Part shown: one piece after another, positions 1 through 35,577 of the stretch | How positions within the stretch are numbered: the stretch's first letter is position 1 | Layout: every line of letters starts with the position of its first letter | IMG/VR virus record: IMGVR_UViG_3300021373_001097 | Coordinates: 1-35,577 of that record | From: a virus | DNA: 35,577 nucleotides | Reading direction: 5' to 3' (one strand) | Notes under the pieces: generated by a model | Told to the model about the DNA's origin: nothing | Database searches by the model: none | What the model saw: the letters and a program-made list of their open reading frames with translations, nothing else | Position numbers and translations under genes: made by a program

Positions 1-1
1 T

Positions 2-2008
2 AGAAATATATTTGATGCTTCTGAAAAACAAAAAGTAATTACTCTAGATAAAATTGAACAAGAAATACCTATGGAGGATTCTCTAACTCAACTTAGAAAA
101 GACAGACAAGAAGCCTATCAAAAATATGAAAGTGATCTTGAAGTTTATAACGACGAAGAAGAAAAACTTGATAAATTAACAGATGAACTAAGAGAACAAG
201 AAGATTTTCTTATATTTCCTAATCAAGTCATTGATGTAACAGAAATGGCTTTAGACGATATGGTAAACAATCGATTTGAGATTACTGGTGCAATTAACAG
301 TAAAATAAAAGATAGAGCTCCTTTTTTTGGAAGAGATCCAAACGAAAACTTTTATGATCTTTTGGCAGGAGATACCAACATGACAGATACAGACGTAAAT
401 CCAATAGGTCCTATAGTTGAAAATGTTTTTATAGAGCTACAAAAACAAGGTAAATTAAAAACACCTTTGAGTTATGCCCCAATATCTGTGACAAATCCTG
501 AAACAAATTTTAAGTTGACTGCAAAAACACCAAATGAAATTCTTTTAAGAGAAAAGAAGTTTGGTATATTAGAATCGGAGGAAGTAAACCCTGTTTTTAA
601 TGTAATACATGATATGCCTGGAATACTCGGTAACTACAGGAGTATGACTATTTTAAGATTAGGTTCTTCTAAAGGAATTATTCCAAGAGACATACTTCAA
701 TCTCTTCCTAAAAATTATTTTGAAGAAATGCAAAACAGAACAAGTAAGCCAGAGGCATTTAGAAAAACAATAGACATGGTTATGAATGAGAGTATAAACA
801 ACCAAGCAAATAGAGTATTAAATGCAAAAGTTGCTAAATATATTCTAGATAACCACATAAAGAGCAGAAAAAGCTCAGAAAACGTAATGCCAGAAACAGA
901 TATAGATGAGTTAATTATATCTAATTATAATCCAGAAGGACAGATGATGGCTGCACGACCAAATAACTCACCATTACAGAACTTACAAGAAAACCGTGTT
1001 GATTTAAAAGGTTTCGTAGAAGATTTTAATAACAGACTTGGTCCTAAAGCTGTTTTAGATATTAGAAAATATATAGGCAGAGAATTAGATTCCATGAATT
1101 CTAAAATAGGTTTTATACCTGTTAGAGATATTATGACATCCGAAAACATGTCAGATGATGCTCTAATAGAAAAATATAAACAGTCTATGCTTTCAGATTC
1201 TAGTTCATACAATTCTTTTGTTCAATATTTACTAAAAGAGCCTTATGTAAATAGTGTAAAAGCAACCCCAGTCAATATGAATCCTTTGTTTGAAAGTGTA
1301 GATGCTTTGGAAAAAAACGTGTCAAAATTAAGAGATAAATATAAGGCATCGTTTGCTGAAGCTCGAAGATTAGGTAGTAGAGAAGAAAAAGATAGAAGAT
1401 CTCAAGTATTTGAATTAGCAATAACTAGAAGAGCCAGAGACTTTGGATATGAGCCACAAGAATTATTTAATGCTTATAAAAGATTAGACAATCATGTAAA
1501 CAATACAGAACCTTATATGAGAGACTCTGCTCATTCTTCACAGTCACAAGCTTCAAGAGCGATCATAAAAGGAGCAATAAATCAAATACCAAATCTAGAA
1601 AAAATATATGGAGAGCCTGTTGTTGGTTTTGTTTTCCCTGCTAGAACAGATTTACAAAACATGTCAGGAAGAGCTAGATTACCAGCAGATGATGGAAGTG
1701 CTAGATATTTAGCAGAATTAGCAAAACATAAAAAAGCAGGTCTTACAAGTTATGAAGTTGCTCCGAACATAGTTAAAAAGCAATTTCAGGATGCATTATT
1801 AGACGAAGCAGGTAATCCTCAAGTTCAAGTAGAAGAGAATGTAATCTTTAATATGGTAGATAAAGATGGAAACAGAACAGCTAGACTTCCTAACCCGGTT
1901 CAATATATATTAAGGCTCGATCCTGGTTCAGCGGGTGAGAAACTAGCAAAAAGCAAATTTGTTTTTAAAGCAAAAGGTGGTACAGTGGATCTTAGAAAGG
2001 CAGGCTAA
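2..2008 (+). CDS. Large phage protein of unknown function, 5' end cut by window edge
   Basis: The frame is open from base 2 with no stop before the first internal ATG at 71, so the gene almost certainly begins upstream; 668 codons are visible. The first 50 or so residues after the ATG at 71 are rich in Glu, Asp and Lys and look like a coiled coil. The rest is charged and mostly helical, with no catalytic motif that I recognise. The last residues (K-A-K-G-G-T-V-D-L-R-K-A-G) form a basic double-glycine tail. The stop overlaps the portal start (TAATG), so the two are translationally coupled. Terminase often sits just before portal, but I see no Walker or nuclease motif here. An internal virion protein or a polyvalent ejected protein is an alternative; function is unknown. 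Confidence 0.8.
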   Translation, partial: RNIFDASEKQKVITLDKIEQEIPMEDSLTQLRKDRQEAYQKYESDLEVYNDEEEKLDKLTDELREQEDFLIFPNQVIDVTEMALDDMVNNRFEITGAINSKIKDRAPFFGRDPNENFYDLLAGDTNMTDTDVNPIGPIVENVFIELQKQGKLKTPLSYAPISVTNPETNFKLTAKTPNEILLREKKFGILESEEVNPVFNVIHDMPGILGNYRSMTILRLGSSKGIIPRDILQSLPKNYFEEMQNRTSKPEAFRKTIDMVMNESINNQANRVLNAKVAKYILDNHIKSRKSSENVMPETDIDELIISNYNPEGQMMAARPNNSPLQNLQENRVDLKGFVEDFNNRLGPKAVLDIRKYIGRELDSMNSKIGFIPVRDIMTSENMSDDALIEKYKQSMLSDSSSYNSFVQYLLKEPYVNSVKATPVNMNPLFESVDALEKNVSKLRDKYKASFAEARRLGSREEKDRRSQVFELAITRRARDFGYEPQELFNAYKRLDNHVNNTEPYMRDSAHSSQSQASRAIIKGAINQIPNLEKIYGEPVVGFVFPARTDLQNMSGRARLPADDGSARYLAELAKHKKAGLTSYEVAPNIVKKQFQDALLDEAGNPQVQVEENVIFNMVDKDGNRTARLPNPVQYILRLDPGSAGEKLAKSKFVFKAKGGTVDLRKAG

Positions 2009-4401
2009 TGGCAATAGAACCTAGACAAATAGCAGGACTAGTGGAGAAATCCATGGGAGCAGGTGGGCAGATGATGCCTGAAGAAGATAGTTTACAAATA
2101 GAGTTACCAGATACTATTAATGATTTACCAGAAGGCATAGAGCTTGTAGATGAAGAAGCCGTTGAAGTTCAAGTCGAAGAATATAGACATGATGCCAATC
2201 TCGCAGAGGTTCTTGATGACGACGTTCTTGGAGAGCTATCATCTGATCTCAGAGCGAAATTCCGTGAGGATGTTGACTCAAGGGAAGATTGGGAAGAGGC
2301 GATTGCGAAGGGATTAGGGCTACTCGGTATTAATTATGAAGACCGAAGTGAACCCTTCTTAGGTGCCAGTGGTGTAACTCATCCACTATTATCAGAGGCA
2401 GTTACACAGTTTCAAGCACAAGCTTACAAAGAAATGTTACCAAGTGGTGGGCCTGTAAAAACACAAATATTAGGAGCACCTACACAAGAAACGGAAGCAC
2501 AAGCTCAACGTGTAGAAGATTTCATGAACTATCAAGTTACTGAAGTCATGGAAGAATATGATCAAGACACTGATCAAATGCTATTTTATTTGCCTTTAAC
2601 AGGATCTACATTTAAAAAAGTTTATTTTGATGAAACAAAACAGAGAGCCGTTTCCAAGTTTGTACCAGCAGAAGATATGGTTGTTCCATACTCAGCTAGT
2701 GATTTAAGAACAGCAGAGAGGGTTACACATGTAGTAAGAATGACGTATAATGATATTCGTAAACTACAAGTAGCAGGAGTATACAGAGATGTTGAACTAT
2801 CTGAAACAAGTGATGGTGAAGACGAAGGAGCTATCCAAGAACGTACTGATGAGTTGTTGGGACTACGTCCAAATTACTCTGACGACTCTTATACCTTATT
2901 GGAATGCCACGTTGACTTGGACTTGGAAGGTTTTGAAGACATGGATAATCAGGGGGATCCTTCGGGGATTATGCTCCCTTATATTGTTACCCTTGATCAA
3001 AGCTCTGGAAAAGTGCTATCAGTGGTTAGAAACTTTAGAGAGCAAGACCCATTAAAAAGGAAGAGACAATATTTCACTCATTTCAAATTTTTACCAGGAT
3101 TTGGTTTTTACGGCTTCGGTTTATTGCACACAATCGGAGGTCTCTCTCGTGCTGCAACTTCTATATTGAGGCAATTAATTGATTCGGGTACGCTCTCTAA
3201 TTTACCAGCTGGGTTTAAGGCTCGTGGTGTTCGTATTCGTAATGATGATGAGCCTCTTAATCCTGGGGAGTTTCGTGACATCGATGTCCCAGGCGGAGAT
3301 CTCAAAAATTCCATCATTCCATTGCCATATAAAGAGCCATCAGCCACATTAGCACAGCTTTTAGGGGTAGTTGTTGACTCTGGTAGACGTTTTGCACAGG
3401 TTGCAGATGCAAAAATAGCCGATGTTAACTCTCAAGCACCCGTTGGAACGACTGTTGCCTTGATTGAACAAGGTTCAAAGATCATTTCAAGCATACATAA
3501 GCGTTTACATTACGCTCAAAAGCAAGAATTTCGCATGTTAGCCGAAATTTTTAGTGAAAATCCAGTTCCATACCCGTATTTTGTTGGAAATGTACCACCA
3601 GAGACCATGCAGGCCGACTTTGATGGACGTGTTGACATACTTCCAGTGTCAGATCCGAACATTTTCTCTATGTCACAGCGATTATCGCTCGCTCAAACAC
3701 AATTACAATTGGCTCAAGCGGCTCCACAGATACATAATGTACATGAAGCATACAGAAGAATGTATGATGCACTCGATATTAAGAATATTGATGCTATTTT
3801 ACCGAAGCCACAAGAGCCACAACCCGTGGATCCTGCAACAGAAAACGGAAATGCAATGAAAGGTATGCCTTTGAAAGCCTTTCCACAACAAGATCACGAG
3901 GCACACGTCAGAGCACATGTGGTAATGTTATCAAGTCAGACATCTCAAGCAAATCCACAAGGATATATTATGTTACAAGCTCATGTACAAGAGCATGTTG
4001 GTATGATGGCAAGAGATCAGGTTACAACTTTCTTTCAAAAAGCAGTTGAACAAGCTCAAATGGAAGGTAAACAAGTTCCTCAGATTGATCCAGCAGCCGT
4101 TGAAGCGGCAATCGCTCAACAAGTTGGCGAGATCTTGAATGAAATAATGCCTGCCCTAGCTCCACCAACTCCAGAAGATCCATTGGTAGAAATTAGAAAG
4201 AAAGAACTTGAGAATGATACTGCTGAACTTCAAAGAAAAACAATGAACGATCAAATGGATTTTCAGATTGATCAAGCTAAGTTGCAACAAGCTTATGAAC
4301 TAGCTCAACAGAGACAGAAGTTACAAGAAAACATTGCTGATGATAGAAATGATGTCAACATATACAGAATTAATATGGCATCGGCTAACAAAGGTAAATA
4401 A
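2008..4401 (+). CDS. Portal protein
   Basis: This 797-residue protein should form the dodecameric ring at the packaging vertex through which DNA enters and leaves the head. The length fits the large portals of P22-type podoviruses. The N-terminal part is acidic; the region around residues 110-260 carries conserved features of marine podovirus portals (a G-A-S-G-V-T-H-P segment, then M-L-P-S-G-G-P-V-K, then a V-P-A-E-D-M-V-V-P block). The C-terminal 150 residues are Gln/Glu-rich and helical, as in the barrel and crown of P22 gp1. It starts on the last base of the preceding stop. Downstream come small membrane proteins and then the scaffold and capsid genes. Family assignment rests on recalled similarity, not on a search. 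Confidence 0.88.
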   Translation: MAIEPRQIAGLVEKSMGAGGQMMPEEDSLQIELPDTINDLPEGIELVDEEAVEVQVEEYRHDANLAEVLDDDVLGELSSDLRAKFREDVDSREDWEEAIAKGLGLLGINYEDRSEPFLGASGVTHPLLSEAVTQFQAQAYKEMLPSGGPVKTQILGAPTQETEAQAQRVEDFMNYQVTEVMEEYDQDTDQMLFYLPLTGSTFKKVYFDETKQRAVSKFVPAEDMVVPYSASDLRTAERVTHVVRMTYNDIRKLQVAGVYRDVELSETSDGEDEGAIQERTDELLGLRPNYSDDSYTLLECHVDLDLEGFEDMDNQGDPSGIMLPYIVTLDQSSGKVLSVVRNFREQDPLKRKRQYFTHFKFLPGFGFYGFGLLHTIGGLSRAATSILRQLIDSGTLSNLPAGFKARGVRIRNDDEPLNPGEFRDIDVPGGDLKNSIIPLPYKEPSATLAQLLGVVVDSGRRFAQVADAKIADVNSQAPVGTTVALIEQGSKIISSIHKRLHYAQKQEFRMLAEIFSENPVPYPYFVGNVPPETMQADFDGRVDILPVSDPNIFSMSQRLSLAQTQLQLAQAAPQIHNVHEAYRRMYDALDIKNIDAILPKPQEPQPVDPATENGNAMKGMPLKAFPQQDHEAHVRAHVVMLSSQTSQANPQGYIMLQAHVQEHVGMMARDQVTTFFQKAVEQAQMEGKQVPQIDPAAVEAAIAQQVGEILNEIMPALAPPTPEDPLVEIRKKELENDTAELQRKTMNDQMDFQIDQAKLQQAYELAQQRQKLQENIADDRNDVNIYRINMASANKGK

Positions 4402-4420
4402 TTTATGATATACTCTGGTT

Positions 4421-5173
4421 ATGGATCCAGTAACTATATCAGTAGCCGTAGGAATAGCAGGTAAAGCTTTTGATGCGATCAAAAAAGGCTTTGCTGTAGG
4501 TCGTGATATTGAGCAAATGTCTGGCGATATTGGTCGTTGGATGGGTGCCGTAAGTGACGTTGATAATGCAGAAAAACAAGCTAAAAACCCTCCCTTGTTT
4601 GGTAAGTTGTTTAAGTCTGGTTCTATCGAAGAGGCGGCAATGGCTGCGTATGCAGCAAAAAAGAAACTTGAGGAACAAAGGTACGAACTCAAGGTTTTTC
4701 TAAACATGACTTACGGCCCACAAGCTTATGATGAACTCCTTAAGATGGAGGGTCAGATAAGGAAACAACGTCAAGAGACAATTTACAAACAACAACAACT
4801 TCGAAGACAGATAGGTGAAGCAATTGGTTGGCTCGTTTGTGTGGGTTTGGTTGGTGGTTTTGCCGTGTTGATTGCCAGTGTTTGGATTAAACGAGCAAAT
4901 GCTTACGAATACAAACCAAAAAACTATTCATTGCAACAAAAACAATGGCGTAATCCAGATACAAAAAAGTACACTACATGTAGACTTAAGAAAAGAATAA
5001 CATCAAAATACACAAACAAAAGGGCTTGCATTTATCAAGGTGGTAATAAGACATTTACTATGATGATTGAAACTTTCTGTCCAAAACAATACAAATGTGT
5101 ATATGATCCAAATGGAACTGAACCAGATATAGACAAAGTCATGGACAGTTTAAGAAGCATAGGAAATAAATAA
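4421..5173 (+). CDS. Single-pass membrane protein with Cys-rich tail
   Basis: The product has 250 residues. Residues 1-130 are mainly helical and charged, ending in a Gln/Arg-rich coiled-coil-like stretch. One strong hydrophobic segment lies at about 135-156. The roughly 90 residues after it contain four cysteines (T-C-R, A-C-I, F-C-P, K-C-V), which would suit two disulfide bonds if this part is periplasmic. I do not recognise the family. The position at the head of a run of small membrane proteins ending in a holin-type gene suggests a role in lysis or the envelope, for example spanin-like, but this is inference. Its stop overlaps the next start (TAATG). Confidence 0.7.
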   Translation: MDPVTISVAVGIAGKAFDAIKKGFAVGRDIEQMSGDIGRWMGAVSDVDNAEKQAKNPPLFGKLFKSGSIEEAAMAAYAAKKKLEEQRYELKVFLNMTYGPQAYDELLKMEGQIRKQRQETIYKQQQLRRQIGEAIGWLVCVGLVGGFAVLIASVWIKRANAYEYKPKNYSLQQKQWRNPDTKKYTTCRLKKRITSKYTNKRACIYQGGNKTFTMMIETFCPKQYKCVYDPNGTEPDIDKVMDSLRSIGNK

Positions 5174-5298
5174 TGGATAGTAATTTTATACTAGATGCAT
5201 GGAATGGGTTGACTTACTTTGAGGGAATACTCTTTACTTTGTGGCTATTTATCTTATACTATGGTAAATGTTGGATAGATAGTAGGTTTAAAAAATGA
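5173..5298 (+). CDS. Small membrane protein, 41 residues
   Basis: This short gene starts inside the stop of the 250-residue protein (TAATG) and ends inside the start of the next gene (ATGA), which is the tight coupling expected of a real gene. The product has a central hydrophobic segment (about residues 18-31, rich in Leu, Phe, Trp and Tyr) and a basic end (D-S-R-F-K-K). It is probably a one-pass inner-membrane peptide. It lies among holin-type genes, so a holin or antiholin role is possible. No family is recognised. Confidence 0.6.
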   Translation: MDSNFILDAWNGLTYFEGILFTLWLFILYYGKCWIDSRFKK

Positions 5299-5501
5299 CG
5301 GTGGAGACGTTTCTGAAGTGGAAAATTCTCCCGAGACTGATGATGCTTGCCAGTACTATTATGTCTTGGAGATGTGCAGAGTGGTTCATGCAACTTGAAG
5401 TTCCGACAGCTGCTCAATCTGCTTTTGTTTCAGTCGTTATGGGTGTAATGACAGGTGTCTTTGGTATTTGGATGGGACACGAACATAAGGAACACAAATA
5501 A
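5295..5501 (+). CDS. Putative holin-like two-TM protein
   Basis: The protein has 68 residues and two hydrophobic segments (about 11-32 and 42-60) with a short turn between them and a His/Lys-rich end (H-E-H-K-E-H-K). Size and layout match class II holin-type proteins, which open the inner membrane so that endolysin can reach the cell wall. The start overlaps the preceding stop (ATGA) and the stop overlaps the next start (TAATG). Similar proteins are, as I recall, common in marine phage contigs, but holin function has not been shown and is inferred from topology and neighbours. Confidence 0.6.
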   Translation: MTVETFLKWKILPRLMMLASTIMSWRCAEWFMQLEVPTAAQSAFVSVVMGVMTGVFGIWMGHEHKEHK

Positions 5502-5896
5502 TGTTAACAGCGTTAATTGGACCAGTAACCAATTTAGTTGGTAAGTTTATTGAAGACAAAGATGCTAAGAATAAATTAGCACATGAAATAGCGACCATGG
5601 CAGAAAAACATGCTCAAGAGTTAGCCAAGGGTCAATTAGAGATTAACAAGGCAGAGGCAACACATAAATCTATTTTTGTTGCCGGATGGCGACCATTTAT
5701 TGGCTGGACATGCGGCATCGCCCTATGTTGGCATTTTGTGCTTTCTCCTGTTACACTATTTATGTGTGCCTATTTAGACATATTTATACCAGAACTACCT
5801 GCTTTTGATATGGGTAGTTTGATGACTGTGTTGATGGGAATGCTCGGGCTTGGCGGTTTGAGGTCATTTGAAAAGTATAAAGGATTAACAAAATAA
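5501..5896 (+). CDS. Holin, GTA three-TM family type
   Basis: The 131-residue protein starts with a helical, charged N-terminal half (residues 15-55) and then has A-G-W-R-P-F-I-G-W at 61-69, a signature I associate with the three-TM holin family first described for gene transfer agents. Hydrophobic segments follow at about 66-92 and 105-121, and the protein ends with a basic tail (R-S-F-E-K-Y-K-G). It should sit in the inner membrane and permit release of progeny. It is coupled to both neighbours by TAATG overlaps. The matching endolysin candidate lies far away, at 35058. Confidence 0.75.
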   Translation: MLTALIGPVTNLVGKFIEDKDAKNKLAHEIATMAEKHAQELAKGQLEINKAEATHKSIFVAGWRPFIGWTCGIALCWHFVLSPVTLFMCAYLDIFIPELPAFDMGSLMTVLMGMLGLGGLRSFEKYKGLTK

Positions 5897-5991
5897 TGAT
5901 TAATTGGATTAAAAAAATATTAACTTCTTCTAGTAGAGATTTATCGAAGCATAGACTTCACACAACTAAGTATCAGGACTTGTGTATGTAA
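5896..5991 (+). CDS. Tiny basic protein, 31 residues
   Basis: The frame starts on the last base of the holin-type gene's stop (TAATG) and stops on the first base of the next ATG, filling exactly the space between two genes. The peptide is basic, with an amphipathic start (M-I-N-W-I-K-K-I) and several Ser, His and Arg residues. I recognise no family. It may be a genuine small gene or only a translated linker that keeps ribosomes moving to the next start. Confidence 0.4.
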   Translation: MINWIKKILTSSSRDLSKHRLHTTKYQDLCM

Positions 5992-6482
5992 TGGCTAGAG
6001 TAGGACAATTTGCAAACGACTTGGGTATAAGTAAAAACCAAGCACAGAACTTAATTAACAAAGGTCGAAGTCGCAAGGACGGAGGATCGCAAATCTTGGA
6101 GAATGTAATGAAACCAGTTAAAAGAAGTTTTGGTGGAGCAACAACTCTTTCCAAAGAAGCAAAAAAAATAAAAAAGATGACAAAAAAACCAGATGATCCT
6201 ATGGGAGATAGGTTTGGTAAGGACAAAGATTTTAAAGTTAGACCAAAATCACAAAAGCCTTATCATCCAAAATTCAACCCAGATCAATATCATCCAAAGT
6301 TAAATCCTAAAGGTTCAAAGGGTAAACCAAAAGTTCAAAAGAGAAAAGATGGGGGGTTTCCAGATCTAACTGGTGATGGAAAGGTAACAAGAGCAGATAT
6401 TCTTAAAGGTCGTGGTGTTAAAGGTTTTGCTCGTGGTGGTGGTATCGCTATCCAAGGATTAGGGTTCAAAGGAGTTAGGTAG
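5991..6482 (+). CDS. Basic protein with EF-hand-like loop and Gly-rich tail
   Basis: I choose the ATG at 5991, which shares a base with the preceding stop, over the GTG three codons upstream; this gives 163 residues. The protein is rich in Lys, Gly and Pro. Near the end it carries D-L-T-G-D-G-K-V-T-R-A-D (about residues 125-136), a dockerin/EF-hand-type calcium loop with acidic or polar residues at positions 1, 3, 5 and 12. The C-terminus is R-G-G-G-I-A-I-Q-G followed by F-K-G-V-R. I recall similar small proteins with this loop and tail in marine phages, with no assigned function. A structural or assembly role is a guess from its place between portal and head genes. Confidence 0.65.
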   Translation: MARVGQFANDLGISKNQAQNLINKGRSRKDGGSQILENVMKPVKRSFGGATTLSKEAKKIKKMTKKPDDPMGDRFGKDKDFKVRPKSQKPYHPKFNPDQYHPKLNPKGSKGKPKVQKRKDGGFPDLTGDGKVTRADILKGRGVKGFARGGGIAIQGLGFKGVR

Positions 6483-6487
6483 GTCGT

Positions 6488-7492
6488 ATGAGTCCTGATG
6501 ATGAAGATACCGCAGCTGAAGTAAGCGAACATTCTGCTGATGCAGCAGGAATGGGTATGGGGGGTTTTGATGATGCTGCTGCCGCTAATAAATCGGTAAC
6601 AACTGATTATACCACGGCAGGTGTTGGGTTGGGTAAAGACACCTATTCTTATGTAGATGCCATGAAAGGTGCCTTGGGAATAACACCTACCAATCCTTAT
6701 GGTTATCAAGGATTCTTTAGTAGAGTTTTTGGGATAGATCCAGAAGATATAGATTACACAAATATATTTGATGGTAATCAATCCACTATGAATTACATTG
6801 CACAGAAGAATGTTGATGTGTACAGTAATCCAAACAACACCCCTGGTACACCGGGATTTGATCCAACTCAACCAGCCAATCAACCAAGGTCTGGTATACA
6901 AAGAGGATTTGGTTCTCTTTTTAATCCCATAGGACAACAAACAGCTTTTGGTAAGATAGCAGCACAAAGACCTAATGACCCTATGGGATCACTAGCCATG
7001 GGTGTTTTTAGTAACTTAGCAGGACTATCTTTACCCGGAATAATGGCACAAGCTATAGGAAGAGATACATATGCAGCTAAAGGAACACCCGGATATGATG
7101 CAACGATAGATCCTGCTTCTCCTAGTTTTACTGGTTCTAGTTCTTTGGGTGGTATAGTGGATGCTCTTTCTTTAGCAAGCACTGGCATGACTTCTACTAC
7201 AGCTCAAGAGGTGTATGGTGCCACTAAAGAAGCCGTTGAAGAAGCTATTGATTATTTTTCAAACCCTAAAGGTGGAATAGAGGCTACTTCAACAAGTGCT
7301 GTAACGAATGTTCCTACAACAATGCCTTCTGGAACAGCATTAGGTAAAACACCTAGTGTAGGTATAGAAACTCTCGACCTAATGGGTTCTTCGAACAATA
7401 TGTTTTCTCCTCAAGGATATTCAACAGTTAATACGATAGGTGGAATGACAAAAAAAGAAGCTGACGACATAAAAAGCAGATTAGGTTACTAA
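6488..7492 (+). CDS. Hypothetical Gly/Ala/Thr-rich protein
   Basis: This 334-residue protein is low in charge and rich in Gly, Ala, Ser, Thr and Pro, which fits a virion component more than an enzyme. The N-terminus is acidic (S-P-D-D-E-D). A T-P-G-[FY]-D motif occurs twice: T-P-G-F-D near residue 120 and T-P-G-Y-D near 201. The middle (about 135-190) has Gly/Leu/Met-rich, mildly hydrophobic stretches. A ribosome site of AGGTAGG type lies just before the ATG, and the gene is followed directly by the next start. No family is recognised. Confidence 0.6.
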   Translation: MSPDDEDTAAEVSEHSADAAGMGMGGFDDAAAANKSVTTDYTTAGVGLGKDTYSYVDAMKGALGITPTNPYGYQGFFSRVFGIDPEDIDYTNIFDGNQSTMNYIAQKNVDVYSNPNNTPGTPGFDPTQPANQPRSGIQRGFGSLFNPIGQQTAFGKIAAQRPNDPMGSLAMGVFSNLAGLSLPGIMAQAIGRDTYAAKGTPGYDATIDPASPSFTGSSSLGGIVDALSLASTGMTSTTAQEVYGATKEAVEEAIDYFSNPKGGIEATSTSAVTNVPTTMPSGTALGKTPSVGIETLDLMGSSNNMFSPQGYSTVNTIGGMTKKEADDIKSRLGY

Positions 7493-7723
7493 ATGTTCGT
7501 AGCAGATTTCTTACATAAATATAAAAAAGACTTGAATAATAGAATTGATGATATAAGTATTTCATTGACTAGTGGTAGTGCATCTGATATTGGTCAATAT
7601 AAAGCAATGGTAGGCGAAATACAGGGACTAACCTACGCATTGGAACACGTTCAAACCCTGCTAAAGAAGGTGGATGATGAGTCTGATAGTACCAGAATAC
7701 GTTCTAGCACAGAGGAACGCTAA
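7493..7723 (+). CDS. Conserved small helical phage protein
   Basis: The product has 76 residues and appears all-helical, with the pattern H-K-Y-K-K-D-L-N-N-R-I-D-D-I near the start and L-L-K-K-V-D-D-E near the end. I recall similar short proteins just before the head block in marine phages, without known function. It begins immediately after the stop of the 334-residue protein. Its last 47 bases overlap the co-chaperonin gene in another frame, and its coding sequence supplies the ribosome site for that gene. Confidence 0.65.
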   Translation: MFVADFLHKYKKDLNNRIDDISISLTSGSASDIGQYKAMVGEIQGLTYALEHVQTLLKKVDDESDSTRIRSSTEER

Positions 7724-8102
7724 GAAAAAAGCTGAAGAAGAAGCCAAAAAACTTAAATTAATAGAAAGAATACCACAGCCAACAGGTTGGCGAATATTAG
7801 TTATGCCTTACATGGGCAAAGAAAAAACTGAAGGTGGTGTTTACGTTCCAGATCCAGTAAGAGAAAGAGAAGCGAGAGCCACAGTTACAGCATATGTAGC
7901 TAAAGTGGGACCTTTGGCATATAAAGATATAGACAAATTTGGAGAAGACGGAGCTTGGTGTAAGGAAGGCGACTGGGTTTGTATTGGTCGTTACGCTGGG
8001 TCACGTTTCCAAATAGAGGGTGGGGAAGTTAGAATAATCAATGACGATGAAGTCATTGCAACCATTGTCGATCCTGACGACATCAAATCATACGGAGCCT
8101 AG
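7677..8102 (+). CDS. GroES-like co-chaperonin
   Basis: The protein caps the host GroEL ring, probably to fold the phage capsid protein, as T4 gp31 does. The core (about residues 28-135) follows the GroES pattern: P-T-G-W-R-I-L-V near the start, a mobile loop K-T-E-G-G-V-Y-V-P-D (50-59) that should bind GroEL, V-G-P, G-D-W-V-C-I-G in the middle and an I-I-N-D-D-E-V-I-A end. An extra Lys/Glu-rich helix of roughly 30 residues precedes the core, so the protein (141 residues) is longer than bacterial GroES. I prefer ATG 7677 over ATG 7674 because the GAAGG at 7666-7670 then has a spacing of six bases. It overlaps the preceding gene and leads directly into the scaffold gene. Confidence 0.85.
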   Translation: MSLIVPEYVLAQRNAKKKAEEEAKKLKLIERIPQPTGWRILVMPYMGKEKTEGGVYVPDPVREREARATVTAYVAKVGPLAYKDIDKFGEDGAWCKEGDWVCIGRYAGSRFQIEGGEVRIINDDEVIATIVDPDDIKSYGA

Positions 8103-8103
8103 T

Positions 8104-8997
8104 ATGCAAGAAGATGTAAAAGTCGAAGAAAACGAAGAAGAAGGTCAAGAAATTGAGCTAGAAACAAAGGAAGAAGAAACGGATGAAGTCGCAGTTGAAA
8201 CAAAAGATAAAGAAAAAACTGATGATGCTGATGACTTGTCTGAATATTCTGAATCTGTCAAGAAACGTATCAGCAAACTTACAAACAGATTTCGTGAGGA
8301 AGAGAGACAGAGACAAGCTGCTGTCGAATATGCTGAAGCCGTAAAAAAACAAAACGAAGAATTAAAATCTAGAATAGATAAACTAGATACAACTTATGTT
8401 GGAGAGTTTGATACAAGACTTCAATCTCAATCTATTGCAGCTAAAGAAGCATACAAGAAAGCATTAGAAGAAGGTAATGCTGATGCTATGTATGAAGCAC
8501 AACAGAATATCTCTAGAATAGCTATGGAAGAGGCTCGACTCAATCAGTTGAAAGCAGACAGAGAAGCCAAAGCCAAACAGGTTGAACAACAACCTCAAGC
8601 ACAACAACAACCTCAAGCACAACAACAACCTCAAGCAAAGCCAGATCCTAAAGCAGAGGATTGGGCAAAGAAAAACACATGGTTTGGACAAGATCAGACC
8701 ATGACTTATGCTGCTTTTGGCTTACATAAGCAATTAATTGAGGATGAGGGGTTTGACCCAAACTCAGATGAGTACTATAATGAACTTGATAATAGGATAA
8801 GATCAGAGTTTCCACATAAATTTCAGGATACTCAGAGAAAATCCTCAGCTCCCAGAGTCGCCTCTGCTGGGACAACGGCTTCTAAGTCGTCATCACCAAA
8901 GGGACGCAGAACAGTCAAATTGACTGCTTCGCAGATTGCTATTGCGAAACGTCTGAATGTTCCGCTTGAAGAATATGCTAAATATGTGAAGGAGTAA
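8104..8997 (+). CDS. Capsid scaffolding protein
   Basis: The ATG at 8104, just after the co-chaperonin stop, gives 297 residues and removes an out-of-place N-terminal extension. The protein has the usual scaffold features: a very acidic Glu/Asp-rich N-terminus (1-50), a long helical, coiled-coil-like middle, a Gln-rich linker with a repeated Q-Q-P-Q-A unit (about 161-178), and a basic C-terminus (K-G-R-R-T-V-K-L-T) followed by a helix-turn-helix of the type that binds coat protein. It would direct procapsid assembly and then leave the head. The order co-chaperonin, scaffold, decoration, major capsid supports the assignment. It ends three bases before the next start. Confidence 0.8.
   Translation: MQEDVKVEENEEEGQEIELETKEEETDEVAVETKDKEKTDDADDLSEYSESVKKRISKLTNRFREEERQRQAAVEYAEAVKKQNEELKSRIDKLDTTYVGEFDTRLQSQSIAAKEAYKKALEEGNADAMYEAQQNISRIAMEEARLNQLKADREAKAKQVEQQPQAQQQPQAQQQPQAKPDPKAEDWAKKNTWFGQDQTMTYAAFGLHKQLIEDEGFDPNSDEYYNELDNRIRSEFPHKFQDTQRKSSAPRVASAGTTASKSSSPKGRRTVKLTASQIAIAKRLNVPLEEYAKYVKE
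8585..8638 (+). repeat. Three 18-bp tandem repeats in scaffold gene
   Basis: Three consecutive 18-base units (aacaacaacctcaagcac; the third ends in a instead of c) encode the Gln/Pro/Ala linker of the scaffold protein. Repeat number could change by slippage without altering the frame, because 18 is a multiple of three. Confidence 0.9.
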
Positions 8998-9000
8998 AAT

Positions 9001-9468
9001 ATGGCTATGGATAGAACAACACGAGAAACTAAAAGTCGTGCAAATAATACGAGGAGAAAACCTTGGCAACCTCCGTCTAAGTTGGATGCTCCCCCTCCTC
9101 CCCCTGGTTACACACATAGGTGGATCAGAACTGCTTTAAAAGGCGAAGATGATAAAACAAATGTGTTTGCCAAGATGAGAGAAGGATGGGAACCAGTTAG
9201 AGCCGATGAGTATGGTTCAGAAGCTGATAAATATCCAGTTATAGAAGAGGGTAAAAACAAAGGAATTATTGGTGTCGGTGGTTTAATGCTTGCCCGAATT
9301 CCAGATGAAACGGTAGAAGAAAGAACTGAATACTTCCGAGAGCAGACTCGCAATCAAATGAAAGCCGTTGACGAAAACTTAATGAGGGAACAACATCCTT
9401 CAATGCCTATCAATATTGATAGGTCAAGTCGTGTAACCTTCGGAGGAAAAGAAAAATCTTCCGAGTAA
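9001..9468 (+). CDS. Conserved head-region protein, unknown role
   Basis: This 155-residue, highly charged protein starts with a basic N-terminus (R-E-T-K-S-R, then R-R-K-P-W-Q-P-P) and a Pro-rich stretch (P-P-P-P-P-G). It contains R-E-G-W-E-P-V-R at about 60-67, a G-G-L-M-L motif, and ends in R-V-T-F-G-G-K. I recall proteins of this type between scaffold and capsid genes in several marine phages, so it is probably a head assembly or virion protein, but its function is not established. A GGAG sequence six bases before the ATG, inside the end of the scaffold gene, serves as ribosome site. Confidence 0.65.
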   Translation: MAMDRTTRETKSRANNTRRKPWQPPSKLDAPPPPPGYTHRWIRTALKGEDDKTNVFAKMREGWEPVRADEYGSEADKYPVIEEGKNKGIIGVGGLMLARIPDETVEERTEYFREQTRNQMKAVDENLMREQHPSMPINIDRSSRVTFGGKEKSSE

Positions 9469-9486
9469 CTTTTAGAAGGAGCTAAT

Positions 9487-10119
9487 ATGGCTAATGTGAA
9501 TGTTGGTTTTGGTTTAAAACCAATTAACACCGCGGGTAGCACTCCAGCTACTCAAGGTACAAACTCATATTTCATAGACTCAAGTGCTTCTGCAATTTAC
9601 CAAGGTTCACCAGTTATCGCAACAAACGGCGGCGAAATCGCTGTATCAAGTTCTGCTTCTGGTGACACTTTGAAATTTGTAGGCGTATTTGCAGGATGTG
9701 AATATGTATCTTCAACCACAGGTAAAAAAGTCTTTTCAAACTACTGGCCCGGATCAGGTGCAGATACAAACTTCGATATTATCGGATTTGTATATGATAA
9801 CCCGATGCAAAGGTTCATAATTTGTTCAGATGCCTCTCTCACAGACAAAGCGACAGCAATCGCTACTATCTTTGAGGGTGCAGAATTCTCAGCCGAGTCA
9901 GGCAAGGGAGCTGCTGATGGTAGTACAACAACAGGTATTTCAGCCGCACAGTTAGATGTTTCTACTGTCGATGCATCAGATTTATCACATCCGTTAAAGA
10001 TTGTTGGTATTCTTGATGATGCAGAGAACAATGACTTTACTGCTGCTGGTATCCCGTTGATTGTTATGATTAACAACCATGCTCTACTTGCTGGTAGTGC
10101 AGAAGCAACTGTAGGTTAA
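9487..10119 (+). CDS. Candidate capsid decoration protein
   Basis: The 210-residue protein begins M-A-N-V-N-V-G-F-G-L-K-P and is rich in Ser, Ala, Gly and Thr with a predicted mainly beta pattern. There are no catalytic motifs. Its place directly before the major capsid gene, and a separate strong ribosome site (AGAAGGAG about seven bases before the ATG), suggest that it is made in high amounts, as expected for a head decoration or minor capsid protein. The assignment is by position and composition. Confidence 0.6.
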   Translation: MANVNVGFGLKPINTAGSTPATQGTNSYFIDSSASAIYQGSPVIATNGGEIAVSSSASGDTLKFVGVFAGCEYVSSTTGKKVFSNYWPGSGADTNFDIIGFVYDNPMQRFIICSDASLTDKATAIATIFEGAEFSAESGKGAADGSTTTGISAAQLDVSTVDASDLSHPLKIVGILDDAENNDFTAAGIPLIVMINNHALLAGSAEATVG

Positions 10120-10131
10120 GGAGAGTAAATA

Positions 10132-11043
10132 ATGGCAATATCTAGAGCACAACTCGCCAAAGAATTAGAGCCAGGCTTAAACGCTCTCTTTGGTATGGAG
10201 TATAACAGATACGAAGGACAACATGCAGAAATCTTCGACACAGAGTCATCAGACAGAGCGTTTGAAGAAGAAGTAATGTTAAGTGGCTTCGGAGCAGCCC
10301 CAGTTAAAGCAGAAGGAAGTGGAGTCTCTTTTGACGATGCTAACGAAGCTTACACTGCTCGTTATAACCATGAAACAGTGGCAATGGCTTTCTCAATAAC
10401 AGAAGAAGCTGTAGAGGATAACCTTTACGACAAGCTTTCTGCTCGTTATACAAGAGCACTTGCTAGATCAATGGCACACACCAAGCAGGTAAAAGCAGCT
10501 AACGTATTAAACAATGCGTTTACTGGTGGAGCAACAGCTGGTGGTGACGGAAAAGCTTTATTAGCAACAGATCACCCACTAACAAGTGGTGGAACTTTTG
10601 CTAACGAGCCAACAACTGCAGCAGACCTTAATGAAACTTCTTTAGAAGATGCATTAATTTCTATTGCTGGATTTGTAGACGAGAGAGGATTAATCATTGC
10701 TCTAAGAGGAATGAAGATGATCATCCCAAGACAACTACAATTCGTAGCAGAGAGACTAATGGCATCTAATCTAAGATCTGGAACTGCTGATAACGATGTC
10801 AACGCAATCAGAAACATGGGGATGTTACCTCAAGGTTACGTTGTCAACGATTATCTAACAGACACAGATGCATTTTTCATTAAGACAGATGCACCAAATG
10901 GTCTAAAGCATTTCGAAAGAATGCCAATGGCAACTGCGATGGATCCAGATTTTGACACAGGAAACATGAGATATAAGGCAAGAGAGAGATACTCTTTCGG
11001 TTTCTCAGATCCTCGTGCAATGTTTGGTTCACCAGGAGCGTAA
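10132..11043 (+). CDS. Major capsid protein
   Basis: The product (303 residues) should form the HK97-fold shell of the head. It resembles the Mu gpT-like class of capsid proteins: an N-terminal helix (R-A-Q-L-A-K-E-L-E-P-G-L), the segment Y-N-H-E-T-V-A-M-A-F-S-I-T-E-E-A-V-E-D-N, a T-D-H-P-L loop, the M-I-I-P-R-Q-L-Q motif and a closing R-Y-S-F-G-F-S-D-P-R segment. A strong GGAG ribosome site precedes the ATG. The gene ends the head block and is followed within about 20 bases by a rho-independent terminator, the usual arrangement for a highly expressed capsid gene. G and C content is clearly higher here than in the oxygenase block. Confidence 0.88.
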   Translation: MAISRAQLAKELEPGLNALFGMEYNRYEGQHAEIFDTESSDRAFEEEVMLSGFGAAPVKAEGSGVSFDDANEAYTARYNHETVAMAFSITEEAVEDNLYDKLSARYTRALARSMAHTKQVKAANVLNNAFTGGATAGGDGKALLATDHPLTSGGTFANEPTTAADLNETSLEDALISIAGFVDERGLIIALRGMKMIIPRQLQFVAERLMASNLRSGTADNDVNAIRNMGMLPQGYVVNDYLTDTDAFFIKTDAPNGLKHFERMPMATAMDPDFDTGNMRYKARERYSFGFSDPRAMFGSPGA

Positions 11044-11064
11044 GCTAAATTACAATTTAACTAG

Positions 11065-11091
11065 AAGGGCAGTTACATACTGCCCTTTTTT
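11065..11091 (+). terminator. Rho-independent terminator after capsid gene
   Basis: A perfect 9-bp stem (AAGGGCAGT at 11065-11073 with ACTGCCCTT at 11079-11087) encloses a 5-base loop and is followed by a run of Ts ending at 11091. It lies 22 bases after the capsid stop codon and is the strongest terminator seen in the window. Confidence 0.9.
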
Positions 11092-11100
11092 GTGTATAAT
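11072..11100 (+). promoter_or_regulatory. Promoter candidate overlapping terminator
   Basis: A consensus TATAAT lies at 11095-11100. With a 17-base spacer the -35 position is GTTACA (11072-11077), which matches TTGACA at four of six bases and falls in the terminator's stem and loop. Transcription would start near 11107 and serve the virion genes from 11157 on. Confidence 0.55.
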
Positions 11101-11110
11101 AAATTAAACC

Positions 11111-11134
11111 TTGACGAAGAATTAACTTCGACAA
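11111..11134 (+). promoter_or_regulatory. Stem-loop near expected 5' end of mRNA
   Basis: TTGACGAAG (11111-11119) and CTTCGACAA (11126-11134) pair with one mismatch around a 6-base AATTAA loop. The hairpin would lie almost at the 5' end of a transcript starting near 11107 and ends about 15 bases before the AAGGAG ribosome site of the next gene. Such 5' stem-loops can protect mRNA from decay. Confidence 0.45.
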
Positions 11135-11156
11135 TTGCCAGGACAAGGAGATCAAA

Positions 11157-11663
11157 ATGGCTAACACAACTTTTTCAGGTCCAATACGATCTGAAAGCAC
11201 AATTAAAACTATCAGTAAAAATGCAACAACTGGAACAATCACAGAGGTAACAACTCTTGGTGGAGCACCAGTGAGCTTAAATGATGCAGATCAAACTTTA
11301 GACAATGCTACCCATAGTGGTAGAATTTTACTTGTACCAGACGGAACTCAAGACAACACATATACTTTACCAGCACCAATAGCTGGGTCTGTGTTTAGAT
11401 TTGTATATGCAGGTGGAGCAGCAGATGGAACAGATGCAATCATTGTTACCCCTGGAAACACAAACTTTTACATTGGTCAAGTTGTTCATTTAGACACAGA
11501 TGCAGATAATGCAACTGTTTTTTCTGATGGCAACTCTAACAGTAGTATTCAATTAAATGTACCACAAGCATTTGATATTACTATTGTAGGTAAAGACTCA
11601 ACTAACTATCAGATTTTTGGTACTGTAACATCAACGACTGCACCTGCTTTCGCTGACCAATAA
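11157..11663 (+). CDS. Putative virion structural protein
   Basis: The protein has 168 residues, starts M-A-N-T-T-F-S-G-P-I-R-S and is rich in Thr, Asp, Ala and Gly with a beta-type pattern. I recall similar proteins right after the capsid gene in marine phages, where they are taken as head fibre or decoration components. It is the first gene after the capsid terminator, behind a separate promoter candidate and a strong ribosome site (AAGGAG). This suggests independent, high expression. The exact role is unknown. Confidence 0.6.
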   Translation: MANTTFSGPIRSESTIKTISKNATTGTITEVTTLGGAPVSLNDADQTLDNATHSGRILLVPDGTQDNTYTLPAPIAGSVFRFVYAGGAADGTDAIIVTPGNTNFYIGQVVHLDTDADNATVFSDGNSNSSIQLNVPQAFDITIVGKDSTNYQIFGTVTSTTAPAFADQ

Positions 11664-11675
11664 TAGGAGGTATAG

Positions 11676-12080
11676 ATGGCTGATGCAGTAACTTCACAAA
11701 CCATAGTTGATGGTGAAAAAACTGTTGTACAGAAATTCACTAATATTTCTGATGGTACTGGAGAATCAGCAGTTGTAAAAGTTGACGTAAGTGCTCTGGC
11801 AGCAAGTCAACTTGGTAAAACTTGTACTGGAGTAACTATAGAAAAGATATGGTGGCAGTGCATTGGCATGAAAACCAGACTATTTTTTGATGCTACATCT
11901 GATGCTTTTATAATAGAGCTAGGTGAGAATCAAAGTGGTTACCATGATTACACTGGTTTCGGTGGCTTATCGAACAACGCTGGATCAGGTAAAACAGGTG
12001 ATGTCGTATTTACAACTGTGGGTCATACTTCTGGAGACACATACACAGTAACTCTTCAGATGAGAAAGAACTATGACTAG
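11676..12080 (+). CDS. Putative virion structural protein
   Basis: This 134-residue protein contains V-V-Q-K-F-T-N-I-S-D-G-T-G-E near residues 18-31, a short W-W segment, and ends in V-T-L-Q-M-R-K-N-Y-D. The pattern is beta-rich. From memory, homologues occur in T4-like and podovirus-type marine phages and are usually listed as structural proteins. A near-perfect AGGAGG ribosome site precedes the ATG. The last 8 bases overlap the next gene. Confidence 0.65.
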   Translation: MADAVTSQTIVDGEKTVVQKFTNISDGTGESAVVKVDVSALAASQLGKTCTGVTIEKIWWQCIGMKTRLFFDATSDAFIIELGENQSGYHDYTGFGGLSNNAGSGKTGDVVFTTVGHTSGDTYTVTLQMRKNYD

Positions 12081-12357
12081 AAAGGCAGACAAACAACCGC
12101 CTAAAACAAAAAAGTATTTCCGCTCCACTAAGTCTGGAGCGGGAATGACTAAAGCAGGTGTTGCTCGATATAGAAGAGAGAACCCTGGAAGTAAATTAAA
12201 AACAGCTGTTACTGGCAAAGTTAAAAAAGGTAGTAAGGCTGCAAACAGACGTAAGTCTTATTGTGCAAGATCAGCTGGACAAATGAAAAAATTTCCTAAA
12301 GCTGCAAAGAATCCTAATAGCCGTTTAAGACAAGCTAGAAAAAGGTGGAAGTGCTAA
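12073..12357 (+). CDS. Small very basic conserved protein
   Basis: The 94-residue product is dominated by Lys and Arg and carries T-K-S-G-A-G-M-T-K-A-G-V-A and Y-R-R-E-N-P-G-S-K-L-K-T-A-V-T, then K-A-A-N-R-R-K-S-Y-C-A-R-S. This matches a conserved small family of marine phages and some algal viruses that has no assigned function (I believe it is one of the Pfam DUF families, number not certain). Its charge suggests nucleic acid binding, perhaps in the packaged genome. It overlaps the previous gene by 8 bases and ends in a TAATG overlap. Confidence 0.75.
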   Translation: MTRKADKQPPKTKKYFRSTKSGAGMTKAGVARYRRENPGSKLKTAVTGKVKKGSKAANRRKSYCARSAGQMKKFPKAAKNPNSRLRQARKRWKC

Positions 12358-12599
12358 TGAATATCAAGGAGATAGCAACAGGTGTATCTATTGTTTTGTT
12401 TGCAGGTGCTATTGGGTGGACTGTACAAACTCTCATTGAGGTAGATAAGAGAACTGCTATTATGGCAGAAAAAGTATCTGAAAATCACAAAATGATTAAG
12501 CCTTTGTGGGAAGATTTTATAAGAAGGAGTAAACCAAATGGCAATCTTGCGAAGCTCGATGGCAAAACAGATAATGAAGCCTGGTTCAAGTGGAAGTAA
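12357..12599 (+). CDS. Small N-terminal TM protein
   Basis: I use the ATG at 12357, which overlaps the preceding stop, giving 80 residues. One hydrophobic segment lies at about residues 10-27 (V-S-I-V-L-F-A-G-A-I-G-W-T-V), followed by a charged helical region. The layout resembles small membrane-anchored phage proteins such as haemolysin/holin-associated XhlA types or inner spanins, but no specific family can be claimed. The end of the gene overlaps two other frames (12538 and 12590). Confidence 0.6.
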   Translation: MNIKEIATGVSIVLFAGAIGWTVQTLIEVDKRTAIMAEKVSENHKMIKPLWEDFIRRSKPNGNLAKLDGKTDNEAWFKWK

Positions 12600-12654
12600 A
12601 AAAAGAAAAACAAAAACAAAAAGAAAGAGAAATTATAAGAGGAAGTCCAGTTAA
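12538..12654 (+). CDS. 38-residue Lys/Arg-rich peptide
   Basis: This short frame is well supported for its size. AAGGAG at 12524-12529 stands eight bases before the ATG, and the product (starting M-A-I-L-R-S-S-M-A-K-Q) is extremely basic, with about 15 Lys or Arg in its last 20 residues. Similar short peptides beginning in this way occur, as I recall, in other marine phages. It overlaps the end of the TM protein and the beginning of the Cys-motif frame. It may bind DNA or RNA. Confidence 0.55.
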   Translation: MAILRSSMAKQIMKPGSSGSKKRKTKTKRKRNYKRKSS

Positions 12655-12772
12655 ATACTGTCTTGATTGTGGTCGTAGAAAATGGTCATGCAGATGTTAC
12701 AGAGTTACTGGAATAGAGGAGTTAAGACATGCCAAAAGATGCCTGTTATCACAAAGTAAAAGCAAGGTATAA
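12590..12772 (+). CDS. Possible zinc-binding small protein, GTG start
   Basis: The frame has no ATG; GTG 12590 gives 60 residues. After a Lys/Glu/Gln-rich start it has Y-C-L-D-C-G-R-R-K-W-S-C-R-C, a C-x2-C ... C-x-C set that could hold a zinc ion, and one further Cys. No good ribosome site stands before the GTG, so it would depend on coupling to the overlapping genes or on a frameshift at the A-rich stretch from 12598. It overlaps the next gene by 44 bases. It is real only if this Cys pattern is conserved in relatives. Confidence 0.4.
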   Translation: MEVKKEKQKQKEREIIRGSPVKYCLDCGRRKWSCRCYRVTGIEELRHAKRCLLSQSKSKV

Positions 12773-13031
12773 AGTTTTCCCATCCGCCTATGCATCGGGA
12801 GCCATTGCCAAATGTAGAAAAGTTGGTGCGGCAAATTACGGAAACAAGAGTAAAAAGAAAGCTATGGGTGGTACTTTAAATACTGCTATAGAAAAAGTTA
12901 AAAATCAAACAATGACTGCCAAAGAAGGTAAGGTTGTTCGAATGACAAAAAGAAAATCAAACAATAAAAACATTGCCAGAGGTTGTGGTAAGATCATGGC
13001 AGGTAGACGTAAAGAGACAAAATATTCATAA
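12729..13031 (+). CDS. Small basic conserved protein
   Basis: The 100-residue protein begins M-P-K-D-A-C-Y-H-K-V-K-A-R-Y-K-V and continues P-S-A-Y-A-S-G-A-I-A-K-C-R-K-V-G-A-A-N. I know this pattern from a small protein family common in cyanophages, other marine phages and large algal viruses, without experimentally known function. The second half is Lys/Arg-rich. GAGGAG about nine bases before the ATG is a good ribosome site. It is coupled to the next gene by TAATG. Confidence 0.75.
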   Translation: MPKDACYHKVKARYKVFPSAYASGAIAKCRKVGAANYGNKSKKKAMGGTLNTAIEKVKNQTMTAKEGKVVRMTKRKSNNKNIARGCGKIMAGRRKETKYS

Positions 13032-13309
13032 TGGCAGTACGGAAAACAAAATCAGGATTAGCACTTAAGAGATGGTTCAAGGAGGGCTGGAAAGATGTTA
13101 AAACGGGTAAACCGTGTGGTCGTAAAAAGGGCGAGAAGAGGGGTACGCCTTATTGTCGTCCAACTAAAAGGATTTCTTCGAAAACTCCGAAGACTGCTTC
13201 GGAGATGACTTCTACTGAAAAACGTAGTAGAATAAGACAAAAGAATAAACTAGGTCAACCAGCTGGTGCACCTAGAAGAGTAAAATCTCTTAGAAGAAAG
13301 AAGAAATAA
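13031..13309 (+). CDS. Small basic conserved protein, relative of viral KPCGR family
   Basis: This 92-residue protein has R-W-F-K-E-G-W-K-D-V-K-T-G-K-P-C-G-R, then G-E-K-R-G-T-P-Y-C-R-P, then S-S-K-T-P-K-T. These are the hallmarks of a family found in marine phages and large algal viruses with unknown function. The rest is Lys/Arg-rich. Two conserved Cys residues (C-G-R and Y-C-R-P) could bind a metal. The gene starts on the stop of the preceding one and is followed with no gap by the adaptor gene. Confidence 0.75.
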   Translation: MAVRKTKSGLALKRWFKEGWKDVKTGKPCGRKKGEKRGTPYCRPTKRISSKTPKTASEMTSTEKRSRIRQKNKLGQPAGAPRRVKSLRRKKK

Positions 13310-13975
13310 ATGGCTACATCAAACTCAAGAGATTTCGACTTAGATGTCGCAGAACTAATAGAAGAAGCATATGAGCGTTGTGGCTTAGAGATGAGAACTG
13401 GCTATGATGCCAAGACTGCTAGACGTTCACTAAACCTTATGTTTGCTGATTGGGCAAATAGAGGTTTGAATATGTGGACAGTTACACAAGAGACAAAAGC
13501 AATCACTTCTGGTACAGCTACTTATACATTAGACAGTGAGTTTGTAGACTTACTAGAAGTTGTTTTACGAAATAGTTCTGGCACAGACTTTACTTTGACT
13601 CAAATGAGTCGTGGTGAGTATTTACGAATACCAAACAAAAGTAATAGTGGGCAACCAAGTCAATACTTTTATGATAGACAGACAACACCTACAATAACTT
13701 TATGGTCTACACCAGATGCTTCATATACTCTTGTTTACTATTATGTAAGACGTATCCAAGATGCAGATTCTTTAGTGAATACAACAGATGCACCTTTTAG
13801 ATTTTTACCGTGTATGGCAGCAGGTCTTGCTTACTATATAGCTATAAAGAAAGCACCTGATAGAATACAAATATTAAAATCTATTTATGAAGAAGAATTT
13901 CAAAGAGCAATGTCAGAAGATGCAAACAGTACACCATTAAAACTAACTCCTAGTATTTCATATTTGAGGTATTAA
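13310..13975 (+). CDS. Head-tail adaptor-like protein
   Basis: The protein has 221 residues. It begins with helices typical of adaptor proteins (V-A-E-L-I-E-E-A-Y-E-R-C-G, then A-R-R-S-L-N-L-M-F-A-D-W-A-N-R-G), continues with a beta domain (T-Y-T-L-D-S-E-F-V-D-L) and returns to helices near the end (A-A-G-L-A-Y-Y-I-A-I-K). This arrangement fits the P22 gp4/T7 gp11 class, which docks on the portal and forms the top of the short tail. Family membership is by pattern recognition, not by search. Confidence 0.7.
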   Translation: MATSNSRDFDLDVAELIEEAYERCGLEMRTGYDAKTARRSLNLMFADWANRGLNMWTVTQETKAITSGTATYTLDSEFVDLLEVVLRNSSGTDFTLTQMSRGEYLRIPNKSNSGQPSQYFYDRQTTPTITLWSTPDASYTLVYYYVRRIQDADSLVNTTDAPFRFLPCMAAGLAYYIAIKKAPDRIQILKSIYEEEFQRAMSEDANSTPLKLTPSISYLRY

Positions 13976-13976
13976 A

Positions 13977-14213
13977 ATGACAAACATAATAGAAACAAAA
14001 TTTGGAACATTAGTAAACACAAGCAAAATAGCTTCTGGTAGTGCTTCGCCTATCAAAAAGTCTGGAGCTTTTTATAACTTTTCTATTCGTATAAATAATG
14101 ATGATATTCGTGAATACTCTTTCACAAATCGTGATAGAGCAGAAAAGATGAGAAAAATTCTAATAAGCCATTTAGAACAAAAGATAAAGATGGAATATAA
14201 GAAGCATGGCTAG
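13977..14213 (+). CDS. Hypothetical protein
   Basis: The 78-residue product has a beta-like start and a basic helical end (R-A-E-K-M-R-K-I-L-I-S-H-L-E-Q-K). I do not recognise it. It lies one base after the adaptor-like gene and its final 8 bases overlap the next gene, which supports its being translated. Its place among connector genes makes a minor tail or assembly role possible. Confidence 0.55.
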   Translation: MTNIIETKFGTLVNTSKIASGSASPIKKSGAFYNFSIRINNDDIREYSFTNRDRAEKMRKILISHLEQKIKMEYKKHG

Positions 14214-14523
14214 GTTTGCATCGGGTAAGAAAGCATGGGGTTATTCAGATCGCTCTGGCTTTCGTTACCGTTTACGAGAAATGAGAACGGAATGGAATGG
14301 ATTAAAGGTCGGCCCAGATGAGTATGAGGCTAAACATCCACAACTAGAGCCTAACTATCCTGGCCCAGATCCAACAGCCTTGTTTCAACCTAGACCTAAT
14401 CAAGATACAGATATTGTATCATTCATAGTATACACAAATGCAGGTGATGGTATAATAGGTAAGAAATTAACAAACTTCACGGCAACCACAGGCCTTGGAG
14501 AAGTGACAGTGAGTACATCATGA
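14206..14523 (+). CDS. Conserved phage protein in connector region
   Basis: The protein (105 residues) starts M-A-R-F-A-S-G-K-K-A-W-G-Y-S-D-R-S-G-F and contains R-E-M-R-T-E-W-N-G-L-K-V-G and F-E/Y-E-A-K-H-P-Q-L-E-P type motifs. I recall this pattern in many marine and other phages, next to head-tail connector genes, but no function is established. The C-terminal part looks beta-like. It overlaps both neighbours (8 bases before, ATGA after). Confidence 0.7.
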   Translation: MARFASGKKAWGYSDRSGFRYRLREMRTEWNGLKVGPDEYEAKHPQLEPNYPGPDPTALFQPRPNQDTDIVSFIVYTNAGDGIIGKKLTNFTATTGLGEVTVSTS

Positions 14524-15158
14524 GTTTTACATACACAACATTAAAACAGTCCATACAAGATTGGACAGAAAATGATGAAACAACTTTTGTTAATGAGATA
14601 GATTTTTTCATCAAAAATGCAGAAGAGAGAATATTCAAACTTGTTGATTTAGATTATTTCAGAAAAAATGTTACTGGAACAATGACAGCAGATAATAAGT
14701 TTTTACAGAAGCCTTCTGATTACTTAGCAACGTATTCTTTGTCTTATGTAAATGCCAGTAACGAAAATGTTTTTCTTCTTCAAAAGGATGTAAATTTTCT
14801 TCAAGAATATACTGCTGATCCAACATCAACAGGATCTCCGATATATTATGCATCTTTTGATGTAGATAATTTTATAGTTGCTCCAACTCCTAGCACTGGT
14901 TTTGCAGTAGAGCTACATTATTATTACAGACCCGCATCACTTACAACAGATGATTCTGGAAGTACATGGATAAGTACAAATGCTCCAGATGCTCTTTTAT
15001 ATGCATGTCTTGTAGAAGCGTATACTTTTATGAAAGGTGAAGCCGACATACTTCAACTATATAATGGTAGATTCGGTGAAGCCATCCAAAGACTAAAAGG
15101 ATATGCAGAAGGTCAAGAAAACCTAGATTCTTATAGAAGAGGTCTACCTACCAAATAA
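14520..15158 (+). CDS. Second head-tail adaptor-like protein
   Basis: This 212-residue protein has the same arrangement as the protein at 13310: N-terminal helices (T-L-K-Q-S-I-Q-D-W-T-E-N-D, then F-I-K-N-A-E-E-R-I-F-K), a beta part with a L-Q-K-P-S-D-Y-L segment, and C-terminal helices (A-L-L-Y-A-C-L-V-E-A-Y). It probably belongs to the same tail adaptor class, though direct sequence similarity between the two is low. Two adaptor layers would be consistent with a portal-adaptor-nozzle tail. It is followed by a 36-base gap with a promoter-like sequence. Confidence 0.65.
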   Translation: MSFTYTTLKQSIQDWTENDETTFVNEIDFFIKNAEERIFKLVDLDYFRKNVTGTMTADNKFLQKPSDYLATYSLSYVNASNENVFLLQKDVNFLQEYTADPTSTGSPIYYASFDVDNFIVAPTPSTGFAVELHYYYRPASLTTDDSGSTWISTNAPDALLYACLVEAYTFMKGEADILQLYNGRFGEAIQRLKGYAEGQENLDSYRRGLPTK

Positions 15159-15159
15159 A

Positions 15160-15187
15160 TTGACTTTTAATATTCAATCCTTATATT
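15160..15187 (+). promoter_or_regulatory. Promoter candidate before Rossmann gene
   Basis: TTGACT (15160-15165) and TATATT (15182-15187) are separated by 16 bases; an alternative -10, TATTAT at 15184-15189, gives 18. The next ATG is at 15195, so the transcript would have almost no leader. Five of six bases match each consensus element. Confidence 0.5.
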
Positions 15188-15194
15188 ATCAAAC

Positions 15195-15914
15195 ATGGAA
15201 AATAAAAGTATAGCTATCGTTGGACTAGGTAATAGTTTTTCAGAATATATTTTAGCTAAAATTAGAAGTGAAAAGTTTGATGAAGTCTGGGCAATAAATG
15301 CTATGTCTGGTGTTATCTATCATGACAAATGTTTTATGATGGATCCTCCTTCAAGATTTTTAGATACACCTAATGCTGGAACACAGACTAATATAATGGC
15401 AGAAAGATTAAAGACAAAAATAAATGTTCCTATCTTTTCTTGTACATTAGATGAGAGATGTCCAGATGTAGTTGAATATCCATTACAAAAAGTTTTACAA
15501 AAAACTAAATATGCATATTTGAATAACACTGTTGCTTATGCACTTGCCTACGCAGTAGCAGAAGAGGTTTCAGACTTACATTTATATGGAATAGATTTTA
15601 CACATAAAGCAGTTAATTTTGCAGAGGCAGGCAGAGCTTGTTGTGAGTTCTGGTTAGCTGTAGCCGTATCTAAAGGAATAAAACTTCATATAGCCAACAG
15701 TTCTTCTTTGTTAGATACTAATGTTTCAGACGATCAGAAGCTATATGGCTATCATAGGCTAGACGATCCACTGGTTTCAACAACAACTCAAGGGGAAATG
15801 TTGATAACTAAAAAATCTAAATTAGATCCACCAGAACCACTAGATGCAACACCTAATATAATTGGTAGAGAAGACATACCCGGTATAACATACGAGGAGA
15901 AAAAAGATGTTTAA
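15195..15914 (+). CDS. Rossmann-type sugar/nucleotide enzyme candidate
   Basis: The 239-residue protein opens with a beta strand and glycine loop (S-I-A-I-V-G-L-G-N-S-F), followed by D-E-V-W-A-I-N and a F-M-M-D-P-P strand end. Later D-L-H-L-Y-G-I-D-F-T-H and a Cys-containing helix appear. This resembles the MptE-like/DUF115 and Cst-I-type sialyltransferase superfamily, which handles activated sugars or pterins; I cannot choose between them. It has no strong ribosome site but has a promoter-like sequence immediately upstream. Inserted among tail genes, it could modify a fibre or the host surface, but this is speculation. It overlaps the next gene by 8 bases. Confidence 0.55.
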   Translation: MENKSIAIVGLGNSFSEYILAKIRSEKFDEVWAINAMSGVIYHDKCFMMDPPSRFLDTPNAGTQTNIMAERLKTKINVPIFSCTLDERCPDVVEYPLQKVLQKTKYAYLNNTVAYALAYAVAEEVSDLHLYGIDFTHKAVNFAEAGRACCEFWLAVAVSKGIKLHIANSSSLLDTNVSDDQKLYGYHRLDDPLVSTTTQGEMLITKKSKLDPPEPLDATPNIIGREDIPGITYEEKKDV

Positions 15915-16194
15915 TGTAGGAGTATCACAAGCAGGGAAAGTAAATGTAATGACTTCAGATAAAGGTGGCTTATCAAACGAACAATTGGCTGATTTAGCTG
16001 TTGATAAAATAGTTAGTATATCGGATGAAGCACCTCCACATATAAGACAACAAGCTAACCAGTTTAGAGAGCATCTTAAAAAGGTATTGTATCACTACCT
16101 AGTCTTGGCAAGAAGGGAAGAGCGTGGTACTATTATCCAAGCCTTGAGATCTAGTGGTCAAAAGGAAACAGCCGAATTTATAAGGAGACTCTAA
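15907..16194 (+). CDS. Conserved small phage protein
   Basis: The product has 95 residues and looks helical after about residue 22. It includes V-D-K-I-V-S-I-S-D-E-A-P-P-H-I-R-Q-Q-A and a later L-Y-H-Y-L-V-L-A-R-R-E-E, a pattern seen in small proteins encoded next to tail genes in various marine phages. No function is known. GAGGAG about seven bases before the ATG, inside the preceding gene, is a good ribosome site. It ends one base before the next start. Confidence 0.6.
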   Translation: MFNVGVSQAGKVNVMTSDKGGLSNEQLADLAVDKIVSISDEAPPHIRQQANQFREHLKKVLYHYLVLARREERGTIIQALRSSGQKETAEFIRRL

Positions 16195-16195
16195 T

Positions 16196-16651
16196 ATGGC
16201 TATAGCACAAGCAATGTGTACTTCCTTCAAGCAAGAGTTGTTAGAAGGTGTACACAATTTTAAACTAAGTGGTGGTGACACTTTTAAACTAGCACTTTAT
16301 GCAGAAGGTTCTGGTGGTAAATCATCTACAACTGCAACATTAGGAGCTACAACAACTGCGTTTACGACAACTGGTGAAGTCGCATCTAGTGGTTCATATG
16401 CAACTGGTGGTGGAAGTTTAACAAGAATAGATCCAACTACATCTGGAACTACTGCATTTACAGATTTTGCTGATTTAAGTTTCACAACTGCAACAATTAC
16501 TGCAATGGGTGCTTTGATATACAATAGTACTGATAGTAATAAAGCTGTTGCTGTTTTAGATTTTACATCTAACAAAACTTCAACATCTGGAACATTTACA
16601 ATACAGTTTCCAACTGCCGATGCTTCTAACGCTATTATTCGTATAGCTTAA
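16196..16651 (+). CDS. Putative virion (tail) structural protein
   Basis: This 151-residue protein begins M-A-I-A-Q-A-M-C-T-S-F-K-Q-E-L-L-E-G-V-H-N-F and has a beta-rich Thr/Ser/Ala/Gly body, including T-L-G-A-T-T-T-A-F, L-S-F-T-T-A-T-I-T-A and Y-N-S-T-D-S-N-K-A-V-A-V-L, and ends in A-S-N-A-I-I-R-I-A. I recall this pattern as a frequent marine phage structural protein of unknown position in the virion. Its stop codon lies inside a hairpin that also covers the next gene's start. Confidence 0.65.
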   Translation: MAIAQAMCTSFKQELLEGVHNFKLSGGDTFKLALYAEGSGGKSSTTATLGATTTAFTTTGEVASSGSYATGGGSLTRIDPTTSGTTAFTDFADLSFTTATITAMGALIYNSTDSNKAVAVLDFTSNKTSTSGTFTIQFPTADASNAIIRIA

Positions 16652-16668
16652 CTTTAAGGTTAAGCTAT
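16643..16668 (+). promoter_or_regulatory. Hairpin covering ribosome site and start codon
   Basis: ATAGCTTAAC (16643-16652) pairs perfectly, over 10 bases, with GTTAAGCTAT (16659-16668) around a TTTAAG loop. The left arm contains the stop codon of the upstream gene (16649-16651). The right arm contains the first two bases of the next ATG (16667), and the AAGG ribosome site is in the loop and its edge. A ribosome finishing the upstream gene would open the hairpin, so the downstream gene should be translated only after the first. Confidence 0.65.
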
Positions 16669-18025
16669 GGCTACTAGCGGTTGGGGTGATGGTACCTGGG
16701 GATCCTCCTTTTGGGGAGGGTTTGTAGATGCTGATGTAAGTGTTACTGGTTTAGCAGCTACCTCTGCCGTTGGTGAGGAAGGGGTAACTGGAACTAGTGT
16801 AGTAGTTGAAACTGGACTAGAAGCCACTGGTGTTGTTAATTCAGCAGGATTAACATTTCTTTTTGCTTTTCTAGTATCGGGATCATCTGTAACGGGATCC
16901 GTTGGCACAGTTACTTTTGACGGAGACAGTAATACTGGCACTACTGGATTATCTGCTACTACTGCTTTAGGTTCAACAACAATAGGTGGTTCTACTGACG
17001 TTGTATTAACTGGTGTCTCTGCAACCACATCTCTAAATAGTGTCTTAGTTAAAATCCCAGTAAATGTTTCTGTTACTGGATTAGAAGCCACAACTGGGTT
17101 TTTATCTGGTTGGGGTAGTTCTGCTTGGGGTGACCACATATGGGGTGGTGGTGTATTCGCTGATGTAGGTCAAGCCATTGTACCAACTAGTTTAGAAGCA
17201 CAAGCTCAATTAACAACTCCAACTATTACTGGTACATGTATATTTAGTGTTACTGGTGTTGAGGGAACCACGGCTCTTGGTAATGCTCTTGCTGCTGCAG
17301 GAGCCATAGTAGAAGAAACAGGATTAACTGGTTCTGTAAATATTGGTGATGAAGCAGTTGTAGGTACTGCTTTAATTTCACCTACTGGTGTTTCTTGCTC
17401 TGCACTTATTAGTCAATACTCTGCAACAACAATAACTAAAACAGTTACAGTTGTATCAACGGCTGGAGGTAATAAATACTTTATAGATGGTGTTCAGCAA
17501 GACACATTAGATTTATATGAATTAAATACTTATAGATTTGATCAAAGTGATAGTAGTAATAGTGGTCATCCATTAAGATTTAGTTTAACTTCAGATGGGA
17601 CTCATGGTGGCGGTACAGAGTTTACGAGTGGTGTAACAACAAGTGGAACTCCAGGACAAGCTGGAGCTTACACAGAAATAACTGTTCCAACTAGAACAAA
17701 TACATTATATTATTATTGTAGTGTTCATTCTGGAATGGGTGGACAAGCTAATACCCCAGATATTTATACTATTTTGACTACTACTGGTGCTCCAGTTACA
17801 ACGGTTCTTGGGACAACAGCACTAGGCGAAGAAACAATAAGTGCAGGAGCAGATGTTGCTATAACATTAGCAGGCCTATCAATTTCAGCAGGTACTCTTG
17901 CCATAACAGCTAGTTCTGTGCTATCTTTAACAGGATTAAGTGTCACTGGATCAACTGGTGAGGAACAAGTTTATAGTTTAATTGAGCCAGATCAACTGGC
18001 AAATTGGATAGAAAAGGCGGCATAA
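16667..18025 (+). CDS. Repeat-rich virion protein with cupredoxin-like domain
   Basis: The 452-residue protein is built largely of short Thr/Gly/Ser beta repeats with a recurring V-T-G-L-[AES]-A-T-T motif, and has two Trp-rich motifs: W-G-D-G-T-W-G near the start and W-G-S-S-A-W-G at about 147-153. Residues about 265-370 look like a cupredoxin: Y-F-I-D-G-V-Q, S-G-H-P-L-R-F with His301, and Y-Y-Y-C-S-V-H-S-G-M-G-G with Cys351, His354 and Met357. These four are the ligands of a type 1 copper site. I recall similar domains in structural proteins of marine phages. It is probably a tail or fibre component. Whether it binds copper is unknown. Translation appears coupled to the upstream gene by a hairpin. 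Confidence 0.65.
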   Translation: MATSGWGDGTWGSSFWGGFVDADVSVTGLAATSAVGEEGVTGTSVVVETGLEATGVVNSAGLTFLFAFLVSGSSVTGSVGTVTFDGDSNTGTTGLSATTALGSTTIGGSTDVVLTGVSATTSLNSVLVKIPVNVSVTGLEATTGFLSGWGSSAWGDHIWGGGVFADVGQAIVPTSLEAQAQLTTPTITGTCIFSVTGVEGTTALGNALAAAGAIVEETGLTGSVNIGDEAVVGTALISPTGVSCSALISQYSATTITKTVTVVSTAGGNKYFIDGVQQDTLDLYELNTYRFDQSDSSNSGHPLRFSLTSDGTHGGGTEFTSGVTTSGTPGQAGAYTEITVPTRTNTLYYYCSVHSGMGGQANTPDIYTILTTTGAPVTTVLGTTALGEETISAGADVAITLAGLSISAGTLAITASSVLSLTGLSVTGSTGEEQVYSLIEPDQLANWIEKAA

Positions 18026-19023
18026 TGGCAACATATGTAAATAATCTTAGATTAAAAGAAATCACCACAGGTGACGAGTCTGGAACTTGGGGTACATCAA
18101 CAAACACAAACTTAGAACTAATAGGTGAAGGTTTAGGTTTTGCAACCGTTAACTTAGGGTCTGATGCTGATGCAACAGAAACAGTTGCAGATGGATCAAC
18201 AGACGGTGCTAGAGCTTTTTATATAAAAGTAACATCAACAACTTTAACGGCAACTAGAACTTTAACTATTGCACCAAACACAATGAAAAGAGTTCATATT
18301 ATTGAAAATGCTACAACTGGTGGTCAATCAATAAATATATCGCAAGGTAGTGGAGCTAATGTTACAATAGGTAATGGTGACACTAAGGTTGTATATTTAG
18401 ATGGAGCTGGAAGTGGAGCGGCAGTTGTTGATGCTTTTGTAGATTTAGATTTATCTGGTGGCTCTGTAAATGTAGGCACACTCAAAACAAATTCTGGTGA
18501 TATGACATTTGACTCTGCTGGAAACATTATTCTTGATGCAGATACTGGTATTATAAAACTTGCAGATGGTGGTACAAATTTTGGTCAACTAGATAAAAGT
18601 GGTAATAATCTTAGAATTATCTCTTCTATTACAGATGGTGATATTGTTTTTAGAGGAGATGATGGTGGTTCAGGCATAGATGCTCTTACACTTGATATGT
18701 CTGCGGCTGGAGCGGCAACATTTAATGATGATGTTACAGCTTTCTCAGATAAAAGATTGAAAACTGATATCTCTAATATATCAAATGGTCTTGATAAAGT
18801 TATGCGAATGCAAGGCGTTTACTACAAAAGAAATGATCAAGAAAATGCTAAATTAAAAATTGGTGTTTTAGCACAAGACATGGAAGAAATTGTTCCAGAA
18901 GTTGTTTTGACTGCAAATGATGAAATGAAAACAAAATCAGTTGACTATGCTAAACTTACTGCGGTACTGATTGAAGCAGTCAAGGAATTGAAGCAAGAAA
19001 TAAACGAATTAAGAGGTAATTAA
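18025..19023 (+). CDS. Tail fibre with C-terminal S74 chaperone
   Basis: The start at ATG 18025 overlaps the preceding stop, giving 332 residues. The first 40 residues (Y-V-N-N-L-R-L-K-E-I-T-T-G, then G-T-W-G-T-S-T-N-T-N-L) are typical of virion-attaching fibre ends. The middle is a beta repeat shaft. From residue 239 there is F-S-D-K-R-L-K-T-D-I-S, the start of an intramolecular chaperone (peptidase S74) domain, followed by G-V-L-A-Q-D-M-E and V-D-Y-A-K-L. Ser241 and Lys246 are candidates for the Ser/Lys pair by which the domain cuts itself off after helping the fibre trimerise. The trimeric shaft would be displayed after cleavage. Confidence 0.85.
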   Translation: MATYVNNLRLKEITTGDESGTWGTSTNTNLELIGEGLGFATVNLGSDADATETVADGSTDGARAFYIKVTSTTLTATRTLTIAPNTMKRVHIIENATTGGQSINISQGSGANVTIGNGDTKVVYLDGAGSGAAVVDAFVDLDLSGGSVNVGTLKTNSGDMTFDSAGNIILDADTGIIKLADGGTNFGQLDKSGNNLRIISSITDGDIVFRGDDGGSGIDALTLDMSAAGAATFNDDVTAFSDKRLKTDISNISNGLDKVMRMQGVYYKRNDQENAKLKIGVLAQDMEEIVPEVVLTANDEMKTKSVDYAKLTAVLIEAVKELKQEINELRGN

Positions 19024-20295
19024 ATGCCTATTCCATCGTCTGGACAATCTTTATCTTTTTCAGCATTAAGAACTGAATTTGTAGGTGGTTCTAGTGCCGT
19101 TAGCCTTGGTGATCTTTATAGAGGTGGTTCTAACATAAGAGCTAAACACCCAACTAATACTGCCACTAATGATGCCGCGAATGTACCTACTAGTGGTGCT
19201 TTGGATGTAAGTGATTTTTATGATCAAGGTAAAGGTTTTACATTCACTTACTCTACTGGAGGCACAGATCAGAATTTATCTGATTTATTTGGTGCTCCTG
19301 ATTATGCAGTAGATTACCCTAAAAATGTTGTAATACCTGCTTCAGTAACTTTAGGAACAAACAACACTTCTGAATATGCTTTGGAAGTAGATAGTGGAGG
19401 TGATGGAACAATTACCATTACCAATAATGGCTCTATCATTGGTGCAGGAGGCTCTGGAGGTGGAGGAGGAGGAGCAAACAGTGGTTCAGGATCTGCTGGA
19501 TCTGCTGGGGGTGACGCTATAAAAGTCGCTAGTGCATGTACTTTTGTTAATAATGGAAGCATATTAGCAGGAGGTGGAGGTGCTGGAGGTGGTGGTGGTG
19601 GTGGAAAAGGTGGAGACCTTTCACAACAACAACAAACCACTGGACAACAAGGTCCGCATTTATATTACTCAACTGTACAAGGTATAGGGGTTAGTAACTG
19701 GAGAGTAAATACTCGACCAGGAAACGCCAACCCAATGGCTGCATCTATTCAGTATGGTCGAACTAGTCCAACCTCACCATATGTAGCCCAAAACAGTACA
19801 CCAAACTTTTATAACACTAATACAATTACACAGGGACAATATACTTATGGAAAGGGTCCGTTTGTTTCACAACAAGCTGTTTATGACGAGGGTTTTCCAC
19901 CATCTGTAATACACATGTGGCGTATATATAGACAATTTCCACAACAACAACAAACTACTGCCACTGGTGGAAATGGAGGTGCTGGAGGTGCTGGAGGATT
20001 AGGTAGAGGCTTTAATAACCAACCAGGAGGAGATTCGGGTTCTGGAGGAAGTGGGGGGTCGCCAAGTCCTGCAGGTAATGGTGGAAATGGAGCCACTGGA
20101 GGTACTGGTGGTGGCTATGGACAAGCAGGAGCTACTGGTGGTACTGGTGCAACTGGAACACCTTCAACAACATCAGGAACTGGTGGGGGTTCAGGAGGCT
20201 CAGGTGGAGCGGCTGGATTAGCAGTTGAAAGAGCATCACCTATAAGTTTTACTTTTACAAATAATGGAACAGTAGCAGGAACAGTACAGAGTTAA
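19024..20295 (+). CDS. Glycine-rich receptor adhesin, gp38-like
   Basis: The protein (423 residues) begins P-I-P-S-S-G-Q-S-L-S-F-S-A-L-R-T-E-F, a fibre-attachment motif. Gly-rich runs occur at about 140-163, 181-197 and 314-400, many with G-G-x repeats of the kind that form polyglycine II helices in the T2-type gp38 adhesin. A stretch of roughly 115 residues without poly-Gly (about 200-313) lies between two copies of a Q-Q-Q-Q-T-T motif. The variable loops between such Gly runs recognise the host receptor in T-even phages. By this analogy the protein is the tip adhesin of the fibre encoded just upstream, which is inferred. No intergenic space separates the two genes. Confidence 0.7.
   Translation: MPIPSSGQSLSFSALRTEFVGGSSAVSLGDLYRGGSNIRAKHPTNTATNDAANVPTSGALDVSDFYDQGKGFTFTYSTGGTDQNLSDLFGAPDYAVDYPKNVVIPASVTLGTNNTSEYALEVDSGGDGTITITNNGSIIGAGGSGGGGGGANSGSGSAGSAGGDAIKVASACTFVNNGSILAGGGGAGGGGGGGKGGDLSQQQQTTGQQGPHLYYSTVQGIGVSNWRVNTRPGNANPMAASIQYGRTSPTSPYVAQNSTPNFYNTNTITQGQYTYGKGPFVSQQAVYDEGFPPSVIHMWRIYRQFPQQQQTTATGGNGGAGGAGGLGRGFNNQPGGDSGSGGSGGSPSPAGNGGNGATGGTGGGYGQAGATGGTGATGTPSTTSGTGGGSGGSGGAAGLAVERASPISFTFTNNGTVAGTVQS
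19622..19960 (+). repeat. Direct repeats flanking the adhesin insert
   Basis: A 21-base sequence at 19622-19642 recurs at 19940-19960 with one difference (cacaacaacaacaaa then ccactg or ctactg). The copies are 318 bases apart, a multiple of three, so both encode Gln-rich Q-Q-Q-Q-T-T in frame. They bracket the part of the adhesin that lacks poly-glycine. Confidence 0.75.
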
Positions 20296-20306
20296 GGAGT
20301 ACACAA

Positions 20307-20672
20307 ATGGCAACATACGCATGGACAATAGATTTATTATCAACAAAAGATATCACTAAGGATGGCACAACTTATTCTGATGCAATAATTAGAGTAAATG
20401 CCACCCTAACTGGAACAAGTGAAACAGATTCTAATATAAGTGCAAGTGGTAGTTTTGATTTAGATATGGATGTTACTAATATAGATAGTAGTTTTACTGC
20501 GTATAGTTCTGTTACAGAAGCTAATGTTTTATCTTGGGTACAAAATAGAGTAAACGCTGATATTTTGGCAAATATAAAAACTGGAATAGAAGCCGATATA
20601 GAATTTCAAGAAAAAGTTAATGGTGCAACACCTAAAGAAGATAGTGAGGGAAATCCAACTTTCCCTTGGTAA
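20307..20672 (+). CDS. Small conserved tail-region protein
   Basis: The 121-residue protein begins M-A-T-Y-A-W-T-I-D-L-L-S-T-K and has a two-part look: beta strands to about residue 65, then a helix with V-L-S-W-V-Q-N-R-V. I recall similar proteins next to fibre genes in marine phages, without known function. It may be a fibre-associated or assembly protein. A strong AAGGAG ribosome site precedes the ATG. A hairpin lies within its last codons, right before the oxygenase block. Confidence 0.6.
   Translation: MATYAWTIDLLSTKDITKDGTTYSDAIIRVNATLTGTSETDSNISASGSFDLDMDVTNIDSSFTAYSSVTEANVLSWVQNRVNADILANIKTGIEADIEFQEKVNGATPKEDSEGNPTFPW
20647..20666 (+). terminator. Possible weak terminator hairpin
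   Basis: AGGGAAA (20647-20653) and TTTCCCT (20660-20666) form a perfect 7-bp stem with a 6-base loop inside the end of the preceding gene. A run of five Ts follows at 20675-20679, eight bases after the stem, so the terminator is not classical and may act only partly. It stands immediately before the oxygenase promoter candidate. Confidence 0.4.
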
Positions 20673-20680
20673 GATTTTTC

Positions 20681-20709
20681 TTGAATTATCTTATTAAATC
20701 GCATAATCT
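20681..20709 (+). promoter_or_regulatory. Promoter candidate of the oxygenase block
   Basis: TTGAAT (20681-20686) is followed 15 bases later by CATAAT (20702-20707) or 17 bases later by TAATCT (20704-20709). The first oxygenase ATG is at 20716, close to the expected transcription start. The layout and A/T-rich spacer resemble the sequence before the gene at 15195. Confidence 0.5.
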
Positions 20710-20715
20710 CTGAAC

Positions 20716-21255
20716 ATGAATAAAATAGTAGATTGTTTGACAGAATCGCAAGTTGATTTGCTAATAAATCATATAGACTATTTGATAGAACATAAGTTTG
20801 TTCGAAGAGAGCCTGAACTTAAAGAAATGTTCTGCGACACCGTTCAAATGTATGCAGATGCACCTTTCGAAAATGTTTTACACTATATCAAACCAAAGAT
20901 TGAAAAAGCTTATGGTAAAGACTTAGTACCTACATATTCTTTTTGGAGAAGGTATTTTAAAGGTCAAGACTGCCCACCTCACAAGGATAGACCTTCGTGT
21001 GAAGTGAGTGTTACTCTTAATTTAGGTGGTAGTGGTGGGCATGATTGGGCAATTTTTGTAGATGATAAAAAGTTTCAACCAGAAGTGGGTCAAGCAGTTA
21101 TATATAAAGGTTGTGATCAAGAGCATTGGAGACATGAACTTGATTATGAATATCACACACAAGTATTTTTACATTACATAGAGAAGGAAGGTCAACACTA
21201 CCCCGAACACTCTTATGACCAAAGAACTAATTTGTATACAGAACCAGTTATATGA
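20716..21255 (+). CDS. 2-Oxoglutarate/Fe(II) oxygenase 1, HWR type
   Basis: This 179-residue protein should use iron, oxygen and 2-oxoglutarate to hydroxylate an unknown substrate. It has P-P-H-K-D-R-P-S-C-E at 87-96 with the iron-binding pair His89 and Asp91, and E-H-W-R at 136-139, where His137 would complete the triad and Arg139 may help bind 2-oxoglutarate. Y-H-T-Q-V-F-L-H-Y-I follows. The H-x-D-R-x-x-C-E and H-W-R pattern matches a phage/bacterial 2OG oxygenase family I recognise only by pattern. It is the first of six such genes and lies just behind a promoter candidate, with the next gene overlapping in frame shift near its end. Confidence 0.75.
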   Translation: MNKIVDCLTESQVDLLINHIDYLIEHKFVRREPELKEMFCDTVQMYADAPFENVLHYIKPKIEKAYGKDLVPTYSFWRRYFKGQDCPPHKDRPSCEVSVTLNLGGSGGHDWAIFVDDKKFQPEVGQAVIYKGCDQEHWRHELDYEYHTQVFLHYIEKEGQHYPEHSYDQRTNLYTEPVI

Positions 21256-21262
21256 GTATGAA

Positions 21263-21826
21263 ATGAAAAGAAACATAATTGTAGCTAAAAAAGCTTTAAG
21301 TGCAGACCTTTGTAATCAAATTATAGATAGGGCAAAACATAATTTTGAAAAAGCTTACACAGGTCAACAAGAAACAACTAATTCAATTAGGCAAAGTCAG
21401 ATTAGTTGGCTAAATGGTGTAATAAGACATTTAGATTTATACATTCCAGTTATGCAATTAATACATAAAGTAAATTTAGAATTTTATCACTTTGATTTAG
21501 GCGATCCAGAGCCTTTTCAAATAACTAAATATGATGAAAGCAATCAAGGTTTTTATAAGCCTCATCGTGATGGTGTTTATGATTCAGTGCCACAAAGTGA
21601 AACTGTTAGAAAATTATCGGTTTCAATACAATTAACCTCACCAGAACATTATGAAGGTGGTACATTTGAATTTCCAGACGATGTGGATAATTTCAACGTA
21701 GAAGATTCAATGGAACAAGGCACTGCCATATTCTTTCCATCGTACATGAAACATGGGGTGATACCAGTAACAAAAGGAACAAGATATAGTTTAGTTTGTT
21801 GGGTACATGGTCCAAATTTTAAGTAG
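21263..21826 (+). CDS. 2-Oxoglutarate/Fe(II) oxygenase 2, prolyl-hydroxylase type
   Basis: I choose ATG 21263 over an upstream ATG at 21215, because the latter would overlap the first oxygenase gene by 41 bases and add a non-conserved leader. The 187-residue protein keeps the full set of residues: His101 and Asp103 in P-H-R-D-G, E-G-G-T-F-E-F-P at 131-138, His164 in M-K-H-G-V, and Arg174 for the 2-oxoglutarate carboxylate. This is the pattern of prolyl-4-hydroxylase/PKHD-type oxygenases. The likely substrate is a protein or a small molecule; the sequence does not tell which. It is one gene in the six-gene series. Confidence 0.8.
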   Translation: MKRNIIVAKKALSADLCNQIIDRAKHNFEKAYTGQQETTNSIRQSQISWLNGVIRHLDLYIPVMQLIHKVNLEFYHFDLGDPEPFQITKYDESNQGFYKPHRDGVYDSVPQSETVRKLSVSIQLTSPEHYEGGTFEFPDDVDNFNVEDSMEQGTAIFFPSYMKHGVIPVTKGTRYSLVCWVHGPNFK

Positions 21827-21834
21827 GAGATGCT

Positions 21835-22437
21835 ATGTATTATGTTGTTTATGACAATTTCCTCAATGCAGAAGAGTATGGAATAATAAAACAATATCTG
21901 GGTCCTGGTGGGGGTTTTCCTTGGAGATTGGGTTCAAGAATAAATGCTCATGATGAAAGCAATGATGATATGTATTTTGCTACTATGATTTATCATAGCT
22001 ATCAAGATGGGTGGCAAGAAAACATTAGCAGACATCCATTTCAATTAATAACTTCTAAGTTACATGTAGAAAGTCTATTTAGAATTAAAAGTAATTTATA
22101 TTTTCCAAGCAAAACTAAAAAAGTAGAACATCATGCGAAACATATAGATACACAATTCAAACATCAAGGAGCGTTGTTTTATTTAACAACGTGTGATGCA
22201 CCTACGACTATGGCTGATGGTACTGAAATTGAAGCAATAGAAAATAGATTATTGTTGTTTGATGCAACTGCAACACATTCAAGCTCATCTCCTACTAATG
22301 CACCTTTTAGAGTAACAATTAATTTTAATTATTTTGGGGCAGGAGTAAGGCAAGAGTATAAAAACATGGAAATGTCAAATCCTATACCTACAATTAGTTG
22401 TAACGAAGAAAAATTAGAAGAAATATTTAATGTTTAA
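21835..22437 (+). CDS. 2-Oxoglutarate/Fe(II) oxygenase 3
   Basis: The product (200 residues) has His103 and Asp105 in A-K-H-I-D-T, His148 in T-A-T-H-S-S and Arg159 in A-P-F-R-V-T, so the full triad and 2-oxoglutarate-binding Arg seem present. The F-x-x-[MLI]-I-Y-H and R-I-K-S-N-L-Y blocks align with the protein at 23699, making the two paralogues inside one cassette. The final roughly 35 residues extend past the fold and are Glu-rich. A GGAG ribosome site stands before the ATG. Function unknown. Confidence 0.72.
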   Translation: MYYVVYDNFLNAEEYGIIKQYLGPGGGFPWRLGSRINAHDESNDDMYFATMIYHSYQDGWQENISRHPFQLITSKLHVESLFRIKSNLYFPSKTKKVEHHAKHIDTQFKHQGALFYLTTCDAPTTMADGTEIEAIENRLLLFDATATHSSSSPTNAPFRVTINFNYFGAGVRQEYKNMEMSNPIPTISCNEEKLEEIFNV

Positions 22438-22477
22438 TTCACAACAGCATGTTTATTAATAAAAAGATAGGTGGTTT

Positions 22478-23080
22478 ATGTCAGTCAATTTAAATTGTGA
22501 TTTAATCAGACCTTTTGGTCCTAGTATACTAAAGGTAAAAACTCCAGAAGAGATAATAAAAAAAGTTAATGATTTTGCAGATAATCAAAAAGATAAAAAT
22601 AACATGGATCATCGATTAGTTAGTCGTATAGAAGATGTGCCACAACTTACTAATGAGCATTTACAATCTTTGGGTGTAAAAGAAATGTTCTTAGAAATAG
22701 GTAAACATTATGTACAGACGGTAAGAGGTAAAGTTAATGTAGAAACAAACATAACTTCTGCTTGGCTTAATAACCAAATAGAAGATGAGTATAACCCCAT
22801 TCACTTTCATCATAGTTGTAAACTTTCAGCCGTTTTGTATTTAAAAATACCTGACAATAAAGATCGTGGTTTTCAAAGTGACATTGACGGCAATATAGAT
22901 TTTGTATATGGAACTTCAGATTACAGTGGATTATTTGTAGGTAATTTTTGTTACAAGCCATCTGTAGGAGATTTATTGATGTTTCCTTCATCTTTATTTC
23001 ATACTGTTTATCCATTTAAAGGCAATGATGTTAGGCGTACATTAGCGTTTAATTTAGATTACGATGTAACTAAGGTATAG
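22478..23080 (+). CDS. 2-Oxoglutarate/Fe(II) oxygenase-like 4, H-x-H type
   Basis: This 200-residue protein follows the pattern of a 2OG-Fe(II) oxygenase family of bacteria and phages (Pfam 2OG-FeII_Oxy_5, from memory): a N-P-I-H-F-H-H-S segment at 106-113, a S-A-V-L-Y-L-K-I-P strand, then G-D-L-L-M-F-P at 164-170, His175 and R-R at 186-187. Where others have H-x-D, it has H-x-H (His109, His111), so the usual acidic iron ligand is not evident. The family may naturally use this pattern. A AGGTGG ribosome site precedes the ATG after a 40-base gap. Confidence 0.68.
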   Translation: MSVNLNCDLIRPFGPSILKVKTPEEIIKKVNDFADNQKDKNNMDHRLVSRIEDVPQLTNEHLQSLGVKEMFLEIGKHYVQTVRGKVNVETNITSAWLNNQIEDEYNPIHFHHSCKLSAVLYLKIPDNKDRGFQSDIDGNIDFVYGTSDYSGLFVGNFCYKPSVGDLLMFPSSLFHTVYPFKGNDVRRTLAFNLDYDVTKV

Positions 23081-23083
23081 ATT

Positions 23084-23698
23084 ATGAAAGACACTATTAT
23101 GATTATACATGATGTTTTTACCAAAGAAGAGTGTGAAGAAATAATTAATCATGTTCCAGTTGCAGTTAAGAGATACACAAATATTGATTATAATAAAGAG
23201 CCTCTAGGTCAGGGACCAAATTCTTCTGATAGGCAAGATAGTCAATATACTGGTCGAATGATAGTAACCACAATACCTCATAAAAATGAAGATTATTATA
23301 TTAATAAATTAAAAGAATGTTTGATTGGTGCTATAAATGTTTATGCAATGCAGTTTCCAATAATAAAAGATATGTTTCTAGAAAAATGTGGTGTTTTCTT
23401 TGATGGCTTCAAAGTACAAAGGACTCAAGTTGGTGGAGGTTTTCATAAATGGCATTTTGAAGATCTTGAAGATCGAAGTAGGTTTTTAGTTTGGACATTA
23501 TTTTTAAATGATGTAAAAGAAGGTGGTGAAACTGAATTTTTATATAAAAACACTAGAGTCCCTGCCAAGCAAGGTTCTTTGTGCTTATTTCCATCAGACT
23601 GGACACATTTACATAGAGGAAACCCACCAATATCTAATGAAAAATGGATTATGACTGGTTGGTACGAATATGAATATCGAAATAGCTCTAGTAAATAA
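23084..23698 (+). CDS. 2-Oxoglutarate/Fe(II) oxygenase 5, H-x-E prolyl-hydroxylase type
   Basis: The 204-residue protein shows the prolyl-4-hydroxylase-like pattern: F-H-K-W-H-F-E-D at 120-127, N-D-V-K-E-G-G-E-T-E-F at 142-152, G-S-L-C-L-F-P at 164-170, T-H-L-H-R-G-N-P-P at 174-182 and K-W-I-M-T-G-W at 187-193. Candidate ligands are His124, Glu126 and His175, with Lys187 holding 2-oxoglutarate as in collagen prolyl hydroxylases. Glu in place of Asp seems to be a property of this marine family. It follows the fourth gene after three bases and ends directly before the sixth. Confidence 0.78.
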   Translation: MKDTIMIIHDVFTKEECEEIINHVPVAVKRYTNIDYNKEPLGQGPNSSDRQDSQYTGRMIVTTIPHKNEDYYINKLKECLIGAINVYAMQFPIIKDMFLEKCGVFFDGFKVQRTQVGGGFHKWHFEDLEDRSRFLVWTLFLNDVKEGGETEFLYKNTRVPAKQGSLCLFPSDWTHLHRGNPPISNEKWIMTGWYEYEYRNSSSK

Positions 23699-24250
23699 AT
23701 GTTTGTACACGAGCCACAATTTCAATATTTTAATCCTTTTCTAGAACAAATATATTATGAAAAGTTAGAAAATTATGTTTTGGGGTCTGATTTTAATTGG
23801 AATTGGATGGGTCATACAGTAAGCAAAGATCATGACAATCATGGTGACGATACATTTGTATTTGGTAAATTAATTTATCATGAAACACAAAATGAACAAG
23901 TTCATGAAGTGTGGAAGCCATTAATAGAATCTATTCAAAAACAGTTCCTTTGCAACATACATAGAATTAGATTAAATCTATACACCAATCAAAATAAAAA
24001 ACTATACACAATTCCTCACCATGATGTAGGAGAAAGAGGCATAACTGTACCAGATAGAAAATTTGATATTATTATATTAAATTTTACAACTTGTAATGGT
24101 GGCACAAAAATAGGTGGTCTTGATGTTATGTCAAAAAGAAATGGAGCTGTGTTTTTTAACAATGTACATAAACATTGTGGTTTTGTGCAAACAGATACAC
24201 AAAGAAGAATATGTGCCAATATTGTAATTCATCCAAAGGACAAAGAATGA
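23699..24250 (+). CDS. 2-Oxoglutarate/Fe(II) oxygenase 6
   Basis: The 183-residue product has His107 and Asp109 in P-H-H-D-V-G, His159 in H-K-H-C-G and Arg170 in T-Q-R-R-I. The spacing from the distal His to the Arg (11 residues) is the same as in the third gene. R-I-R-L-N-L-Y and F-G-K-L-I-Y-H also align with the third gene, so it appears to be a paralogue. It begins with no gap after the fifth gene and is the last of the cassette; a 60-base gap with a strong extended -10 promoter follows. Confidence 0.72.
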   Translation: MFVHEPQFQYFNPFLEQIYYEKLENYVLGSDFNWNWMGHTVSKDHDNHGDDTFVFGKLIYHETQNEQVHEVWKPLIESIQKQFLCNIHRIRLNLYTNQNKKLYTIPHHDVGERGITVPDRKFDIIILNFTTCNGGTKIGGLDVMSKRNGAVFFNNVHKHCGFVQTDTQRRICANIVIHPKDKE

Positions 24251-24256
24251 GCACAA

Positions 24257-24285
24257 TTACCTTCAGTCCTATAGGTTGCTATAAT
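24257..24285 (+). promoter_or_regulatory. Extended -10 promoter before nozzle gene
   Basis: TGCTATAAT at 24277-24285 is a perfect extended -10 element (TGnTATAAT). The -35 position with a 17-base spacer, TTACCT (24257-24262), is weak, as is allowed with an extended -10. The expected start near 24292 is about 19 bases before the ATG at 24311. It lies in the only gap between the oxygenase block and the tail genes. Confidence 0.65.
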
Positions 24286-24310
24286 TATTATTTTGAAGTA
24301 AAATTCAACT

Positions 24311-26176
24311 ATGCCATTAACGTCTTTAAAATTTAAGCCAGGAATTAATAGAGAGATTACGTCTTATTCTAATGAAGGTGGTTTTTTTGATTGTGATAAG
24401 GTTAGATTTCATGCAGGTTTCCCAGAAAAAATAGGTGGTTGGGTAAAACAATCTTCTAACACTTATCAAGGAACAGCAAGAGCTTTACACAATTGGGTTG
24501 CATTAGACAACTCTAACTTTATGGGAGTAGGAACACACTTAAAATATTATATAGAAGAAGGCGGTAGTTTTAGCGACATAACTCCAGTTCGTAAAACGTC
24601 TACGAACACTATTACTTTTTCTGCTACAGATGGCTCTAGTACAATAACAGTTACAGATACTTCACATGGAGCTGTGGTAAATGATTTTGTGACTATTTCT
24701 GGTGCTGTTAGTTTAGGTGGCACTGTTGTGGCAGACGTTTTAAATGCTGAACATCAAATAACAAAAGTTGTTGATGGTAATTCTTATGAAATAGTAGTGA
24801 GTGTAACTGCAAATTCTTCTGATACGGGTAATGGTGGTTCTGGTGTTGACGGTGTTTATCAAATCAACGTAGGTTTGAACACTACTGTCGGTGGCAACGG
24901 ATGGGGTGCTGGAGCTTGGGGTGGTATAAACCCAGATCTAACAGAGTTTGGTTGGGGAGAAGCGGCTGCCAGTGGAACAACTGCTCAAATAAGATTGTGG
25001 TCTCATGATAATTTTGGAGAAGATTTACTCATAAATCCAAAAGATGATGGTATTTTTATATGGGATAAAAGTAATGGTTTAGGCACAAGAGCTGTTAATT
25101 TAACAAGTTTGTCAGGTGCAAGTAACGTACCCACAGTAGCTAAACAAGTTTTAGTATCTGATTTAGATCGACATGTAATTGTCTTTGGTGCAAATGCCAT
25201 TGGTACATCGACCCAAGATCCATTGCTTATTCGTTTTGGTTCTCAAGAGTCATTGACAGATTTCACACCAACAGCCACAAATACTGCTGGCGACTTAAGG
25301 CTAAGTAGTGGCTCTACTTTTGTACAAGCCGTAGAGACGAAGCAACAAACACTTGTTTTTACAGACAGAAGTGTTTTTAGTATGAGATTTATCGGACCTC
25401 CTTTTACATTTGGTCTACAAGAGCTTTCTAAAAACATATCCATTATGAGTCCAAAAGCAGCAGTCGCAGTAGATGATGCTGTTTTCTGGATGGGCAAAGA
25501 TACTTTTTATGTGTATGGTGGACAAACACAACAAATTCCTTGCACTGTTAGAGACAAAGTATTTTTAGATTTTAATTATTCTCAGTCAGACAAAGCTTTT
25601 GCCGCCGTTAATTCTAAGTTCGGAGAGATATGGTGGTTCTATCCATCGGCTGATTCAGACGAAAACGATAAATATGTTATTTTTAATTACTTAGAAAAGA
25701 CATGGTACTATGGTTCTTTAAGTCGAACAGCTTGGCATGATAGAGGAATACGACAATATCCTATTGCAGCAGGTTCTTCATATTTGTATGAGCATGAGAA
25801 CGGAAACGATGATGATGGTAGTGCAATGACTGCATCTGTTGAGTCAAGTCAAATAGATATAGGTGATGGATATCATTTTACTTTTATAAAACAGCTGATA
25901 CCAGACATAACATTTGAAGGGTCTACTTCTTCAACAGGTAATCCGTCGGCTACTTTTACATTACAAGCTAGAAAAGGACCTGGTAGTTCTTACGAAAATT
26001 CTAGTGGTGGGTCTACTACTAGAACTGCAACAACACCAGTTGAACAGTTTACTGATCTAGTTAATGTCAGATTAAGAGGAAGATCTTTTAATATGAAACT
26101 TGAATCAACGGAACAAGGAGTTGCTTGGAAACTAGGTATACCAAGAGTGGATATTAGACAAGACGGGAGAAGATAA
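24311..26176 (+). CDS. Tail nozzle / DNA-stabilisation-like protein
   Basis: This 621-residue protein begins L-T-S-L-K-F-K-P-G-I-N-R-E-I-T and is beta-rich throughout, with repeated W-G motifs near residues 197-218 and an I-P-R-V-D-I-R end. It fits the P22 gp10/T7 gp12 class, which closes the short tail below the adaptor ring and keeps packaged DNA inside. Thr, Ser, Gly and Asp are abundant and no enzymatic motif is visible. It opens the tail/ejection block, behind an extended -10 promoter, and is coupled to the next gene through TAATG. Confidence 0.7.
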   Translation: MPLTSLKFKPGINREITSYSNEGGFFDCDKVRFHAGFPEKIGGWVKQSSNTYQGTARALHNWVALDNSNFMGVGTHLKYYIEEGGSFSDITPVRKTSTNTITFSATDGSSTITVTDTSHGAVVNDFVTISGAVSLGGTVVADVLNAEHQITKVVDGNSYEIVVSVTANSSDTGNGGSGVDGVYQINVGLNTTVGGNGWGAGAWGGINPDLTEFGWGEAAASGTTAQIRLWSHDNFGEDLLINPKDDGIFIWDKSNGLGTRAVNLTSLSGASNVPTVAKQVLVSDLDRHVIVFGANAIGTSTQDPLLIRFGSQESLTDFTPTATNTAGDLRLSSGSTFVQAVETKQQTLVFTDRSVFSMRFIGPPFTFGLQELSKNISIMSPKAAVAVDDAVFWMGKDTFYVYGGQTQQIPCTVRDKVFLDFNYSQSDKAFAAVNSKFGEIWWFYPSADSDENDKYVIFNYLEKTWYYGSLSRTAWHDRGIRQYPIAAGSSYLYEHENGNDDDGSAMTASVESSQIDIGDGYHFTFIKQLIPDITFEGSTSSTGNPSATFTLQARKGPGSSYENSSGGSTTRTATTPVEQFTDLVNVRLRGRSFNMKLESTEQGVAWKLGIPRVDIRQDGRR

Positions 26177-26475
26177 TGTCTTCCAGAAATATTTCTTCAC
26201 CTAGACTTCCATTACCTATAGGTAATGTCGATCAAGATTACATTATAGATTTGGTTAGAGTGCTTGATCTTTTTATACAACAATCAGACAATCCAGGAGA
26301 AGGACGAAACACTAAACTAGTTTTTACTGCTATGCCAACAAGTGACGTAGGATTAGAAGCTGGAACCTTGTACAGAATTGGAAATGATGTTAAGATAAGT
26401 TTATTAAATATAGCAGGAGTTGATGGAGTATCTGTAACAAACTCTGTAGGAACTGTAACTGTGTCGGTGTCGTAA
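26176..26475 (+). CDS. Small tail-region protein
   Basis: The protein has 99 residues: a helical start (D-Q-D-Y-I-I-D-L-V-R-V-L-D-L-F) and a beta-like end (V-S-V-T-N-S-V-G-T-V-T-V-S-V-S). I recall short proteins of this layout after the nozzle gene in marine podovirus contigs, with unknown function. It starts within the stop of the preceding gene and ends directly before the next ATG. Confidence 0.6.
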   Translation: MSSRNISSPRLPLPIGNVDQDYIIDLVRVLDLFIQQSDNPGEGRNTKLVFTAMPTSDVGLEAGTLYRIGNDVKISLLNIAGVDGVSVTNSVGTVTVSVS

Positions 26476-27537
26476 ATGGGAATATTTAGAGATATTACAA
26501 AATCATTGAAAAAAGCCGCACCTTTAATTGGTAGTGCTATTGGTATGTATTTTGGTGGTCCACTTGGTGCATCAATAGGTTCTGGTATTGGATCATTGGC
26601 TGGTGGTAGAAGTGCAGAAGAAGCATTAAGAAATGCTGCATTGGCTGGTGGTACTGCATATTTGGCAACAGGCCCTGGAACCCCAGGGGCAGGTATGAAG
26701 AATTTTGATACATCTGGCTCTCCTCTACGAACCATGTTCCAAGGTGCAGATACATCAGTTTCCTCTGAAGCTATAAAAGGAGCAGGTGGTGAGAGTTTTC
26801 TAAGTAAATTAATTCCAGAAAGCACAATGGGTAAAGTAGCATTAGCTGGTGGTATAGGTGCATTAGCTGGTGGTATTGAAGATGAGCCAATGATGGGTGG
26901 CTTTCAAGAAAGACCTTACCCAAAAGGTCAAATGAGAGCAGGTATGGGAATGGTTGACGGTATTTCTTTTAATCTAAACGATGACGAAGAAAGAGCAGAA
27001 TACTTCAGAAGAGTAAGAGAGAAACAAGGATTTAAAGACAAAGAAGATGAAGATGAGATAAGTACAGACCCAGTTCGTGCTTATCGTGGTGGTATATATG
27101 ACATAGGTGGTGTATCTGGCATAGGTGGAGATATGCTAGAAATGGATCGGATAATACCAGATCCAAATGACACTAGAACTGATGTTGAAAAAATGAGTAC
27201 TGGAAAGTTGAAATATCGTACTTTAGCAGGTAAAAAAGGACTTACAGAAGCACAATTACGAGAAGTTCAAGAAGAATATGCAAAAAGAATAGCACCAAAA
27301 GCACCTATGATGTCCATGGCTTCTGTAGGTGACCCAAGTCAGCTAATGCGTACTTTTATGGAGGGTGGCGAAGTAACAGGACCTGGGACAGGAACAAGTG
27401 ATTCAGTTCCTGCTAGACTATCAGATGGAGAATTTGTATTAACAGCAAAAGCTGTTCGTGGTGCAGGTGGAGGCGATAGAGATGTCGGTGCTGCAAGAAT
27501 GTATGACATGATGTCACAATTAGAGAGGGTAGCATAA
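26476..27537 (+). CDS. Virion protein with glycine zipper and SDS-GEF motif
   Basis: The N-terminal 60 residues are a hydrophobic Gly/Ala zipper (G-S-A-I-G-M-Y-F-G-G-P-L-G-A-S-I-G), a pattern common in proteins that insert in membranes. The middle is charged. Near the C-terminus lies G-T-G-T-S-D-S-V-P-A-R-L-S-D-G-E-F-V-L-T, a motif I know from the ends of several phage tail, ejection and tape-measure proteins. The protein (353 residues) is therefore a good candidate for an ejected virion protein that helps DNA cross the envelope; this is inference. Coupled to the next gene by TAATG. Confidence 0.65.
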   Translation: MGIFRDITKSLKKAAPLIGSAIGMYFGGPLGASIGSGIGSLAGGRSAEEALRNAALAGGTAYLATGPGTPGAGMKNFDTSGSPLRTMFQGADTSVSSEAIKGAGGESFLSKLIPESTMGKVALAGGIGALAGGIEDEPMMGGFQERPYPKGQMRAGMGMVDGISFNLNDDEERAEYFRRVREKQGFKDKEDEDEISTDPVRAYRGGIYDIGGVSGIGGDMLEMDRIIPDPNDTRTDVEKMSTGKLKYRTLAGKKGLTEAQLREVQEEYAKRIAPKAPMMSMASVGDPSQLMRTFMEGGEVTGPGTGTSDSVPARLSDGEFVLTAKAVRGAGGGDRDVGAARMYDMMSQLERVA

Positions 27538-28556
27538 TGGCAGATCCACAAGAGGTCAAACAAGAACAAGTTGTAAGGTTAGCTCCGTTTCAAGAAGATT
27601 TTCTAGCGGATATATTTGAAACTGCTAAAGGTTTAACAGGTGATGGCACACAAATGCCTTTTGCTGAACAGCAATTAGCAGATTTATCTCCAGCACAACA
27701 ACAAGCAATAGCCTCTGCAATGAGTGGAATCGGAAGTTTCCAACCTTACTTGCAAACAGGTGCCGAAGCTATGGGTCAAGGTGTTGGTGCTTTAGGTGCT
27801 GGTCTTGGTACGATTGGTCAAGCTTTGGATAGAACTGCTGGTGCCACTTATGATTTTACTCCAGAGTCTTATCAAGAATTCATGGATCCATATATGGAAG
27901 ATGTTATTCAAAGACAGTATCAAGATATTGCCGATCAAGGTATGAAACAAAGAGCACAACTAGGTGCTGGTGCCGTAAGTTCAGGTGCTTTTGGTGGATC
28001 AAGACAAGGGGTAGCGGAAGCAGAACTTGCAAAAGGTGTCATGGAACAACAAGCAAGAACTGGTGCTCAGTTAAGGTCACAAGGATTTCAACAAGCCTCT
28101 AATCTTGCACAACAAGCCGCACAACAACAAGCCGCACAAAGATTAAGTCAAGCTCAACTAACTGGTCAACTCGGTCAAACAACTGGTGCTCTTGGAGCAC
28201 AAATCGGACAGTTAGGTACTGCAACAGCAGGTCTTGGTCAACTAGGTCAACAGATGGGTGTTCAAGATATCAACACATTGTTAGGTATAGGTGGTTTAGA
28301 ACAAGGTCAAACACAAAAAGGACTCGATATAGAAAGAGCAAATGAGCTTGCTAGACAAGCCTTACCTTATCAACAAGTTGGATTTATGTCTGATATCTTT
28401 AGAGGTGTCCCAGCATTACAACAAACTTATTCAACAACCACGAGTCCTGGTCCAAGCACGGGTTCTCAACTATTAGGTTTAGGTATCGCAGGTCTTGGTG
28501 CCGTAGGACAAGCTGGTGGTTTTCAAAACATGTTTGGTACACCGAGGACAAATTAA
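27537..28556 (+). CDS. Putative internal virion / ejection protein, Gln-rich
   Basis: The 339-residue protein is rich in Gln, Ala and Gly and appears mainly helical, with repeated A-Q-Q-Q and Q-L-G-Q-type segments between residues 150 and 245, and a Gly-rich C-terminus. It shows features of ejection proteins such as P22 gp7, gp16 and gp20: helical, low in aromatic residues, without catalytic motif. It lies between two other putative ejection proteins and starts and ends in TAATG overlaps. Confidence 0.65.
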   Translation: MADPQEVKQEQVVRLAPFQEDFLADIFETAKGLTGDGTQMPFAEQQLADLSPAQQQAIASAMSGIGSFQPYLQTGAEAMGQGVGALGAGLGTIGQALDRTAGATYDFTPESYQEFMDPYMEDVIQRQYQDIADQGMKQRAQLGAGAVSSGAFGGSRQGVAEAELAKGVMEQQARTGAQLRSQGFQQASNLAQQAAQQQAAQRLSQAQLTGQLGQTTGALGAQIGQLGTATAGLGQLGQQMGVQDINTLLGIGGLEQGQTQKGLDIERANELARQALPYQQVGFMSDIFRGVPALQQTYSTTTSPGPSTGSQLLGLGIAGLGAVGQAGGFQNMFGTPRTN

Positions 28557-30265
28557 TGAATGATCCTTTAAGAAGAAAAATGTTTCGTCAAGCGGGTATG
28601 TCTAAGCAACCTATGGGTATTCTTGCTTCATCGCCACAATTGATGAATGCAGTTAAAGGTTACAATTTAGGGGGTATTAATTTACTTAATCAGGACCCGC
28701 CGCCTCCAATGGTGCGAGATATAAAAACAGCTTCATTGCAAATACCTTTCTATGGGGCAAACAGATATAGTTTAACTGGTGATATCAAACCCAACACTAG
28801 ACCGGGAGCTAATGTTTTAGAGGATCCAAATTTAAGTGGTGAAACACCTTTAGCACTTTTAAAAAAGCAAGCAGAAGAAGCAAAAAAGAAAAAGGCAGAA
28901 GAAAACAAAATAATCGATACTTCCTTAGAGACAAAGCCTAATATTATAAATGCAACAAACAAAAAAATAATTGATGAAGAAAAGAAGGTTACTGATAATC
29001 TTTTTAAAAACAAAACTTCTACTGATGATTCTACCACAACTGATGACAATCAAACTCCAGAAGGTTCTCTTACTAACCAATTTAGAAATCAATTAAATAA
29101 AGTAACTGACATTCAAAAGAAAGCCGTTGCAGATTTAAACTCTGCAAATGTTACAGCAGATCAATACAAGTTGGGTGGTAAAACTGTTGCAGAAAGAATA
29201 GAGGGTTTTACATCTTTAATTAATCAAAAAGGAAAAGAGCCTACTCTTGCCGATATAAAAGATGATGCAATAAAACTATTAGGTTTTGACCCAGACAAAC
29301 TTGACGAAAGATTTGATGAAGATAAACAAGCATCTGTTTGGTTGAACATGATGAAAGCAGGTCTAGCCGTAGCAGCAGGTGAAAGTAGTAATGCTTTAAC
29401 AAATATAGCAAAAGGTTTTTCTTTTGGTTTAGATCAATACGGAAAAGATATAGGAAAGCTAAAAACAGAGCTAAGAGAAGATAAAAAAGACGCTGCTAAT
29501 ACAATGTATAAGTTGTTAAAAGACAAAAAATCTGAAGATCTAGCTAAGAGAACATTAGAGATTCAACAACAACAAGGTCTTTTAAATATACAAATGAAGT
29601 ATGTAGGAGAACAAAGAAAGCAAGCTATGGATGCTTACAACATGAAAATGGATGGAGCAAAATGGAATGTTTCTCTTATCGGTACACTAGCTAAATTAGA
29701 TCAAGAAGAACAAAAGCTAGCTTTTCAAAAAGACAATTTAGACAAAACATTTAGACTTGGTTTAGCTAAAGCAACACCAAAAGAAATAGTTTTCTTGAGA
29801 CAGTCTGGAGACATTAAATTAAAGCCTGGTATTACAGAAGAGATACCTTTTGGCGATCCAAAATACTTTGATCAATTTGATGTGACTGCTACAGGTAAAC
29901 AAAAATTATTAGAAATGGCTTCAAACATAGATAAACCAAGGCAACTTACAGATTTTAAATATGAAGGAGCGAGTTACGCGGGAACTGGTAGGGTAGGACC
30001 TGTTTATCTTCCAAACTTCGAAGGTCTTAGTACCGACAAGAAAAAATCATTTGGTATCAATGCAGCACGACACATGGAGCAATTAGAGAAGTTAACAAAC
30101 TCCTATGATAAATTAGGTGCTATATTATCTTTTGCTAGACAAGAGGGAGCTAAAATAAGAATAGATCAACTTCCACCAGACATGCAAGAAGATTTAAAAG
30201 AAACTTCTGGTGGTAAAAATGCAAAGTCATTGTTAGATTTATATTCAGACATACTCGTTAGATAA
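28556..30265 (+). CDS. Putative internal virion / ejection protein, coiled coil
   Basis: The product (569 residues) has long helical stretches rich in Lys, Glu and Gln, including K-K-Q-A-E-E-A-K-K-K-K-A-E-E at about 102-115 and again around 330-400, with a Thr/Asp-rich linker near 155-165. A hydrophobic Ala/Gly segment (A-G-L-A-V-A-A-G) lies near 268-275. No enzymatic motif is recognised. Position after the Gln-rich protein and before the 1594-residue protein supports an ejection role. The start overlaps the previous stop. Confidence 0.6.
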   Translation: MNDPLRRKMFRQAGMSKQPMGILASSPQLMNAVKGYNLGGINLLNQDPPPPMVRDIKTASLQIPFYGANRYSLTGDIKPNTRPGANVLEDPNLSGETPLALLKKQAEEAKKKKAEENKIIDTSLETKPNIINATNKKIIDEEKKVTDNLFKNKTSTDDSTTTDDNQTPEGSLTNQFRNQLNKVTDIQKKAVADLNSANVTADQYKLGGKTVAERIEGFTSLINQKGKEPTLADIKDDAIKLLGFDPDKLDERFDEDKQASVWLNMMKAGLAVAAGESSNALTNIAKGFSFGLDQYGKDIGKLKTELREDKKDAANTMYKLLKDKKSEDLAKRTLEIQQQQGLLNIQMKYVGEQRKQAMDAYNMKMDGAKWNVSLIGTLAKLDQEEQKLAFQKDNLDKTFRLGLAKATPKEIVFLRQSGDIKLKPGITEEIPFGDPKYFDQFDVTATGKQKLLEMASNIDKPRQLTDFKYEGASYAGTGRVGPVYLPNFEGLSTDKKKSFGINAARHMEQLEKLTNSYDKLGAILSFARQEGAKIRIDQLPPDMQEDLKETSGGKNAKSLLDLYSDILVR

Positions 30266-30276
30266 GTAGGTGTTTA

Positions 30277-33200
30277 ATGGCTACAGAGTTTAAATACACG
30301 GTAGATGGAAAAGACTACTTCTTTGCTAATGAAATCGGTCAAGCAGAAGCCGAAAGAATTATAAGAGATGAACAAGATAAAGCTTCTGGTGAAGTAGATG
30401 AATACGACTATAACAACCCAGAAGATGAAGGTGCCTTACAAGAAATAGCAGAAGGAATAGGTTCAGGTATTATTGCTATTCCTCAAGGTATAGTAGAAAC
30501 GGCTACTAGTTTAATAGATCTAGCGGCTGGAACTAATTATACCGAGTCCGTAACAAAAACAGGTAATTATATCAGAGATGCTTTGGATATAGATCCAACA
30601 GGTACTGCTGGTAAAGTTGCAGAAGGTTTAACACAATTCGCCATCCCAGGTATAACTGTCGCTAGTCTTGTTTCCAAAGGAAGTAGGTTAGCCAAGATAG
30701 CTAGAGGTCAACCTCAATTAAGAGGTAAACAATCTGTCTTTGATAAATTTCGTGGTAAACGAAGAGGTAGAGAAATTGGTCAAGAAATTGGTAGACCTCC
30801 CAAAGGCAGAGAAATAAAATTAAGTAAAAGTCAAAAGTTTGGGGAAGCAGCAAGACAAATTGGTGCAGCAGGTCTTACTGATGTATTGGTATCTACCGAC
30901 GGAACACAAACCATATCTGACTTTTTTGAAGGCGGCCCCACAAAAACAAAAGAAACTTTAGGTTTAGAAGGCAGAGAGTTAGCGGCGGCAAGATTATATA
31001 ATAAGATACAACACGGATTAGAAGGTAGTGTGTTCGCAGGTATTTTACCACCTGTTCTTGGAGCAGCAATAAGTGGTACATCGAAACTCGGTGCACGAAC
31101 CACGAGAGAGGTTGGTTTAGGTACGGCAGGTGCAGGAGTTGGGGCAGGCTACGAGATTGTAGGTTCAGCCATAGACGGAGAATTACCAGAGTTTGCAGAT
31201 GTTTTAGAAAGTGGAGCTAAAGGTTTAGGCATCGGTGTTGGTGTTGGTGTTGGTTCCAGAGCATTGAGTGCTACATCAGATGTAGCCGCAGAATCCATAA
31301 AAAGAGGTGAAGAAAGATATTTAAAAGGCGAGTCTTACAATAGTTTAGACAAAGCTGTTACAAGAGCCGTTTCTGTTTTTAGATATAGATCTTTTTTAGA
31401 TCCAGCAACTGCAAGATTGAAGTCTATGGTTAACCCAGCGGTTGAAGGAGAAATAAAACGTGCAGAAAAAACATTAAAAGAAATAGATAAAGAAATAAAA
31501 AAAGCTTTGAAAGACCCAGATTATATGCAGTTGAGTGGGTACAACAAAGAAAAATTAATTAATAATTTTATGGATGTTTTAGAAGGTAAAAGATACGACG
31601 AACTACAAATCCCTAGACCTTTGTTTGAGGCTTATTCAAAAGCAAAAAAAGCTATTGATAAACTATCTGAAAAAGTAAAAGAATCCAGTATAGCTAGAAA
31701 TTTACCAGAAGACTTGACGGCATCAGAGAGAGGCACTGGTATGTTAAGCAGACAAGATTTTATTGATATTGTAAATCAGAATATAAGTTCTGGTGGTTAT
31801 CTTTCTAGACTATATCAAATATTTAACGATGAAACTTTTAAATTGTCACCGTCTGCAAGATCTTCTTTGGTTGAACAAATAACCGAAGCTAAAGGAGCAG
31901 TTGACATAAGACATGTTCAGAAATTTCTAAAAGAAGAAACAGGGAATTATCCAATTGACGATGCTTTTGTTAGAGAATGGAGAGCAGGTAATGTTACTTT
32001 AACACCAGCACAAGCTAATAGATATATTGATAACGTCACAAAATATTATAAAGGATTAAAAAACGCTAAACCAAGAACATCAACTGGCATGAGTGTTCCT
32101 ATTGTTAGATTAAACCCTGGAGTTGTAAACAAACCTCAAGTGGATAATAAAATAATCAGAGAAATTATGGGTGAGATCAGAACACCTAAAGAAGCTTATA
32201 TTCATACAGTAGCTGAACTATCTAATTTTATTGCCTCTGATGCTTTTTACACTGGTTTCAAAAGGACAGCTGATGCTTCTATCTTGGCTACTGCCACTAG
32301 AAATGCTGATGCTATTGCAAGAGGACAGCCAGGTGATGAAGTACCTATGTTCGTTAATACAAATGCAGAGATACAAGCAAGAGTAGATCAAATAAATGCA
32401 CAAAGACTAGCCGATAACCCGGATGCAACAATCGAAAACGGAGGTCTGATTAGAACTTTAGATCAAGCACCTAATGGTCAAAAAGAAATGGATGATATAT
32501 TAGAATCCATGAGAACCAGAGGTGGTAAGATGGACTACGTTGTTCTAGGAAGAGATCCAGAAGCAGGTGGTGGTCAAGGTGGTGGTCCTAGTAGAAGTGT
32601 TTATGGTGAGATGTATGGCTATGCTATTCCTAGACCAATGTTTGATGCCATGACAAATATTGTAAACTCAAATATGAGTCCTATGGTTGACTTTGCTAGA
32701 ACCGTTTATGGTCCTCTACTACAATTAAAAGGTGTGTCTCAATACGCTAAAACAATTTTGTCGCCAATCACTCAAGTGAGAAACGTAATATCTGCTGCTA
32801 TGTTTGCTTTAGCAAATGGTAATGTTGGTAGAGGTGCGAATGTTATGGAATCAGTTGATATGGTTCTACGAGACCTTATCGATAAAGAACTAAAGATTAA
32901 AGGTAAAAAATTTATTGACTACGATTTAAATAATGAAGTTCTAGATTTTTTAGTAGACCTACAAAAGAGAGGTGTCATTGGTAGTTCTGCTCAATTAAGA
33001 GAAATACAAGCAAACTTAAAGAAAGGTTTGGGATATAGAGATACAGGTCCTACTGGAGAACAAATACAACGATATACAAAAGATGATCGTGAGGGTATAC
33101 ACAGTACTGTTCAAACACAAACGTCACCCAATTTAATAGGTGTCTTAGAAACCTCTCCAATAAGAACAGAGAAGGGAGCAATCTCTGCTACAGATTTAGA

Positions 33201-35061
33201 CAGTAGTGCTTTTTCTGGTAGAGTTTTTGGACCTGAAGCTAGAAAAAATGGACTGCATAGAGTGGCAGGGTCTGCTTATCAAAAAGGTAAAAATTCTACA
33301 TTAGTTTTTCTGAATAAAGCAGAAGGTTTGTATAAAGGTGGTGATGATATTTGGAAGATATACAACTATCAATTTGAACTACAGAAACTTAGAAATGCCA
33401 GAACAAAGATGATGGCTGCTGGAGATCCTCTGGATGCAGAGATAAAATTTTCTAGATACATAAATAAAACTGATGAAGAAACTATAGACGAAGCAATGAA
33501 AAGATATGCGGCAGATAATGTTCGTAATTTAGTGCCCAACTATGAACTAGTACCTGAATTTATCAAAGGCTTAAGAATGGTTCCTTTAGGTAACTTCGTT
33601 GCATTCCCCGCCGAAATCATGAGAACTGGTTTTAATATTTTAAATACAGCAGCAAGAGAACTATCTAGCGATGATATCGCTATTAGAGAAATAGGAATGA
33701 AAAGATTAATGGGAGGAGTTACTGCTTTTGCTGTAGCAGGTGATGGTCTTCAAAGATTTGCACAATCTCTAACAGACACAAGTGATGAAGAGTTGGCTGC
33801 AGCTAACAGACAAGCGGCAACTTGGCAAAGAAACTCTCAGTTCATTCCAGTAGGCAGAGACAAAAATGGTAACTTTGAATACATAGATTTTAGTCATACT
33901 AATCCTTACGATCTTTTATCTAGAGGATTTAGAACTATGATAAATACCTATCAAGAAAGCAGTAGGTTAGGTAAAGGTTATGGAGAAACTGCTGCAAAAA
34001 TAGCATATGAAAGTTTAACTGAATACTTACAACCTTTCCTAGATCAGTCTATGATCTTTGCCGCTCTTCAAGATGTTTTACCTAAATCCATGATGGGTAG
34101 GGAAGGTGAGACAATGACAGGGGCAAAGGTATACAGAGAGGGAGATAGCCCAAGTGTTGCATGGGAAAAATCTCTAGTTCATATATTTAATACATTAATG
34201 CCAAACGCAGTACCAGTGAGAATACCAGTGGGTGCTGAACTTGGAATAGCTGGTGGTAACTTTCCTGCAGGCATAAAATCTATAGAGACAGGAAGATTTG
34301 CAAGAGGTGTTTTTGATTCAGATACAATAGAACCTTCAACAGGTAGAGAATATGATACTGGTTCAGAATTATTCCGAGCTTTTACTGGCGTTAATACTCA
34401 GATAATAGATAATAAAAAAGTAGCTTATTTTAAAGCTCAAGAATTTAAAGCAGCTAGATCTTCGGCAGCCACACTGTTTAACGAAGCAGTGAAATTAGAT
34501 GTAGCAGATAGAGATCAATTCTTGACTGCTTATCAAAGAGCAGATGATGCTAGACTAAAAGCGTTCAGAGCTTTTGCTTCACATGTAGAAGATTTAAAAA
34601 CTTTGGGTATGAGCAGAAGTCGATTACTAAAAGAATTTAAAAGAGCTGGTCTTGGTACAGAAGAAACAAATGCAATATTAAGAAACAGATATCTTCCTTT
34701 TACACCTAGTCAAAAGAAGATAGAAGAAGCTCGAAGAAAAGGAATTCGTGTACCTCAAGGAGCACTCAATAGATTGAAAGCTTTAAGACGAGGAATGTCT
34801 CTGAAAGAAGAACCTTTGTTTGGAATCAAAGGAAACGAAGCTTCAGAAGACTTGATGAACTTTTTTGACTTTACGCCACCAGCATCTGTTAAACCAGAAC
34901 CAAAGGTTGAACAAGAAAATATAGACATAGACATAGATGATATGGTATCAAATTCTCTAAGCATGAGAACAAGTCCTGTGACTAGAAGTAGTCCTACAGT
35001 CCTTGGAAGTAATCCAACAGACGTAGCAAAAAACATGGACATAGCTAGGAGAACAGCATGA
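30277..35061 (+). CDS. Giant internal virion protein
   Basis: At 1594 residues this is the largest product in the window. It begins with an acidic region, then has Ala/Gly-rich hydrophobic segments (about 50-70 and 245-330), long Lys/Glu-rich helices around 385-470 and mixed regions beyond. A segment near 820-860 (Q-V-R-N-V-I-S-A-A-M-F-A-L-A-N-G) and one near 1095-1120 (F-I-K-G-L-R-M-V-P-L-G-N-F-V-A-F-P) recall the largest ejection proteins of marine podoviruses and 'large polyvalent protein' domains. I find no convincing lytic transglycosylase or protease triad. It probably travels in the virion and enters the host with the DNA. A ribosome site (AGTAGGTG) precedes the ATG. Confidence 0.7.
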   Translation: MATEFKYTVDGKDYFFANEIGQAEAERIIRDEQDKASGEVDEYDYNNPEDEGALQEIAEGIGSGIIAIPQGIVETATSLIDLAAGTNYTESVTKTGNYIRDALDIDPTGTAGKVAEGLTQFAIPGITVASLVSKGSRLAKIARGQPQLRGKQSVFDKFRGKRRGREIGQEIGRPPKGREIKLSKSQKFGEAARQIGAAGLTDVLVSTDGTQTISDFFEGGPTKTKETLGLEGRELAAARLYNKIQHGLEGSVFAGILPPVLGAAISGTSKLGARTTREVGLGTAGAGVGAGYEIVGSAIDGELPEFADVLESGAKGLGIGVGVGVGSRALSATSDVAAESIKRGEERYLKGESYNSLDKAVTRAVSVFRYRSFLDPATARLKSMVNPAVEGEIKRAEKTLKEIDKEIKKALKDPDYMQLSGYNKEKLINNFMDVLEGKRYDELQIPRPLFEAYSKAKKAIDKLSEKVKESSIARNLPEDLTASERGTGMLSRQDFIDIVNQNISSGGYLSRLYQIFNDETFKLSPSARSSLVEQITEAKGAVDIRHVQKFLKEETGNYPIDDAFVREWRAGNVTLTPAQANRYIDNVTKYYKGLKNAKPRTSTGMSVPIVRLNPGVVNKPQVDNKIIREIMGEIRTPKEAYIHTVAELSNFIASDAFYTGFKRTADASILATATRNADAIARGQPGDEVPMFVNTNAEIQARVDQINAQRLADNPDATIENGGLIRTLDQAPNGQKEMDDILESMRTRGGKMDYVVLGRDPEAGGGQGGGPSRSVYGEMYGYAIPRPMFDAMTNIVNSNMSPMVDFARTVYGPLLQLKGVSQYAKTILSPITQVRNVISAAMFALANGNVGRGANVMESVDMVLRDLIDKELKIKGKKFIDYDLNNEVLDFLVDLQKRGVIGSSAQLREIQANLKKGLGYRDTGPTGEQIQRYTKDDREGIHSTVQTQTSPNLIGVLETSPIRTEKGAISATDLDSSAFSGRVFGPEARKNGLHRVAGSAYQKGKNSTLVFLNKAEGLYKGGDDIWKIYNYQFELQKLRNARTKMMAAGDPLDAEIKFSRYINKTDEETIDEAMKRYAADNVRNLVPNYELVPEFIKGLRMVPLGNFVAFPAEIMRTGFNILNTAARELSSDDIAIREIGMKRLMGGVTAFAVAGDGLQRFAQSLTDTSDEELAAANRQAATWQRNSQFIPVGRDKNGNFEYIDFSHTNPYDLLSRGFRTMINTYQESSRLGKGYGETAAKIAYESLTEYLQPFLDQSMIFAALQDVLPKSMMGREGETMTGAKVYREGDSPSVAWEKSLVHIFNTLMPNAVPVRIPVGAELGIAGGNFPAGIKSIETGRFARGVFDSDTIEPSTGREYDTGSELFRAFTGVNTQIIDNKKVAYFKAQEFKAARSSAATLFNEAVKLDVADRDQFLTAYQRADDARLKAFRAFASHVEDLKTLGMSRSRLLKEFKRAGLGTEETNAILRNRYLPFTPSQKKIEEARRKGIRVPQGALNRLKALRRGMSLKEEPLFGIKGNEASEDLMNFFDFTPPASVKPEPKVEQENIDIDIDDMVSNSLSMRTSPVTRSSPTVLGSNPTDVAKNMDIARRTA

Positions 35062-35510
35062 AATTATCAGAGAACTTTAGTTTAATAGAATTTACAAAAT
35101 CACAAACAGCAGAAAGAAAAGGCATAGAAAACAAACCAAATGAAATTCACATTATGGCATTAGAACAATTATGTCATTTAGTTCTTGAACCCATAAGATA
35201 TCATTTTAAAAAACCAGTCATGATTAATTCTGGATATCGTAGTCCAGCTTTGTGTGAAGCCATTGGATCAAAAGCAACCTCACAACATTGTAAAGGTGAG
35301 GCAGCAGACATTGAAATATTTGGTGTAAGTAATTATGATCTTGCTAAATATATAGAAAATAATTTAAATTTTGATCAACTTATATTAGAGTGTTGGGATG
35401 GAATAGAGCCAAACTCTGGTTGGGTTCATGTCTCTCTTGTTGAAGCAGATAACAGAAAAGATGTGCTAACATATACAAAAGCCAACGGATATACGAAAGG
35501 TATTGTATAA
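35058..35510 (+). CDS. Endolysin, M15-type zinc peptidase
   Basis: The 150-residue protein has S-G-Y-R-S at 58-62, Q-H-C-K-G-E-A-A-D-I at 76-85 and G-W-V-H-V-S at 121-126. His77, Asp84 and His124 match the zinc ligands of peptidase M15 (D-Ala-D-Ala carboxypeptidase / L-Ala-D-Glu endopeptidase type), which cleaves peptidoglycan peptides. There is no signal peptide, so it needs a holin to leave the cytoplasm; candidates lie at 4421-5896. It begins in the preceding stop (ATGA) and ends in a TAATG overlap. A role in the virion rather than in lysis is less likely but possible because it follows the ejection proteins. Confidence 0.85.
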   Translation: MKLSENFSLIEFTKSQTAERKGIENKPNEIHIMALEQLCHLVLEPIRYHFKKPVMINSGYRSPALCEAIGSKATSQHCKGEAADIEIFGVSNYDLAKYIENNLNFDQLILECWDGIEPNSGWVHVSLVEADNRKDVLTYTKANGYTKGIV

Positions 35511-35577
35511 TGAAAGACGGCCCGTTTAAAACTGCAATAGAAAAAGAAGACGAAGACAAGGTTATCATGCAACAATT
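35510..35577 (+). CDS. Start of next gene, cut by window edge
   Basis: A frame opens on the last base of the endolysin stop (TAATG) and stays open to the window end, giving 22 full codons. The visible part is acidic and basic (K-D-G-P-F-K-T-A-I-E-K-E-D-E-D-K). Too little is visible to name it. Confidence 0.45.
   Translation, partial: MKDGPFKTAIEKEDEDKVIMQQ

Follow-up and report, generated by a model that had tools for sequence, protein, structure and literature searches.

The window, that is, the whole stretch of DNA analysed here, is an entire IMG/VR record of 35,577 bp and is possibly a genome fragment. The portal and adaptor proteins of this marine phage are SU10-like, and the phage is probably short-tailed. 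No near relative was found among phage records by megablast, and the window contains neither Rfam matches nor tRNAs. It contains a cassette of six adjacent genes on the plus strand, ox1 to ox6, separated by gaps of at most 40 bp and flanked by the genes for an adhesin and its small partner on one side and by a tail nozzle gene on the other. All six ORFs are at the place and on the strand given by the original prediction, which had described them as 2-oxoglutarate (2OG)/Fe(II) oxygenase-like genes lying between adhesin and nozzle. Promoter and terminator scans over positions 18800-24600 yielded nothing exceeding chance.

Upstream of the cassette, also on the plus strand, lies a tail fibre gene (18004..19023; PHROG tail-fibre matches, E 5.7e-29) whose product appears, from a by-eye reading of an S74-like C-terminal motif, to end in a self-cleaving chaperone-like domain of the S74 type. 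It is followed on the same strand by the gene for a glycine-rich adhesin of 423 aa (19024..20295; phrog_10745, E 6e-26), the proposed substrate of the cassette, and by the gene for its small partner, a DUF7936 protein of 121 aa (20307..20672; PF25590, E 5.1e-12). An alignment of 15 related adhesins has shown that residues 211-306 (19654..19941, plus strand) are hypervariable, with few conserved residues, and lie between two conserved QQQQT motifs; this segment probably forms receptor-binding loops, and that it is also the modified part is a guess. The right-hand flank is the plus-strand gene for a tail nozzle/stabilization protein (24311..26176; phrog_3287, E 4.5e-63; relatives annotated as stabilization or tail proteins), which served both as the anchor for fetching relatives and as the control flank.

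The six products are different proteins from four PHROG families: 2954, 61 (two proteins), 274 (two proteins) and 81, in agreement with the at least four sub-types predicted; phrog_61 and phrog_81 are named as 2OG-Fe(II) oxygenases. The Pfam cut-off was exceeded by three of the six, namely ox2 (21215..21826), a PKHD/P4H-like oxygenase, and ox5 (23084..23698), a prolyl-4-hydroxylase-like protein, both matching PF13640 (E 2.5e-14 and 5.4e-11, respectively), and ox4 (22478..23080; PF13759, E 1.4e-18). At the sequence level, phmmer linked ox2 to the PKHD-type hydroxylase 3dkq (E 2.2e-5) and ox5 to the bacterial prolyl 4-hydroxylase 3itq (E 5.3e-6), and found no match to PDB sequences for ox4. Pfam gave no support for ox1 (20716..21255; phrog_2954, E 1.2e-41), ox3 (21835..22437; phrog_274) and its diverged relative ox6 (23699..24250; phrog_274, E 1.8e-24), the nature of which would be masked by the database names of their families, "ferrochelatase" for ox1 and "DNA endonuclease V" for ox3 and ox6. 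For ox2, the ATG at 21263 is a more likely start than the one at 21215.

AlphaFold modelled ox1 from 40 aligned sequences (pLDDT 94.7) and ox3 from 41 (pLDDT 93.7), and the best Foldseek match of each was a prolyl hydroxylase (3.3e-7 and 1.3e-6, respectively). In structure alignments, ox1 reached a VIA Z of up to 16.1 (2.5 A over 150 residues) and ox3 a VIA Z of 14.9 against 6n1f (2.4 A over 156 residues). The double-stranded beta helix expected from structure prediction is present in both models and can be extended to ox6, which is homologous to ox3 (hhalign against the ox3 family, E 8.7e-37); for ox2, ox4 and ox5 the same fold is predicted from the Pfam matches above cut-off. PHROG families, Pfam, the two models and the homology of ox6 to ox3 thus agree in describing six 2OG oxygenase-like proteins. 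A ferrochelatase identity of ox1 was ruled out, since along its whole length the model has the beta-helix oxygenase fold and not that of a chelatase. T4 endonuclease V is a mostly helical glycosylase; this identity was ruled out for ox3, whose model is beta-rich and matches 2OG oxygenases.

Residue invariance was read from orthologue alignments, which comprised between 29 and 122 sequences for each gene. The HxD/E...H metal triad is invariant in ox1 (H89/D91/H137), ox2 (H117/D119/H180), ox3 (H103/D105/H148), ox5 (H124/E126/H177) and ox6 (H107/D109/H159), so that the predicted iron-binding patterns held for these five; the pair previously numbered H101/D103 in ox2 is the same H117/D119 counted from the likelier start. 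In ox4 the motif is not canonical: H109/H111/H175/R186 are invariant, and the H-x-H replacing H-x-D/E is kept in 29 of 29 relatives. Its triad lacks a carboxylate, and ox4 is therefore called here a PF13759 protein and not a proven 2OG oxygenase. The Arg/Lys for the 2OG carboxylate is found about 10 residues past the distal His in ox2 to ox6 (R190, conserved in 99% of sequences; R159, in 98%; and the invariant R186, K187 and R170, respectively). In ox1 there is no conserved Arg/Lys at this distance; R139 and R78 are invariant.

Relatives were fetched with three nozzle and two oxygenase queries, and ORFs were read on both strands. Among 95 complete non-redundant fibre-to-nozzle intervals, 90 contained at least one oxygenase, 47 at least five and 30 at least six, with a maximum of 11 (L244); the five intervals with no such gene include some with adhesins. 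Restricting the analysis to 79 nozzle-anchored non-redundant intervals drops most of the bias from searching with oxygenases, although some may remain, since an oxygenase had first led to the contigs that supplied two of the three nozzle queries; here the median was four oxygenases, with at least one in 75 intervals, at least three in 60, at least five in 35 and at least six in 19. The relatives' arrays also include tryptophan halogenases (PF04820) and sulfotransferases (PF13469), mixed with the oxygenases, as well as DUF6445 proteins with oxygenase-like motifs, a PLP enzyme, a methyltransferase (just under the Pfam cut-off) and QueC-like ATPases (under the cut-off). The notion that intervals without a glycine-rich adhesin have no oxygenases was dropped because arrays were found there on the minus strand; the median number of oxygenase genes per interval was five with such an adhesin and four without it.

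Among phages in general, a run of six is unusual as far as the literature consulted tells; within this group it is not exceptional, and cultured phages have clusters of similar size. The original prediction had allowed that such runs might turn out to be common and functionally neutral; they are common, but neutrality is contradicted by the dN/dS ratios of 0.09-0.35 for ox1 to ox6, calculated between the window and the relatives L010, L060 and L020 with unsaturated dS only. In the same comparisons the adhesin gave ratios of 0.20-0.25 and the nozzle gene, which is truncated in L060, ratios of 0.08-0.18. Purifying selection acts on each of the six cassette genes, whose order is identical in L010 and L060.

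To compare cassette content among the relatives, 454 cassette enzymes were grouped into 167 clusters at 45% identity, and cassette similarity was expressed as the Jaccard index. The Mantel test was run on these sequence clusters because iterated profiles do not give stable subfamily labels, ox3 and ox6, and likewise ox4 and ox8, changing places between runs. The correlation of cassette similarity was 0.64 with the adhesin versus 0.30 with the nozzle on the other flank; the partial Mantel r was 0.61 for the adhesin given the nozzle and 0.16 for the nozzle given the adhesin, neither value being reached in 1000 permutations. On the adhesin side the correlation dropped with distance, to 0.50 for the S74 fibre and 0.35 for the second fibre, and was 0.21 for a more distant upstream gene. 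In pairs with nozzle similarity above 0.85, the Jaccard index was 0.42 if the adhesins were similar and 0.05 if they were different. The 15 intervals with the window's adhesin type, as defined by the DUF7936 partner gene, all contain ox1, ox2 and ox3, including L086 and L091 despite nozzle similarities of only about 0.35 (a few low nozzle similarities involve truncated nozzle genes). Hence in about 90 related viruses the enzyme set changes together with the adhesin. Adjacency alone, that is, co-transfer of neighbours, could be the source of this linkage.

The same grouping of a glycine-rich protein (25-34% Gly), a small phrog_7759 partner and several oxygenases was found in cultured phages. 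The T4-like HTVC008M has five oxygenases in a row beside a glycine-rich adhesin and its partner; the T4-like S-MS29 and P-RSM4 have six each, interleaved with other genes; and adhesin, partner and oxygenases are also grouped in the pelagiphages HTVC023P and HTVC033P. In S-MS29, P-RSM4, S-CAM8 and S-SSM5 the partner gene is about 40-80 bp from a relative of ox1, and a carbamoyltransferase gene adjoins that of the adhesin in cultured phages. Clusters in cultured Pelagibacter phages and T4-like cyanophages are annotated as "ferrochelatase", "TPR" or "leprecan". Greip has the partner-protein family with no oxygenase annotated nearby, and Bellamy has no oxygenase annotated as such, several of its genes there being unnamed. 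In the bacterial contigs searched, the ox1 relative was mostly alone or with one other oxygenase, and arrays of at least three were mostly on contigs also carrying phage tail genes. Some of the latter are records of Pelagibacteraceae (L329, L332), a hint that this phage group has SAR11 hosts.

The linkage of the enzyme set to the adhesin suggests that the phage itself puts the chemical finish on its host-recognition protein. The leading idea of the original prediction was that a virion protein or fibre is hydroxylated, and the tracking of the adhesin by cassette content lends it support. We assign a probability of about 0.5 to the reading that ox1 to ox6 form an exchangeable adhesin-maturation cassette hydroxylating the adhesin, its partner or the fibre tip. 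The six would be late genes that move with the adhesin and the small partner as one exchangeable host-recognition module, and during virion assembly their products, as cytosolic Fe(II)/2-oxoglutarate oxygenases, would hydroxylate side chains of these proteins. The benefit may be a tip that folds, resists damage or shows a chemically modified receptor-binding surface. Each adhesin type would require its own enzyme set, and the array would therefore change. A broader version, somewhat short of an even chance in our estimate, is a combinatorial modification system in which swappable sets of up to about 11 oxygenases plus halogenases and sulfotransferases would equip the receptor-binding tip with chemistry beyond the twenty amino acids and pass with it from one marine phage to another. 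Residue counts gave no support for a simple enzyme-to-residue rule: adhesins with halogenases have no excess of Trp, and those with sulfotransferases no excess of Tyr.

Sulfotransferases and carbamoyltransferases often act on glycans, which is a point against adhesin maturation. The main rival, rather unlikely in our view, is that the enzymes act inside the infected cell to modify the host receptor or some other surface molecule, whereby progeny would avoid re-adsorbing to debris or competitors would be excluded. It fits the adhesin linkage equally well, since the adhesin defines the receptor and the set would follow it, and the sulfotransferases, methyltransferase and halogenases of the relatives and the carbamoyltransferase of cultured phages belong to kinds of enzymes that often act on glycans or lipids. 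However, the enzymes of the window sit with the partner protein in a structural block, whose timing would suit assembly, several of them best match protein hydroxylases, and nothing in the cassette was recognised as a glycosyltransferase or transport gene. The halogenases, sulfotransferases, PLP and methyl-transfer enzymes also resemble natural-product sets, but the synthesis of a small molecule or modified peptide by a tailoring pathway, perhaps with the partner as the precursor, seems improbable: among the gene assignments of the window's cassette, none pointed to a core assembly enzyme, a leader-peptide protease or an exporter, and the partner proteins exceed 110 aa and look structural.

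The remaining readings, auxiliary metabolism and pure hitchhiking, fit less well than adhesin maturation or receptor modification. A metabolic role, in which the oxygenases alter the host 2-oxoglutarate pool or redirect metabolism, has been put forward for cyanophages (PMC3037559, PMC9602691) and agrees with the several copies in many marine phages; yet a single gene would be enough, and neither distinct enzyme sets tied to adhesins nor 167 clusters among 454 genes would be predicted, which makes it very unlikely. We also doubt, if slightly less strongly, that the locus is a hypervariable recombination island gathering unrelated cargo by the fibre without functional coupling. The low GC content of the cassette (31.5% vs 37.2% for the window) would agree with this, as would the high variability of marine phage host-recognition islands and their "Fe(II)-dependent oxygenase" genes (PMC3909814). 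But the cargo comes overwhelmingly from a single enzyme superfamily, on which purifying selection acts, and comparable groupings turn up in tailed phages that are not related.

Genes for 2OG oxygenases rank with the commonest "auxiliary" genes of marine phages, and guesses about what they do go back to 2010 or earlier. With the enzyme set tied to the adhesin, the question comes down to whether the adhesin of a cultured phage shows mass shifts, and two misleading database names, "ferrochelatase" and "DNA endonuclease V", are corrected. If the adhesin-maturation reading is true, the host range of abundant ocean phages would depend both on adhesin sequence and on chemical modification, host prediction from sequence only would miss the modification, and these phages would be a source of numerous compact hydroxylases of proteins, each with a candidate substrate encoded next door.

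Both the multiplicity of phage oxygenases and their island location were already known; the adhesin-linked combinatorial cassette was not found in the open-access literature searched, nor was any report of phage fibre or adhesin hydroxylation tied to such cassettes. Metaviromic islands are likewise hypervariable host-recognition regions with oxygenases among their frequent genes, and the accessible portion of that account describes neither a multi-gene combinatorial oxygenase cassette nor adhesin linkage (PMC3909814). Glycine-rich phage adhesins (Gly_rich_2) share with that of the window a glycine-rich frame and hypervariable segments at the fibre tip. The S16 gp38-like adhesins also belong here, and gp38 adhesins are not known to be accompanied by an oxygenase cassette. 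The Chlorella virus collagen prolyl hydroxylase (vCPH) and bacterial P4H have the fold matched by the ox1 and ox3 models, and bacterial P4H is matched in sequence by ox5 and ox2; vCPH is a virus-encoded protein hydroxylase, as proposed for the cassette. Unlike the cassette, these are single enzymes from outside phages, with other substrates and without an array. Phold notes that such phage proteins structurally resemble human EGLN3 (PMC12774648). Close parallels are also the 2OG-Fe(II) oxygenases of T4-like cyanophages and pelagiphages, which belong to the same families (phrog_61, 81, 274 and 2954) and occur in several copies per genome: several in most T4-like cyanophages (PMC3037559), nine in S-SZBM1 (PMC9146016) and 24 in S-SCSM1 (PMC9602691). 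In P-RSM4, S-MS29 and HTVC008M they are clustered beside glycine-rich adhesins, as in the window; the literature consulted treats them as genes of metabolism or DNA repair, whereas here they are tied to the adhesin type.

The PHROG names of two families in the oxygenase array, 'ferrochelatase' for phrog_2954 (ox1, 20716-21255) and 'DNA endonuclease V' for phrog_274 (ox3 and ox6, 21835-22437 and 23699-24250), appear to be wrong, because the predicted models have 2OG oxygenase folds. Relatives were found in 154 phage records for phrog_2954 and in 254 for phrog_274, and many of them carry the respective name as their annotation.

Tryptophan halogenase-like genes, between one and three in tandem, also occur within the same cassette in related phages (L125:7576-9144, L126:1296-4113 and L124:2108-6451). 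In loci whose adhesin is of the tail-collar type, the array of oxygenase genes is encoded on the opposite strand (L235:5894-8728, L156, L167 and L170). In the window itself, a GroES-like co-chaperonin gene (phrog_3188, 7674-8102) is located close to the head genes.

Two phage-like contigs of about 60 kb with the module (L329 and L332) come from the Pelagibacteraceae records AG-404-L13 and AG-422-I02, which suggests SAR11 hosts. Ten oxygenase-like genes of the types ox1, ox2, ox3, ox4, ox7 and ox8 are present on a contig of 7.8 kb (L346) whose bin is assigned to Flavobacteriaceae.

In ox4 (22478-23080) an invariant H-x-H...H replaces H-x-D/E...H, and this motif could be a three-histidine metal site; related genes of the cultured T4-like cyanophage P-RSM4 have HQH, HYH and HIH.
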